A stretch of DNA of 64,000 nt from an uncultured Psychroserpens sp. (GTDB taxonomy: Bacteria; Bacteroidota; Bacteroidia; Flavobacteriales; Flavobacteriaceae): positions 1-64,000 of the forward strand of contig NZ_CANLNS010000002.1 of NCBI RefSeq assembly GCF_947492715.1, given 5' to 3'. The position numbers were made by a program, and so were the translations under genes. Within the stretch, counting starts at the first letter, position 1; each line of letters starts with the position of its first letter. The notes under the pieces were generated by a model. That model had not been told where the DNA came from and searched no databases. It saw only the letters and a list, made by a program, of their open reading frames with translations. Shown one piece after another: positions 1 through 64,000 of this stretch.

Positions 1-711
1 GTATCTACCACTGAAATCGTTTGAGTATCAGACACAGCATTACCACAGTCGTCAGTAGCTGTCCAAGTTCTCGTAATGGTTTGCGTGTTTCCACAAGCAT
101 CAACAGCAGTATCAGCAAAAGTAACTGTTACATTACCACAAGAATCTGTAGCTGTAGCATTACCAGTGTCAGCAGGATCTATACTTTCTCCACATTCAAC
201 CGTAACATCTGAAGGAACAGTTAATGTTGGCGCAGTAGTATCTACTACTGAAATCGTTTGAGTATCAGACACAGCATTACCACAGTCGTCAGTAGCTGTC
301 CAAGTTCTCGTAATGGTTTGTGTGTTTCCACAAGCATCAACAGCAGTATCAGCAAAAGTAACTGTTACATCTCCACAAGTATCTGTAGCTGTAGCGCTAC
401 CAGTATTAGCAGTATCAGTACTTTCAGTACATTCTACTATTTTGTTTTGAGGAATCGTTAATGTTGGTGCAGTAGTATCCACTACCGAAATTGTTTGAGT
501 ATCAGAAATGGAATTACCACAGTCGTCAGTAGCAGTCCAAGTTCTCGTTATTGTCTCTGTATTACCACAAGCATCAACAGACGTATCGGCAAACGTAACT
601 GTTACATTTCCGCAGTTATCGGTCGCTGTAGCATTACCAGTAGCAGCAGGATCAGTGCTTCCTCCACATTCTACAGTTGCATCATCAGGTATCGTTAATG
701 TTGGTGGCGTA
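1..711 (-). repeat. Three in-frame tandem repeats of 237 bp (79 aa) within the adhesin CDS
   Basis: gtatc(t/c)ac(c/t)actg/ccgaaat... recurs at 1, 238 and 475, with a degenerate fourth boundary near 712; the period is exactly 237 bp. Confidence 0.9.
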
Positions 712-2546
712 TTGTCAACCACTAAAATAGTTTGTTCGTATTCTAGTGTAGCACCACATTCATCTGTAAAAGTCCAAGTATTCGTATATGAACCATTGCT
801 AGCACAATTTGGGTCTACAACAAAAGCACCAGTAGTTTTACTAAGTGTAAAATCGCATTGATCTGTTTCAGGAGCTAGACTTTGCGCTGCGTTTAATGCA
901 TTAGTATCTGAACAATCAATAGTTCTATCCAATTCAGCAGGAGCTGTTGCCCAGTTAACTGTAGGTTGAATTATATTAATCGTTACGGGAAGTTTATTAC
1001 CTATATTACAATCGTTTAAATCAGAAGAACTAATTGTCGATTGATTATTTGGATTTTGAACACCATTATAGTTTGCTGTAAATTGCAAATCAAATGACAA
1101 ATCACAGTTATCTTCTAGAAAATAGCAAGCATCTTGTATTTGAAGATCAAAATCTAGGTCCAGAGGTGCATCACCTACATCGACCATACCGTCTACAAAA
1201 TTAAAGACAAGTTCACCTGTATTAGGGTTAAATGTATAAGTAACACCATTAGGTAAATTGTTTGGAATAATATTTTCTATTTGAGGTGGCAATGTTGCCG
1301 AAATAGTTAAGTTTATGGCATCATCATTTCCTTTATTAAAAACAGAAAAGTTAAATCCAAGTAATTCACCAGGATTTGTTGGGTTTGATCCCGAATCCAT
1401 CATGATTTCAATTGGATCTAAATCTGGAGCCCAAACGTCAACTGCGAGTCCAACTAAATATAAACCATAAGTTTCTTGATTAGAAGTTAATCTTAAAGTT
1501 GCAGAAGTCTGGTTATTTGTAATTATACTATTGGAAGGATTATTAAGAGGAAACACGGCAGCGTCAAAACCTAAAGTATTTAGACTCGCTGGATTTCTGT
1601 CTATAAAATTCGAGTTCCCAACAGTAATCCTACTATTGAAAAAATTGTTACTTAATCTTTGAGGTGCTGAAATTGGCACAAATGTATTTAAAGGCGTTCT
1701 TATTTGTAATTGGTCGCCACTTAAATCTTGATCGCCTTCTAAAGATCCAATGACAACATTTGCATTAACATCTCCAGTAGGTACTGTTTGAAATCCACCA
1801 AAAGTGATATCAAAATTATTTGTTGCAGAAGATACATTGGCATATCCATCAAATAGACCAATATTTTTGGATGGTAATTTCGGACTTTCATATACAAATA
1901 CAATTTGCCATCCACCAGACGTACCAATTGTACCTCCGTCGTGACCTATTACACTACCTGTTTTAGCTTCAACATTGGCAACCTGATAGGTTCCATAAGG
2001 ATCATCTAAATTCGAAACAAGGTCAGTAATATCTTTTACACATATATATGGATCGTTATAAATATGAGTATTTCTACCTCTAAAAATTATGTCGTCTGCC
2101 GTTAAAGTTGCATATGCCGACTGACCAGGTAACATAAGTTTTATGTCATTGTAATTCCAATTTGGTTGATTTTCAGAATTTGCATCTGTCCCAGGCTCTC
2201 TATCTGCTGCTGCCCAATATAAATAGGCTTTTAAAACAGATAAGCAAAAAAGCTGAGGCTCTGGATTAGCGAAATTCGCACTACTAGAGTTAAATGTAGT
2301 AGCGTCATTATCAATATCCACATATACATTATTTGTAAAATCGTGGTTACCATCGGTACCGTTGTAATTAGTAGTAGCTGTTCTCGATAACATATTGTTA
2401 GCAATCATGGTGACATCTCCTTTTACCGTTTCATTGAAACGAGGAGTGAAAGGATCCAAAACCTGTGCAGACGCATAGATTCCAGAAACAAACATAATCA
2501 AGCTAAGTATGTTTTTTATTTTGTTATGATTAATAGCATTTTTCAT
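1..2546 (-). CDS. Large secreted/adhesin-like protein, C-terminus beyond window start (partial); N-terminal signal peptide, HYR-like tandem repeats
   Basis: Read by eye on the minus strand: [46 protein letters not shown]... continuing open to position 1 and ending in repeats such as [79 protein letters not shown]. Absent from the ORF track, probably because it has no stop inside the window. Confidence 0.9.
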
Positions 2547-2583
2547 AAGCCCTAGTTTAGATTTATGGATTAATTAGTACAGA

Positions 2584-3036
2584 CTAATTAAAACTTTTGG
2601 GATCTGGAATTAATGATTTTATTATTATAGGGTTGCTCAATGGCTTTCCTGTATTAGAAATAGCTTTTACTTGAGAGCAATTCCAGGTGTTAAGTTTTGT
2701 GTCTTGAGGTCTAGATATTTTTACATAAAACTCCAAAGTTGCACCAGCTTCAATACTCATTGCGCTGTTAACGTTACTTTTTTGTTTGTTTAATGCGCTC
2801 TGTTTTAAAAGCACTTGATTTTGAGCACTAATATCTTTGCACGCTACATTTTCAGTTGAAATACTAAACTGTATATTGCTTTTAGATGAATTAGTGATTT
2901 CCATCAAATAAAAATGTTCGGTTTCGTTTACGGTTTTATCCGTATCCTTTTTTAAAGATAAACTTAGCTGTTCTTGGCCAAAAAATGATTGATAGCCAAA
3001 ACATACAAGTAAAACTGTAATTACAATCTTTTTCAT
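2584..3036 (-). CDS. Hypothetical secreted protein upstream of the adhesin (start probably at internal MKKIVITV, not at 3054)
   Basis: Signal peptide MKKIVITVLLVCFGYQSFFGQ; same strand and 37 bp upstream of the adhesin start. Confidence 0.75.
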   Translation of the reverse strand: MKKIVITVLLVCFGYQSFFGQEQLSLSLKKDTDKTVNETEHFYLMEITNSSKSNIQFSISTENVACKDISAQNQVLLKQSALNKQKSNVNSAMSIEAGATLEFYVKISRPQDTKLNTWNCSQVKAISNTGKPLSNPIIIKSLIPDPKSFN

Positions 3037-3311
3037 GTTTAAATTAATTAACAACGTATTATATTTCGCTTAGCGATGTTTAATAAAATTATTTTTCATA
3101 AAAGGGATGATTAGAAAACAATTTTCTAATTAAACTTCTATGGAAAAATGAGGGAAGAACATTGGTAACCAATGTTTGGTAAATGGATATATTAATATAT
3201 TTTTGATTTGGGGTCATTAAAACATTAATTTAACTAAACAAATGAACTGATTACTAGTTCGTTTGACAAATTTAAATGTTAAGAGGGCAAAATACTCGTT
3301 AAAACGGAAAT

Positions 3312-3340
3312 ATGCAACATTTTATCGATAAAATTTGCAT
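3312..3340. promoter_or_regulatory. Near-perfect palindrome directly upstream of the sixA-ppk-ppx operon
   Basis: ATGCAA(c)ATTTTATC|GATAAAATTTGCAT: 14-bp arms with one bulged base, ending 14 nt before the sixA ATG. Confidence 0.5.
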
Positions 3341-3354
3341 TTAATCGAATATCT

Positions 3355-3840
3355 ATGAAAACAATTATATTAATAAGACATGCAAAATCGTCATGGGAAT
3401 ATGACGTTAATGACCATGAAAGGCCATTAAAAAAGCGAGGAATTAAGGATGCTAACTTAGTTTCGAAAGCATTTAAAGCTAAATCACTAGTTCCAGATGC
3501 GATTTATTCTAGTTCTGCAAAACGTGCTTTACTTACCTGTGAAATAGTAATGGAAAATTTAAAATTAGACACTAATCTTCTAACAATCAGTAAAGAAATT
3601 TATGATTTTGGAGGCGAGAACGTTATAGATTTTATAAAAAATATTAGCGAAGAAAATCAAAAGGTTATGATTTTTGGACATAATCATGCATTCACATCAA
3701 TTTGCAATATATTTGGTGATAAATATATTGACAACCTTCCTACAAGTGGTTTAGTTGTTATAGATTTTAACGTAAATTCATGGTCTGAAATTGGCGATGG
3801 AAAAATGCGTTTTATGATTTTACCCAGAGATTTAAAATAA
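3355..3840 (+). CDS. sixA: SixA-like histidine phosphatase family protein
   Basis: N-terminal LIRHAKSSWE (RHG motif) and conserved GHNHAF; start/stop overlap with ppk. Confidence 0.85.
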   Translation: MKTIILIRHAKSSWEYDVNDHERPLKKRGIKDANLVSKAFKAKSLVPDAIYSSSAKRALLTCEIVMENLKLDTNLLTISKEIYDFGGENVIDFIKNISEENQKVMIFGHNHAFTSICNIFGDKYIDNLPTSGLVVIDFNVNSWSEIGDGKMRFMILPRDLK

Positions 3841-5891
3841 TGACAAAAGACAAGAATAGTTACATAAATAGAGAATTAAGTTGGCTTCAGTTTAATGAAC
3901 GTGTTTTACAAGAAGCCGCTGATGAAAGTGTTCCTTTGATTGAGCGCTTTCGTTTTTTAGGTATTTTTTCTAATAATTTAGACGAGTTTTTTAAGGTGAG
4001 ATATGCTACAGTAAAGCGTATTGATGAAGCTGGTAAAGGCGGTAAAAGCGAATTAGGAATCAAAGCTGCAGATTTATTAGAGATTATTACTCAAGTTGTT
4101 ATAAAACAGCAAAGTAAGAGTTTGGATATTCTTAGTAATATTCAATTAGAACTAGAAAATGAAGGAATTTATATCATTGATGAGACTCAAGTTGATGATG
4201 AGCAACATTCGTTTATAAAGAATTATTTCATTCAGCAAATTAGTCCGGCTCTAGTAAATATTGTTCTTAGTGATACTGTTGATCTTCCTCATTTGAAAGA
4301 TAGTGCCGCGTATTTAGCGGTAAAAATGGAATTGACAAACCATGAAAAGCAATTTGCTCTTATTGAAATTCCTAAATCGATGAATCGCTTTGTGGTATTA
4401 CCAAAGAAAAATGGAAAATGTTACCTCATGATTCTTGATGACTTACTAAGATATTGCTTAGATGATATTTTCAATATATTTAGCTATACCAATATTACCG
4501 CTAATATGATTAAAATCACACGTGATGGAGAATTAGATTTTGATAGTGATTTGAGTAAAAGTTTTATTGAAAAAATATCGGCGAGTGTAAAGGATAGACA
4601 AATTGGTGATCCTGTACGTTTTGTTTATGACAAAACCATAGACGAAGAGACCTTAGAATATTTAATGACCAAAATGGGGATTGACTCAAAAGATAGTGTA
4701 ATTCCAGGCGGACGTTATCATAACAGACGCGATTATATGGGCTTTCCTAGCCTTGGGCGAACGGATTTATTGTATAATAAAATTAAACCACTGGAAATTA
4801 ATGGTTTAAGTCTACAACATAGTATCTTTAATACGATTGCCAAAAAAGACTATTTGTTGCACACACCATATCAAACGTTTTCTTATGTTGTTAAGTTTTT
4901 ACGAGAAGCTGCATTAGATCCTCAGGTAAGAACAATTAAGATTACAATATATAGACTTGCTCAAATTTCGCATATAGCAAGTTCATTAATAAATGCTGCT
5001 AAAAACGGAAAAAAAGTAACGGTTGTTATTGAGTTGAGGGCACGATTTGATGAGCAAGCAAATATCGATTATGCCGAGCAAATGCAGGACGAAGGTGTTA
5101 ATCTTTTGTTTGGCGTTTCTGGCTTAAAAGTGCATAGTAAAATTTGTGTTATAGAGCGCGAAGAAGGTAAAGGCGTAAGGCGTTATGGCTTTATAAGTAC
5201 AGGTAATTTTAATGAGTCCACCGCAAAAATATATACAGATTTTACTCTTTTTACGGCCAATCAAAAAGTCCTAAAAGATGTAAATAAAGTTTTCAACTTT
5301 TTTCAAACGAATTATCGAATATACAGGTATAAGCACATTATTACGTCTCCTCATTATACAAAGTCAAAATTGTTTGCATTAATAGACACCGAAATTGAAA
5401 ATGTAAAAAACGGTAAACCTGCTTTTATTAAACTTAAACTTAATAGTATATCGAGCTATAAGATGATAGATAAACTCTATGAAGCGAGTAGAGTTGGTGT
5501 GAAAGTTCAAATGATAGTTAGAGGTATATGCTGCCTGATTCCTGGAATAAAAGGAATGAGTGAAAATATCGAAGTGATAAGTATCATTGATAAATTTTTA
5601 GAACATACAAGGCTCTATATGTTTTGTAATGATGGAGATGCTAAGATTTATATTTCTTCGGCAGATTGGATGACACGAAATATTGAAAATAGAGTAGAAG
5701 TGAGCTGTCCAATCTATCAAAATGACATTAAACAAGAGCTTCTCGATGTTTTTGATATTTGCTGGAATGATAATGTTAAGGCCAGAGCAATTAATGAAAC
5801 ACAAAGTAATGAATACCGTAAAAACAGTAAACCAAAAGTAAGAGCGCAATTTGCATTGTATGATTATTTTGAAAACAAACTGAAATCTTAG
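3840..5891 (+). CDS. ppk1: Polyphosphate kinase 1
   Basis: NRELSWLQFNERVLQEA, SNNLDEFFKVR, KVHSKICVIERE, STGNFNESTAKIYTDFTLFT motifs of PPK1. Confidence 0.95.
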   Translation: MTKDKNSYINRELSWLQFNERVLQEAADESVPLIERFRFLGIFSNNLDEFFKVRYATVKRIDEAGKGGKSELGIKAADLLEIITQVVIKQQSKSLDILSNIQLELENEGIYIIDETQVDDEQHSFIKNYFIQQISPALVNIVLSDTVDLPHLKDSAAYLAVKMELTNHEKQFALIEIPKSMNRFVVLPKKNGKCYLMILDDLLRYCLDDIFNIFSYTNITANMIKITRDGELDFDSDLSKSFIEKISASVKDRQIGDPVRFVYDKTIDEETLEYLMTKMGIDSKDSVIPGGRYHNRRDYMGFPSLGRTDLLYNKIKPLEINGLSLQHSIFNTIAKKDYLLHTPYQTFSYVVKFLREAALDPQVRTIKITIYRLAQISHIASSLINAAKNGKKVTVVIELRARFDEQANIDYAEQMQDEGVNLLFGVSGLKVHSKICVIEREEGKGVRRYGFISTGNFNESTAKIYTDFTLFTANQKVLKDVNKVFNFFQTNYRIYRYKHIITSPHYTKSKLFALIDTEIENVKNGKPAFIKLKLNSISSYKMIDKLYEASRVGVKVQMIVRGICCLIPGIKGMSENIEVISIIDKFLEHTRLYMFCNDGDAKIYISSADWMTRNIENRVEVSCPIYQNDIKQELLDVFDICWNDNVKARAINETQSNEYRKNSKPKVRAQFALYDYFENKLKS

Positions 5892-5894
5892 TCT

Positions 5895-6800
5895 ATGTTA
5901 TCCATCAAGAAATATGCAGCAATAGATATTGGTTCTAACGCTGTAAGACTTTTAATTTCGAATATTATTGAACAAGAAGGAAAGCCTGTTCAGTTTAAAA
6001 AGAGCTCATTGGTGCGTGTACCAATTCGTCTTGGGTCTGATGTGTTTTTAAATGGTGAAATTTCCGAAGAAAACAAAAAACGCATGCTGGATACAATGAC
6101 GGCGTTTAATTTGTTGATGAAATCGCATAAAGTTGTAACATATAAGGCTTGTGCAACGTCTGCTATGCGCGAAGCCAATAACGGAAAAGAAATCGCAAAG
6201 ATTATTTCTAAAAAGGCTAAAATCCACATTGATATTATTGATGGAGAAGAAGAAGCAGCTATTATTGCAGCTACAGATTTGCATTCATACATAAAGGAAG
6301 ATAAAACGTATTTGTATGTAGATGTAGGTGGAGGAAGTACAGAATTTTCAGTATTTCATTTGGGAAAAATAGTGGCTTCAAAATCCTTTAAAATAGGAAC
6401 AGTAAGGTTGTTAAAAGATATCGTTAAAAATGAAACTTGGTTAGATTTAGAGCATTGGATAAAAAAGAACACCGAATCATATGATAAGGTAGATTTAATT
6501 GGTTCTGGAGGAAATATCAATAAAATTTTTAAAATCTCAGGAAAGGCTTTGGGTAAACCATTAACCTATTTTTACTTAACGTCATATTATCATCGCCTTC
6601 AAACGTATTCTTATGAAGAAAGAATTACAGAATTGGGCCTTAATCAAGACAGAGCCGATGTTATTATTCCGGCTACTAAAATATATTTATCTGCCATGAA
6701 ATGGAGTGGCTCCAAAGATATATACGTTCCAAAAATTGGGTTATCTGATGGCATTATAAAGAGCGTGTATTATAATACGGTTTCTAGTATAAACATCTAA
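5895..6800 (+). CDS. ppx: Ppx/GppA family exopolyphosphatase
   Basis: AAIDIGSNAVRLLI and VDVGGGSTEFSV; adjacent to ppk. Confidence 0.9.
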   Translation: MLSIKKYAAIDIGSNAVRLLISNIIEQEGKPVQFKKSSLVRVPIRLGSDVFLNGEISEENKKRMLDTMTAFNLLMKSHKVVTYKACATSAMREANNGKEIAKIISKKAKIHIDIIDGEEEAAIIAATDLHSYIKEDKTYLYVDVGGGSTEFSVFHLGKIVASKSFKIGTVRLLKDIVKNETWLDLEHWIKKNTESYDKVDLIGSGGNINKIFKISGKALGKPLTYFYLTSYYHRLQTYSYEERITELGLNQDRADVIIPATKIYLSAMKWSGSKDIYVPKIGLSDGIIKSVYYNTVSSINI

Positions 6801-6956
6801 TTTTAAGTTCGTTTGGCGTATTTTTGAACCGAATACCCAATATTTATTTTGTATTGTTAATTTTCATTATATATTAGCCAACTCAAATCTTTGCTAGATA
6901 TTAGCACAATTTTGACGCAAATCTCACGATAAAGAAAACCCTAAATAAGAATAGTT

Positions 6957-7496
6957 ATGCAATTAAAATCAATACTACTTACTTTAATGTTCGTATCCAT
7001 TACAACACTGTCTTTTTCACAAGAAGTTAGTTATGGAGTTAGGGCAGGTGTTAATATTTCAAATTTAGATTTTGATCCTGGACCTAATTTTGTAAATCAG
7101 CATAGAAACGGATTTGCCTTTGGCGGATTTGTAGATTTTGGAATTACTGAAACCTTTTCAACTCAAATTGAACTTCAGTATTCAGCAGAAGGTGGGAAAG
7201 CAGACGACATTAGAGCCGATTATATTCAAATGCCAATTATGGCACGTTTTTCACTAGGTGATAAGTTTGTAATTGGTGTTGGACCAATGGTGAGCTTAAA
7301 AACTTGGAAAAACCAGGATGCCTTTTCAACATTTACATTTTCAGGAGTAGGAGGTATTGAGTATATGATTAACGATGAGTTATTTGTAGATGCTCGAGTA
7401 CATTACGGATTAAGTAATATCTTAGATGAAGATGTTTCAAACGGTCTTGAAGCTCAAAACACAACATTTCAGTTTGGATTTGGTATAAGAATCTAA
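6957..7496 (+). CDS. Porin-family outer membrane beta-barrel protein
   Basis: Signal peptide; YGVRAGVNISNLDF start and terminal aromatic-rich beta strand FQFGFGIRI. Confidence 0.8.
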   Translation: MQLKSILLTLMFVSITTLSFSQEVSYGVRAGVNISNLDFDPGPNFVNQHRNGFAFGGFVDFGITETFSTQIELQYSAEGGKADDIRADYIQMPIMARFSLGDKFVIGVGPMVSLKTWKNQDAFSTFTFSGVGGIEYMINDELFVDARVHYGLSNILDEDVSNGLEAQNTTFQFGFGIRI

Positions 7497-7511
7497 GACT
7501 CTATAAGATAT

Positions 7512-7547
7512 AAAAAAAGGCTTCAGTTTAACTGAGGTCTTTTTTTA
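7512..7547 (+). terminator. Rho-independent terminator
   Basis: aaaaaaaggcttcagtttaactgaggtcttttttt hairpin with T-tract after the porin-like gene. Confidence 0.7.
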
Positions 7548-7610
7548 TGGATTATTTTAATATAAGGCTATGGTGCTACTGGAGCTTAATCACTTTGTTT
7601 TTTACAAAAT

Positions 7611-8192
7611 TTAGCCATGAATGGTTTCGCTCTTGCCTAAATCTTTCATGATATTGGCTTCAAATTCAAGTAATTGCTGCCATTTCTCATCAACCTCTTT
7701 GCGATCTCCATATTGTCTGGCAAAACTTAAGAACATGGTGTAATGATTGGCTTCACTTACCATAAGTTTTCTATAAAACTCGGCAAGCTCTTTGTCTTCT
7801 AATTCTTCAGAAAGGAGTCTAAAGCGTTCGCAACTTCTAGCTTCAATAAGTGCAGCATATAATAAACGATGTACCAATTGAGTTGTTCTACTTCCGCCTT
7901 TTGGAAAAAACTTGAGTAATTGTAGGACATACTCATCCTTTCTATCTCGACCTAAAACCCAGCCATTTTCAATAATACGATCATGTACCATTTTAAAATG
8001 ACTAATTTCCTCTTTAACGAGTGCTGTCATTTCTTTAACCAAATCGGTATATTCCGGAAAACTCACAATAAGGGAAATAGCAGTACTGGCAGCCTTTTGC
8101 TCACAATAAGCATGATCTGTAAGAATTTCTTCTACGTTTTTTTCAACGATATTAACCCAACGCGGATCTGTGGGAAGTTTTAATCCAAGCAT
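7611..8192 (-). CDS. miaE: tRNA-(ms2io6A)-hydroxylase MiaE family
   Basis: DHAYCEQKAAS, EEISHFKMVHDR, EARSCERFRLL, SEANHYTMFL di-iron ligands typical of MiaE. Confidence 0.9.
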   Translation of the reverse strand: MLGLKLPTDPRWVNIVEKNVEEILTDHAYCEQKAASTAISLIVSFPEYTDLVKEMTALVKEEISHFKMVHDRIIENGWVLGRDRKDEYVLQLLKFFPKGGSRTTQLVHRLLYAALIEARSCERFRLLSEELEDKELAEFYRKLMVSEANHYTMFLSFARQYGDRKEVDEKWQQLLEFEANIMKDLGKSETIHG

Positions 8193-8194
8193 AA

Positions 8195-8758
8195 TTAACT
8201 CTGTTCTTCAATAAGTGTTAAACGTTCTCGACCATTTTTATCGATGTGCATTTCATAGAGTTTGTAGGCCGAATTCTGAGGGTTTATAAAAGAAAGACTC
8301 AAAGAGAGTTTACTGTTGTTTGATGCTTCTTGATTAACCCATATATGTTCTAATGTGGCATTATTCCAGAAATTAGAATTTGAATTGCCTCTAAATTTTT
8401 CTGCGGAAATGTGCTTGTCATATATAATTTCATCAGCAACCTTTACTAAAATATCAGACTCAAAAACGCGATGATATTTTGTTGATTGGTCTAACTTTTC
8501 TTTGGTTGATTGCATTAAAATTTCACGATCCATGGCACTATAATTCTTGATGCTTACATGAAATGTTTTTGAAATAATTGAATCTGTTTTTATTTCCGTA
8601 TAATGTTCTGGATAGTAAGATTTTAATTCTAATAAATTAAAGTTTTTATTGAATTCTGAAACAGCGTTTTCAAGCCTGTCTTTCTTACTTGTTCTTCTGT
8701 TGCAAGACATAAGAATAAGTAGGATTAAACACGGAATAAGTAGAGCAAGTTTTTTCAT
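8195..8758 (-). CDS. Hypothetical lipoprotein
   Basis: Lipobox-like MKKLALLIPCLILLILMSCNRR; no family recognised. Confidence 0.7.
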   Translation of the reverse strand: MKKLALLIPCLILLILMSCNRRTSKKDRLENAVSEFNKNFNLLELKSYYPEHYTEIKTDSIISKTFHVSIKNYSAMDREILMQSTKEKLDQSTKYHRVFESDILVKVADEIIYDKHISAEKFRGNSNSNFWNNATLEHIWVNQEASNNSKLSLSLSFINPQNSAYKLYEMHIDKNGRERLTLIEEQS

Positions 8759-8768
8759 GATATTGGAA

Positions 8769-10493
8769 TTAAATATCTAAGCCAAATGTTTTTCGAAGCA
8801 CCTCAATACTCGCATTTTTTTCCTTTAACTTTTCATATTTTTCTTGAGTAGTAAAGGCGTACTTTTTTGAAATCTCTTCGTTGACACTAATATCGAGTTT
8901 TAAATTAAAATTCTGAAGTGTTTTACGAAGAAATTCCATTAGTGGGTATTGAGCTCTTTCTAATTCTACTCTAAGTGTATCATTTGGGAATTCGAGCTGA
9001 ATATCTGTACCATTTAAGGTAGGTTCTCCCATTTCTAAAATCGAAGCCATAATTTTCTCTCCCTTTTTATGTAATTGAGCAATATAGTTGTTCCAGGTAG
9101 TATGAAACTGTTCTTCTGTGAAATCTTCAGTTGGGAGATCATCCACATCAATAACAACCTCCATTTGTCTAATTTGATGCTCTTTTTTAGCCCTAATACT
9201 TTTTAGTGACAATCCAGATGTACGTTGATCTTTCTTTAAGTCTAAAACTGGTTTTGGAGGATCGGCAGTAATTGGTTTATCTACGGTGTCATTGTCGTTT
9301 GACTTTTCTTCAGTTTGATTTTGAGCAGTCGCGCTTTTTACTTTAGCTTTTTCAAGGTCAACAGGAATAGGAGTGATGCCTTTAGCTTTAAAGTAAGATG
9401 GAGGAATTATGTAATGTTTACTATTTTTTTTTTCTCCATCAAAAGTGATAGAGGCAAGTTGCATTAAACAAAGTTCAACAAGTAGGCGTTGATTTTTGCT
9501 GCTTTTGTATTTGAGGTCACAATCATTAGCAAGTTCTATACCTCTTATAAGAAAGTCATGGGGTGCTTTTCTAGATTGTTCTAGATACTTAGCTTTGGTA
9601 TCTTCACCAACTTCAAGTAATTCTATGGTTTGTTCATTTTGGCAAACCAGCAAATCTCTAAAATGAGATGCTAATCCAGCAATAAAGTGATGACCGTCAA
9701 AACCTTTTGATAGGGTATGGTTAAATTGAATAAGAAGCTCAGGAATTTTATTCTCTAAAATCAAATCTGTACTATTGAAATAGGTTTCATAATCTAGTAC
9801 ATTTAAGTTTTCAGTAACCGCTTGTCTAGTTAGCTCTTTTCCAGAGAAACTTACAACACGATCAAAAATAGATAATGCGTCTCGCATTGCTCCATCTGCT
9901 TTTTGAGCAATGATATGTAAAGCATCATCTTCAGCATTAATACCTTGCTCTTGAGCAATATATTTTAAATACTCTTTAGCATCTTTTACTGTAATTCGTT
10001 TAAAATCGAAAATTTGACAACGCGATAAAATCGTTGGAATGATTTTATGCTTTTCAGTAGTTGCAAGAATAAATATGCAATGTTTTGGTGGTTCCTCTAA
10101 GGTTTTTAGAAAGGCATTAAATGCCGCTTGAGAAAGCATATGTACTTCATCAATAATATAAACTTTGTACTTTCCAACTTGAGGAGGAATACGCACCTGA
10201 TCTGTTAGGCTCCTGATATCATCTACCGAATTATTTGAAGCCGCATCCAACTCGAAGATGTTAAAAGCAAAATCTTCATCTTCAGTTTCCGAGCCATCGC
10301 TGTTGATCATTTTGGCTAAAATACGAGCGCAAGTTGTTTTCCCAACACCTCTTGGGCCTGTAAACAGCAAGGCTTGAGCCAAATGATTGTTCTCAATAGC
10401 GTTTAATAAAGTATTTGTAATAGCTTGCTGACCAACAACATCCTTAAATGTTTGTGGTCTGTATTTACGCGCAGATACTACAAAGTGTTCCAT
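8769..10493 (-). CDS. dnaX: DNA polymerase III subunit gamma/tau
   Basis: ARKYRPQTFKDVVGQ, GPRGVGKTTCARILAK, ELDAASNNSVDDIR, YIIDEVHMLSQAAFNAFLKTLEEPP, ILSRCQIFDFKRI. Confidence 0.95.
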   Translation of the reverse strand: MEHFVVSARKYRPQTFKDVVGQQAITNTLLNAIENNHLAQALLFTGPRGVGKTTCARILAKMINSDGSETEDEDFAFNIFELDAASNNSVDDIRSLTDQVRIPPQVGKYKVYIIDEVHMLSQAAFNAFLKTLEEPPKHCIFILATTEKHKIIPTILSRCQIFDFKRITVKDAKEYLKYIAQEQGINAEDDALHIIAQKADGAMRDALSIFDRVVSFSGKELTRQAVTENLNVLDYETYFNSTDLILENKIPELLIQFNHTLSKGFDGHHFIAGLASHFRDLLVCQNEQTIELLEVGEDTKAKYLEQSRKAPHDFLIRGIELANDCDLKYKSSKNQRLLVELCLMQLASITFDGEKKNSKHYIIPPSYFKAKGITPIPVDLEKAKVKSATAQNQTEEKSNDNDTVDKPITADPPKPVLDLKKDQRTSGLSLKSIRAKKEHQIRQMEVVIDVDDLPTEDFTEEQFHTTWNNYIAQLHKKGEKIMASILEMGEPTLNGTDIQLEFPNDTLRVELERAQYPLMEFLRKTLQNFNLKLDISVNEEISKKYAFTTQEKYEKLKEKNASIEVLRKTFGLDI

Positions 10494-10584
10494 GAAAAAA
10501 ACTTAGAAGAACAAAGTTAAAAATTCAGTTCAAAATTAAGAATTATGTAGCTTTAATTTAGGAGGAGTTATTAACAATTAATTG

Positions 10585-10592
10585 TATTTTTG
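10585..10592 (+). promoter_or_regulatory. Putative Bacteroidota -7 element for rnpB
   Basis: TATTTTTG matches TAnnTTTG, just before the RNA 5' end; no convincing -33 TTG. Confidence 0.45.
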
Positions 10593-10596
10593 CACC

Positions 10597-10933
10597 AAGC
10601 AGATCGCCTTATCGCAGTGGCATTTATTGTCTCTGAGGAAAGTCCGAACACCATAGTGCAATCATAGTGGCTAACAGCCATCCATCGTAAGGTGAGGAAA
10701 AGTGCAACAGAAAGAATGTACAGGTTAAGCTGTAGTGAAACCAGGTAAACTCTATGAGGTGCAATGTCATGTATACCAACGCTTGAGTGCGGCACGTGCG
10801 ATTGTTGGAGGGTAGGCAGCTAAAGTTTGCTGGCAACAGTAAACGTAGATAAATGATAAGGGCTTTTCTTTTTTTTGAGAATTCATTTTCTCAAAAAAAG
10901 AAAATGTACAGAATTCGGCTTATAGATCTGCTT
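10597..10933 (+). ncRNA. rnpB: RNase P RNA (bacterial class)
   Basis: Hallmark CTGAGGAAAGTCCGAACACCATAG and ACAGAATTCGGCTTATAG; 5' aagcagatc pairs with 3' gatctgctt (P1); P4 AAG-U-CCGAA pairs with UUCGGCUU keeping the bulged U; T-run follows. Confidence 0.95.
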
Positions 10934-10941
10934 TTTTTCTT

Positions 10942-10960
10942 TTTTGACACGTTTTGACAC
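10942..10960 (+). promoter_or_regulatory. Direct-repeat site TTTTGACACG-TTTTGACAC upstream of the TPR/LuxR gene
   Basis: Two TTTTGACAC copies, 10-bp period; identical 19-mer recurs at 12649 and a variant at 13772. Confidence 0.6.
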
Positions 10961-11016
10961 TTTAGTTACGGTCGTTTTTTTCTGTTCTGATTTTTGATAA
11001 TCATTAGTTTTATAGC

Positions 11017-12645
11017 ATGAAATGTATTATATCATATATCCTGTTTTTTTCCTTGTCACTTTCAGTTTTATCTCAGGAAATAGATAGTGTTAGAGTTATT
11101 TTAGAAAGTAATTTAAAGGAAGCAAATTCAGAGGCTCAAAAGTTAAACGCTATGTTGGCTTTGGGAGAACTTGAATTGGATCATAATTTTACAAAAGCAA
11201 AGTATATCATTAATGATGCATATGAATTAATTAATAAAACACCTACAAAATTCACTAATCATGAAAAGGCTTTAGTATTAGTTCAATATGGTGTGCTTAA
11301 AAGACGTTTGGGTAAACATGTTGAGGCTTTAGACAGCTACCTCCAAGCTTTAAAACGATTTGAAGTAGACGAAGACGATAAAAATATAGCAGATGTGTAT
11401 CATAACATCGCCATGGTCTACAGGTCGCAAAAAGAGTATCGTAAGTCTATTCAATATTTTAAAAAATCTATAGCAGTTAATCAGGCTTTAGATAATAACC
11501 ACGGCGTGGCTCAGGCGACTCTAATGCTTGGAGTCTCTTATAGTAGTACTAAACAATTAGATTCGGCGTTGATTTGTTATAACAAGGCAAAAGCCATTTT
11601 TAATACACTTAATGCAGACGAACAACTTCAAGAGGTTAATGACAATTTAGTAGCGATTTATAGAAAGCAGAAAGACTATGATGCGGCTTTGAATCTTAGT
11701 TTAAAAAACGTCGATTATTCGAAGCGTAAAGGAAAGCAATTGGCTTTGTGCGGAAATTACTATGATACCGCCTTAGTTTATGAAAAACTTAAAGCCTATA
11801 AATTGGCTGGTAAATATGTAGATTCCTCAATAAAATTAGCAAAGAAGGAAAAATTTATTCATCGTATAGCAAAAGGCTATAAAAAGCGTTCTCAATTATG
11901 GAATAAATTAGAGAATTATGGAGCAGCTTATAGAGATTATAAGCGCTTTAAAAAATATTCAGATTCTATTTTTAATATAGAAACGGTATCACAAATTCAA
12001 GAATTAGAACTGAAATATACTTTTGAAAAAGAACAGCAAGAAGCTAAATTGATTACAGAAAATGAACGCTCCAAAAAATGGTTGTATTTAGCTTTGTTTA
12101 TTCTAACATTAATTGTGGCCATTACGATCACCTTATTAGTACAAAAAAATTATAGAAATAAAATTGAATTAGCACGTATAAATCATAAAGCCGAGACACT
12201 GTCTTTAGATCAGGAAATTAAAAATAAAGAAGTTAATGTTAAACAACTTATTGCAGATAATACGATGCGATTAGATTTTAAAAAGGAATTATTGGATCGC
12301 ATTAGAAATGATAATGAGACAGCAGATGCTAAAGAATTCATTTCAAAACTAGCCAATGATTTAAGGCTTCAAATTGAAACAGAAAGTAAATTATCTAACT
12401 TACAACATACCATAGATGCTACAAATACAGCATTCGATACTGTTTTAAAAACACGCTTTTCTGAGTTAACAAAAGGAGAACGAGAAGTAGCTTCTTTATT
12501 ACGTTTAAATTTGAGTGTCAAAGAAATTATGACGATTCGTAATGTTTCAGAAGATTCTGTTAAATCTATGCGTCGTCGTATTCGGAAGAAAATGCAAGTT
12601 CCTAAAACACAACGTATAGAAGATTTTATTCAATCGCTCAATTGA
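11017..12645 (+). CDS. TPR-repeat, single-TM regulator with C-terminal LuxR-type HTH
   Basis: Signal peptide, TPRs (ALDSYLQALKRFEVDEDDKNIADVYHNIAMVYRSQKEYRKSIQYFKKS), TM WLYLALFILTLIVAITITLLV, C-terminal LTKGEREVASLLRLNLSVKEIMTIRNVSEDSVKSMRRRIRKKM. Confidence 0.85.
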   Translation: MKCIISYILFFSLSLSVLSQEIDSVRVILESNLKEANSEAQKLNAMLALGELELDHNFTKAKYIINDAYELINKTPTKFTNHEKALVLVQYGVLKRRLGKHVEALDSYLQALKRFEVDEDDKNIADVYHNIAMVYRSQKEYRKSIQYFKKSIAVNQALDNNHGVAQATLMLGVSYSSTKQLDSALICYNKAKAIFNTLNADEQLQEVNDNLVAIYRKQKDYDAALNLSLKNVDYSKRKGKQLALCGNYYDTALVYEKLKAYKLAGKYVDSSIKLAKKEKFIHRIAKGYKKRSQLWNKLENYGAAYRDYKRFKKYSDSIFNIETVSQIQELELKYTFEKEQQEAKLITENERSKKWLYLALFILTLIVAITITLLVQKNYRNKIELARINHKAETLSLDQEIKNKEVNVKQLIADNTMRLDFKKELLDRIRNDNETADAKEFISKLANDLRLQIETESKLSNLQHTIDATNTAFDTVLKTRFSELTKGEREVASLLRLNLSVKEIMTIRNVSEDSVKSMRRRIRKKMQVPKTQRIEDFIQSLN

Positions 12646-12648
12646 AAC

Positions 12649-12667
12649 TTTTGACACGTTTTGACAC
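12649..12667 (+). promoter_or_regulatory. Direct-repeat site TTTTGACACG-TTTTGACAC upstream of the T9SS protein gene
   Basis: Identical 19 nt to the site at 10942. Confidence 0.6.
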
Positions 12668-12731
12668 GTGTTTTTTGTGGGTTTGAAACGTTTAGCTATG
12701 TATTTTAGCTGAAATTTTAAACCTTTAATCG

Positions 12732-13745
12732 ATGAAACCTACTGTCTTACTGTTACTTTTTAGTTTACTAACATACAGCACCAATGCTCAAATCACTCAA
12801 GATAATACGGCATTAAGTGGTTTAGTACCTTCAGACTCACCAGTTTCTATTACTGTACCTACAGGGAATGATAAAGCGCTGATTATGGTGATTAGCGATG
12901 CTAGCTCTGCTCAAGTTTCTGATATACAAAACTTTAATGGCTTGCCAGTATATAGCTTAAATGATTCTGGTTTTGAGACTAAAGTTTTCATAGTCTACTT
13001 AGGTGATGTCACTACCGAATTTGTAGCTGATTTAAATTTTTCAAAAGGTATAAATACAGTATTTACTTTAAATAATGTAGAGCAAACTATGGATGATACT
13101 AAACTTAATGATTTTGAAAACATCATTGGGCAAAAGCCTGTGTTTACGCATTTAGGTAGTTTAAATAAAGAGCCGGGTGATTTTGTAATAAATGGATTTA
13201 GAATAAGTAACTCACTTGGAGGTGAATGCGCACAACCAGAGTTTAGTATTTTTAATTCTCAAGGAAACACAGTCAACCTTGAGTTTGAACAATCTGCTGG
13301 AGTAGGATCGGGTCTTCAATGGACTATTTATTCGTCTATTGTTTCCAATTCTAACGAGTATACAATGTGGTCTTTAGCAGATAATTGTTTCGATAATACC
13401 ACTGGTCGTTATGCTGATGATTTTCAATATTATGCCGTTAGACACTATAGTATTATTATAAAATCTGTACTCGAAGAAACACTTACTACTGCCGTTATTG
13501 ACAATGAGATAGATTTTAAATTATTTCCTAATCCAACTGATTCCATTTTACAATTTAACCAATCTTTTAATGGAACATATGCAATTTATAATACCTCTGG
13601 TAAGAATGTACTGTCATCTAAATCGGTTGAAATCGTTAATCATATTAATATTTCAACCTTATCAACAGGCACTTATGTCATTAAAATAGAAACTAAGGAT
13701 GGTAAATCTTTCCAAAAACAATTTATAGTCAATACTAGAAAATAA
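12732..13745 (+). CDS. Secreted protein with T9SS type A sorting domain
   Basis: Signal peptide MKPTVLLLLFSLLTYSTNAQ; C-terminal FKLFPNPTDSILQFN...GTYVIKIETKDGKSFQKQFIVN. Confidence 0.85.
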   Translation: MKPTVLLLLFSLLTYSTNAQITQDNTALSGLVPSDSPVSITVPTGNDKALIMVISDASSAQVSDIQNFNGLPVYSLNDSGFETKVFIVYLGDVTTEFVADLNFSKGINTVFTLNNVEQTMDDTKLNDFENIIGQKPVFTHLGSLNKEPGDFVINGFRISNSLGGECAQPEFSIFNSQGNTVNLEFEQSAGVGSGLQWTIYSSIVSNSNEYTMWSLADNCFDNTTGRYADDFQYYAVRHYSIIIKSVLEETLTTAVIDNEIDFKLFPNPTDSILQFNQSFNGTYAIYNTSGKNVLSSKSVEIVNHINISTLSTGTYVIKIETKDGKSFQKQFIVNTRK

Positions 13746-13771
13746 TGCTGTTAAGTCATTAGCAAACATAA

Positions 13772-13788
13772 GCGACACCTTTTGACAC
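13772..13788 (+). promoter_or_regulatory. Variant direct-repeat site GCGACACCTTTTGACAC upstream of the LRR protein gene
   Basis: GACAC-N5-GACAC at 13774 and 13784, same 10-bp period as sites at 10942 and 12649. Confidence 0.5.
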
Positions 13789-13820
13789 TCATCTTTTATG
13801 AGCCAAAATAATACAGCCAT

Positions 13821-13828
13821 TATTTTTG
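13821..13828 (+). promoter_or_regulatory. Putative -7 element for the LRR protein gene
   Basis: TATTTTTG (TAnnTTTG), 31 bp before ATG at 13859. Confidence 0.5.
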
Positions 13829-13858
13829 CAAAAAATTAAAAACACTAAATCTACACAA

Positions 13859-15436
13859 ATGAAACACTTTTACCTACTATTAATATCACTAGTCTTTACA
13901 TACACGACAAATGCCCAATATACTGTCATTCCTGACGCGAACTTTGAAATTGCATTAGCAGCCTATGATGACATTGCAGGAGATGGACAAGTACCAACTA
14001 ACAATATAAATACACTAACTTTTTTAAATGTTGGAGACAATAATATAAGTAGTCTTAATGGGATTCAGGATTTTGAAGCATTAGAGCAGTTAAGATGTAA
14101 TAATAATAATCTTATGACTTTAGATTTAAGTCAGAATTTAAACCTTCAAAGATTGCGTTGTTACAATAACCCACTAGTTAATTTAGATTTGTCTAATAAC
14201 CTTCAACTATTTGAATTAAGAAGTTATGCGTGTCCTTCACTTACGAGTTTAAATATTGCTAATGGAAATAATAGTAATATCAATCACCTTAACATCTCTT
14301 CTAATACAAATTTAACGTGCGTCGAAGTAGATAACCCAACTATCGCAGATGATTGGAACAATAATATAAACTTACCAGGAACATACTCCGCAGGATCTAA
14401 CGTTGTTTATTGTGTTTTAGGCGTAAACGAAACTTATGTGCCAGATGATGCTTTTGAAGCGTATTTAGAATCCAACAGTTTAGGTAATGGCATTGCTAAT
14501 GACAATAGAGTTGATAAGAGTTTAATAAGTACAGTAACTTCAATTAACCTAGAGAACCTAGGCATTATAGATGCCATTGGTATCAACGAGTTTGTCGTTT
14601 TAGAAACCTTGCAGGTTAATGATAATAACCTAGAGGTCATTTATCTAGACAATTTAATCAATTTAGTTACGTTTAGAGCAACTCGCAATAACTTAGTTAC
14701 GTTAGATTTAAGTAATAGTACAAGTCTTGAGGTTCTTATTGTAGATTCAAATAATCTGTCTACACTTTTATTAAATTCAACCGTATTCATATATTATCAA
14801 GTCGCTGGGAATAACTTTTCATCCATAGATTTAACTAATTTTCCATTATTAGAAAGACTCTTTTGCAGTGGAAATAATATATTAAACTTGGATGTTAATA
14901 GTAATCCAGAATTAATTACAATAGAATGTCAGAATAATGATATTGAAAGTCTTGATGTATCCAACAATCCAGATTTAGTTAGCTTATTAGCTTTCAGTAA
15001 TGCGTTAACCTCTTTAGATGTTAAGAATGGGAATAATGGTATCATGACTACTTTTAGAGCCGATAACAATACTAATTTATCGTGTGTAGAAGTTGACAAT
15101 GAAGTAGCAGCTACAGATGGTTTCGGGAATTATTCAAGTTGGATGAAAGATGCTGGTACTGTATATTCTGAAGATTGTGCTGCGACGTTAGGGACAAACA
15201 CCTTTGAGTTAAATACTATTTCTGTATATCCCAATCCAGTTGAGAATATTTTGAATATCAATGCAACTAATAATGAATTAAAAAGATTAGAGATAATAGA
15301 TATTAATGGTCGACTAGTGATTACAAAATATAACAGCTTTGAGAACGTAGATATGCATCAATTGAATGCAGGCGTATACTTTATGAGGTTATACAACAAG
15401 AGTGCTACTAAGACACTTAAACTTATTAAGCAATAG
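13859..15436 (+). CDS. Leucine-rich-repeat secreted protein with T9SS type A sorting domain
   Basis: Signal peptide MKHFYLLLISLVFTYTTNAQ (start re-assigned from 13826); repeats LVTLDLSNSTSLEVL/LLNLDVNSNPELITIEC; C-terminal ISVYPNPVENILNIN...GVYFMRLYNKSATKTLKLIKQ. Confidence 0.88.
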   Translation: MKHFYLLLISLVFTYTTNAQYTVIPDANFEIALAAYDDIAGDGQVPTNNINTLTFLNVGDNNISSLNGIQDFEALEQLRCNNNNLMTLDLSQNLNLQRLRCYNNPLVNLDLSNNLQLFELRSYACPSLTSLNIANGNNSNINHLNISSNTNLTCVEVDNPTIADDWNNNINLPGTYSAGSNVVYCVLGVNETYVPDDAFEAYLESNSLGNGIANDNRVDKSLISTVTSINLENLGIIDAIGINEFVVLETLQVNDNNLEVIYLDNLINLVTFRATRNNLVTLDLSNSTSLEVLIVDSNNLSTLLLNSTVFIYYQVAGNNFSSIDLTNFPLLERLFCSGNNILNLDVNSNPELITIECQNNDIESLDVSNNPDLVSLLAFSNALTSLDVKNGNNGIMTTFRADNNTNLSCVEVDNEVAATDGFGNYSSWMKDAGTVYSEDCAATLGTNTFELNTISVYPNPVENILNINATNNELKRLEIIDINGRLVITKYNSFENVDMHQLNAGVYFMRLYNKSATKTLKLIKQ

Positions 15437-15508
15437 TATGTTGTAATAGCTAATTAGTTTATTTTTAAGATTATATAGAGGCTTTATGTGCTACAAACTT
15501 AAATAAAG

Positions 15509-15537
15509 AACCCTTTACAAACTGTAAAGGGTTTTTT
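15509..15537. terminator. Bidirectional terminator hairpin
   Basis: aaCCCTTTACaaactGTAAAGGGtttttt between convergent genes. Confidence 0.75.
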
Positions 15538-15561
15538 ATCAGTAACATAATCTGAATGGGA

Positions 15562-16323
15562 TTATTCTTTAGTTGGTGTATAGCTTAAGTCTGGTCTTAT
15601 ATCACCTTCAACTTGGTCATATTTTGAAGTAAGTTTAATCACATTAAAAAATGTATCACCTTTATCGTCACCAAAAATCTCATCATTTTCTTTGCCTCCC
15701 ATAGCTATAGCAACATCGTCTTTACCTGCAATAGATACCATATAATAGCTTTCAGGGCTTCCAAAGCCGCTATGATAAATACTATAACCGTTTTTGATGC
15801 CTTTAGATTCAAATAGCGCTTTGACTTTAGCCATGGCTTCTTTCATCGCTTTGGCATTTTTTGGCGGATAGTATAAGAAGTGATATTCTCTATGATTTTT
15901 TCCTTCAGTGCTATAACCTTCAGGAGTATAAGATAACTCTGCGTTATAATGAATAATCGAATTGTTGTGAGAATCATAACATTGATCCATATCATTAAAT
16001 AGTTTCCCAGCAGCTTCTTCTCCCATTTTTTCAAATAGTGGCGCCATTGGGTTTTTATCTAAATCGGCCATGTTTTCAATTGGAGATACATAGACATATC
16101 GTCCATCTTCCACACTTATGGTAGTCCAGTTTACACCCTTGATATCATGTTTTACGCAGTTATCTTTTAGGCTTTTTGCAGCTTGTTCATACTGTGGTAT
16201 TTTTTCAAATTTCACGTTGTCTGTATGAACAACAAACATGGTTGGTGCATCTTGGGCGTAAGAAATGTTAGCCGCAAATACTACAGAAATTAGGATAATT
16301 AATCCTCTTTTTAAAGTTTTCAT
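15562..16323 (-). CDS. Hypothetical secreted protein
   Basis: Signal peptide MKTLKRGLIILISVVFAANISYAQ; no family recognised. Confidence 0.7.
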   Translation of the reverse strand: MKTLKRGLIILISVVFAANISYAQDAPTMFVVHTDNVKFEKIPQYEQAAKSLKDNCVKHDIKGVNWTTISVEDGRYVYVSPIENMADLDKNPMAPLFEKMGEEAAGKLFNDMDQCYDSHNNSIIHYNAELSYTPEGYSTEGKNHREYHFLYYPPKNAKAMKEAMAKVKALFESKGIKNGYSIYHSGFGSPESYYMVSIAGKDDVAIAMGGKENDEIFGDDKGDTFFNVIKLTSKYDQVEGDIRPDLSYTPTKE

Positions 16324-16553
16324 AATAATTGATTTAAGTTAATATGTTGATTGCATTAATAGCCTTAGTTAAAAGCCATAACAACTAAAATCAAAGCAAA
16401 TAAGAGGACGTTTTATAGGTAAATCGAGCGTTTACTCAGAATTGAAGACTTATAAGATAATTAAAAAAAATGATTAGGATTTATACTACAAATTAAGCTA
16501 AGAGCAAACATAAATAATAGACAGAAAATACGCTTAAATAAAAACAGGTATAT

Positions 16554-17087
16554 CTACTCGAAAAAACTAAACATGTTACCACCGTAGCCTTTAGAGTAGG
16601 CGTAGTGTTTGAGTTCTGACAAATCGGTATGCTTAGAATGCTCAACTATTAATAAGCCATCATCTTCTAATAACTCATTTTGAAAAACTAAAGCAGGAAT
16701 TTTTGCAAATTCTTCTAAAGGAAAATCATATGGAGGATCTGCAAAAATAACGGTATGTTGTTGCTTCGTTTTTTCTAAAAATTTGAAAACATCACTTTTT
16801 ATAGTCGAAATCTGCATTTCAAATGCTTGAGCCGTTTCATTAATAAATTTGATACAAGGGTAGTGCCCATCCACAGCAGTAATGTACTTCGTACCACGAG
16901 ATGCAAATTCGTAACTTATATTCCCTGTGCCGGCAAATAAATCCAATACAGAGATCTCGTCAAAGTAAAAATTATTATTTAGAATATTAAATAAAGATTC
17001 TTTGGCCATGTCTGTAGTAGGCCTAACAGGTAATTTCTTTGGAGCGGTTATACGACGTCCTTTATATTGACCAGAGATAATGCGCAT
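16554..17087 (-). CDS. rsmD: 16S rRNA (guanine(966)-N2)-methyltransferase RsmD
   Basis: MRIISGQYKGRRI, RPTTDMAKESLFNIL, VLDLFAGTGNISYE, FADPPYDFP. Confidence 0.93.
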   Translation of the reverse strand: MRIISGQYKGRRITAPKKLPVRPTTDMAKESLFNILNNNFYFDEISVLDLFAGTGNISYEFASRGTKYITAVDGHYPCIKFINETAQAFEMQISTIKSDVFKFLEKTKQQHTVIFADPPYDFPLEEFAKIPALVFQNELLEDDGLLIVEHSKHTDLSELKHYAYSKGYGGNMFSFFE

Positions 17088-17896
17088 TAATTAAAGCTAT
17101 TTAGGATTATAAAATCACTATGACTCGATGTGGTTTTTATACCATCATCAAACTTAAAGTAAGCTATAGGCTTTTCAAATGCCACATGTCTTATATAGGT
17201 ATAGAGTATAGCGTATAGTTCACTTTTTTCTTCTATTTGACCCGTTAGAACCGTATGAATTGTTTCAGGGTTAAGTTTAAGTTGCTCAACAGTGAATAAA
17301 ACATAATAGATAAAATCTTCTTTCGTATTATACTCAAAGGAATTATAGAAAATGAGTTTTCCGTTATTGATACCAATTATTTCGAATGTCGATGTATTGA
17401 CATTGATATATAGTTTTTCTTCTTCATTTTTGAAATTTGTTTGTAACAAGGTTTCAATAAGTATCGTAGATGAATGCTTATAAACAAAACTTCCAAAGGT
17501 GTCGAAAATGTAGTTGTTAATATTAATTAACGGCACATAGATATTAACACTTTTATTTGTGGGTAAGGTGTCAAAACTGATAAAATCTGTCTTTAATATT
17601 TTTGCATTAAACTTTAAATAATCGGCCAAATTTTGTTCGTCAAATAATGCGTCAGGAACCAGACAAGACAATTCATTTTGATAAATACAAGTTATGGTGT
17701 CAAACGTTTGCTCAAAGTCTGAATTTGATGCAAGAATAACTTTTAAGTCATTAAGTAACTCAAATGGAGTTGCTTTCTTTTCTAAATGCACGTGTTGTAA
17801 TAACTCAATGGTATTTGTCGTACGATTTAAAATACAAAAAGAAAGTCCACTCAAACGAATTTGAATGGACAGTGCTTTTATACTAATTTGTTTCAA
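17087..17896 (-). CDS. DUF3822-like protein
   Basis: Length, position next to rsmD and ISIRLSGLSFCILN...ELSCLVPDALFDEQNLADYLKFNAKIL resemble DUF3822. Confidence 0.65.
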   Translation of the reverse strand: MKQISIKALSIQIRLSGLSFCILNRTTNTIELLQHVHLEKKATPFELLNDLKVILASNSDFEQTFDTITCIYQNELSCLVPDALFDEQNLADYLKFNAKILKTDFISFDTLPTNKSVNIYVPLININNYIFDTFGSFVYKHSSTILIETLLQTNFKNEEEKLYINVNTSTFEIIGINNGKLIFYNSFEYNTKEDFIYYVLFTVEQLKLNPETIHTVLTGQIEEKSELYAILYTYIRHVAFEKPIAYFKFDDGIKTTSSHSDFIILNSFN

Positions 17897-17897
17897 T

Positions 17898-18635
17898 TTA
17901 GTCTTTACTTAAGTTTTTAGGCCAGTTACCTTTGGTAACATCTTCTATCATAGAACCAACTTGTAATTTTGGTCCATTCACACCATCTACAGACATCACT
18001 TCTTTTTCTTTAGCAACTAAATTTTTATTCTGATCGTGTAGAATAATATCTTTATCAACAGACGCTTCAAATACTGCGATTCCAGTATCTTCTAATTTAC
18101 CTGCATTTAAAGTGAACTTAGAGCCTGCAGGTCCAATACCTTCAGGAAGGTTCATCATTGTTTTATAACGTGGATCATCACCAAAAAGAGAATCTCTAAC
18201 AGAAACAAAGTCTAATGTGTCAATGATAACAATATCCTTTGTGGTTTCAACACCTCCAAAACGAGCAGTTAGTTCCTCGTCAATAACCGTTGAGTCACGT
18301 CTTTGAGTAATTATAAATTTGGCAGTATCAATAAACTTAATTAAATCATCAAAATTACCCGTAAACTTTTTAGTTACAGTTCTATGCGCTAATTCGGCAT
18401 CTCTAATATCTATTAATTTTGAGATTACCGTTTTGTATCGTTCTTCTTTCAGCTTATTAAATTTAATTTCGCCATAAACAGAATCGAAAGTAAGGTAGCC
18501 CAAAAAGAAGATTAAAGCCCACAAAACTATATTCAATACAGGTTTTAATTTTTTAGGTACAAATCTATCAATTAGCCAAACGATACCAATTGTAAGCAAA
18601 ATTAGGGCTACAACTACAAGAATTACTTTTAACAT
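17898..18635 (-). CDS. Hypothetical membrane-anchored protein
   Basis: Two N-terminal TM segments; ORF well placed in the rsmD-DUF3822 operon. Confidence 0.7.
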   Translation of the reverse strand: MLKVILVVVALILLTIGIVWLIDRFVPKKLKPVLNIVLWALIFFLGYLTFDSVYGEIKFNKLKEERYKTVISKLIDIRDAELAHRTVTKKFTGNFDDLIKFIDTAKFIITQRRDSTVIDEELTARFGGVETTKDIVIIDTLDFVSVRDSLFGDDPRYKTMMNLPEGIGPAGSKFTLNAGKLEDTGIAVFEASVDKDIILHDQNKNLVAKEKEVMSVDGVNGPKLQVGSMIEDVTKGNWPKNLSKD

Positions 18636-18838
18636 AGTTAGTTTTTTTTATATTTTTAAGGAGTTACGCAAATCTACAATTTTTTTTTATTCGTTAAAAT
18701 ATTGTAGAGAAAAATCAATCAATGGTGAAAGATATAAAATAACTTTCAAATTATATAACAAATTTTGCCATGTCACCCCATAAAATTATAATGTATTAAA
18801 TCATATCTTGCGTTTTTATTTGGATTTCAATTACATAG

Positions 18839-20266
18839 ATGACGGCATCAGAATTTTATAAATTACTCATTAAGAAGTTTCCATTTGCTCCAACCTTAAA
18901 GCAAACAATAGCATTAGAGCAACTATCGCAATTTATTTATGACGACACTCCTAACGCCTTATATCTTTTAAAGGGATTTGCAGGAACAGGGAAAACAAGT
19001 ATTATTGGCACCTTGGTTTCCAATATATGGGAAACAAAGAAAAGTGCTGTGCTAATGGCGCCAACAGGGCGAGCAGCCAAAGTAATCTCTAATTATTCTA
19101 ACAAAGAGGCCTTTACTATTCATAAGAAAATATACTTTCCTAAGAAAAATAGAGGAGGAGGAGTGAAATTTGTGATGCAACCTAATAAACATCGCAACAC
19201 CATTTTTATTGTCGATGAGGCGTCTATGATTCCTGATACACCTTCAGACTCTAAAAACTTTGAAAGCACGTCATTATTGGATGATTTGATACAATATGTT
19301 TATTCTGGGCATAAATGTAAACTCCTTTTAATTGGAGACAAAGCCCAACTACCTCCTGTGAAAGCCGATTTGTCTCCAGCGCTAAACCAAGATAAACTTG
19401 ATCTAAATTATAACAAAAGAGTAACAGCTATTGAACTTGACGAAGTGGTTAGGCAAAATCAAGATTCGGGCATTTTGAGTAATGCTACTCGAATTAGAGA
19501 GGTTATAGAAAATGACTTTTTTGAGTCATTTAAGTTTAACCTTAATGGGTTTAAAGATATTGTTAGGCTTGTAGATGGACATGAGATTATGGACGCCATT
19601 AATGATTCTTATAGTGAGCATGGACATGAAGACACTGCAATCATTGTTAGAAGTAATAAACGTGCAAATCTTTATAATCAACAAATACGACACAGAATTC
19701 TTTTTAATGAAAACGAACTAACTGTTGGTGATTTTTTAATGGTGGTAAAGAACAATTACTTCTGGGTTAAGCCTACAACCGAGGCTGGATTTATTGCTAA
19801 TGGGGATATCATTCAAGTTTTAGAAATCTTCTCTATTACCACACTCTATGATTTTCGTTTTGCAGAGGTTAAAGTACAAATGGTAGATTATCCCAAAATG
19901 CGACCATTTGAAACCGTTCTTTTATTAGACACCATTGAGGCCGAAACACCATCTCTTACTTATGAAGATAGTAATAGACTGTATCTAGAGGTTCAAAAGG
20001 ACTATGAAGATGAAACGTCTAATTATAAAAAGTTTTTAAAAATTAAAGGGAATAAGCATTTCAATGCGCTACAGGTTAAATTCTCCTATGCAATAACATG
20101 TCATAAATCTCAAGGAGGACAATGGAATACCATTTTTGTAGAACAGCCTTACCTGCCAAATGGTATCGATAGAGACTATATGAGATGGTTATATACTGCT
20201 GTAACTAGAGCTAAGGAAAAATTGTATCTTATTGGTTTTAAAGATGATCTTTTTGAAGAAATTTAA
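18839..20266 (+). CDS. RecD-like superfamily 1 ATP-dependent DNA helicase
   Basis: LLKGFAGTGKTSIIGTL (Walker A), IFIVDEASM, LIGDKAQLPPV, YAITCHKSQGGQWNTIFVEQP, LYTAVTRAKEKLYLIG. Confidence 0.9.
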   Translation: MTASEFYKLLIKKFPFAPTLKQTIALEQLSQFIYDDTPNALYLLKGFAGTGKTSIIGTLVSNIWETKKSAVLMAPTGRAAKVISNYSNKEAFTIHKKIYFPKKNRGGGVKFVMQPNKHRNTIFIVDEASMIPDTPSDSKNFESTSLLDDLIQYVYSGHKCKLLLIGDKAQLPPVKADLSPALNQDKLDLNYNKRVTAIELDEVVRQNQDSGILSNATRIREVIENDFFESFKFNLNGFKDIVRLVDGHEIMDAINDSYSEHGHEDTAIIVRSNKRANLYNQQIRHRILFNENELTVGDFLMVVKNNYFWVKPTTEAGFIANGDIIQVLEIFSITTLYDFRFAEVKVQMVDYPKMRPFETVLLLDTIEAETPSLTYEDSNRLYLEVQKDYEDETSNYKKFLKIKGNKHFNALQVKFSYAITCHKSQGGQWNTIFVEQPYLPNGIDRDYMRWLYTAVTRAKEKLYLIGFKDDLFEEI

Positions 20267-20277
20267 GTGTTATTAAT

Positions 20278-20853
20278 ATGACAACCGAAACAATTATTAG
20301 TATTTTTTTAGGTATTGGATTATCGGCATCTGTAGGTTTTAGAGTGTTTGTGCCATTATTTGCTCTAAGTTTGGCAGCTTATTTTAATCTTTGGGAACTT
20401 AATGATTCGTGGCAATGGATAGGCAGTTTAACTGCTGTTGTGACCTTAGGTGTTGCTACTTTAGTAGAAATTTTTGGATACTATATTCCTTACATTGATA
20501 ATTTACTTGATACTATAGCCATACCTTTAGCTACGATTGCTGGAACAGCCGTAATGGTATCTACTATTGCAGATCTAGGCCCAGTAATCACCTGGGCACT
20601 TGCAATTATAGCAGGAGGTGGAACCGCAGCAGCAGTCGCCGGGAGCTCTGGAGTAACAAGATTAACATCAACTGCAACAACGGGAGGAGTAGCTAATCCT
20701 ATAGTATCAACTGTTGAAACAGGCACATCCATAGTTATGTCTGTCTTATCTCTATTTATTCCTGTACTGGCATTTATTTTTGTTGTTGCTATTTTATATC
20801 TCATTTTTAGAGTTTATAAAAAGATTAAAAGAAGTAAGAGCAAAACCACATAA
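20278..20853 (+). CDS. DUF4126-like integral membrane protein
   Basis: Hydrophobic; ISIFLGIGLSASVGFRVFVPLFALSLAAYF. Confidence 0.75.
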   Translation: MTTETIISIFLGIGLSASVGFRVFVPLFALSLAAYFNLWELNDSWQWIGSLTAVVTLGVATLVEIFGYYIPYIDNLLDTIAIPLATIAGTAVMVSTIADLGPVITWALAIIAGGGTAAAVAGSSGVTRLTSTATTGGVANPIVSTVETGTSIVMSVLSLFIPVLAFIFVVAILYLIFRVYKKIKRSKSKTT

Positions 20854-20889
20854 AAGTTTTATTTTTGATATTCAATCTATATCAGTTTA

Positions 20890-21618
20890 ATGAAGATAAT
20901 ATCAATGATACCTGCACGATATAGTGCATCTCGGTTCCCAGGAAAACTCATGCAGAATTTAGCAGGGAAGACTGTTATTTTAAGAACATACGAAGCGACT
21001 GTAGCCACGAATTTGTTTGATGATGTTTATGTTGTTACCGATAGTGAGACCATTTACAATGAAATTGTTTCGAATGGAGGCAAAGCCATAATGAGCCAGA
21101 AAGAACATGAGTCTGGTAGCGATCGTATTGCAGAAGCCGTAGAACATTTAGATGTTGATATTGTTGTAAACGTCCAAGGAGATGAACCCTTTACAGAGCG
21201 TACAAGTTTAGAAAAGGTTCTTGAGGTGTTTAAGGATGATGAGAAAAAAGATATTGATTTGGCATCCCTTATGGTTGAAATTCATGATTGGGATGAAATT
21301 AATAATCCAAATACAGTAAAGGTTATTGTTGACCAAAATAATTTTGCCTTATATTTTTCGAGAAGCCCTATTCCGTTTCCAAGAGATAAGGATGCAGGAG
21401 CTCGCTATTTCAAACATAAAGGTATTTATGCCTTCCGAAAAGAAGCTTTATTAGACTTTTACAAATTACCAATGCAGTTTATTGAGGCCACAGAAAAAAT
21501 AGAATGTATTAGATACCTAGAGTATGGAAAACGTATAAAAATGATTGAAACAACAGTTGAAGGTGTTGAAATTGATACGCCAGAAGACTTAGAACGTGCT
21601 AAAAAACTCTGGAAATAG
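20890..21618 (+). CDS. kdsB: 3-deoxy-manno-octulosonate cytidylyltransferase
   Basis: [57 protein letters not shown]. Confidence 0.95.
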
Positions 21619-22324
21619 ATTGGATACAAACTACAAACATATAAAAGTCATCGGGTTTGATGCAGACGACACGCTTTGGGTTAATGAAACTTATTTTCGT
21701 GATGCAGAACTAGAATTTGCTAAGTTAATGGCGCCTTATGAAACAGCAAATAAAATAGATCAAGAATTGTTTAAAAAGGAAATGGATAATCTTCCATTGT
21801 ATGGATATGGAGTTAAAGGTTTTGTATTGTCTATGGTAGAAATGGCTATTGAACTTTCTAATAATATGGTGTCTAATGCCACCATTTCTGAAATTTTAGA
21901 TATTGGTAAATCCATGCTTAATAAACCTGTAGAATTATTGGATGGGGTTGAGGATACCTTAAATGTTCTTTCTGAAAACTATAGGTTAATTTTAATAACT
22001 AAAGGTGATTTGTTAGATCAAGAACGTAAACTTGAAAAATCTAATTTAACATCCTATTTTCACCACATAGAGGTTTTAAGTGATAAGCAAGAAAGTAATT
22101 ATGCGAAATTGCTTGAACATTTAGATATAGAGCCTAGTGAATTTTTAATGGTAGGTAATTCGTTAAAATCTGATATTTTACCCTTGGTGAATATAAATGC
22201 TAAAGCAATACATGTGCCTTTTCACACAACATGGTTGCATGAGCAAGTAAATACAGAAGAAACGGAGCAAAAAAAATATAGAACAATATCTAGTTTGTCA
22301 GATTTAAAATCGATTTTAGATTAA
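21596..22324 (+). CDS. HAD-superfamily hydrolase (start uncertain: 21596 GTG or 21620 TTG)
   Basis: GFDADDTLW (DxD), [20 protein letters not shown]. Confidence 0.85.
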
Positions 22325-22944
22325 TGAAAGTAATAGATCTAGATACTTGGAAACGCAAGGCGCATTATGAACATTTTAGATCTTTTAAAGATCCATATTT
22401 TGGTGTTGTGATTCCATTTGATATGACAACAGCGTATCGCTTTGCTAAATCGAATACCTTATCTTTTTTCGGAAAGTATTTGCACGATTGCATGAAAGCG
22501 ATAAATGATATTGACGAATTAAAGCTTAGAATAGAAAATGATAAAATTGTGCTGCATGATCAAATTAATGCTTCGGCTACAATTATGAGACCCAATAAGA
22601 CATTTGGATGTTCTTATATTGAATTTGATCGTGATTTAGAACGATTTTTAGTCAATTTAAATGCAGAGAAAAAGAGAATAGAACAATCGAGTGAATTGTT
22701 TCCAGAACGTAACGATTTGGCTTGTATACACTGTTCTGCTTTACCTTGGGTTCATTTTTCGGGACATAAAGAACCTGTGTCTGGAACCTTGGAATCTGTC
22801 CCTAAATTGGCATTTAGTAAAATAGAATATCAACAAGATGGCAAAATTACAATGAATGTGTCTATACATGTAAATCATGCTCTAGTTGATGGGTATCACG
22901 TTGGATTATTTTCTGAAAAATTCCAACATTATTTAAATAAGTAA
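22324..22944 (+). CDS. Chloramphenicol acetyltransferase-fold acyltransferase
   Basis: [21 protein letters not shown] start, SALPWVHFSG, NHALVDGYH (HxxxDG). Confidence 0.85.
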   Translation: MKVIDLDTWKRKAHYEHFRSFKDPYFGVVIPFDMTTAYRFAKSNTLSFFGKYLHDCMKAINDIDELKLRIENDKIVLHDQINASATIMRPNKTFGCSYIEFDRDLERFLVNLNAEKKRIEQSSELFPERNDLACIHCSALPWVHFSGHKEPVSGTLESVPKLAFSKIEYQQDGKITMNVSIHVNHALVDGYHVGLFSEKFQHYLNK

Positions 22945-22991
22945 AGATAAATCCAACTATGTTTTTATTTTTGTTACACGAAGACGAATAA

Positions 22992-24074
22992 ATGAGTTAT
23001 AAAAATTATCCAATGGTGTCCAGAGTTGTTTTTGGACGAGGCAGTTTTAATCAGTTAGGTGATATTATCGCACCTAAGCGTTTAAATAGAAAAGCCCCAT
23101 TTATATTTTTGGTCGATGATGTATTCAAAGGCAATTCAGATTTAACAGCAAGAATTCCTTTAGCTTACGATGACCAACTTCTATATATTTCTGCAGAACA
23201 TGAACCAAAAACTTCTCAGGTTGATGAACTCGTAGAAAATATTATTTTAACACATAAAGATAGACCCTCAGGAATTATTGGTATTGGAGGCGGAACCATT
23301 TTAGATCTTGCGAAGGCAGTAGCTATTATGCTAACTAATGAAGGCGAAGCTAAGGATTACCAAGGATGGGATCTGGTTAAAACCCCAGCTATTTATCATG
23401 TTGGTATTCCCACGATATCTGGAACAGGAGCCGAAGTCTCACGTACGACGATATTAACAGGCCCAGAAAGAAAACTTGGCATTAACAGTGATTATACACC
23501 TTTTGATCAAGTTATTCTAGATCCAGAGTTAACTAAAGACGTTCCTAAAGACCAGTGGTTTTATACTGGAATGGACTGTTTTGTACATTGTATAGAGTCT
23601 TTAAACGGAACGTATCTCAATGCGTTCAGCCAAAGCTATGGTGAGAAAGCCTTAGAACTTTGTAAAGAGATATTTCTTAGTGATAATTTATCAGATGAAG
23701 AGTCTGCAGATAAATTAATGATGGCTTCTTGGCATGGAGGGATGAGTATTGCTTATTCTCAAGTTGGCGTTGCTCATGCAATGAGTTATGGCTTAGGATA
23801 TTTATTGGGTATTAAGCATGGCGTGGGTAATTGCATTGTTTTCGAACATTTGGAAGATTATTATCCTGAAGGTGTTGCTATGTACAAAGCGATGCGAAAA
23901 AAGCATAACATCACGATTCCTAAAGGTATTTGCGCCGAACTTCATGATGATGAGTTTGATATTATGATTGATGTAGCATTAAGCCTTGAACCATTATGGG
24001 AAAATGCAATAGGTAAAAACTGGAAGCAAGTGATTACAAGAGCAAAACTTAAAGCATTATATCAAAAAATGTAA
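22992..24074 (+). CDS. kdnB: Iron-containing alcohol dehydrogenase family, probable Kdo 8-oxidase (KdnB-like)
   Basis: IIGIGGGTILDLAKAVA, PTISGTGAEVSRTTIL, AHAMSYGLGYLLGIKHGVGNCI; genomic proximity to kdsB. Confidence 0.7.
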   Translation: MSYKNYPMVSRVVFGRGSFNQLGDIIAPKRLNRKAPFIFLVDDVFKGNSDLTARIPLAYDDQLLYISAEHEPKTSQVDELVENIILTHKDRPSGIIGIGGGTILDLAKAVAIMLTNEGEAKDYQGWDLVKTPAIYHVGIPTISGTGAEVSRTTILTGPERKLGINSDYTPFDQVILDPELTKDVPKDQWFYTGMDCFVHCIESLNGTYLNAFSQSYGEKALELCKEIFLSDNLSDEESADKLMMASWHGGMSIAYSQVGVAHAMSYGLGYLLGIKHGVGNCIVFEHLEDYYPEGVAMYKAMRKKHNITIPKGICAELHDDEFDIMIDVALSLEPLWENAIGKNWKQVITRAKLKALYQKM

Positions 24075-24075
24075 T

Positions 24076-24624
24076 ATGCGGTGGCTAGCACGACTTATCT
24101 ATTTTAAAATTTGGGGATGGAAAGTCACTGGTAATACCAATTTCTCAAAAGACACTATTAAAAAAGCGGTAATAATAGCTGTTCCTCATACAAGTTGGCA
24201 TGATTTCTTTATTGGTATATTACTTCGGAAAGTTGTTAATGTGAAAACTAATTTCATAGCAAAAAAGGAACTGTTTAGATGGCCATTTGGTTGGTACTTT
24301 AGGGCAGTGGGAGGTGCTGCTATAGACAGAACTTCTGGTCAAAACAAAGTAGACGCTATTGCAAAATTGTTTGCAGATAAAAAAGAATTTAGATTAACCT
24401 TGGCGCCAGAAGGAACAAGAAAAAAAGTTGAGAATTGGAGAACAGGTTTCTATTATATTGCAAAAGCTGCTCAGGTGCCTATAATAATGTTCACTTTAGA
24501 TTTTCAGAATAAACAAAATCATATTTCACAACCGTTTTATCCTACAGATGATGTGGATGCTGACTTTAGGTTTATGAAGGCGTTTTATAAGGATGTGAAA
24601 GGTAAAAAACCTGAATATTCATAA
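24076..24624 (+). CDS. PlsC-family 1-acyl-glycerol-3-phosphate acyltransferase-like protein
   Basis: VPHTSWHDFFIG (HxxxxD) and LAPEGTRKKVENWRTGFYYIAKAAQVPI. Confidence 0.88.
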   Translation: MRWLARLIYFKIWGWKVTGNTNFSKDTIKKAVIIAVPHTSWHDFFIGILLRKVVNVKTNFIAKKELFRWPFGWYFRAVGGAAIDRTSGQNKVDAIAKLFADKKEFRLTLAPEGTRKKVENWRTGFYYIAKAAQVPIIMFTLDFQNKQNHISQPFYPTDDVDADFRFMKAFYKDVKGKKPEYS

Positions 24625-24630
24625 GCCTTG

Positions 24631-25236
24631 TTAGGAATGGTTCCAAGAGTTCTCGTCATCTTTATTTTTAGGCGATAAGCCTAAAACTTCATTTTTGGTA
24701 TTTACACCTAAACCTAATACTGTTCTGTTGGCATAGTTGAAATAGGCTACAACTTGATTGATTTCTAAAATTTCTCCATCAGAGACACCCAAATCTCTCA
24801 ATGCTTTAATATGATTTTCTGTAATGCTATTTGGTTTTAAACTTAGGTTTTTCGCATATCTAATAATGCCTAATTCTTTTGCATTAAGAATTGTGTCCAG
24901 CGAGTCGTTCTCAATATGATGTTGGAGAAGCATAGCTCTGTCAGCATCATTTAAAAAACGTTTCATACCTTCAAAATGATGCTTGTAACAATAATCACAG
25001 TCATTTATAAAACTAGTATAAGTTCCTAAAAATTCTAAAAACCAATTAGGGTAGGTGTTATCGGTATGATGTAATGTGTTTTTGTAAAGACTCATATGTC
25101 CAATTAAAGTATGTGGTCTTAAACTATGGATGCTTAAAACGTTATCAATTTGATTATTAGGACCTTTTATTTTAGAATAAATAGATTTTAGTTTGCCTGT
25201 GGCTTTTTCAAATGGGATTACTGTTATCCAACTCAT
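24631..25236 (-). CDS. Carboxymuconolactone decarboxylase / AhpD-like peroxidase-related protein
   Basis: CDYCYKHH (CxxC-x2-H) active-site motif and all-alpha layout. Confidence 0.75.
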   Translation of the reverse strand: MSWITVIPFEKATGKLKSIYSKIKGPNNQIDNVLSIHSLRPHTLIGHMSLYKNTLHHTDNTYPNWFLEFLGTYTSFINDCDYCYKHHFEGMKRFLNDADRAMLLQHHIENDSLDTILNAKELGIIRYAKNLSLKPNSITENHIKALRDLGVSDGEILEINQVVAYFNYANRTVLGLGVNTKNEVLGLSPKNKDDENSWNHS

Positions 25237-25246
25237 AGTAATATTG

Positions 25247-25699
25247 TTAAGTTCTGTCTTTTAATCTATACACGAATTTAAGTCCGCTCCAATCTGCATC
25301 AATGGCCGCAACTTTAATATCAACTAATCCTTTATTCAAGATTAATTTTCTTACTGGTTCTCGCTTTAAATCTGTAATTATTTTGCTGCTACCTTTTGGC
25401 CAACTCACCCACATCAAACCATTAATTTTTAGTACAGGTTTATATCTATCAATAACTTGAGACAAGTCTGTAAGCGTTGTACAGAAGACATGTATGAAAT
25501 CTGCAGATTTTTCTTTTAATGTCTTCAGTTCTATAAGGTCTTCTGGTAAATCTTCAAACAAGCTAAAGTAGTGATTAGGAGCTCTATAGAGCAAGAATGA
25601 GTGTCCATATTTTAAGCCTAATTTTTTCGCTAAAGGTGTTTGCGAATATCCTGAATTCATGTTGTTTTTTTGATCAAATTTTATATTTTTGGCACACAT
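25247..25699 (-). CDS. DUF3052-like protein
   Basis: SGYSQTPLAKKLGLKYGHSFLLYRAP...DFIHVFCTTL...LWVSWPKGSSKI. Confidence 0.65.
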   Translation of the reverse strand: MCAKNIKFDQKNNMNSGYSQTPLAKKLGLKYGHSFLLYRAPNHYFSLFEDLPEDLIELKTLKEKSADFIHVFCTTLTDLSQVIDRYKPVLKINGLMWVSWPKGSSKIITDLKREPVRKLILNKGLVDIKVAAIDADWSGLKFVYRLKDRT

Positions 25700-25783
25700 T
25701 TTGAGTTACTTAAAATGTAATCAAATACTGAAACATAAAGTAAACTATTAGTCCCTAAAAAGAAACAGATATTGATTATTACA

Positions 25784-25817
25784 AAAGCTATTTAAGACCA
25801 TCTTAGATAGCTTTTTT
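25784..25817 (-). terminator. Terminator hairpin after the SnoaL-like gene
   Basis: AAAGCTATTTAAGAccaTCTTAGATAGCTTTTTT. Confidence 0.55.
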
Positions 25818-25821
25818 GTTG

Positions 25822-26289
25822 TTAGAGCTTATTATTTTCAAACTTTGAGAGTAAATGATTGGTTTGCTGGTTCAATTTTCTTTTAAAAAAGCCTGTCCCT
25901 CCTAAAAGTAAACCTTTAAAACCCATGGCTTGCTTTGCCCATTTATGCAAATCAAAATAGTCTGTATGTTTTATGATTTTTCCATCTTTAAATTCAAAAG
26001 ATGCCGAAATAACATTATGAACTTTTCTTCCCGTTTTACTGAAATTATAAAAGGCTTCCCATTGGGCACTACCATTATTATCATCAGTTTTGATATTAGA
26101 AAATGTAATTTTGAATTCTTTTCCTTTCTGTGAGTTCGCAAGCATTCGCCACATATTACCTGCTTGCGGGCCTTTTAAAACACCAAAAGCTGGGTCTTCA
26201 AATACAATGTCGTCATGATAACACGATGCCATTGTTTCCGCATCTAATTGATCAAAGGCTGTATAAAATTTCTTAATGAGTTCATCCAT
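25822..26289 (-). CDS. SnoaL-like/NTF2-like protein
   Basis: FYTAFDQLDAETMASCYHDDIVFEDPAFG...GKIIKHTDYFD. Confidence 0.8.
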   Translation of the reverse strand: MDELIKKFYTAFDQLDAETMASCYHDDIVFEDPAFGVLKGPQAGNMWRMLANSQKGKEFKITFSNIKTDDNNGSAQWEAFYNFSKTGRKVHNVISASFEFKDGKIIKHTDYFDLHKWAKQAMGFKGLLLGGTGFFKRKLNQQTNHLLSKFENNKL

Positions 26290-26386
26290 GTTTTAAAGTT
26301 AACAATTATTCTGTTATGAACGCTTACTTAATTACATGGCAACGAGGTTTAGATTATAAGATTTCGAGTTTAAATTTGGTAAAAGA

Positions 26387-26417
26387 AAAAAGACCATCTA
26401 AATAGAGATGGTCTTTT
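26387..26417 (-). terminator. Terminator hairpin after the DUF349 gene
   Basis: AAAAGACCATCTaaatAGAGATGGTCTTTT. Confidence 0.65.
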
Positions 26418-26439
26418 GAGTGTTTTATATTAAGCAGTC

Positions 26440-28515
26440 TTAGTACATGCTCTTTATTTTCTTTAGTTTTTCTTGCCAAATTAAAAGGCCTTGTTTGTGC
26501 TTTTCAATATTTTTAATAACATCTTTAACTAAAGGATTACTTTCGTCAACATTAGAGAAAAACTGCATATTATTCTCAAGTTGATTGATTTCTCCTTTAA
26601 CTTCTGAAATTTTCTTTCTAATAAAGTTTTGCTCATTGTCCAATAACCTCGTATCATTTGGTTGAGATAAACTTTCCAGTTTATTTTCAAACTTGATCAT
26701 TTCCAATTTGGTTTTATCCATATCCAATTGACCAAAAAGTCCATCTAATGCTTTATTGAATTTACCATCAATATAGCGCTTGTTTGATGGTACATGACCA
26801 ATAGCTTTCCATGCCGAGATTTTCTCTTTTATACTTTTAATATCTGCCTCAGGTTTGCCAGATAACTTCAAAGCATTAACCTCTTCTAATAAAGCCGATT
26901 TTTGTTCATAGGCAGCCATCAATTCTTTATTAGCTTCATTGCGCTCTGCATTTAATCGATCAAAATAAGCGTTACAAGCACCTTTAAATTCTTTCCAAAT
27001 TTTATCACTATCTCGCCTCGGTACATGTCCAATTTTTTTCCAATCACTTTGAATTTTTTTCATCAAAGGTGTTGTTGCAGCAAAATCTTCATTATCCTTA
27101 TTATCTATTGCAATTTGAATTAGAGCTTTCTTTTTCTCTAGATTATCATATTGATCCTTCTTAAGATTTTTATAAAAGGCATTTTTATTTCTGTTAAATG
27201 TTCTAACTGCACCTTTAAATTTAGACCAGGTCTCTTCATTTACTTTTTGAGGTACTTTTCCTGCATTAAAGAAATCCTCTCTTAAGGCTTCAATAGATTT
27301 AATCTTCTTTTGCCATGCTTGGTGAGAGCTAGATGTGTCTGACGCAACTTCTTCAATTTTAGAAATAATTTCTTCTTTACGTTCTAAGTTCTTTTCGCGA
27401 GCCTTGTCTAAATTAGCATAATACGATTGACGCTTATCATGAATTGTCTTAGTTGCATCACTAAAACGTTCCCAGATTTCATCACGATGCTCTCTAGCCA
27501 CAGGCCCTAGGTCTTCTTTCCAAAGTTTATGTAAAACTTGTAACTCTCTAAAAGAACGATTAATGTTATCATCTTTTGCTAATTCTTCAGCACGTTCAAT
27601 AATTTTAGTTTTTTGCTCCAGATTGTGCTTAAAATCCATATCACGTAAGTCGCGATTTAAATGCAACACGTCATAAAATATTTCTACATGATGGTGGTAG
27701 GAATTCCAAGCATTGTTATAGCGATCTCTGGGAATAGGTCCAGCATTACGCCATTGTTCTTGGAGGTCTTTAAAATGTTTATAAGTAGTGTTTATATTTT
27801 CTTCAGCATTTACAAGTCCCTTAATTTCCTCAATAATATGAAGTCTTTTTTCAAGGTTTGCTTTTAAGTTATTTTCACGTTCTTTATAATAGGCATTTAA
27901 GCTATTTCTATAGGTTTTAAAGGCATTATTAAAACGTTTTTTAACAGGAGAGGAGTAGTAAAAATCAATTGCATTTCCACCATCGTTTATAAATTCTTCT
28001 TTTTTCTCATCCAGAAGTGCATCAAATTTAGAACCGAATTCTGATTTGATTTCATCAACTTGAGCTTTAATGTTTTGAATTTTATGGTTGTCTATAAGCT
28101 GCTCAAACTCAATAGTGAGTTGTTCCATAGACATAGAATGGTAGTCTTTAGATTCTAATTTATGACGTTCAGCGTTAGCCTCGTCTTCGGCATCTTCGGC
28201 ATTTGCTTCTTCAATTTCTTCAACGTGAGCGTCGATTTTATTTGTGTCTTCTGCTTTAGGCTCATCGGTATGCTCTATAACGTCATCTACAGCATCCATG
28301 ACGTCATCAACGTTTTCTTTATTAGTTGTTTCGGTTTCTATAGTTTCGGTCTCTTGCGAAATATCTATGTTATTTTCGACAGGCTCAGTAGACTCTTTTA
28401 CCTCTTCTAAAATTGGCTCTTCTGAATTAGTTTTCTTTTCAGGAGATTGAGGTGCTTCGGTAGTATTTAATTCTATTTTTCCATCTGCTTCTTGCAGGTT
28501 ATCATTCTCAGACAT
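26440..28515 (-). CDS. DUF349 repeat protein with acidic N-terminus
   Basis: Repeated W-x-n-(I/A)GPIPR/IGHVPR...W..F..A units typical of DUF349. Confidence 0.85.
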   Translation of the reverse strand: MSENDNLQEADGKIELNTTEAPQSPEKKTNSEEPILEEVKESTEPVENNIDISQETETIETETTNKENVDDVMDAVDDVIEHTDEPKAEDTNKIDAHVEEIEEANAEDAEDEANAERHKLESKDYHSMSMEQLTIEFEQLIDNHKIQNIKAQVDEIKSEFGSKFDALLDEKKEEFINDGGNAIDFYYSSPVKKRFNNAFKTYRNSLNAYYKERENNLKANLEKRLHIIEEIKGLVNAEENINTTYKHFKDLQEQWRNAGPIPRDRYNNAWNSYHHHVEIFYDVLHLNRDLRDMDFKHNLEQKTKIIERAEELAKDDNINRSFRELQVLHKLWKEDLGPVAREHRDEIWERFSDATKTIHDKRQSYYANLDKAREKNLERKEEIISKIEEVASDTSSSHQAWQKKIKSIEALREDFFNAGKVPQKVNEETWSKFKGAVRTFNRNKNAFYKNLKKDQYDNLEKKKALIQIAIDNKDNEDFAATTPLMKKIQSDWKKIGHVPRRDSDKIWKEFKGACNAYFDRLNAERNEANKELMAAYEQKSALLEEVNALKLSGKPEADIKSIKEKISAWKAIGHVPSNKRYIDGKFNKALDGLFGQLDMDKTKLEMIKFENKLESLSQPNDTRLLDNEQNFIRKKISEVKGEINQLENNMQFFSNVDESNPLVKDVIKNIEKHKQGLLIWQEKLKKIKSMY

Positions 28516-28596
28516 TTTTCAATGTTTTATGTATTAGAAGGCTAATATACAACCAAGCGGCTGATTTACAAAAAAAGAAATCTTAGTTATGATTTT

Positions 28597-29337
28597 TTAA
28601 GAGTATAAATTCCAAATCTTCCATGATTTTTCAGCTTGGAATACGAGCATTTGATAACCGTTAATAGTACTAGCTCCCTGGAGTTTTGCGATTTTTAAGA
28701 ACTTGGTTTCTTCGGGATTATAAATTAAATCAAATACCAAGTGCTTATTCGAAATACCATCATATGGAAGATTTGGGCAACTATTGATATTTGGATGCGT
28801 TCCTAACGGTGTGCAATTAATAATAACCTTATATGATTTTATATGATCTATAGTAAGGTCGTCGTAGGTGAATTTTACACTATCGCTTTTTTGTCTTGAG
28901 ACGTAGTCATATTTTATTTTCAACTTTTTTAAAGTATATGCAATTGCTTTTGATGCACCACCTGTACCAAGAATAAGCGCTTTTTTATGATGTGATTTTA
29001 AAAAGGGTTTAATAGATTTTTTGAACCCATAGCAATCGGTATTATGCCCTTTTAGTTTGCCTTTAGAATTTATTGTTATCGTATTAACTGCTCCAATTTT
29101 TTTTGCTTTTTTATCAAGAGTGTCTAAATATGGGATAATTTGTTCTTTATATGGAATCGTGACATTTAAGCCCGAAATGTCAGGATGGGTTTTAAGTAAA
29201 TGTTCAAAATCGGAAATATCCTCTATATCAAAATTCTCATAAGTACATGAGAGTTCTTCAGCTTCAAATTTCTTACTGAAATACCCTCTTGAAAATGAAT
29301 AATCAATATTTTTTCCTAATAAGCCTAATTTAAACAT
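28597..29337 (-). CDS. aroE: Shikimate dehydrogenase (start adjusted to MFKLGLLGK)
   Basis: LGLLGKNIDYSFSRGYF, LNVTIPYKEQIIPYLD, GAVNTI, ILGTGGASKAIAYTL, NCTPLGTHPN. Confidence 0.9.
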   Translation of the reverse strand: MFKLGLLGKNIDYSFSRGYFSKKFEAEELSCTYENFDIEDISDFEHLLKTHPDISGLNVTIPYKEQIIPYLDTLDKKAKKIGAVNTITINSKGKLKGHNTDCYGFKKSIKPFLKSHHKKALILGTGGASKAIAYTLKKLKIKYDYVSRQKSDSVKFTYDDLTIDHIKSYKVIINCTPLGTHPNINSCPNLPYDGISNKHLVFDLIYNPEETKFLKIAKLQGASTINGYQMLVFQAEKSWKIWNLYS

Positions 29338-30349
29338 GTGCTTTTTTTGTGCGTTGACCATACCACTCTAAAGCAAGTACGATAAAAATTCCTATGATAA
29401 TATAGCCTATGGCAAAATAGGTTTCAGAAGTTAGTTCAGGTAAAAAACGTTCATAATTAGAGATAATTTTCCCTCCATTTGAATCTAGCAAGAAACTCCC
29501 GTCATTTTGAGTTTTGAATATCGTTTTCTTCCAAGGCCAAACTACACCCAGCGAACCCACAATAAATCCAATGATAGAAGCTGTTGTAATGCTTTTATAA
29601 TGTTTTAAAACATAACTCAAAACATGCGAAAATGTTACTAAACCAGTTACAGAGCCCAAGGTAAATACAACTAACACCTTAAGTAGTCTCACACGGATTT
29701 CATTTTGTAGAAAGCTAAAATCTCCTGAAAAAACCTCGGCAATTGTATCATATAATGCGTTCACAGAATCAACAAGTAGCAACACATAATTACCTAAAAG
29801 AATTAAGATAAACGATCCAGAAAAACCAGGGAGTGTCATCCCCGAAACACTAATTATGCCACAGAAAAAAACAAAAAACAGGTTGTCATTTTCCATTGCA
29901 GGATCTAAAAAACTAATAGCAATACCTAAGGAAATGCCAATAGCTAAAGATAGTATGCTTTTATAGTTCCAATCTTTAAAGTCTTTATTGATATAGTAAA
30001 TTGATCCTACGATCATTCCGAAAAATAAACTCCAAACATACAATTCATAATTTTGGAGGAAGTAATCTAAAATTTTAGATACGCTAAAGTAACTAACGAT
30101 CATTCCGAAGAAAAGTAGACCCAAAAATTTCCCATTGATATAGCGGTAGAAACTTTTAAATCGGCCATTAAATAACAATTTAAAAGCTGTTTTATTAACC
30201 CTTTGTAGTGAATATATAAACTCTTCGTAAAACCCAGCAACAAAAGCGACAACACCTCCAGAAACACCAGGGACTTTATTTGCGGCTCCCATGCCTAAAC
30301 CTTTTATAACAAGGAATATTTTGTCTTTTAGTGTTCTGGTGCTCTCCAT
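29330..30349 (-). CDS. DUF368 (PopT-like) membrane protein, copy 2
   Basis: GLGMGAANKVPGVSGGVVAFVAGFYEE and MTLPGFSGSFILILLGNY. Confidence 0.88.
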   Translation of the reverse strand: MESTRTLKDKIFLVIKGLGMGAANKVPGVSGGVVAFVAGFYEEFIYSLQRVNKTAFKLLFNGRFKSFYRYINGKFLGLLFFGMIVSYFSVSKILDYFLQNYELYVWSLFFGMIVGSIYYINKDFKDWNYKSILSLAIGISLGIAISFLDPAMENDNLFFVFFCGIISVSGMTLPGFSGSFILILLGNYVLLLVDSVNALYDTIAEVFSGDFSFLQNEIRVRLLKVLVVFTLGSVTGLVTFSHVLSYVLKHYKSITTASIIGFIVGSLGVVWPWKKTIFKTQNDGSFLLDSNGGKIISNYERFLPELTSETYFAIGYIIIGIFIVLALEWYGQRTKKAHV

Positions 30350-31317
30350 TAGGCTTTTCCTTTTTTAGTACCTAAGCTCTCAAGTACCAATATCGTTGCA
30401 AACCCAGCAATTATTAAAACTAATGCTAATACAATCTGATTATCGCCACTATAGGAGGTAGGCAAAATACTTTTATCTAAAACAGTTACTTCTAAGCCTT
30501 CAGAATTTATTCTTGTTTTTAATACCTCTTTCCATGGCCATATTTTATTTAAAGAGCCTATCATAAATCCAGTAAGGATGGCTAAGGTCAAGTTTTTCTT
30601 ATGTTTAAACATCCAATTGAGTATTTTAGAAAACACTTTAAGACCAATAACAGCTCCAATGCCTAGAAGAAAAAATTTAAGTAAGGCATCTTTTAATAAA
30701 TCAAAGTTCCCGGTTGTAACACCTTCAATGAGATTATTTACGGTGTTAATTGCAGTTTCATAAGCACCAAGTATGAGTAGTATAAAGGCGCCTGAAACGC
30801 CAGGAAGAATCATTGCAATAATTGCTATAAAACCACAAAATAATAGATACAAGGAACTATCTGGTGATGCAAACGGTTCGGCTAGTGTAATAAAATAGGA
30901 GAGGACCGATGTTATTGCTATAGCAGCAATTACAGATAACGACCAAGATTTTATTTGTTTTGCAATGTATAATACACTCGCCAAGACGAGTCCAAAGAAA
31001 AACGACCAGAGTAAAATAGGCTCATTGTGCAATAAGTACTTGATGAGCTTAGCCAAAGATAAGATGCTAATGAGTATACCTGAGAACAAGGCTAAGAGAA
31101 AGGTCCCATTTATAGAAGACCATGCCGCTTTGAATCCCTGTTGTTTCCAAATTTTAAAAACTCCTAAATTTAAGTTGTCAATACTCTCTATAAGCTCTTC
31201 ATAAATCCCAGAAATAAACGCAATTGTACCGCCAGATACGCCTGGAACAACATCTGCTGCTCCCATTGCTATTCCTTTAAGTGTTATGAAAAAGTAATCT
31301 TTAAACTGTCTCTGCAT
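30349..31317 (-). CDS. DUF368 (PopT-like) membrane protein, copy 1
   Basis: GIAMGAADVVPGVSGGTIAFISGIYEELI and MILPGVSGAFILLILGAYE. Confidence 0.9.
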   Translation of the reverse strand: MQRQFKDYFFITLKGIAMGAADVVPGVSGGTIAFISGIYEELIESIDNLNLGVFKIWKQQGFKAAWSSINGTFLLALFSGILISILSLAKLIKYLLHNEPILLWSFFFGLVLASVLYIAKQIKSWSLSVIAAIAITSVLSYFITLAEPFASPDSSLYLLFCGFIAIIAMILPGVSGAFILLILGAYETAINTVNNLIEGVTTGNFDLLKDALLKFFLLGIGAVIGLKVFSKILNWMFKHKKNLTLAILTGFMIGSLNKIWPWKEVLKTRINSEGLEVTVLDKSILPTSYSGDNQIVLALVLIIAGFATILVLESLGTKKGKA

Positions 31318-31416
31318 GTTGATTTTTAATAGCTAGCGTAAAGGTATGAAATAGCTATGAGTAATTTCAGACAAAGTTTAATTTGATTTGACTTGTTTGT
31401 AGAAAAAAGTAAGTGT

Positions 31417-32826
31417 CTATTTTTTTGCGTTACTAATCATTTCAATAACAGAGGGTTTATGCAAAACGTTTGGAAATAACTCTTCTAAAATGAAATAAAA
31501 CTCGTGATTTAGCAGCAATGCATTTTTTAAATGATAATGCCCCTTGTTACTTTGATTTAAGCTAAAGTTTAAACCAGCCAATCGAAATTCTAGTTCTGCC
31601 GTTTCTGGATAAAACTCTGCCGCTTGAATCAAATTCATGATTGAAGCCTCATATTCACCAAGTGCAATAAGAATGTCTGCTCTGGACAACCATGTTTGTA
31701 GTTCGTAATTACCTAAATCGAGTGTTTTTTTATAACCACGTTCAGCTTCCTCGAGAAAATTGAGACGATGGTTAATTTTTGCGTATAACTTCCAATATAC
31801 GACGTTTTCACCATCTATATTAATGGCTTTATTAATATAGAACAGTGCTTTTTGGTAATTCTGTTTCTTATTATAAAATTTGGTAATAGCAATCCATCCT
31901 TTATCTAATAAGGGGTCTTCATGAACTGTTTTATAAAAATATTGTACAGCCAAATCATCATTACCAAGTTTTTCATAACAGTATCCAATTCGTAATAAAG
32001 CGAACGAAGTTGGTTCATCTAAGGCTAATGTGATTTTATAATTTTCAATAGCTTCATGGAACGCTTTTTTCTTTTCTAGAACTTTCCCTTTTTCTAGATA
32101 AGCACCAACAAAACTGTCGTCAGAAATAATGGCGAAATCGAAAGCAGCTAAAGCTTTGTCATAATCTTTTATCGTGAAATATTGACGCCCTAATTGATGC
32201 CAAGCAACTTCGCAATACGGGCTTTTATCAAGATATGTATTTAAAAAACTTATAGCGTCTTCATTTTCGTCTAGAAAGTCATAACAGTAAATTACATTAT
32301 ACAATGCAGAATAGTCGTCTAAATCAAGTTCTAAACATTTTTTAAAATAAGTTCTCGCATTGTGAAATTGATCTAAGAATAAATACTCCATACCAATTAG
32401 AGCATATAAATCTCCTACGCCTTCATCATTTTGAGCTAAATCTAACGCAATTAAAAGGGTATTAACGGCTTTTTCATGCTCATCTTGCTTTGAAAGTACA
32501 TTTGCCTTCTGTATATAGATTTCTTCGTTTGAAGGCTCTAAAATGTGTAGCTCGTCTAGTAGCTTATCTGCCTCTTCAAATTTATTCTCGAGAACAAAAA
32601 GTTCTGTTTGAAATAACTTTAAGTTGATTGAAGATGGGTGTTGTTCAAGTCCTAACTTAACTGCTTTTTTTGCTAAAGCGATTTTACCTGTTTCTAGATA
32701 ATGGTGAATAATATTTTCAAACTCTACAGAATCAAAGAACAAAACATTATTAGTTTTGAGCATTGATTCAAATCGATTAAGCGAAATATTGTTGTTGTCT
32801 TGAGGTAGACCAAACTCCATAAGCAA
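31417..32826 (-). CDS. Tetratricopeptide repeat protein
   Basis: Multiple TPRs, e.g. CEVAWHQLGRQYFTIKDYDKALAAFDFAI. Confidence 0.88.
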   Translation of the reverse strand: MLMEFGLPQDNNNISLNRFESMLKTNNVLFFDSVEFENIIHHYLETGKIALAKKAVKLGLEQHPSSINLKLFQTELFVLENKFEEADKLLDELHILEPSNEEIYIQKANVLSKQDEHEKAVNTLLIALDLAQNDEGVGDLYALIGMEYLFLDQFHNARTYFKKCLELDLDDYSALYNVIYCYDFLDENEDAISFLNTYLDKSPYCEVAWHQLGRQYFTIKDYDKALAAFDFAIISDDSFVGAYLEKGKVLEKKKAFHEAIENYKITLALDEPTSFALLRIGYCYEKLGNDDLAVQYFYKTVHEDPLLDKGWIAITKFYNKKQNYQKALFYINKAINIDGENVVYWKLYAKINHRLNFLEEAERGYKKTLDLGNYELQTWLSRADILIALGEYEASIMNLIQAAEFYPETAELEFRLAGLNFSLNQSNKGHYHLKNALLLNHEFYFILEELFPNVLHKPSVIEMISNAKK

Positions 32827-32988
32827 ATAGCATTGTTTGTTAAATAAAAGTACTCTTATCAGTTAAAAAATTTAATATCTAATTTTAATGTTTTCAACAA
32901 AATAGTTAACAGCTAGAGTAGAAGTTAAGATTGATAGTTTTTAATTTCTATAAATCAAAGACTTAAGTTATAATAGTAATAGCATAAA

Positions 32989-34170
32989 TTATGCCGAAAT
33001 AGAATCTAAAACTCGTGTAATAATGGCACAACCTTCAAGGATTTCATCTTTTGAAATGGTAAGAGGCGGTGTAATTCGAATTGCTTTTGGTTCAAATAGT
33101 AGCCAAAATAAAATCAATCCTTCATCTTGACACTTTAAAATGATGTCATTTGCCATATCAGCAGAATGGGTTATGATGGCCAGCATTAATCCTTTTCCAC
33201 GGATTTCAGTAATCAACGGATGCTTTAAGTGTTCTCGAAATAATTTTTCCTTTTCTAAAGTATCAGAAATGAGATTAGTTTCTGTTATTTCTTTAAGGGT
33301 AGCTAACGCCGCGGCTGCGATTACGGGATGACCGCCAAATGTAGTGATATGCCCAAGTTTAGGAGCTTCTTGTAATTGATTCATATGCTCAGATGATGCT
33401 GTAAATGCTCCAATTGGCATGCCACCTCCTAAACCTTTTCCAGTGACTAAAATATCTGGAATACAATTGAAATGTTCAAAACCGAATAGTTTTCCTGTGC
33501 GACCAAAACCAGGTTGTATCTCATCTAGGATCAATAAGGCACCAACATCATCACAACGCTTACGAACCTTAGATAAGTAATCGTTTGAAGGTGCTATGAA
33601 ACCAGCACCACCTTGAATGGTTTCTAAAATAACACCAGCTGTATTACGAGTAATCCATGTGAGGTCGTCGATACTGTTAAAATCAATAAATTTCACATCT
33701 GGAAGTAATGGTCTAAAAGCACGTTTCCGATCTTCATAGCCCATAACACTCATGGCTCCCATTGTATTACCATGGTACGCCCCATGCGCAGCAATAATTT
33801 CACTACGTCCAGTAACACGTCTTGCAAGTTTTAATGCACCTTCTATAGCTTCTGTACCAGAATTGGTGAGGTATGTTTTTTGTAAATTTTCAGGAAGATG
33901 ATTAGCCAATAACTTTGCGAGTTCTACAGCTGGTTGCTGTATATATTCGCCATAAACCATAACATGCAAATAACGGTCAATTTGGTTTTTAATCGCCTCA
34001 ACAACTTTGGGATGTTTATGACCAAGACTACATGCCGAAACCCCAGCAACAAAATCTAAATATGCTTTGCTCTCTGCGTCATAAATATAGGAGCCTTCAG
34101 CATGAGAAATTGACATTGCCAAAGGGTGTGATGTCGTTTGAGCTTGATATTTGAAGAAATCATCTTTCAT
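32989..34170 (-). CDS. Class III (aspartate/acetylornithine-like) aminotransferase
   Basis: FVAGVSACSLGHKHPKVVEAI, LTNSGTEAIEGALKLAR, LILDEIQPGFGRTGKLFGFEH, PDILVTGKGLGGGMPIGAF. Confidence 0.9.
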   Translation of the reverse strand: MKDDFFKYQAQTTSHPLAMSISHAEGSYIYDAESKAYLDFVAGVSACSLGHKHPKVVEAIKNQIDRYLHVMVYGEYIQQPAVELAKLLANHLPENLQKTYLTNSGTEAIEGALKLARRVTGRSEIIAAHGAYHGNTMGAMSVMGYEDRKRAFRPLLPDVKFIDFNSIDDLTWITRNTAGVILETIQGGAGFIAPSNDYLSKVRKRCDDVGALLILDEIQPGFGRTGKLFGFEHFNCIPDILVTGKGLGGGMPIGAFTASSEHMNQLQEAPKLGHITTFGGHPVIAAAALATLKEITETNLISDTLEKEKLFREHLKHPLITEIRGKGLMLAIITHSADMANDIILKCQDEGLILFWLLFEPKAIRITPPLTISKDEILEGCAIITRVLDSISA

Positions 34171-35960
34171 CAGTTACCTTTCTTTTTTTTATAGGTGGTT
34201 GGTAACGTATTACTTAAAGGCTTCTTTTTTTTCTTAAGTCTATCCTTTTTTGGTATTTGCCTGTTGGCTTTATTTTCTTTGCTTTTGTCTTTCTGTTTTG
34301 CCGTGTTTACTCGTTTTAAGAGCGCATCATCAAAGAATTCGTCATCTTCAACATAGGGTTCTAAGCCTTTAATCACTGGCAAAACTAATGGAGGATCGTC
34401 ACTAAACAAGTCTTCTACGCTTTTGGGTTGTTCATCTCCTCTCCAATCAAAACCTCTAAACTTTCGTGCGTTTTCGGGAAATTGAGATTCAGGATATATG
34501 TCTCCATCGACCTGATTAAATAAAGTTATTATTTTATAAGGACCGTCAAATTTAAGGTTAATGCTACCTGATTTTGACTTATTAATACCTATTAAAGTGT
34601 CGTTATCATCTCGCGTATAAAAGATGATTTCAGCATTTTTAATAATATCAACATTATAAAGTTCATTATCTTTAAAAAGACCAATTAATCGCTGACCTTT
34701 AATTTGATTAAAGCCATCACCCAAGGTGTCTTTACTAATAAGGAATGCATTATTGAATACTTTAAGCGAATCGAGTTCTTCTTTTTCCACATCAGAGATT
34801 AAATGAATAGAATCTCCAGTCATTTGGTTACCTAAATTCCATAAAACAGGTCTTCGTTTTACCGAAAAGTCATCACCAGTTGCATAACGCTTTAAATTAA
34901 TTAATTGCGTTAGTCCAGTTTTATGGTCGGCATGTATAGAATCGGCCTTACCACTCATATCACTCTTGTACATTTTGGCATTAAAGAATGCTCTGGTGAT
35001 ACGATGTTCGGGTTTTCCAGTGACCATTAAGGTATCGGCATGAATATAAATAGAGTCATTTTCTTGAACGGTAATTGCCAAGGCACGTTTCGTAATGAAT
35101 ACAGAATCTTTAGCTCTAAAAACTTCAGCATAATGGCCTCTAACGATACTTTTATTAGTGGTATCTGTTACTGTAATGTTATTTGTTGCCGAAACAAAAC
35201 TCCTGTTTCTGTCAAAATATAAGCTATCACCTTTAACCTCTCGATTATCATAATCAACTTTTGAGTTCTTTACAAAATAACCCAAGTCATTGTTTGTATC
35301 GTAGAATCCGCGTTCAGAGTATACTTTACTGGTTTCACCAACAATTGTAGAAGGGCCATACATATAAGCATGTCCTGTTTCAGAATAAAAATCTAACTGG
35401 TTGGTGTTAAGGGTGTATTCTGGATTAACAAGAACCACATCTTTTTTGAAACGATACTTGCTTTTGTTTAAATAATAACGACCAATTTGGCTTGTAATCG
35501 TTCCAGAAGAATCTCGAACCACCTTACCCATACTTTTGTAAAAAGCCTCTTGTTTCGTTCTATCAAAAAACAGTGTGTCTGTTGTTAGTGTAGATTGAGG
35601 CTCGGTAAGTACAACATCACCTGCGGCAAAAGCTAGTTGAGTAATACCACTATATTCAACATATTTTGATGTCATATTAATGGTATCTCCTTGCTTGATA
35701 ACCACATTACTAAACGCTTCTATAAAATCTTCATCATGATAATATCGTGCCTTATCGCACCACATATCAACGCCTTCATGAACAATGTGAATTTGACCTT
35801 GGTCACTACGAACAAAAGTGGTAACGTTAGGGCCTGAAAGCGAATCCCTAACGGTAAATCCAGAGTATTCTATAAAAATTTTCTTGGATTCTTGAGCATA
35901 GCTGTAAGTTGTTGCAAAACAACATGCGAGTATAAATATGTATCTGAAAATTAGATTCAA
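34170..35960 (-). CDS. OstA/LptA-like protein
   Basis: Signal peptide, LptA-like repeats (MWCDKARYYHDEDFIEAFSNVVIKQGDTINMTSKYVEYSG), Lys-rich C-terminus. Confidence 0.8.
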   Translation of the reverse strand: MNLIFRYIFILACCFATTYSYAQESKKIFIEYSGFTVRDSLSGPNVTTFVRSDQGQIHIVHEGVDMWCDKARYYHDEDFIEAFSNVVIKQGDTINMTSKYVEYSGITQLAFAAGDVVLTEPQSTLTTDTLFFDRTKQEAFYKSMGKVVRDSSGTITSQIGRYYLNKSKYRFKKDVVLVNPEYTLNTNQLDFYSETGHAYMYGPSTIVGETSKVYSERGFYDTNNDLGYFVKNSKVDYDNREVKGDSLYFDRNRSFVSATNNITVTDTTNKSIVRGHYAEVFRAKDSVFITKRALAITVQENDSIYIHADTLMVTGKPEHRITRAFFNAKMYKSDMSGKADSIHADHKTGLTQLINLKRYATGDDFSVKRRPVLWNLGNQMTGDSIHLISDVEKEELDSLKVFNNAFLISKDTLGDGFNQIKGQRLIGLFKDNELYNVDIIKNAEIIFYTRDDNDTLIGINKSKSGSINLKFDGPYKIITLFNQVDGDIYPESQFPENARKFRGFDWRGDEQPKSVEDLFSDDPPLVLPVIKGLEPYVEDDEFFDDALLKRVNTAKQKDKSKENKANRQIPKKDRLKKKKKPLSNTLPTTYKKKKGN

Positions 35961-36030
35961 GTCAATATGGTTTGCTCCAAAAATAACTATATTCTCTTCG
36001 GAATAGTATGCCTTAACAGATTTTTAATAC

Positions 36031-37302
36031 CTATCTATTAATAGTTTGGGTTCTATCTGGACCAACAGAAACTATTGTAATAGGAATCTCTAATTCTTTT
36101 TCAAGAAATGAGATATATGTGTTTAGTTCATCGGGAAATTCTTTGACATCCCTCATTTTAGTAAGGTCTTCTTTCCAACCTTTAAATTCGGTATAGATAG
36201 GAGTGACGTTTTCTTCCTCAATATTAAAAGGCAAGTGATGAATTGTTTCACCTTTGTACTTATATGCCGTACATACTTTTAAAGTTTTAAACCCTGAAAG
36301 CACATCACCTTTCATCATACTTAGTTGTGTAACACCATTAACCTGACAAGCATATTTAAGTGCTACCAGGTCTAACCAGCCACAACGTCTAGGTCTACCA
36401 GTTACGGCTCCAAACTCATGACCAATACGTGCCATTTCGGCTCCTGTATTATCAAATAATTCGGTTGGAAATGGTCCAGACCCAACTCGAGTTGTATAGG
36501 CTTTAAAAATCCCGAAGACTTCACCTATTTTATTTGGAGCTACACCTAAGCCAGTACAAGCTCCTGAAGCTGTAGTATTAGAAGATGTAACAAATGGATA
36601 TGTTCCGAAATCAATATCTAACAATGAGCCCTGAGCACCTTCGGCTAAAATAGGCTTACCAGCTTTTAAGGCTTGGTTTAAATATTCTTCGCTATCTATA
36701 AATTGCAATTCTTTTAAGCGTTTTACAGCCGCAAAGAACTCGTCTTCCATTTCCTTTAAATTGTATTGAATGTCTACATTGTAAAAGCCAATCATAGCTT
36801 CGTGTTTGTTAGCCAAAGCACGATATTTTTCTTTCCAATTGTCTAATTCCAGATCTCCAACTCTTATACCATTTCTACCTGTTTTATCCATATATGTTGG
36901 TCCAATACCTTTTAAAGTAGAGCCAATTTTAGCTTTTCCTTTAGAGGTCTCTGAAGCAGCATCAAGCAAGCGATGAGTTGGTAAAATAACGTGAGCTTTT
37001 CTTGAAATAATCAATTTTGACTTATAATCTAAATTAAATTGATCTAAGCCATCTAATTCTTGCACAAAAACAACAGGATCGATTACAACACCATTTCCAA
37101 TGACATTGATAGAATCATCGTGAAAAATTCCAGAAGGTATTGTTCTAAGCACATGTTTAATTCCATCAAATTCTAATGTGTGTCCTGCATTTGGCCCACC
37201 TTGAAAGCGGGCAATAATATTGTATTTGGAGGTGAGTACATCAACAATTTTTCCTTTGCCTTCATCGCCCCATTGTAATCCTAGTAGTAAATCTACTGCC
37301 AT
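36031..37302 (-). CDS. purA: Adenylosuccinate synthase
   Basis: VDLLLGLQWGDEGKGKIVD, RFQGGPNAGHT, EGAQGSLLDIDFGTYPFVTSSNT, VGPDRTQTI. Confidence 0.97.
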   Translation of the reverse strand: MAVDLLLGLQWGDEGKGKIVDVLTSKYNIIARFQGGPNAGHTLEFDGIKHVLRTIPSGIFHDDSINVIGNGVVIDPVVFVQELDGLDQFNLDYKSKLIISRKAHVILPTHRLLDAASETSKGKAKIGSTLKGIGPTYMDKTGRNGIRVGDLELDNWKEKYRALANKHEAMIGFYNVDIQYNLKEMEDEFFAAVKRLKELQFIDSEEYLNQALKAGKPILAEGAQGSLLDIDFGTYPFVTSSNTTASGACTGLGVAPNKIGEVFGIFKAYTTRVGSGPFPTELFDNTGAEMARIGHEFGAVTGRPRRCGWLDLVALKYACQVNGVTQLSMMKGDVLSGFKTLKVCTAYKYKGETIHHLPFNIEEENVTPIYTEFKGWKEDLTKMRDVKEFPDELNTYISFLEKELEIPITIVSVGPDRTQTINR

Positions 37303-37308
37303 TGTGTA

Positions 37309-37770
37309 TTAGTTAGTTGGTTTGTTTTTTGTTCCGTAAAAGTAGAGAGAATGGTTAGAGATAGAAATATCAAAAACCTCTTCAATTGTTTTTTTGATTG
37401 ATTGGATACGAGGGTCACAGAATTCGATAACTTCACCAGTATCTGTCATGATAACATGATCATGTTGCTTATCGAAATATGACTTTTCATAATGCGCTTG
37501 GTTCTGCCCAAATTGGTGTTTCCTTACCAAAGCACATTCCATTAAAATTTCAATTGTATTGTAAAGCGTAGCACGACTTACGCGATAGTTTTTATTTTTC
37601 ATTTTGATATACAACGATTCTATATCAAAATGTTCTTCACTGTCATAAATCTCTTGAAGAATAGCATAACGCTCGGGTGTTTTTCTATGCCCTTTTTCTT
37701 CTAAAAATTTTGTAAAAACGTTTTTTACAATCTCTTGGTTAGTCTGTTCTGTTTGTTCGCTCATAATCAA
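37309..37770 (-). CDS. Fur-family transcriptional regulator
   Basis: [57 protein letters not shown]. Confidence 0.88.
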
Positions 37771-37790
37771 GGCACAAATTTACACATTTT

Positions 37791-39995
37791 TTAGACTCTA
37801 GTCACTTTATCTATTCCATTAATTTTTTTAAGATTATCAATTAGTTTTTTAAGCATGTTAATATTGTTTACAACAACGTTAATCTTACCACTAAATACGC
37901 CATCATCTGTTTCAAAACTGATACTTTTCATATTAACGTGCATATTTGAAGATATCACTTGAGTAATGTTATTAACTAATCCTAAATTATCAATTCCAGA
38001 AAGTTTAATTTGAGTGGCAAATTCTTGCTGAGTAGAATCAATCCATTTGGCCTTCATAATACGATAAGCGTAATTTGATTGCATACTCAAAGCATTCGGG
38101 CAGTTTTTCTTGTGCACTTTTATACCATCATTTATAGTGAGGAACCCAAACACCGGATCTCCGGGAATAGGATTGCAACAAGACGATAACTTGTAGTCTA
38201 GTTTCTCTTCTTCTTTACCAAAAACGAGTTGATCATATTTTGATGTTATTTCGTCTTTATCAAGATCTGGAGCCACTGTAGGTTTACGAATTCTATTTTT
38301 AATATAGCTCATAAACATATTGCTACGAGACGACGCATAATCTTTTAACATGGTGTTGTCTATAGTACCAATTCCAACGCGATAAAATAAATCTAAACTT
38401 GTTTTTAATTTGAAATGATTTACCATTTCATTTACCGATTTCTCGTCTAAAGTTATTTTTAGTTGCTTTAGTTTACGCCTTAAAATTTCTTTTCCTTCTT
38501 CGGCAACATCTTTCTTCTCTGCTTTAAGTGAAGATTTTATTTTGCTTCGAGCTCTAGCTGTTGTAGCATAGTCTAACCAGTTACGATTTGGCTTGATATT
38601 TTCAGCAGTAAGGATTTCTACTTGGTCACCACTATTTAACTCCTGACTCAAAGGAACAAGTTTACCATTAACTTTGGCTCCTTTGGTTTTCATGCCAATT
38701 TCAGTATGTATACTAAAGGCAAAATCTATTGGTGTAGCTCCTTTTGGTAAAGACTTTAATTGTCCTTTTGGAGAAAACACGAATATTTCTTTAGAATAGA
38801 GGTTAAGTTTAAATTGCTCAACAAAATCTACAGCGTTCGTTTCGTTACTTTCTAGAGCTTCTTGTAGTTTATCTATCCATGTATCCAGCGCATCTTCTGC
38901 GTTGCCTTGTTTATATTTATAGTGTGCTGCATACCCTTTTTCGGCAATTTCGTTCATTCTTTCACTCCTAATTTGCACTTCCACCCATCTGCTTTTTGGT
39001 CCCATTACAGTAATGTGTAGCGCTTCGTACCCAGTAGATTTAGGAGATGAAATCCAATCACGTAATCGGGTAGGATTGGGTCTAAAATGATCTGTAACTA
39101 TAGAATAGATTTTCCACGCAAGGAATTTTTCGTTTTGAAAATCGGATTTATAGATAATTCTAACAGCAAATTTGTCATATACTTCTTCAAAATCAACACC
39201 TTGTTTGACTATTTTTTTTCTGATAGAATAAATAGATTTAGGTCTTCCTTTAATTTCGTAATTAAGCCCTTCTTTATCCAATGAATCAACAATGACTTTA
39301 GAAAAATCTTTGATGTAGCCATCCTGTTCAGATTTACTCTCTTGCATTTTTTCGAGAAGATCATTATAGACTTCTGGTTCGGTGTATTTTAATCCAAGAT
39401 CCTCAAGTTCTGTTTTAATATTGTAAAGTCCAATTCTATGTGCTAGAGGTGCATAAATGTATAAAGTTTCCGAAGCAATCTTCTCTTGTTTATCCCGACG
39501 CATGGAGTCCATGGTTTGCATGTTATGAAGTCGGTCTGCTATTTTAATGATGATAACACGTACGTCATCATTAAGCGTTAATAACATCTTACGAAAATTT
39601 TCTGCTTGTGTCGATACATCGGCATCTTTACTAAGTGAAGATATTTTGGTTAAACCATCTACAATACGCGCTACAGTTTCTCCAAAAAGACGTTCGATAT
39701 CATCTTTGGTATAATCTGGATTATCTTCAACAACATCATGAAGTAAAGCAGCGGCAATACTCGTAGCGTCTAGACCTATCTCACTCGCTACGATTTTAGC
39801 AACTGCAATAGGGTGGAAGATATAGGCTTCGCCCGATTTTCTCCGTTGTCCATTATGCGCATCTACAGCAACTTCAAAGGCTTCCCTAATTAACTTTTTG
39901 TCATCTTTAGAAAGGGTTTGATAACTTACTTTAAGAAGCTCTTTGTAGGCTTTCGCAATCTCTGCATTTTCTTTTTCTATCTCTACTTCAGTCAT
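37791..39995 (-). CDS. RelA/SpoT family (p)ppGpp synthetase/hydrolase
   Basis: HD domain (ALLHDVVEDN), synthetase (GRPKSIYSIRKKI, STGYEALHITV), TGS and ACT domains. Confidence 0.95.
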   Translation of the reverse strand: MTEVEIEKENAEIAKAYKELLKVSYQTLSKDDKKLIREAFEVAVDAHNGQRRKSGEAYIFHPIAVAKIVASEIGLDATSIAAALLHDVVEDNPDYTKDDIERLFGETVARIVDGLTKISSLSKDADVSTQAENFRKMLLTLNDDVRVIIIKIADRLHNMQTMDSMRRDKQEKIASETLYIYAPLAHRIGLYNIKTELEDLGLKYTEPEVYNDLLEKMQESKSEQDGYIKDFSKVIVDSLDKEGLNYEIKGRPKSIYSIRKKIVKQGVDFEEVYDKFAVRIIYKSDFQNEKFLAWKIYSIVTDHFRPNPTRLRDWISSPKSTGYEALHITVMGPKSRWVEVQIRSERMNEIAEKGYAAHYKYKQGNAEDALDTWIDKLQEALESNETNAVDFVEQFKLNLYSKEIFVFSPKGQLKSLPKGATPIDFAFSIHTEIGMKTKGAKVNGKLVPLSQELNSGDQVEILTAENIKPNRNWLDYATTARARSKIKSSLKAEKKDVAEEGKEILRRKLKQLKITLDEKSVNEMVNHFKLKTSLDLFYRVGIGTIDNTMLKDYASSRSNMFMSYIKNRIRKPTVAPDLDKDEITSKYDQLVFGKEEEKLDYKLSSCCNPIPGDPVFGFLTINDGIKVHKKNCPNALSMQSNYAYRIMKAKWIDSTQQEFATQIKLSGIDNLGLVNNITQVISSNMHVNMKSISFETDDGVFSGKINVVVNNINMLKKLIDNLKKINGIDKVTRV

Positions 39996-40060
39996 AGAAC
40001 TAAAGTAACAATAAGATTTTTATTGTGCAATGGGTTTTATGCTTTGTTTTTAAATAATTC

Positions 40061-41365
40061 TTAGGTCCTTCCGTTTGCATTAGAAATTTCATTAAATCCG
40101 TCTATTGCCAAACTAATGTTTGTGTAATCACCATTTGGAATAAGTTCTATATCACCAATTATTTTAGCAATAGGAAATAAGACAGAACGTTTTGCTAAGA
40201 CAGGGTTTCCTAGTTCAAATTTGGCCACGTATTCTTTGTTACTTACACTTAAATTACCAGTAAAGGTGACTTTTGGTAGATTTTTATTAGAAATAGAATC
40301 GGTATATAATTTGTCGAAAGATTCAAACCCACCAGATAAGGATTTTGCAACACTATGTGATTGGTTAGAAAAAAAGATGAGATCAGCCTTTTTAGAAAAT
40401 TCGATATGCCCATCATTTACGGAGGCTTTCGGACTTGTAATTAAGAAAAGAGATAAATGTTGATTTACTATAGAATGTTTTAACTGTACTAATTCAGTTA
40501 AAGAATTAATCCAACCATCTAAAGGTTTAATGGCTTGGCTAATTATGGTTTCAAAGTAGGAAACATAATTAGTGAAGTATTTTTCTATTTTTTTAGCTAA
40601 CTCTTTAGGAATAGTATTTGGATTATTATTTGGAAGATCAAAACTATCATAAACTGCAACGATATCTTTATTAGCCTCATTAATTTCTGGCATAATTGGA
40701 TTGTGAAGTCGTGGTTGGTATTTGGTTTTCGGTCTGTCAAAAACAAAGTTAATTGAATTTGAATCTAAAGTGTATACGTATCCCATATGCTTTATAGCCC
40801 CTTCAAAAGCCTTTAGCATGGTTTCTTCTGGGAAGGTTATGGCAACTTCCATTTTTAACTGCTCTGGTTCTGAGTAAATTCCCCATTTAAAACCCGTAAG
40901 CCACCAATCTTTTTCTTGACCTCTTGTAAACAGTAATTCATTATCACGATATAAAGAAAAATGCATGTCTAGCATTTCGTCATTACCAACGCAATTATAG
41001 AATAAATTGTGATTTGGATTTGGGTCATCTGGGCGCTTACCTAAGTATTTGTCTAAAGTATTATATATTCCAGAATGATCATTTGGGTTACGATTATAAA
41101 TGCCAATTTCACAACCAGTTTCTAGACCATATTGTCCTTTCCAAAGTTCAATCATCCATACTTTATTATCATATTCAAAAAATATGGGTTCGCAATCTAT
41201 ATTGGCACTTATCATAAATGCGGCAGCATCATAGCCATAAGCATAACCCAATTGTCTTTGAATCGCATACATACGAGAATAAAGAATATCTTGTTTTGGA
41301 TCATACCTAAAACCCGCAAGATAAATAGCATGAGCTAATGCGCTGGTTGGTTGCCATTGTACCAT
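40061..41365 (-). CDS. DUF4474-like protein
   Basis: DILYSRMYAIQRQLGYAYGYDAAA, IDCEPIFFEYDNKVWMIELWKGQYGLETGCEIGIYNRN. Confidence 0.75.
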   Translation of the reverse strand: MVQWQPTSALAHAIYLAGFRYDPKQDILYSRMYAIQRQLGYAYGYDAAAFMISANIDCEPIFFEYDNKVWMIELWKGQYGLETGCEIGIYNRNPNDHSGIYNTLDKYLGKRPDDPNPNHNLFYNCVGNDEMLDMHFSLYRDNELLFTRGQEKDWWLTGFKWGIYSEPEQLKMEVAITFPEETMLKAFEGAIKHMGYVYTLDSNSINFVFDRPKTKYQPRLHNPIMPEINEANKDIVAVYDSFDLPNNNPNTIPKELAKKIEKYFTNYVSYFETIISQAIKPLDGWINSLTELVQLKHSIVNQHLSLFLITSPKASVNDGHIEFSKKADLIFFSNQSHSVAKSLSGGFESFDKLYTDSISNKNLPKVTFTGNLSVSNKEYVAKFELGNPVLAKRSVLFPIAKIIGDIELIPNGDYTNISLAIDGFNEISNANGRT

Positions 41366-41433
41366 AATGTGTTCTATTAATAACTAAAAAGAGAATACTT
41401 TTATGGCGAAGTTCGTTTAATTCTAAACTGAAA

Positions 41434-42675
41434 TCAATACGTAGTTCTACGTAAATTTCTAACACGTTGAAGCAATGTTGGATGGGAATAATGTGCTAAT
41501 ACATATGATGGGTGAGGTGTTAGGTTACTCAAGCTGTTTTTTGATAATTTTTTAAGAGATGTGACCAACGGTTCAGCTGCATACGTATGCTTGGCATAAT
41601 CATCTGCCTGGTATTCAAATTTTCGTGAGAGATGATTCATTACTAAACTTGTTAATTCTGAAATAGGCGAGTAGAGGAGTCCAAAGGCTATTAATCCAAC
41701 ATGAAAACTAGGTGTCTCTACACCAAGCGCATTGGATAATAGTGGGTTGGAAATAAAAATAGATAGAATAAAAAAAGTGATTCCGGTTAAAGCTATAGAC
41801 GCTATTAAGTTGTAAATAATGTGTTTTCGTTTGTAATGACCTACTTCATGAGCAAGCACAGCAACAATTTCTTCATCATTAAGTTCATTTACTAAGGTAT
41901 CGTAAAGTGTAACACGCTTTTCATTACCAAACCCAGAAAAATAAGCGTTAGCTTTAGTGCTTCTTTTTGAACCATCAATAATAAAAATCTTGTCGAGATT
42001 AAAACCAACAGATTTTGCATATTCTGAAATTTTATCTCTTAAACTACCTGCTTCTAATGGGGTTTGTTTATTGAAAAGAGGAACTACAAGTCTAGAATAG
42101 AACATGTTCATGAAAATGGTGAAGAGTGTCACGATTCCCCAAGCATATAGCCAAAACAAATCTTGAGTTTGTTGGTAGAACCAAATAATTAATGCTAGAA
42201 TTCCTCCACCAATAATAGCCATCATAATCAATCCTTTAATCTTATCTAAGATGAATGTTTTTCTTGTGGTTTTATTAAAGCCAAATCGTTCTTCAATCAC
42301 AAAAGTTTTATAATAACTAAAGGGAGTAGAAATTAGGTCGCTGCCTAACATAATGATGCCAAAGAAAACTAAAGCAATTACTATGGAATAGTCACTAAAA
42401 CTTCTAGCTATCGTATCTACAAATTCAAAACCATCAAACAATAAAAAACCAAGTGTTAGGATTAATGAGAAAAGAGAACTCCATATTCCGAATTTATAAT
42501 TAGTTTTTTTATAAGATTGCGATTTTTTGTATTCTGCTTCATCGTATACATCATCCAACTCTGTTGGTATTGGATCATCATAATGTTTAGCATTGAGTGC
42601 ATCTAAATATTTATCTATTATAAAGTTGAAAATGATAATGCCAATAATTAATAAGAAAAGTATTTCTGCTGTCAT
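41434..42675 (-). CDS. M48-family (Ste24-like) membrane metalloprotease (start adjusted to MTAEILF)
   Basis: VAVLAHEVGHYKRKH (HExxH), multiple TMs, KFEYQADDYA. Confidence 0.92.
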   Translation of the reverse strand: MTAEILFLLIIGIIIFNFIIDKYLDALNAKHYDDPIPTELDDVYDEAEYKKSQSYKKTNYKFGIWSSLFSLILTLGFLLFDGFEFVDTIARSFSDYSIVIALVFFGIIMLGSDLISTPFSYYKTFVIEERFGFNKTTRKTFILDKIKGLIMMAIIGGGILALIIWFYQQTQDLFWLYAWGIVTLFTIFMNMFYSRLVVPLFNKQTPLEAGSLRDKISEYAKSVGFNLDKIFIIDGSKRSTKANAYFSGFGNEKRVTLYDTLVNELNDEEIVAVLAHEVGHYKRKHIIYNLIASIALTGITFFILSIFISNPLLSNALGVETPSFHVGLIAFGLLYSPISELTSLVMNHLSRKFEYQADDYAKHTYAAEPLVTSLKKLSKNSLSNLTPHPSYVLAHYSHPTLLQRVRNLRRTTY

Positions 42676-42679
42676 AATA

Positions 42680-43480
42680 TTATTTGAAATGTCGTTGACG
42701 TTTTGCTTCAAAGATTAAAATTCCGGCGGCAACCGAAACATTCATGCTATCAATTTCTCCTTGCATTGGAATCACAATATTTTGAGAAGAATTTTTTAAC
42801 CATTCATCACTTAAGCCCGTGGCTTCTGTGCCAACCACAATAGCCGTTGGATTAGTAAAATCTTGTGTGTGGTAATCTACTGAGGCTTGTAAAGCAGCAC
42901 AATAGATAGCTATATTTTGCTGCTGTAAAAAATTAATAATCTCTTTTGTTTGACCAGTTGCTATTTGGTTTGTAAATACACACCCTACACTGGATCTAAT
43001 AATATTCGGATTGTAAAGGTCGCTTTTAGGGTTAGCAATAATAACGGCATCTACATTTGCGGCATCTGCAGTGCGCAATAAAGCACCAATGTTTCCAGGT
43101 TTTTCAGGAGCCTCTGCAACAAGAATTAAAGGATTTGGCGAATCAAATTTTAAATGATTCATGTCATGAGATCTAACGTTAACTATGGCAATAACCCCTT
43201 CAGTAGTATCGCGATGCGCAAGTTTTTGAAAAACTTCTTTAGAAATCTCAATACATTCTATCTCAGAAGATGATAGCGATTGCCTAAGTTGTTCAGAAAA
43301 GAGTGGCTTATAAAATAAAACTGTTTTTATTTGATAGTTTGCCTTTTGAGCCAAACTCAGCTCTCTCTGTCCTTCAACTACAAAAAGCCCTGTTTTTTTT
43401 CGTTCTCGTGATTTCTCCTTTAGAACAATTATTTTTTTTACTAATGGGTTTTGAGTACTCGTAATCTCCTTATGATTCAT
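42680..43480 (-). CDS. TrmH/SpoU-family RNA 2'-O-methyltransferase
   Basis: EKPGNIGALLRTADAANVDAV, VVGTEATGLSDEWL, IPMQGEIDSMNVSVAAGIL. Confidence 0.93.
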   Translation of the reverse strand: MNHKEITSTQNPLVKKIIVLKEKSRERKKTGLFVVEGQRELSLAQKANYQIKTVLFYKPLFSEQLRQSLSSSEIECIEISKEVFQKLAHRDTTEGVIAIVNVRSHDMNHLKFDSPNPLILVAEAPEKPGNIGALLRTADAANVDAVIIANPKSDLYNPNIIRSSVGCVFTNQIATGQTKEIINFLQQQNIAIYCAALQASVDYHTQDFTNPTAIVVGTEATGLSDEWLKNSSQNIVIPMQGEIDSMNVSVAAGILIFEAKRQRHFK

Positions 43481-43690
43481 TTTCTGGCTATGCGCTATAT
43501 TTGAATAGCCACAAATTTACGCTTTTATAGATCATTCACAATGTCTTTGTTGGTATTAGAGTTAACAATTGTTTTTACAAAAAGGTAGGAAAATTCCAAA
43601 CCCAATTGTTATAGTAATGACATTAATCCGTTGATACTTAACTTTCCAGTTAACAATCAATTTAACTACTAACCAAACGCTATCTTTTCT

Positions 43691-46600
43691 ATGAAAGTAA
43701 AATTACTATTTCCGCTTGTTGCCCTACTTTTTTCGATAACCACGTTTTCTCAAACTTTAAATCAACCCAATGATATGGTCGTTTGTGACAATGATAATGA
43801 TGACATTGCTTCTTTTAATTTAGAATCTCAAACACCATTAATTCTTGGAGATTTCAGTCCAAATGAATACACGATCACCTATCATCTTACAGAAGCAGAT
43901 GCGGTAAATCAGTTAAATCCTTTACCATCTCCATATACCAATTCTTCAAATCCTCAGACAATTTATGTTAGCGCAGTTCAAAACACAGGTAATATAGAGC
44001 TATTTACATTTAATCTCATTGTAAACTCATTACCAATAAATGGTTTTGCTCAAGATGTTATTGCATGTGATGAAGGGGGTGGCTTTGCAGTATTTGATTT
44101 AACTCAATTTGATCTAGAATTTGCCGAGGGTAACCCAAACCTATCTGTTACTTATTATGAAACATTACAGAATGCAGATTTAGGGATAAATTCAATAGCA
44201 AACCCTGAATCTTATATAAATACGGTTGCTTATTTTCAAACCATTTACGTGAGAATTGAAGATAACGTTACGGGTTGTTATTATGCGAGCCCAAATACCG
44301 TTTTATACTTAAATGTAGATCAAAGTATTATTCTAACTGAACCAACAGCATTTGTTGTTTGTGATGACGACGGAGATGGGTTTTATCCTTTCGATTTAGA
44401 AAGTAAAACTGCCGAAATTTTAAACGGAAACCAAAACCCAACACTTATTGTAACTTACCATGAAACCCTTGCTGATGCTGACGCTAATGTGAACGCATTA
44501 TCAACGCCATATTTTAATATTGTTGGTTTTGCACAAACTATTTATGTAAGAGTGTCGACAAATTTTGGTGATTGTTATGAAACCACAACTTTAGAATTAG
44601 TAGTAGATGTTGACTGCCTTTCGGTATCTCCAGCAACGATAGATTTTTGTTCAGACGACCCTAATTTTATTGGTGAATTTGATTTAACATCTGAGAATTC
44701 AGAGATTGTTAATGGAGCGGATGTTGTCGATTATGTTTTTACATATTATACAACAGAAGCAGATGCTGTAAATCAGAATAACCCTATAGCCAATCCAACA
44801 TCTTATCAAAATACTCTAGAAACATTAGTGATTTATGTACATGTAGAAGAAAATGCTACAGGTAACACAGCAATAACAACATTAACGATTAATGCCAATT
44901 TAGCACCAATAGTTGATTATAATGGTTCTTATACGATTTGCAATGGAGAGGAAGTTGTGTTAACACCTTTAGTTTCTGGAGGTAGTGGACAATATACATA
45001 CCTATGGAATACAGGTGCCACAGATCCAGAAATTGTCGTGTTCGAAAGTGGTGTTTATACTATCGATGTAACAGATGCATTTACTGGCTGTATCGCTGAA
45101 ACGTTTTCTATAGATGTTATAGAAGGAGAATCAATAGCACTAGGTGATGCCGCCGATTTAACAAGCTGTGAACCAAATGCAATATATGATTTAACCTTGA
45201 CGCTTCCAGAGATTTTATTAGGAGCAGATGCAAGTTCTTTTATTATAACATTTCATGTCAATCCAAACGATGCGTTCTTCGGTGTTAATCCTATTGCAAA
45301 TCCTACAGTTTATACTTCGACAAATGCTACGGAAACAATTTATGTAAGAGTTCAAAATGAAAACGATAGTTGTTTTGCTCTTAGCGATTTTAATATCCTA
45401 ACAGAAACATGTCCTATTGAAGTGGCGTGTGGAGAAGATCCAGTTAATACAACGTTTTGCTATGAATTGGATGATGCTACACCATATGTATATTCTAGTT
45501 CTGATGGCTCACAGTTGCATGTGTTTTTTAATGCTGGACAGGTTGAAGATACTTGGGACGAATTGGTAGTTCTAGATTCTGATGGTGTTACAAATTTAAA
45601 TCCAGAAGCAACAACTTATGGGAATGGAGGTGACTTAACAGGATTATCTTTTGTGTCAACAGGTGATACAATTACTATTTATATTAATTCTGATGAGGTT
45701 TTTGCATGTGCAAATCAAAATTATATTCCAATAGATTTTACCGTAAGTTGTTTAGATCCAAATGCCTTACCTAACTGTACGTCTGTACTTACATCACCTG
45801 AGAATGGTTCTGAGGACGTAAACGAAAATACAGATATAACTTGGACGGCTTCGTCTGGGTTGGTTAACGGTTATAAGGTATCAGTAGGAATCACGCCTGG
45901 AGGAACGGAGGTTCTTGACCATGTTGATGTAGGTAATGTATTAACTTATGATATAGGAACACTCGATTATGAGATTACGTATTATGTAAGTATTGTGCCT
46001 TACAATGACAATGGTGATGCCATAGAATGTGCTGAAGAGAGTTTTACTACAAGAGCAAACCCTAATCAGCTCGTAGATTGTGATAATGGTGCTGTTAACA
46101 CAAATTATTGCTACGGAAATAATGACACTAGCGAATTTTCTTTTGAAAGTGTTGACGGACTGCCACTAACTGTTGTTTTTAACGCAGGAGCGACCGAGGT
46201 AAATTATGATGAAATTTCAATACTAGATTCTGACGGAACCGTTTTAAATCCAACACTTCCTTATGGGAATAATGGAAGCTTTACAGGATTAAGTTATACG
46301 TCTTCTGGAAATAGTATTACTATACGTTTTGATACTGATGGTTCTATTAGCTGTCAATCTGGAAGTACTTGTTGTACCGAAGCCTTTGATTTTGATGTGT
46401 TCTGTGCGTCTTCGGTTGGATTGATACAAGTAAATGCTTTTGAAGATGCCAATACAAATGCTGTATTTGATGCCAATGAGTTTAATTTCTCAAATGGATA
46501 TTTCACCTATGAAGTTAATAGTGATGGTATTATTAATACCGTGAATTCATCTACAGGGAGTTTTCAAATTATTAGTACAAATGACACTGATACTTATGAT

Positions 46601-47803
46601 ATTACGTTTAATTTATATGAAGAGTCTGCAGGCTGTTATGATTTAACAACAAGCAGTTTTAATGCTATTAGTGTAGCCAATGGAAATACAGTAACATTAG
46701 ATTTCCCTGTAGTAGAAGAACAAAGTTGTGAAGATTTGGCGGTATACCTTATTAATAACTGGACGCCACCAAGACCAGGCTTTACCCACACAAATTATTT
46801 GTATTTAGAAAATTTAGGATTTACAACGATTGCATCTGGAACAGTTGAGTTTACAATTGATCCTCAGATGGTATTAAATAACACCTTTAGCGTAAATCCG
46901 GCTTATACGATTACGACAACAACAACAGGGTTCACTGTAGATTTTGTAAACCTTCAACCAGGAGATGTGGAGACTATTGGAATTTCAATCATGTGTCCAG
47001 CAAGTGTTGCCTTGGGAGATATTGTTACAAATACAGCAGACTATATTACCGATAATAATGATTTGGTGCCTGTAAATAATTATTCCACATTATCTGAAGT
47101 TGTAGTTGGCTCTTGGGATCCTAATGATAAAATGGAGTCTCATGGTCCAACTGTGGTTTATGATGATTTTGCCGCGTCTGATGAATACCTGTATTACACG
47201 ATTCGTTTCCAAAATTTGGGTACAGCTGCAGCAACATTTGTTAGAATAGAGGATGCACTAAATAACCAATTAGATGAGACTACTTTTCAGATGCTACGAT
47301 CTAGTCACGATTATGTTGTGACACGATCAGGAGCTAATCTCGAATGGTATTTTGATGCTATAAACCTACCTGCAGAACAAGATAATGATGAAGGAAGTAG
47401 AGGTTTTGTATACTTTAAAATTAAACCAAAACCAGGCTATGCTATAGGAGATATAATCCCTAATACTGCGGCTATATATTTCGATTTTAATGCACCTGTA
47501 ATTACCAATAGATTTGATACAGAGTTTGTTGAGTTTGCCTTATCGGTTTCAGAAATTGATATAACATCTTTCGATGTGTTTCCTAATCCAGCAAAAGATA
47601 AGGTAACGATTAGGTTAAATACTAATAACTTTGAAAATATAACCGTTGAATTTATTGACATACAAGGGAAACAAATTTTGAAACAAGATATTTCAGAAGG
47701 AAGCTCTATGGATATTAATACTTCAAATTTACAAAGCGGAATGTACTTCGTTAAGTTACATACAGCAACTAAAAGTTTAGTAAAGAAACTTGTTATAGAA
47801 TAA
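43691..47803 (+). CDS. Large secreted T9SS protein with repetitive N-terminal modules and conserved pre-C-terminal domain
   Basis: Signal peptide; repeated ADAVNQ/ANPTSYQNT..ETIYVRV modules; SWDPNDKMESHGPTVVYDDFAASDEYLYYTIRFQN...; C-terminal FDVFPNPAKDKVTI...GMYFVKLHTATKSLVKKLVIE. Confidence 0.9.
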   Translation: MKVKLLFPLVALLFSITTFSQTLNQPNDMVVCDNDNDDIASFNLESQTPLILGDFSPNEYTITYHLTEADAVNQLNPLPSPYTNSSNPQTIYVSAVQNTGNIELFTFNLIVNSLPINGFAQDVIACDEGGGFAVFDLTQFDLEFAEGNPNLSVTYYETLQNADLGINSIANPESYINTVAYFQTIYVRIEDNVTGCYYASPNTVLYLNVDQSIILTEPTAFVVCDDDGDGFYPFDLESKTAEILNGNQNPTLIVTYHETLADADANVNALSTPYFNIVGFAQTIYVRVSTNFGDCYETTTLELVVDVDCLSVSPATIDFCSDDPNFIGEFDLTSENSEIVNGADVVDYVFTYYTTEADAVNQNNPIANPTSYQNTLETLVIYVHVEENATGNTAITTLTINANLAPIVDYNGSYTICNGEEVVLTPLVSGGSGQYTYLWNTGATDPEIVVFESGVYTIDVTDAFTGCIAETFSIDVIEGESIALGDAADLTSCEPNAIYDLTLTLPEILLGADASSFIITFHVNPNDAFFGVNPIANPTVYTSTNATETIYVRVQNENDSCFALSDFNILTETCPIEVACGEDPVNTTFCYELDDATPYVYSSSDGSQLHVFFNAGQVEDTWDELVVLDSDGVTNLNPEATTYGNGGDLTGLSFVSTGDTITIYINSDEVFACANQNYIPIDFTVSCLDPNALPNCTSVLTSPENGSEDVNENTDITWTASSGLVNGYKVSVGITPGGTEVLDHVDVGNVLTYDIGTLDYEITYYVSIVPYNDNGDAIECAEESFTTRANPNQLVDCDNGAVNTNYCYGNNDTSEFSFESVDGLPLTVVFNAGATEVNYDEISILDSDGTVLNPTLPYGNNGSFTGLSYTSSGNSITIRFDTDGSISCQSGSTCCTEAFDFDVFCASSVGLIQVNAFEDANTNAVFDANEFNFSNGYFTYEVNSDGIINTVNSSTGSFQIISTNDTDTYDITFNLYEESAGCYDLTTSSFNAISVANGNTVTLDFPVVEEQSCEDLAVYLINNWTPPRPGFTHTNYLYLENLGFTTIASGTVEFTIDPQMVLNNTFSVNPAYTITTTTTGFTVDFVNLQPGDVETIGISIMCPASVALGDIVTNTADYITDNNDLVPVNNYSTLSEVVVGSWDPNDKMESHGPTVVYDDFAASDEYLYYTIRFQNLGTAAATFVRIEDALNNQLDETTFQMLRSSHDYVVTRSGANLEWYFDAINLPAEQDNDEGSRGFVYFKIKPKPGYAIGDIIPNTAAIYFDFNAPVITNRFDTEFVEFALSVSEIDITSFDVFPNPAKDKVTIRLNTNNFENITVEFIDIQGKQILKQDISEGSSMDINTSNLQSGMYFVKLHTATKSLVKKLVIE

Positions 47804-47823
47804 CCCAAACAAATGATTTCACA

Positions 47824-47855
47824 AAACCTCAGGGACAAGCCTGAGGTTTCCTTTT
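47824..47855 (+). terminator. Rho-independent terminator
   Basis: AAACCTCAGGgacaagCCTGAGGTTTccttttg. Confidence 0.75.
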
Positions 47856-47917
47856 GATACTATTAAATTATTAGGGTAATTGTATTACCTTAATAGACTA
47901 TTTAAGACACTATATTT

Positions 47918-50218
47918 ATGAAACAAAAATTACTAATTGCCCTATTTACTTTAAGTTTTTTATCTGGTTATACACAAGTTGATTTAGGAGAGGATATTTT
48001 TACATGCGAAGGAGAGACTGTTGTGTTAGATGCTACGACTGCCAATGCCATAGAGTATGCTTGGTTTCAGAATGGTTTCATTATTATCAATGAAAACGGA
48101 CCAACATTAGAGGTGAATTACACAGATATTTATGAAGTTCAAGTTATTATTGATGCAGACACCATTTTTGCAGATACGATTTTCGTAACATTCAATCCAT
48201 CACCAGATGCTCAAACCCCATCAGATTATGTGGTATGCGATGCTAATTCTGGAGGCTTTGGGGTGTTTGATTTTACCACTAAGGATGCCGAAATCATTGG
48301 AAACGATCTCGATGTTTCAATAAGCTATTACCAATCAGAATTTGATGCATTAGCCTATGTTAATGCGTTGGCGAGCCCGTATTCTAATATTAGTAATCCT
48401 CAGACTATTTGGGCTCGTGCTGAGAATGTTGTAACCGGTTGTTTTTCAATAGTGAATTTTGATCTTATAGTCGACCCAAATTGCGAGGATATAGAAGTAT
48501 TCTGTGGGGCAATTCCAGTAAGTATAGACTATTGTTATCCAGATAATACGAGTTATCAGTATAACTTTCTAAATTATACGGGTTCACCATTAACACTGAC
48601 ATTTAATTCTGGACAATTAGAAACAGACGGAGATTATGTTATCGTTATTGATTCTGATGGTGTAACTCAACTTTTCAATGGTAATAATAATGGAGACCTT
48701 GATGGACTAAGTTTCCAATCTACTGGAGCATCCATTTCGGTTAGAATAGAAACAAATGAAAGTATAAGTTGTGGAGATGGTAGTTCAGAATCTATTACGT
48801 TTGATGTGTCTTGTAATGATTTTTCTGGAAGTATTAGCGGTCGCGCTTTCTTTGACGAAAATGGTAATGGGATGGTAGACGGAAATGATTCTAATTTTAG
48901 AAATGGGTATTTTACGTATGAAGTAAACAACAACGGTATCATTAATGAAATTATGACTTCGGATGGCAGCTATTACATAGCCAACCCAGGAGAAGGAAAT
49001 ACTTATGAGATTTCGTATCATTTGTTTGACAATTATGACGATTGCTACACGATTACAACAAGTACTGTGAGTAACGTTTCAGTAACTGGAGATGAAGATT
49101 TAGAAATTAATTTCCCCGTAACTAACGACCTCATGTGCGAAGATCTAGGTGTTTATGTATTAGCTCCTTTTTCCGCGGCACCAAGACCAGGATTTAATTA
49201 TGTAAACCGCGTATATATTGAGAATTTTGGATTTAATACGATTGCTTCAGGTACCATAGAGTTTGTGGCAGATGATTCAGTCCAGTTTGATACAACCTTA
49301 TATCAAACAAACCCCAACCATGTTATTACTAATACTTCAAACGGATTTATTTTGGAGTTTACAGATTTGCAACCAGGTGATATCGAGTTTATAAATGTGT
49401 TGTTATATTGCCCAGCGAGCGTAGAATTGAATCAAGTCGTAACCAATACGGTAACATATGTAACTTCGGGAAATGACGATTTCGAACTCAACAATACATC
49501 AACTCTTAGTCAAATAGTTGTTGGCTCTTTTGATCCTAATGACAAAATGGAAGCTCATGGACCAGAAGTTGTTTATGATGATTTCGTGGTGTCCGATGAA
49601 TTCTTATACTATACAATTCGTTTTCAAAATGTTGGTACAGCAGATGCCATTACCGTTAGAATTGAAGATGTTTTAGATTCTGGTTTAGATCAAACAACCT
49701 TCGAAATGTTGCAATCTAGCCATAATTATATTTTGTCTAAGATTGATAATGAAATCACATGGCAATTTGATAATATTTATTTGCCTGCAGAACAAGACGA
49801 TGCAGAAGGTAGTAACGGTTTTGTCTATTTTAGAATTAAACCCCAAGCGGGTTATGCCCTTAATGATATTATTCCAAATACAGCGTCTATCTATTTTGAT
49901 TTTAATGCTCCTATTATAACTAATACTTTTCAAACTGAGTTTGTTGAAGAGAGCTTATCAATTTCAGAAATAGATGCATTAAACTTCAATATATATCCAA
50001 ATCCAGCGAAAGATAATGTTATAGTTGAATTGAATGAGGTACACTTCGGAAATGTAACGATTCAGGTTATTGACATCCAAGGAAAGCAAGTTTTGGAACA
50101 AGATATTTTAGAAGGACATACAGCGAATATTGACACATCCCATTTGCAAAATGGACTGTATTTTATAAAATTGAATACAACAACAAAAAGTTTAATAAAG
50201 AAACTTGTAATAGAATAG
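47918..50218 (+). CDS. Secreted T9SS protein, paralogue of the preceding gene
   Basis: Same modules and C-terminus: SFDPNDKMEAHGPEVVYDDFVVSDEFLYYTIRFQN...FNIYPNPAKDNVIV...GLYFIKLNTTTKSLIKKLVIE. Confidence 0.9.
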   Translation: MKQKLLIALFTLSFLSGYTQVDLGEDIFTCEGETVVLDATTANAIEYAWFQNGFIIINENGPTLEVNYTDIYEVQVIIDADTIFADTIFVTFNPSPDAQTPSDYVVCDANSGGFGVFDFTTKDAEIIGNDLDVSISYYQSEFDALAYVNALASPYSNISNPQTIWARAENVVTGCFSIVNFDLIVDPNCEDIEVFCGAIPVSIDYCYPDNTSYQYNFLNYTGSPLTLTFNSGQLETDGDYVIVIDSDGVTQLFNGNNNGDLDGLSFQSTGASISVRIETNESISCGDGSSESITFDVSCNDFSGSISGRAFFDENGNGMVDGNDSNFRNGYFTYEVNNNGIINEIMTSDGSYYIANPGEGNTYEISYHLFDNYDDCYTITTSTVSNVSVTGDEDLEINFPVTNDLMCEDLGVYVLAPFSAAPRPGFNYVNRVYIENFGFNTIASGTIEFVADDSVQFDTTLYQTNPNHVITNTSNGFILEFTDLQPGDIEFINVLLYCPASVELNQVVTNTVTYVTSGNDDFELNNTSTLSQIVVGSFDPNDKMEAHGPEVVYDDFVVSDEFLYYTIRFQNVGTADAITVRIEDVLDSGLDQTTFEMLQSSHNYILSKIDNEITWQFDNIYLPAEQDDAEGSNGFVYFRIKPQAGYALNDIIPNTASIYFDFNAPIITNTFQTEFVEESLSISEIDALNFNIYPNPAKDNVIVELNEVHFGNVTIQVIDIQGKQVLEQDILEGHTANIDTSHLQNGLYFIKLNTTTKSLIKKLVIE

Positions 50219-50245
50219 TCCAAATCTTTATTTAGTTGAATTTAG

Positions 50246-50273
50246 GCCTCAGGATTTTTCTGAGGCTTTTTTT
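50246..50273 (+). terminator. Rho-independent terminator
   Basis: GCCTCAGgatttttCTGAGGCttttttt. Confidence 0.8.
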
Positions 50274-50324
50274 GTAAACTATTCTGTTTACCTTCGTCTA
50301 AGCACGAAACTAAAACATCAACAA

Positions 50325-51128
50325 ATGAAACTTAAAACTTTACTTTTAATTGTACTCGTAGTTTTTGCATCTTGCAAGGAGAATAAAACCAACGAAACAG
50401 TAGAATCTATTGACTATTCGGAAGAAAATTTAGATGCTACAACAAGCGTATATCCTGAGAATATTAGCAAGATATTTGATGCGCATGGAGGTGTAGACGC
50501 ATGGAATAACATGAACACATTGTCATTTACTATGGAGAGACCAAATGGAAAAGAAGTGACCACAACCAATTTAAAAACACGCGCAGAGCGTATTGATACG
50601 CCAACATATACAGCAGGTTATGATGGGGATGTGCTATGGGTTAGTGAGAAAGACGGTAATGAATATAAAGGCAATGCCAAATTTTATAAAGGATTGATGA
50701 TGTATTTCTATGCCATGCCTTTTATCGTTAGTGACAATGGTATTATATATGAAGAGGCAACTCCTCTTGAATTTGAAGGTAAAACGTACCCTGGAGTTCT
50801 AATCTCTTATGAAGATGGGGTAGGAGCATCATCAGACGATCAATATGTTTTATATTATGATGAAGAGACAGGACAATTGCAATGGTTAGGATATACAGTT
50901 ACTTTTGGTAAGGATGAAAAAAGTACCGATTTTCATTTTATCAGGTATAACAATTGGCAAACGGTTAATGGATTAGTGTTACCTAAAAGTATTGATTGGT
51001 ATAACTATGAAAACAACGTACCTACAGAAAAACGTAACACTGTAGAATTTTCAGATATTATCGTATCAGATAAAACCCCTAATGCTACACTTTTTGCTAA
51101 ACCAGAAGGCGCTATTTTAATAGAATAG
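50325..51128 (+). CDS. DUF6503-like lipoprotein
   Basis: Lipobox (VLVVFASCKE), IFDAHGGVDAWNNMNTLSF...YEEATPLEFEGKTYPGVLISYEDGVG. Confidence 0.75.
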   Translation: MKLKTLLLIVLVVFASCKENKTNETVESIDYSEENLDATTSVYPENISKIFDAHGGVDAWNNMNTLSFTMERPNGKEVTTTNLKTRAERIDTPTYTAGYDGDVLWVSEKDGNEYKGNAKFYKGLMMYFYAMPFIVSDNGIIYEEATPLEFEGKTYPGVLISYEDGVGASSDDQYVLYYDEETGQLQWLGYTVTFGKDEKSTDFHFIRYNNWQTVNGLVLPKSIDWYNYENNVPTEKRNTVEFSDIIVSDKTPNATLFAKPEGAILIE

Positions 51129-51150
51129 TATGTATCTAATTAATAAAAAA

Positions 51151-51189
51151 AGACCTATCTATTGTGAAATTGATAGGTCTTTTTTTTTT
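51151..51189. terminator. Bidirectional terminator hairpin
   Basis: AGACCTATCtattgtgaaattGATAGGTCTttttttttt between convergent genes. Confidence 0.8.
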
Positions 51190-51204
51190 AGCACACAGCG
51201 CATG

Positions 51205-52524
51205 TTATTTTTTCTTAGGTTTTAATTTTTCAGAATAACGCTCCCATAGTTCTGTTTGATGTGTATCTAAGCTAATTAAACGTCCATCTATAAACGCATG
51301 TGTAATAATATTGGTTCTCATATCTAAGGCATCTCCTTCGCTAATAAAGAGCGTAGCACTTTTACCAGCTTCTAAACTGCCATAATTCTCATCTATTCCT
51401 AAAATTTTAGCTGGATTGAGAGTAATGAGTTGTAAGGCCTGTTCTTTTGTTAAACCATGAGCAACTGTAGTACCTGCATAAAAAGGCAAGTTACGCGAGT
51501 TCATACGTTCCATTTGCCCACTTGTTTCTAAAGCAACAGTAACTCCCTTATCTGTAAGTAATTTTGCTAATTTAAAAGGCATGTCATAATCATCATCTGA
51601 TTGGCTTGGTCTAGAATGAACACGTTGTAATAACACCGGAATGTTATGTTTCTTCAACATATCGGCTACTTTATATGCCTCATACCCACCAACAATAACA
51701 GTTGACTTTACATTGTGCACTTTTGAAAAATTTACGGCATCTGTAATACCTTTTTCATCATCGACATGAATATATAATGTTTTACTTCCGTCAAACAAGC
51801 CATTAGTAGCCTCAAATGGTAAATTTTTAATTGCTTTATCACTTTGCATATAGGCCTTCGCTCCATTAAAATAATCGGCAATCTGCGTGACTTGATTATC
51901 ATAGTTTTTGTTAACTTTCATAGCAGGATCTTCTCCTAACCACCAACGGCCTCTAGAAAAACTGTTGGGCCAATTCATGTGAATCCCATCATCTTCTTTT
52001 ATAACGGCATCTTCCCAATTCCATGCATCAAATTGTACAATTGATGAAGTTCCTGAAATACGACCACCTCTTGGAGTGATTTGGCCAATTAACACGCCAT
52101 TCGGCCTCATAGATTCAACAATCTTAGACTCGGCATTGTATGCTATTAAACTTCTGATATGAGGATTCCAAGTTCCAAGCTCAGAATCATCATCTGTAGC
52201 CCTAACGGCTCCAATTTCAACCAATCCCAAGGTTGAATTGGGTACAATAAAACCAGGATACACGTGTTTTCCATTGGCATTAATAACATCCATTTTTGAC
52301 ATATCTACTCTAACTGTAGTTCCATCTAAAACCTGAGTTAATTTTCCGTTTTCAAAAATGATCAAGCTATTGTTAATTACTTTTCCATTTCCTAAGTGTG
52401 CTGTGGCGCCAGTAATGGCGACTGCTTTGTCTTGTGTTGGAGCAGGTGTTTGTTGCGCATAACCAAGAGAGAAACTCATTAGAAATACAACGATTGTTTT
52501 TATATATATAGTTTTCATAATCAT
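51205..52524 (-). CDS. Amidohydrolase-family secreted protein
   Basis: Signal peptide; AITGATAHLGNGKVI, HVYPGFIVPNSTLGLVE, ALQLITLNPAKILGIDENYGSLEAGKSATLFI. Confidence 0.85.
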   Translation of the reverse strand: MIMKTIYIKTIVVFLMSFSLGYAQQTPAPTQDKAVAITGATAHLGNGKVINNSLIIFENGKLTQVLDGTTVRVDMSKMDVINANGKHVYPGFIVPNSTLGLVEIGAVRATDDDSELGTWNPHIRSLIAYNAESKIVESMRPNGVLIGQITPRGGRISGTSSIVQFDAWNWEDAVIKEDDGIHMNWPNSFSRGRWWLGEDPAMKVNKNYDNQVTQIADYFNGAKAYMQSDKAIKNLPFEATNGLFDGSKTLYIHVDDEKGITDAVNFSKVHNVKSTVIVGGYEAYKVADMLKKHNIPVLLQRVHSRPSQSDDDYDMPFKLAKLLTDKGVTVALETSGQMERMNSRNLPFYAGTTVAHGLTKEQALQLITLNPAKILGIDENYGSLEAGKSATLFISEGDALDMRTNIITHAFIDGRLISLDTHQTELWERYSEKLKPKKK

Positions 52525-52528
52525 CTTT

Positions 52529-55507
52529 TTAGTGTTGTTCTTGATCTAAATAATCACAATGCATTTGATCCTTCTCTTTCTTTTTGATAGGCTGCGTTTT
52601 TAGGCCTTTATTTTTGGCTTGCATCATCATATTTATAAGGTCACTTTTTTCTCTTTTAATTTGATCACGCATGATTTGATCACGTTTTAAATCAAAATAG
52701 GTTACACCTTCAATAATGGTCTTTTCTGCTTTTGCATAAATAGACATTGGGTGGTCAGACCATAAAACAACATCTGCATCTTTTCCTTCTTTTAAACTTC
52801 CTACACGATCATCAATGTGTAATAGTTTTGCAGGATTAAGTGTTACAAATTTCCAAGCATCCTCTTCACTAATACCTCCATATTTTACAGATTTTGCAGC
52901 CTCTTGATTTAAACGCCGAGACATCTCACCATCGTCACTGTTAATAGCTACTATAACACCTGCGTTATGCATAATTGCAGCGTTGTATGGGATGGCATCA
53001 TTAACTTCATATTTGTAGGCCCACCAATCACTAAATGTTGATCCGCCTACGCCATGTTCAGCCATTTTATCTGCCACTTTATAACCTTCAAGAATGTGCG
53101 TAAATGTGTTGATTTTAAAGTCAAACTTTTCGGCAACTTTCATCAACATATTAATTTCACTTTGCACATAAGAATGACAGGAAATAAAACGCTCTTTGTT
53201 TAAGATTTCGGCAATTACCTCCATTTCAATATCTTTTCGATATGGCTTTCCGCTTTTCTTTAACTCATCATAGGCTTTAGCACGATTAAAATAATCCATA
53301 TATAGTTGCTCAACACCCATTCTAGTTTGTGGAAATCTTGCAAAACTTTGCCAATTAGATTGTTTTACGTTTTCGCCTAAAGCGAATTTTATAAACTTCG
53401 GACTATCATCATAAATTAAATTTTGAGCAGTTTCTCCCCATTTTAGTTTTATAATGGCCGAACGCCCTCCAATAGGATTTGCCGATCCATGTAAAATTTG
53501 AATGGAAGTAACGCCTCCAGCAAGGTTTCGATAAATATCGATGTCTTCATCATCAATAACATCTTCAATAGATACTTCAGCAGAAGAGTTGTGACCTCCT
53601 TCATTAATAGAAGATGCCGCAATATGTGAGTGTTCATCAATAATCCCCGCAGTTAAATGTTTGCCAGTAGCGTCTATAACCGTCGCATTTCCGTCGGAAA
53701 TATTCTTGCCGATTTTAGCAATTTTACCATTTTTAATTAAGACATCGGTTTGCTGTAAAACACCTGCATCTTCATTAGTCCAGACGGTTGCATTTTTAAA
53801 GAGTAATGTTTCTGCTTTTGGTAGCTGATCAAAACCATAAGCGACATTTGGATATGTTACAGCAACTGTCGTTTTAGGCACTTTATCCTTCATTGCTTTT
53901 TTATCCTCTTTGGCCTTTTCTTCTTTAGGCATCTTGGTGGCATAAAATGTCATTTCATTGCCATTTGGGAAAATGGCTTTTCCGTTAAGGGCATTATTAT
54001 GATTAACATGAGCTGCTAATCGAATAAATTTTTGTTGGGTAGAATCTTTGGTTGTCATGGAGATATTTACCCAATCATCTGCGTAGTTAATTTTTGAACC
54101 TCTTGTTTTACCATCACTAGTAATTTCAGATTTTAATTTACTTAATGACCCTTTCAAGGTCATTTTGTAAGATGCACCAGCTAAGCGAAATTCATAATCT
54201 CCGCGAATATCTTTAACATCCATATTTTCAAGTACTGTTTTCTTTCCTTGAACCCAGTTTTCGTACAGTGTAGTTTTGCTATCAAAAACATCTCCAGATG
54301 TAATTAAAAAGTTAGCATAAGCGCCTTTATTTAATGATCCTATTTGAGAAGATTTTCCTAGTAATTTTGCAGGTGTCGTTGTTAGAGCCTCTAATGCTTT
54401 TTCCTTTGAAAGCCCATACTCAATAGCTTTCATGACATTAGATTTAAACGATTTTGGAGATTTTAAATCGTGCGTGGTAAAAGCAAAAGTCACGCCGTTT
54501 TCCGCTAAAACCTTTGGGTTAGACGGTTCTTGATTCCAAGCTTTCATATCTCCTAATGAAAGAGATCTACTTAAAAAAGCATTTTCTACATCATATGCTG
54601 CTTGAAAGTTGACTGGAAGGATATAAGATGCATTTGTTGCCTTTACGTCTCTAATGCGCTCATATTCATCTCCACCACCAAGAATGACATATTGAATGCC
54701 AAACTGGTCTCCAATTTTATCTGCTCTAAGGGCATTTACTCTGTTACCAGCACCAAAGATTTGTACTAAATTTTTATTATCATTTAAAGCCTCAAGTGAA
54801 AGGTCTTTAGTTTGACTATAACCTTTTCCATACCAATCAGCATCTAAATACATTTGACGCAATAGAGCCATGCTTCCCATTATAGAACCAGGATAGGATT
54901 GCCTTGAAGTAACACTTTTTCGAAAAGAAAAGTATTGTCCAGATTGAGGGTCTAGTATACGAACTTCATTTCCAGCACTAGGATTTAAGGCTACTAAGGT
55001 TCCGCTTCCTCTAATAATACCATCTTCAATATATGTGTTTACCACACCGAAACCAGCTTTTAATAGTTCTTTTGCCATTTTAGAATCATATCTAAACTTA
55101 TCAATAGCCCTATTTTCTGGCATTACATGATCGTTCCAATAGTATCCAGTTCTGCTTGGACCATATTGCGGTCCTCTGGCGTTACTGTTTGGACGTTCAG
55201 GTTTTTTTACACCAAATGTGGAATATATATCTATAAAAGACGGATAAATACTTTTACCCTCTAGATTAACAATGGTCGTGTTTTTTGGAATGGTCACCTG
55301 TGTACCAGATGCCACTACTTTTCCATCTTTAATTAGTAATGTGCCATTCTCAATAATTTGAGAAGGTGTGACGTAAATTTTTGCATTTGTAAATGCTTGA
55401 TAATTGGTGTTGGTGACTTTAACACCATTGTTCTTAGGGAAATAGTCTTGAGCAAATAATGCAAAACTGCAAAAGCAGAGCGCTATTGCAAACTTGATTT
55501 TATTCAT
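52529..55507 (-). CDS. Secreted protein with two amidohydrolase-like modules
   Basis: Module 1: ALTTTPAKLLGKSSQIGSLNKGAYANFLI; module 2: GKHLTAGIIDEHSHIA ... VTLNPAKLLHIDDRVGSLKEGKDADVVLWSDHP. Confidence 0.88.
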   Translation of the reverse strand: MNKIKFAIALCFCSFALFAQDYFPKNNGVKVTNTNYQAFTNAKIYVTPSQIIENGTLLIKDGKVVASGTQVTIPKNTTIVNLEGKSIYPSFIDIYSTFGVKKPERPNSNARGPQYGPSRTGYYWNDHVMPENRAIDKFRYDSKMAKELLKAGFGVVNTYIEDGIIRGSGTLVALNPSAGNEVRILDPQSGQYFSFRKSVTSRQSYPGSIMGSMALLRQMYLDADWYGKGYSQTKDLSLEALNDNKNLVQIFGAGNRVNALRADKIGDQFGIQYVILGGGDEYERIRDVKATNASYILPVNFQAAYDVENAFLSRSLSLGDMKAWNQEPSNPKVLAENGVTFAFTTHDLKSPKSFKSNVMKAIEYGLSKEKALEALTTTPAKLLGKSSQIGSLNKGAYANFLITSGDVFDSKTTLYENWVQGKKTVLENMDVKDIRGDYEFRLAGASYKMTLKGSLSKLKSEITSDGKTRGSKINYADDWVNISMTTKDSTQQKFIRLAAHVNHNNALNGKAIFPNGNEMTFYATKMPKEEKAKEDKKAMKDKVPKTTVAVTYPNVAYGFDQLPKAETLLFKNATVWTNEDAGVLQQTDVLIKNGKIAKIGKNISDGNATVIDATGKHLTAGIIDEHSHIAASSINEGGHNSSAEVSIEDVIDDEDIDIYRNLAGGVTSIQILHGSANPIGGRSAIIKLKWGETAQNLIYDDSPKFIKFALGENVKQSNWQSFARFPQTRMGVEQLYMDYFNRAKAYDELKKSGKPYRKDIEMEVIAEILNKERFISCHSYVQSEINMLMKVAEKFDFKINTFTHILEGYKVADKMAEHGVGGSTFSDWWAYKYEVNDAIPYNAAIMHNAGVIVAINSDDGEMSRRLNQEAAKSVKYGGISEEDAWKFVTLNPAKLLHIDDRVGSLKEGKDADVVLWSDHPMSIYAKAEKTIIEGVTYFDLKRDQIMRDQIKREKSDLINMMMQAKNKGLKTQPIKKKEKDQMHCDYLDQEQH

Positions 55508-55585
55508 ATGAATGGTTGGTTTTAATTCCTTCTAAAGATAAAAATTAAGACCTTACGACACTGCAAAACTCCTATATTTTAACGT

Positions 55586-56656
55586 TTAATCTATGGGATG
55601 GTTTTTATGATAATTAACTAATAATGCGACGACATAACTATAACTTTCCATGCCACCAGCCTGATTATTAGACTTTAAGAAGTTATTGTAGGTGGCTTTA
55701 AACAAGGGCTCTGTAGGGTTTTGATAATTATCCCAGAAATCCTGAACTTCCTTATAATTATAGATAATACCTTCATTAACCTGAGAGACGAGTTCTTTAT
55801 ATAGTTCTTGATCTCTTTTAAAAGTTTCATGCAAGCAATGGCGAAGTGCAAATGCAAATCCAGAATAATTAAAATACACATTTGGATGATGCATAGCAGC
55901 CATACTACCTATGAAATTAGCTTCGTTTTCGGCAGCATAACCTAGTTGGTGCGCAACTTCATGACTCCCTGTTGTGGGAAATTTGAATGATGGAATTAAA
56001 CCATCAACTTGTGCTTCATTTGTAAATGGGTTTAAGTATCCCGAAAATCCCATATAGGTTAATGGTATGCTATATAATGAACGCTTTATACTTCGAGGTT
56101 GATATGCTAAATAAGGAAATTCTTGAGATAATTTATCATAACCTTCAGGTATCATTTTTAAGATTTCAGACTTAGAATAGGGTATCACCACTTTCGTAGA
56201 ATCATGAGCGGCAAGTTGAAGTTGAAGGCTATTGGTTTTGCCAATTAATTGCTTGGTGAGGTCTACTAACTCTTCGGTTGTATAATCATGATTAATGTTC
56301 AACGACTTATGTAGCGGTAGGCGATAGTAGTTAAAAGCCCAAAGTAGATGAAATGCAAAGTAACCAACCGAAACTGCCGATAATACATCTAAAAACCATT
56401 GCTTCGAGTCTTTAATTATACGTTTTCTATTGCTGAAGAGCCACCTAACAATATATAACCCCAAAAGCGTATAAAGAATGTCTCCTACTGAAAATGGCAG
56501 CCATCCAAACGCATAGCGCATGGCTTTGGAGATCCAAATATAAATGCCATGACTGTAGACAGATTCGACCAAATTTGGAAAATTTACTAATACCTTTAGA
56601 AAAATAATCTGGGGAATAATAGATAAAGCTATAATGAGTCTTTTATATTTCAGCAT
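55586..56656 (-). CDS. DUF3810-like membrane protein
   Basis: N-terminal TMs and GSHEVAHQLGYAAENEANF. Confidence 0.8.
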   Translation of the reverse strand: MLKYKRLIIALSIIPQIIFLKVLVNFPNLVESVYSHGIYIWISKAMRYAFGWLPFSVGDILYTLLGLYIVRWLFSNRKRIIKDSKQWFLDVLSAVSVGYFAFHLLWAFNYYRLPLHKSLNINHDYTTEELVDLTKQLIGKTNSLQLQLAAHDSTKVVIPYSKSEILKMIPEGYDKLSQEFPYLAYQPRSIKRSLYSIPLTYMGFSGYLNPFTNEAQVDGLIPSFKFPTTGSHEVAHQLGYAAENEANFIGSMAAMHHPNVYFNYSGFAFALRHCLHETFKRDQELYKELVSQVNEGIIYNYKEVQDFWDNYQNPTEPLFKATYNNFLKSNNQAGGMESYSYVVALLVNYHKNHPID

Positions 56657-56707
56657 GACTCAAAAATACTAAAAAGAATGTACCTTTGCTAAACTAAAAA
56701 AAACAGA

Positions 56708-58171
56708 ATGAGTTCAGAAATAAGACAACTAGAACCTAAGCAACTTTGGAATAAATTTGCCGACTTAAATGCCGTACCAAGACCCTCTAAAAAAGAAGAA
56801 CGTGTAATACAGTTCATGAAAGATTTTGGTGAGAAATTAGACTTGGAAACTATTGAGGATGAAGTAGGGAATGTTATTATAAAAAAGCCAGCCTCTTCTG
56901 GGATGGAAGATCGCAAAACTGTTGTGATGCAATCACATCTAGATATGGTACATCAAAAAAATAATGATACAGATTTTGATTTCGATACACAAGGTATTGA
57001 GATGTATATAGATGGAGATTGGGTAAGAGCAAAAGGCACAACACTTGGAGCTGACAATGGGTTGGGTGTAGCTACCATTATGGCTATTTTAGAAAGTACA
57101 ACAATTGTACATCCTGCTATTGAAGCGTTATTTACCATAGATGAAGAAACCGGAATGACAGGAGCAATGGGATTAAAAGGAGGAATGCTTGATGGCGAAA
57201 TTCTTTTAAACTTAGATACAGAAGAAGATGATGAAATAGGTGTAGGTTGTGCTGGAGGTGTTGATGTTACTGCGACAAGAACTTATAAGGAAGAGGAGAC
57301 TCCCGAATTTAAAATAGGGTTTATAATTTCAGTTAAAGGCTTACAAGGAGGTCATTCAGGTATGCAAATCCATGAAGGACTTGGAAATGCTAATAAAATA
57401 ATGAACCGTTTGTTATTTGATGGATTTGAAAATTTTGGCTTGCGCATTTCAAACATTGATGGAGGGAGCTTGCGTAATGCTATACCGAGAGAAAGTAATG
57501 CCATTGTTGCCATAGATGCTGTTCATGAAGCCGCTTTTATATCTGAAATGGATAACCTTGCGAATACGATTAAAACGGAGTTAAGAACAATGGAACCAGA
57601 ATTGGTCATTGACATCTCTAAAACAGAGACGCCAAATAAAATTATGGATTTAGGAGTTCAAGAAGGATTAACAAGAGCCTTATATGCTGCGCTTAATGGT
57701 GTCTATCGAATGAGTGCAGATATACCAGATCTTGTAGAAACTTCAAATAACATTGCACGTGTAATCGTGAAAGAAGGCGCTATAAAAATTGGTTGTTTAA
57801 CCCGCAGTTCTGTTGAAAGTTCTAAATGGGATTTGGCAAACATGCTACGTGCCACTTTTGAATTAACAGGTTGTGAGGTTGAGTTTTCTGGAGATTACCC
57901 TGGATGGAAACCTAATATGGATTCTGATATTTTAAAAGTCATGGTACCACTTTATAAAGAACTTAATAATGGAGAAGAACCTCATGTTGCAGCTTGCCAT
58001 GCTGGTTTAGAATGCGGTATTTTAGGAACAAATTACCCTGAAATGGATATGATAAGTTTTGGTCCGAATATTAAAGGAGCCCATTCGCCTGATGAGCGAG
58101 CTCAGATTTCTTCTACGCAAAAGTATTGGACTTATGTTCTTGAGATTTTAAAGAATATCCCAAAGCGTTAA
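56708..58171 (+). CDS. pepD: Aminoacyl-histidine dipeptidase
   Basis: LWNKFADLNAVPRPSKKEE, VVMQSHLDMVHQKN, TLGADNGLGVATIMA, LLNLDTEEDDEIGVGCAGG, AACHAGLECGILG, GPNIKGAHSPDER. Confidence 0.95.
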   Translation: MSSEIRQLEPKQLWNKFADLNAVPRPSKKEERVIQFMKDFGEKLDLETIEDEVGNVIIKKPASSGMEDRKTVVMQSHLDMVHQKNNDTDFDFDTQGIEMYIDGDWVRAKGTTLGADNGLGVATIMAILESTTIVHPAIEALFTIDEETGMTGAMGLKGGMLDGEILLNLDTEEDDEIGVGCAGGVDVTATRTYKEEETPEFKIGFIISVKGLQGGHSGMQIHEGLGNANKIMNRLLFDGFENFGLRISNIDGGSLRNAIPRESNAIVAIDAVHEAAFISEMDNLANTIKTELRTMEPELVIDISKTETPNKIMDLGVQEGLTRALYAALNGVYRMSADIPDLVETSNNIARVIVKEGAIKIGCLTRSSVESSKWDLANMLRATFELTGCEVEFSGDYPGWKPNMDSDILKVMVPLYKELNNGEEPHVAACHAGLECGILGTNYPEMDMISFGPNIKGAHSPDERAQISSTQKYWTYVLEILKNIPKR

Positions 58172-58200
58172 CAATATAAATTTTAATAGTAATAATCAAA

Positions 58201-58230
58201 AAAGCCTTTCAATATTGAAAGGCTTTTTTT
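58201..58230. terminator. Bidirectional terminator hairpin
   Basis: AAAGCCTTTCAATATTGAAAGGCTTT palindrome plus T-tract between convergent genes. Confidence 0.85.
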
Positions 58231-58255
58231 TAGTTTTAGTTGGCAATAGTTAGCC

Positions 58256-59482
58256 TTATTTGGCTATTTCGGTCATTTCTAAAATAAAGGTCAAATCTGT
58301 ATTTGGTTTAATACTTCCTCTACCGCGCTCACCATAGGCTAGGTGAGAAGGCAAGTAGAAAAATGCACGTTCGCCTACTTTCATAGATGCTATTGCTTCT
58401 TTAAAGCCTGCGATCATTTGCGCATCTGGACGAATTTGCATTCTTGAAGGACCATACATTCCTGCATCTTCACGTCTTTGATCATACATTCCAGATTTTT
58501 CTGCAATTGCTTTTTGATTGGAATCAAACAAACGACCATCTGTAAAGTAACCTTCATAATTAATCATTGCAAAATCACCTTCCTTAGGTTTTTCGCCAGT
58601 ACCTTCGGTAATTACAAACTTCTTTAAGCCAGAAGCCAAAGTAGTAGATTTAGCATTGTAATCATCAATTAAAGGTTTTGTTTCTTTAGCTGCTTCGGCA
58701 ATTTTTGCTTCGCGCTCTTTTCTCATTTCTTCGGCCTTTACTTTTGCTGCTTCTTTAAGAGCTTCCCATTTTTTAGGGGCGTTTTCAAGTTCGTCTTCAA
58801 ATATTTTTGGTGCGTTAAACGCTTTTGCATCAGATCCTTTTCTAATGATATTTACTTTTGTCATGTACACCGTCTCCAGTGGTTTACTACTACCAGGTTC
58901 AACAGCAACATTAGAAATGGAATCCTGTACATCAATTCCTTTTACTAATTCACCAAAAACACTGTGACAACTTACTCTTGGGCGGTCGCACGGCTTTAAA
59001 AGTCCGTTTGCATCAAATGCATCTAAGCTAGGATAAGGTACTTCTGTTATAAAAAACTGACTACCATTGGTTCCAATACCTCCAGAATTAGCCATCGATA
59101 AAATACCACCTTTATCATGCTTTAAACTTTCGTCAAATTCTGAAGTGAATTTATAACCAGGACTTCCTGCACCAGTTGCCGTGTGATCACCACCTTGAAT
59201 CATAAATTGATCCATAACGCGATGGAATGTTAAGCTATCATAATATTTTTTGCCTTTAAATTCTTCACTTACCATAGGGTGATTTCCTTCCGCTAAGGCT
59301 ACAAAGTTAGCAACGGTTAAAGGTACCTTGTCGTAGAATAATTTTGCGATCATGGTGTCTTTAGACGTCACGATTTCGGCATATAATCCATCTTCTAATT
59401 CTGGATATTCTTCTTTACATGAAGTTAATGTTACACATAGACATAACATTAAAATTTGGAGTGTTTTGCTCATCAATTGCAT
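58256..59482 (-). CDS. Lipoprotein with fused cyclophilin and FKBP peptidyl-prolyl isomerase domains
   Basis: Cyclophilin part: [31 protein letters not shown]...[14 protein letters not shown] part: [21 protein letters not shown]...[29 protein letters not shown]...LTFILEM. Confidence 0.93.
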
Positions 59483-59499
59483 TTGTATCTAAATTAAAT

Positions 59500-60039
59500 T
59501 TATTGGTTTTGTTTTATGTTGTTCACGGTTACTTTGCACATCAACGGAATATTGGTGCCAATTTTGTCATTATCGCCATAATAGCCATACGCTTTTTGCG
59601 AAGGAAAAAGGAAGGTGGCAGACTCTGTAGGTTTTAATAGTTTTAAGCCTTCTCGCAGTCCTTTAAAGATTTCTTCTTGATCCATAGCATAGTTTTGTGT
59701 ACCAAGTTCTTGTTGTGAGTAAATCACATTTCCGTTTAAATCTTTTATATCATAATCGAAGTTAATAATATCTCCAAAGCCAGGTGTTATAGTATCAATT
59801 TCAACTTTAGTGTGATAGTAATACCAAAATCCTGTTTTAGAAGCGATATAATCATACTCTGGATTTTGAGCCATTATCGCCTCAATACGTTTTTGTTCAC
59901 GCTGATTTAGTTTTTTATTGCGCTCAGCAGATTCTTCTATAAAGGAACCCGACTGCACGCCTTTGGGTTCTCGGGCTTCAGGAGCTTTACAACTCAAGGC
60001 CAAGAGAATTAAAAATAATAAGGAATATATTGTTTTCAT
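59500..60039 (-). CDS. gldI: Gliding-motility-associated FKBP-type PPIase lipoprotein GldI
   Basis: Lipobox LALSCKA, FKBP core, YDYIASKTGFWYYYHTK; neighbourhood with nrnA-like gene. Confidence 0.8.
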   Translation of the reverse strand: MKTIYSLLFLILLALSCKAPEAREPKGVQSGSFIEESAERNKKLNQREQKRIEAIMAQNPEYDYIASKTGFWYYYHTKVEIDTITPGFGDIINFDYDIKDLNGNVIYSQQELGTQNYAMDQEEIFKGLREGLKLLKPTESATFLFPSQKAYGYYGDNDKIGTNIPLMCKVTVNNIKQNQ

Positions 60040-61055
60040 TATGCTTTGAGGTCTTGTTTATATTGAGGCAAGATACTAATAAATTTGTCAATGGTCTCGT
60101 TTAAATTTAAATCACTTTTGCCTCCTGCTGCATTGGTATGACCTCCACCACTAAAATGCGCTCTAGACAGTTTGTTTACTGAGAAATCACCTTTACTTCT
60201 CAATGATATTTTAATGATATTTTCTTGTTGATTTTCGATAAAAATCGCAGCGAAAATGATACCCTTAAGTGACAAGCCATAATTTACAAAACCTTCAGTG
60301 TCACCTTTTTTGAAATTGAAAGTATTAAGTTCATCTTGCGATAAGGTAATATAGGCTGTACGATATTCTGGAATGACTTTAAGGTTGCTTAGTGCGCGCC
60401 CTAGCAATTGAAGGCGTTCATAGCTATTGGTGTCATATATATTATTATGAATATCAGAGTTTCGAGCACCTTTTTCAATGAGATTACCTATAATATGATG
60501 TGTTGCGCTAGTTGTAGATGGAAATCGAAATGATCCAGTATCAGTCATAATTCCGGCGTATAAACACGTCGCAATATCACTGTTTATTTTATCTGAATCG
60601 CCAAGCATATCTATGAAATTGAAGACCATTTCACATGTTGAAGACATCGAAACATCGGAGTACATGTATTTGGCATATTGATCTGGTTGTTGATGATGAT
60701 CAATCATAATTTTCATGCCTTGTGCGGCTGTTACAGCGGCCTCCATATCACCAATTCTACTTAGCGAATTAAAGTCTAATGTAAATAGAATGTCGGCGTT
60801 TTTTATATAGTCGTCACTTTCTTCTTGCTGCGACTCATACTTCAGAATGGTAGATTCATCAGGCATCCATTTTAGAAAATCTGGATAATCATTTGGAGCA
60901 ATGACAATGACGTTGTGATTGTACATTTTTAGATAACGATATAAGCCTAATGTAGAGCCTATGGCATCTCCATCTGGATTTTTATGCGGAATGATAACAA
61001 TGGCTTTAGGTGAACTTAGAAGCGCTTTGATGCTATTAATGTCGTCTTTATTCAT
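60039..61055 (-). CDS. DHH-family phosphoesterase (nanoRNase/pAp phosphatase-like)
   Basis: VIIPHKNPDGDAIGSTLGLYRYL, MIDHHQQPD, TDTGSFRFPST, HFSGGGHTNAAGG. Confidence 0.92.
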   Translation of the reverse strand: MNKDDINSIKALLSSPKAIVIIPHKNPDGDAIGSTLGLYRYLKMYNHNVIVIAPNDYPDFLKWMPDESTILKYESQQEESDDYIKNADILFTLDFNSLSRIGDMEAAVTAAQGMKIMIDHHQQPDQYAKYMYSDVSMSSTCEMVFNFIDMLGDSDKINSDIATCLYAGIMTDTGSFRFPSTTSATHHIIGNLIEKGARNSDIHNNIYDTNSYERLQLLGRALSNLKVIPEYRTAYITLSQDELNTFNFKKGDTEGFVNYGLSLKGIIFAAIFIENQQENIIKISLRSKGDFSVNKLSRAHFSGGGHTNAAGGKSDLNLNETIDKFISILPQYKQDLKA

Positions 61056-61092
61056 AGAGGACGAATATACAATTTTTTAATAATGGATTCTA

Positions 61093-61122
61093 TTGTTTTT
61101 ATTAAGAAATGCATTACTTTTG
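61093..61122 (+). promoter_or_regulatory. Bacteroidota-type promoter of ndk
   Basis: TTG (61093-61095) - 19 bp - TACTTTTG (61115-61122), matching TTG-N19-TAnnTTTG, 22 bp before the ATG. Confidence 0.7.
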
Positions 61123-61144
61123 CAGTCAAATTTAAAATAAAATA

Positions 61145-61564
61145 ATGGCAACAAATAGAACATTTACAATGCTTAAACCAGATTCTGTTGAAAAAGGGAA
61201 TATTGGTGCAATTTTAGAAAAAATAACAGCTTCAGGTTTTAGAATCGTAGCGATGAAATTAACGCAAATGACAACTGCGGATGCTCAAGCATTCTATGCT
61301 ATTCATAAAGAGAGACCTTTCTTTGGTGAATTAGTAGAATACATGACAAGAGGGCCAATTGTTGCGGCAATCCTTGAAAAGGACAATGCTGTTGAAGATT
61401 TTAGAACATTAATTGGTGCTACTAATCCAGCAGAAGCTGCAGAAGGAACAATTAGAAAATTGTATGCGGCATCTATTGGAGAAAACGCAGTTCACGGAAG
61501 TGATAGTGATGAGAATGCTGCTATTGAAGGTGCATTTCATTTCTCAGGTAGAGAGATGTTTTAA
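61145..61564 (+). CDS. ndk: Nucleoside-diphosphate kinase
   Basis: [52 protein letters not shown]. Confidence 0.97.
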
Positions 61565-61587
61565 TTCAACACGCTGGAAATATATAG

Positions 61588-61616
61588 AAAGCGCAACCGT
61601 AGGTTGCGCTTTTTTA
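61588..61616 (+). terminator. Rho-independent terminator
   Basis: AAAGCGCAACCgtaGGTTGCGCTTTTTT. Confidence 0.8.
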
Positions 61617-61662
61617 TTGCTTTATATCAAACGATTAAACGTTTAACTTCGATAATTAATAG

Positions 61663-62031
61663 TTATACACGTTGCTGTAGCGCTTTTTTATGATGTACTT
61701 CTAAATAGACAATTGAAATGATTGCCAAACCCAATAACACTGAATAAATGATCAACCCTAGATCAAAATTAAGATTGCTCATCAATTCATTTCTTTGGAC
61801 ACTATCTAAATCCTCTTGATTTAAAATTAAGTCTTTATTGGAGTTATAAATATCAATTTGATTTAGGATATACCCAAACAATGCAAATGCTAGTCCAGTT
61901 AAAATGACTATCATTTTTCTTAATCTGGTCTTCGATTTTAAGAACCAAAATATTAGTGCAACGCTTAAAATGATAATAAAAATAATTGTTATTGGCATCT
62001 CTAATGTCATGACTTTTTGTGTTTTTATCAA
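61663..62031 (-). CDS. Small hypothetical membrane protein
   Basis: Three hydrophobic segments in 122 aa. Confidence 0.6.
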   Translation of the reverse strand: MIKTQKVMTLEMPITIIFIIILSVALIFWFLKSKTRLRKMIVILTGLAFALFGYILNQIDIYNSNKDLILNQEDLDSVQRNELMSNLNFDLGLIIYSVLLGLAIISIVYLEVHHKKALQQRV

Positions 62032-62136
62032 TTAAAACCTATCTATAGATCTTTCATTATGTTATTTGGTTTAAAGTTAACAAAAGAAAAAAAATTGGAG
62101 CTACTTTGGCAAAAAGTATAGTTGCTGATAGTAGAG

Positions 62137-63111
62137 TTATAGTTTTTCCCAGTCTTGGTTAAACCTTAAGTCGGATAATTTTCTGTATAAATAATACAAA
62201 CCGTTGGTTCCTGATTTCCCATAGTCTTCTATGGTCTTTACTGTGCCATCTGTAAAATAAACTTTGAGTGTACATGAGGGCTGGCAAGTACCTCCGGCAA
62301 AATAAGAATCACTAAGATTTTTAATTTGTAAATAATTAATTATTTCACATAGTTCTGAGAACTTGTCTTTTGCAATTGTTGTTTCAAAATAGCCTTCTTC
62401 TTTATTAGGATCAATTTTCAATGTTTTACTGAAATTATGATATCTTGCAATAAATGAGGATTTAGCATTTTCGTTTAGAACTAATTCAAACACAGGACAA
62501 GTTCCAAAACAGCCTTCAGCACGATATTCAATTTGAGAGATTTGATAATCTTCACCTTCCTCATTAAAATCTATAAATCTTCCGTATTTATATACAAGTG
62601 TTGTTTTTGAAATACCATTTTCAAAATTTTCAGCATAGTTAGAAATGGAATACAATTCTACGGCAGGAATTTCATCTTTATAGACCAACTTTGGGTAAAT
62701 AGGAAAATCATTAATTAATGATAGCGTTAAAGGAATAGGAGCATAGTGGTCATTTCCATAATTCATTATCGCCATGACTTTAAATGAATGCTGATAGAAC
62801 GCTCCAGTTATAATTAAATCTGTAAATCCATTAGCATCGAAATCCTCTTTTATGAACGTAATATTGGGAAACATTGAATCTAATCTCCGTTTTATTTTCG
62901 CTACATGAAACCCTTCTTGGTTATAAGATTTGGGTGTTGCATATAAAAATTGGTTTAGCGTGGAATCTGTGGTTTTTATAAAGGTGCGTAACTCGTTTAG
63001 ATTTGATATACTATCAACCTTAGTTCGTTTGATGGTTTCTTTTAAAGTACTTTTTTCTTTCGCACAAGAATGGAGTAGAATAATAGTTAGAATGATGGTT
63101 AGGCATCTCAT
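62137..63111 (-). CDS. Lipoprotein with DUF6438-like C-terminal domain
   Basis: Lipobox LLHSCAKE; ISQIEYRAEGCFGTCPVFELVLNENAKSSFIARY...CQPSCTLKVYFTDGTVKTIEDYG. Confidence 0.7.
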   Translation of the reverse strand: MRCLTIILTIILLHSCAKEKSTLKETIKRTKVDSISNLNELRTFIKTTDSTLNQFLYATPKSYNQEGFHVAKIKRRLDSMFPNITFIKEDFDANGFTDLIITGAFYQHSFKVMAIMNYGNDHYAPIPLTLSLINDFPIYPKLVYKDEIPAVELYSISNYAENFENGISKTTLVYKYGRFIDFNEEGEDYQISQIEYRAEGCFGTCPVFELVLNENAKSSFIARYHNFSKTLKIDPNKEEGYFETTIAKDKFSELCEIINYLQIKNLSDSYFAGGTCQPSCTLKVYFTDGTVKTIEDYGKSGTNGLYYLYRKLSDLRFNQDWEKL

Positions 63112-63146
63112 AATATTGTCAACGTTTAAGTTGTAATATCATTGTG

Positions 63147-63500
63147 CTAACTAAGATTTTCGTTGTTTTTTGACTTTAAATGCTTAATATAATTGTTTAA
63201 AAGACCTTTAATTTGTTCGGTAGCTACTGGATTTGCAGAGTGCACTTTAAACTCTAAATGTCTTAAATCAAGTCCAGATTCGTAGACTAACCATTTTGCA
63301 GCAGCCAATCCATCTGGTGCCACCTTACCGTCTGATCCAAGACCAAGATCGTTATCAAAACTTATATAATTTGGAAGTCCGTTTGTTTTAATATAATCGA
63401 CAAATGCAGTATAGGTACGAACGATATCAAACTCGGGTGTCATAGATTTGTCATAAATCATTTCAATAGTTCTGACATCGTCTAAAAATAGTTTTTTCAT
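63147..63500 (-). CDS. cREC-like (cyclic-phosphate-processing receiver) domain protein
   Basis: KKLFLDDVRTI...FDIVRTYTAFVDYIKTNGLPNYISFDNDLGLGSDGK...DGLAAAKWLV. Confidence 0.65.
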   Translation of the reverse strand: MKKLFLDDVRTIEMIYDKSMTPEFDIVRTYTAFVDYIKTNGLPNYISFDNDLGLGSDGKVAPDGLAAAKWLVYESGLDLRHLEFKVHSANPVATEQIKGLLNNYIKHLKSKNNENLS

Positions 63501-63507
63501 TTTCGTT

Positions 63508-64000
63508 TTAGTTCAATTTTTTTTTATCCATTTCTATATAAGGTCTTTCCGAGTCCTCGCATAAGAACCCACTATACGCTATTCTTTTTTCATTAAACAT
63601 AACATACGATTCATCAATATGTGCATAGCTTGCGCTATATCCCATATGTTTTCCCCTAACAATAATACCGCCTTCTCCACCACAATCTACCGATAAAATT
63701 AATATAACCTTAATATTACTACTGTCAGAATTAAGACTCTCATAGGCTTTTTGAATTAAAGGAAAATTGAAGCTATTGCTTCTGTAATCGTAATCATTTA
63801 CAGCAAAAAGAATTTCCTCAATAATAAACTCTTCAGTGTCCTCTGCAATAGGTTTATCGTCTATACTTCTATAGAGAGTGTTGTTCTTCAAATAAATTTT
63901 AGTGTGTATGCCATTAAAAGGATGATTCTTGATACTTTCAAATAGAATTTCCATTCTATTGGTATCAGGAATGGCATAAATTAACTTTAAAATCTCTAGT
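63508..64000 (-). CDS. Hypothetical protein; frame is open past the annotated ATG (63954) to the window edge
   Basis: ORF 63508..63954; upstream frame reads LEILKLIYAIPDTNR-MEILFESIKNHPF without a stop to 64000, so the true start may lie outside the window. Confidence 0.6.
   Translation of the reverse strand, partial: LEILKLIYAIPDTNRMEILFESIKNHPFNGIHTKIYLKNNTLYRSIDDKPIAEDTEEFIIEEILFAVNDYDYRSNSFNFPLIQKAYESLNSDSSNIKVILILSVDCGGEGGIIVRGKHMGYSASYAHIDESYVMFNEKRIAYSGFLCEDSERPYIEMDKKKLN

Follow-up and report, generated by a model that had tools for sequence, protein, structure and literature searches.

Three copies of a paired GACAC repeat in the window (the whole 64-kb stretch of DNA analyzed here) are best read as operators of the adjacent regulator, a predicted one-component activator tethered to the membrane whose private regulon would comprise two genes, and we place the probability of this reading at roughly 0.8. 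Motif rarity and placement, conservation, operator-to--7 spacing and covariation were computed; binding, activation, the topology and a signal in the form of a periplasmic protein or peptide were inferred. The features of the locus are as follows:

10596..10938, + strand: rnpB, RNase P RNA class A (Rfam RF00010, 192.5 bits), the fixed left neighbor of the cassette
10942..10960, + strand: predicted operator site 1, TTTTGACACGTTTTGACAC, preceding the regulator gene, with non-canonical spacing
10989-10996, + strand: -7-like element of site 1, GATTTTTG, 34 bp from TG
11005-11012, + strand: alternative -7-like element of site 1, TAGTTTTA, 50 bp from TG
11017..12645, + strand: TPR-TM-LuxR-type HTH regulator, 542 aa (Pfam TPR_12 2.1e-28, GerE 3.3e-5)
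12649..12667, + strand: predicted operator site 2, just past the regulator stop (12645) and before the 337-aa T9SS gene
12701..12708, + strand: -7 box of site 2, TATTTTAG, a 5/6 match to TAnnTTTG, 39 bp from the second half-site TG
12732..13745, + strand: 337-aa secreted protein with T9SS type A sorting domain (Por_Secre_tail; PF18962 9.5e-12, TIGR04183), predicted target
13772..13788, + strand: predicted operator site 3, GCGACACCTTTTGACAC, preceding the LRR/T9SS gene
13821..13828, + strand: -7 box of site 3, TATTTTTG, a 6/6 match, 38 bp from the second half-site TG
13859..15436, + strand: 525-aa LRR protein with T9SS type A sorting domain (LRR_4 6.4e-7, PF18962 4.3e-13), predicted target
15508..15540, + strand: hairpin terminator at the far cassette end, directly 3' of rnpB in most relatives without the cassette

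Both the 337-aa and the 525-aa proteins scored above the cut-offs of PF18962 and TIGR04183 for the type A sorting domain. Transcription of the 337-aa gene would start near 12713 and that of the LRR/T9SS gene near 13833. The Rfam scan around the window and family loci returned nothing except rnpB.

The 19-mer TTTTGACACGTTTTGACAC was found at 10942-10960 and again at 12649-12667, and the third copy at 13772-13788 was the variant GCGACACCTTTTGACAC. When the 64-kb window was searched for GACACN5GACAC, exactly 3 matches were obtained compared to 0.02 expected from shuffles, and 0 of 100 shuffles reached 3; the three GACAC repeats of the preliminary description were thus borne out, with none elsewhere in the window. 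All three lie on the strand of three consecutive genes, each preceding one. The whole 4.2-Mb genome likewise contained exactly 3 matches, all in one 2.8-kb stretch, compared to 1 for the reversed-pattern control. When up to 2 mismatches to TGACACNTTTTGACAC were allowed, 6 extra genome matches were found, equal to the control count of 6, and a half-site TG with a -7 box at 38-39 bp was present in none of these 6. The proposed check for the paired motif elsewhere in the genome therefore came back empty (0 further exact matches, relaxed matches at control level, none in the canonical promoter context), and the motif can be considered private to the cluster. Across 400 Flavobacteriaceae genomes, TGACACNTTTTGACAC occurred only at the window's two sites and in one copy in an apparently unrelated mobile element; this match, in genome G026, was taken as chance, with integrase-like genes adjoining and no TPR-LuxR regulator nearby.

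The regulator consists of a signal peptide (residues about 1-20), a TPR superhelix (about 24-297), a TM segment (about 355-375) and an HTH (about 484-540), with the recognition helix around V515-K525. Its N terminus is signal-peptide-like and the hydrophobic segment at 355-375 is followed by basic residues; sensor and DNA-binding domain are joined in one chain by a TM helix, in a topology that is predicted only. The GerE match (PF00196, E=3.3e-5, residues 483-531) scored 23.9 bits, barely above the Pfam cut-off of 23.5, and Pfam found no kinase domain in the regulator. The AlphaFold2 model (pLDDT 81) contained the TPR superhelix and a long helix that runs through the membrane segment, and its C-terminal domain has four helices. 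In a PDB fold search the best matches were the TPR proteins LGN, NprR and RapF, with LGN first, which is generic TPR similarity. The FimS histidine kinase (NF053520) was rejected as an assignment at 61.7 bits compared to a cut-off of 600, the match being confined to the TPR/TM part. Membership in the BT3442 family (NCBIfam NF053779) was also rejected because the score of 35 bits was far below the curated cut-off of 940.

Tandem direct repeats adjoin TPR-TM-LuxR-HTH regulators in about 20 Flavobacteriales genera. Their half-site has the format TG-N4-5 with a period of 10-11 bp, and they mostly lie shortly past the regulator stop, before the next gene. The window sites share this format, being tandem direct repeats with a TG-started half-site and a period of 10-11 bp beside the regulator, and the GACAC motif is one version of a broader family-wide half-site. 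Homologues at 24-49% identity carried related but different repeats, for example TTGCCACTTTTTGTCAC, TTGTTACCTTTTGTTAC, TTGTCTAGTTTTTGTCCAG, TTGATACCCTTTTGATACC and TGTCCACCCGTTGTCCACC. Generic 8-mer direct repeats were found beside 33 of 44 regulators compared to 11.5 expected from shuffles. TG-started repeats were present in the regulator flanks of 21/25 loci of the first set and 13/19 of the fresh set, compared to a control of about 0.1 per 300 bp; the fresh set is a cleaner test than the collection of 46 operators, yet it includes members of a previously seen genus. No repeat was detected by the automated scan at about a quarter of the regulator loci. An early repeat scan with a T-run requirement was uninformative (16 compared to 8.6 expected), in part because minus-strand loci were left unreoriented. 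The strict composite TTGNNAC...TTGNNAC...TAnnTTTG proved too strict a pattern, with 6 matches in 301 genomes compared to 4 in the control, near chance overall; 3 of the 6 (G243:C7, G243:C14 and C1:232058, a paralogue in the window genome) were at TPR-LuxR or surface-gene loci.

At the family loci, the product of the gene after the operator was often a large protein that is secreted and contains LRR, YadA-head or S74 domains. At the distant members L104 and L115, an GTTACCTTTTGTTAC operator preceded an apparent amino-acid symporter gene (identity judged by eye), and targets are therefore not only surface proteins. Two further TPR-LuxR paralogue loci were present in the window genome, at C3:249719-251200 (L073/L144) and C1:232058-232116 (L171), and their repeats differed, TTGTACATGATTTGTACATGA and TTGCTACCCTTTTGCTACCCC, respectively. 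At four loci from four genera (L152, L156, L159 and L162) a conserved stretch, GTCATTAATTTGACA..TTTTGTGGT..CTGCAGAC, followed the operator and -7 box about 100-200 nt past the regulator stop; it had no Rfam match and may represent a leader RNA that has not been described before.

Start mapping in F. psychrophilum (PMC9723704) gave both the consensus of the sigma-A -7 box, TAnnTTTG, and its position at -12 to -5; with the box placed there, the operators span about -61 to -45. Measured from the second half-site's TG, a -7 box matching at least 5/6 positions stood at 38-39 bp for 37 of 46 operators, a collection that includes related pairs and was gathered partly by eye. When only perfect -7 boxes over 15-60 bp were considered, 17 of 18 were at 38-39 bp, and the automated test placed the box at 38-40 bp in both the first and the fresh locus sets. 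Window sites 2 and 3 followed the 38-39 bp rule (39 and 38 bp, respectively). The distances given earlier from the start of the second GACAC to the -7-like element (33, 38 and 37 bp) were correct, the lack of a TTG 19-21 bp before the three -7 boxes was agreed by eye, and the proposal of activator-type promoters gains support from the fixed 38-39 bp spacing. Site 1 was outside the rule at 34 or 50 bp, and at the upstream-of-regulator site of locus L063 the nearest perfect -7 box was also 50 bp away. At both of these sites a -7-like box lies just before the start codon, and 50 bp is one helical turn beyond 39.

To find which protein reads the repeats, 34 regulator-operator pairs, several of them close relatives, were compared. 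The residue after the conserved recognition-helix Lys (S517 in the window regulator) sorted the half-sites across the 34 pairs: Ser went with TG[ACT][CGT]AC, Met or Val with TGT[T/A], and Lys mostly with TGTCC. Half-site distance correlated with recognition-helix distance when TPR distance was controlled for (partial Mantel r=0.52, 0/5000 permutations), and TPR distance given the helix added nothing (r=-0.03). The strength of this covariation is uncertain, since the permutation leaves some shared ancestry in place and the pairs include several close relatives, but its direction is clear. Covariation with the helix and not with the TPR domain is strong evidence that the adjacent HTH reads the operator, and gives indirect support to DNA binding by the regulator.

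The sites were also followed into related loci, where the preliminary description had asked for conservation. In the two close relatives, L004 and L006, with a regulator 97% identical, three and two sites were kept, respectively, and one was found in Lacinutrix (L005), which favors the proposal. Site 2 was conserved in L004 and L006 and stood at the equivalent place in L005; site 3 was conserved in L004 but missing in L006, where the gene junction has recombined. In the latter, P. luteolus (L006 7600-7860), the 337-aa gene has a replaced 3' end and the LRR gene a replaced 5' end, and site 3 is gone. Only 34 nt separate the L006 surface genes, and the LRR gene could therefore be read from site 2. 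At the Lacinutrix locus (regulator 70% identical), ATGACACCTTTTGACAC was found 9 nt past the regulator stop, ahead of a gene for an LRR surface protein and 39 bp from the -7 box TACTATTG; the non-coding DNA of this locus has diverged, yet the operator repeat was retained. No site was found upstream of the Lacinutrix regulator gene. Control of the two surface genes by the regulator, as proposed earlier, is thus supported by rarity, conservation and covariation, whereas autoregulation is the weakest part of that proposal, given the unusual spacing at site 1 and the lack of a site ahead of the Lacinutrix regulator gene.

The regulator was present at high identity in 3 of 25 genomes of the genus. 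In most of the other 22, rnpB was followed directly by the hairpin terminator and then by the genes found downstream of the window cluster; with the window hairpin at 15508-15540, the cassette therefore sits between rnpB and its terminator. The cassette comprises the regulator and two T9SS genes; the comparison covered window positions 10596-15540 and loci L174-L198. A homologous regulator also stood after rnpB in Lacinutrix (L005) and in a third genus (G143; L064), which suggests either a preferred site or shared ancestry.

In the proposed mechanism, the TPR domain of the regulator would be in the periplasm and the LuxR-type HTH in the cytoplasm. HTH monomers would bind two same-face TTGACAC half-sites 10 bp apart, at about -61 to -45, and the bound HTH would help sigma-A RNA polymerase use the TAnnTTTG -7 box without a good -33. 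Site 2 would turn on the 337-aa T9SS gene and site 3 the LRR/T9SS gene. Site 1 is probably also bound by the regulator, but the geometry of this site is different, and the regulator may either weakly activate or repress its own gene from there. The private regulon would be the cassette alone, and the signal a periplasmic protein or peptide.

Activation rather than repression is a sign taken from geometry alone, and the operators could be real with a bound regulator that represses, periplasmic signal removal freeing expression and site 1 serving negative autoregulation. The non-canonical spacing of site 1 (34 or 50 bp) and the 50 bp at the L063 upstream site agree with repression. However, sites 2 and 3 and most family sites are at a fixed distance upstream of the -7 box, in an activator position and without a -33 element, and such rigid spacing is unnecessary for a repressor; we consider repression unlikely.

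Direct repeats at 10-11 bp are common to several factor families, and TTGACA is similar to the classical -35 hexamer, as would be expected if a response regulator or alternative sigma factor read the repeats and the TPR-LuxR gene were merely linked. This is very improbable given that the half-sites covary with the recognition helix of the regulator and not with its TPR domain, that the motif is absent in the remaining genome, and that TTGACA at 38 bp is too distant from the -7 box for sigma contact. The repeats might even be non-regulatory scars that recombination or duplication left in a modular cassette of genes, which is found in 3 of 25 genus members adjoining rnpB and whose gene junction has recombined in L006. 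We give this almost no weight: the shared part is limited to a 15-19 bp core, the spacing to the -7 box is fixed, and the half-sites of homologous loci differ from one another in step with the HTH.

The activator that we favor resembles several known systems in part. With the LuxR/FixJ (GerE) superfamily it shares a C-terminal four-helix HTH with a GerE Pfam match and same-face half-sites, but here the HTH ends a membrane-tethered TPR protein and the sites repeat directly every 10-11 bp within a fixed promoter frame. Like CadC/ToxR-type membrane-tethered activators, it is predicted to have a periplasmic sensor, one TM helix and a cytoplasmic DNA-binding domain; unlike them, it has the opposite order (sensor N-terminal, HTH C-terminal), a LuxR-type rather than OmpR-type domain, and a TPR sensor. 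The RRNPP/Rap peptide-sensing proteins (RapF, NprR) are similar in TPR superhelix fold (PDB search), a generic likeness, but are cytoplasmic and Gram-positive, and a peptide signal is only presumed here. Sites 2 and 3 use the TAnnTTTG -7 box of Bacteroidota sigma-A promoters, with the difference that a tandem operator about 38-39 bp upstream replaces the usual -33 element. The BT3442 family (NF053779) comprises TPR proteins and matches regulator residues 80-529 weakly (35 bits), far under its 940-bit cut-off; BT_3442 is located at a cluster that encodes surface and MACPF proteins, and the parts of that source consulted do not describe an operator (PMC2954219).

In the openly accessible literature, subscription papers being outside the scope, no earlier description of TPR-LuxR regulators with operators in Bacteroidota was found. 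Taken together, these findings make it reasonably probable that membrane-tethered TPR-LuxR activators form a large and so far undescribed family in the Flavobacteriales, whose members each have a private tandem operator within the same rigid promoter frame (second TG, 38-39 bp, TAnnTTTG) and mostly drive a neighboring surface-protein gene, and in which a few recognition-helix residues would set specificity and give many mutually insulated pairs across and within genomes. To our knowledge, the known operators of Bacteroidota regulators are few outside polysaccharide utilization. A motif from one window would thereby become a family-wide rule, in which a recognition-helix residue corresponds to a half-site and the site position is fixed relative to the -7 box. 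Such a rule predicts targets for many uncharacterized TPR-LuxR proteins, would explain how surface-protein cassettes can bring their own switch when moving, and offers insulated activator-promoter pairs.
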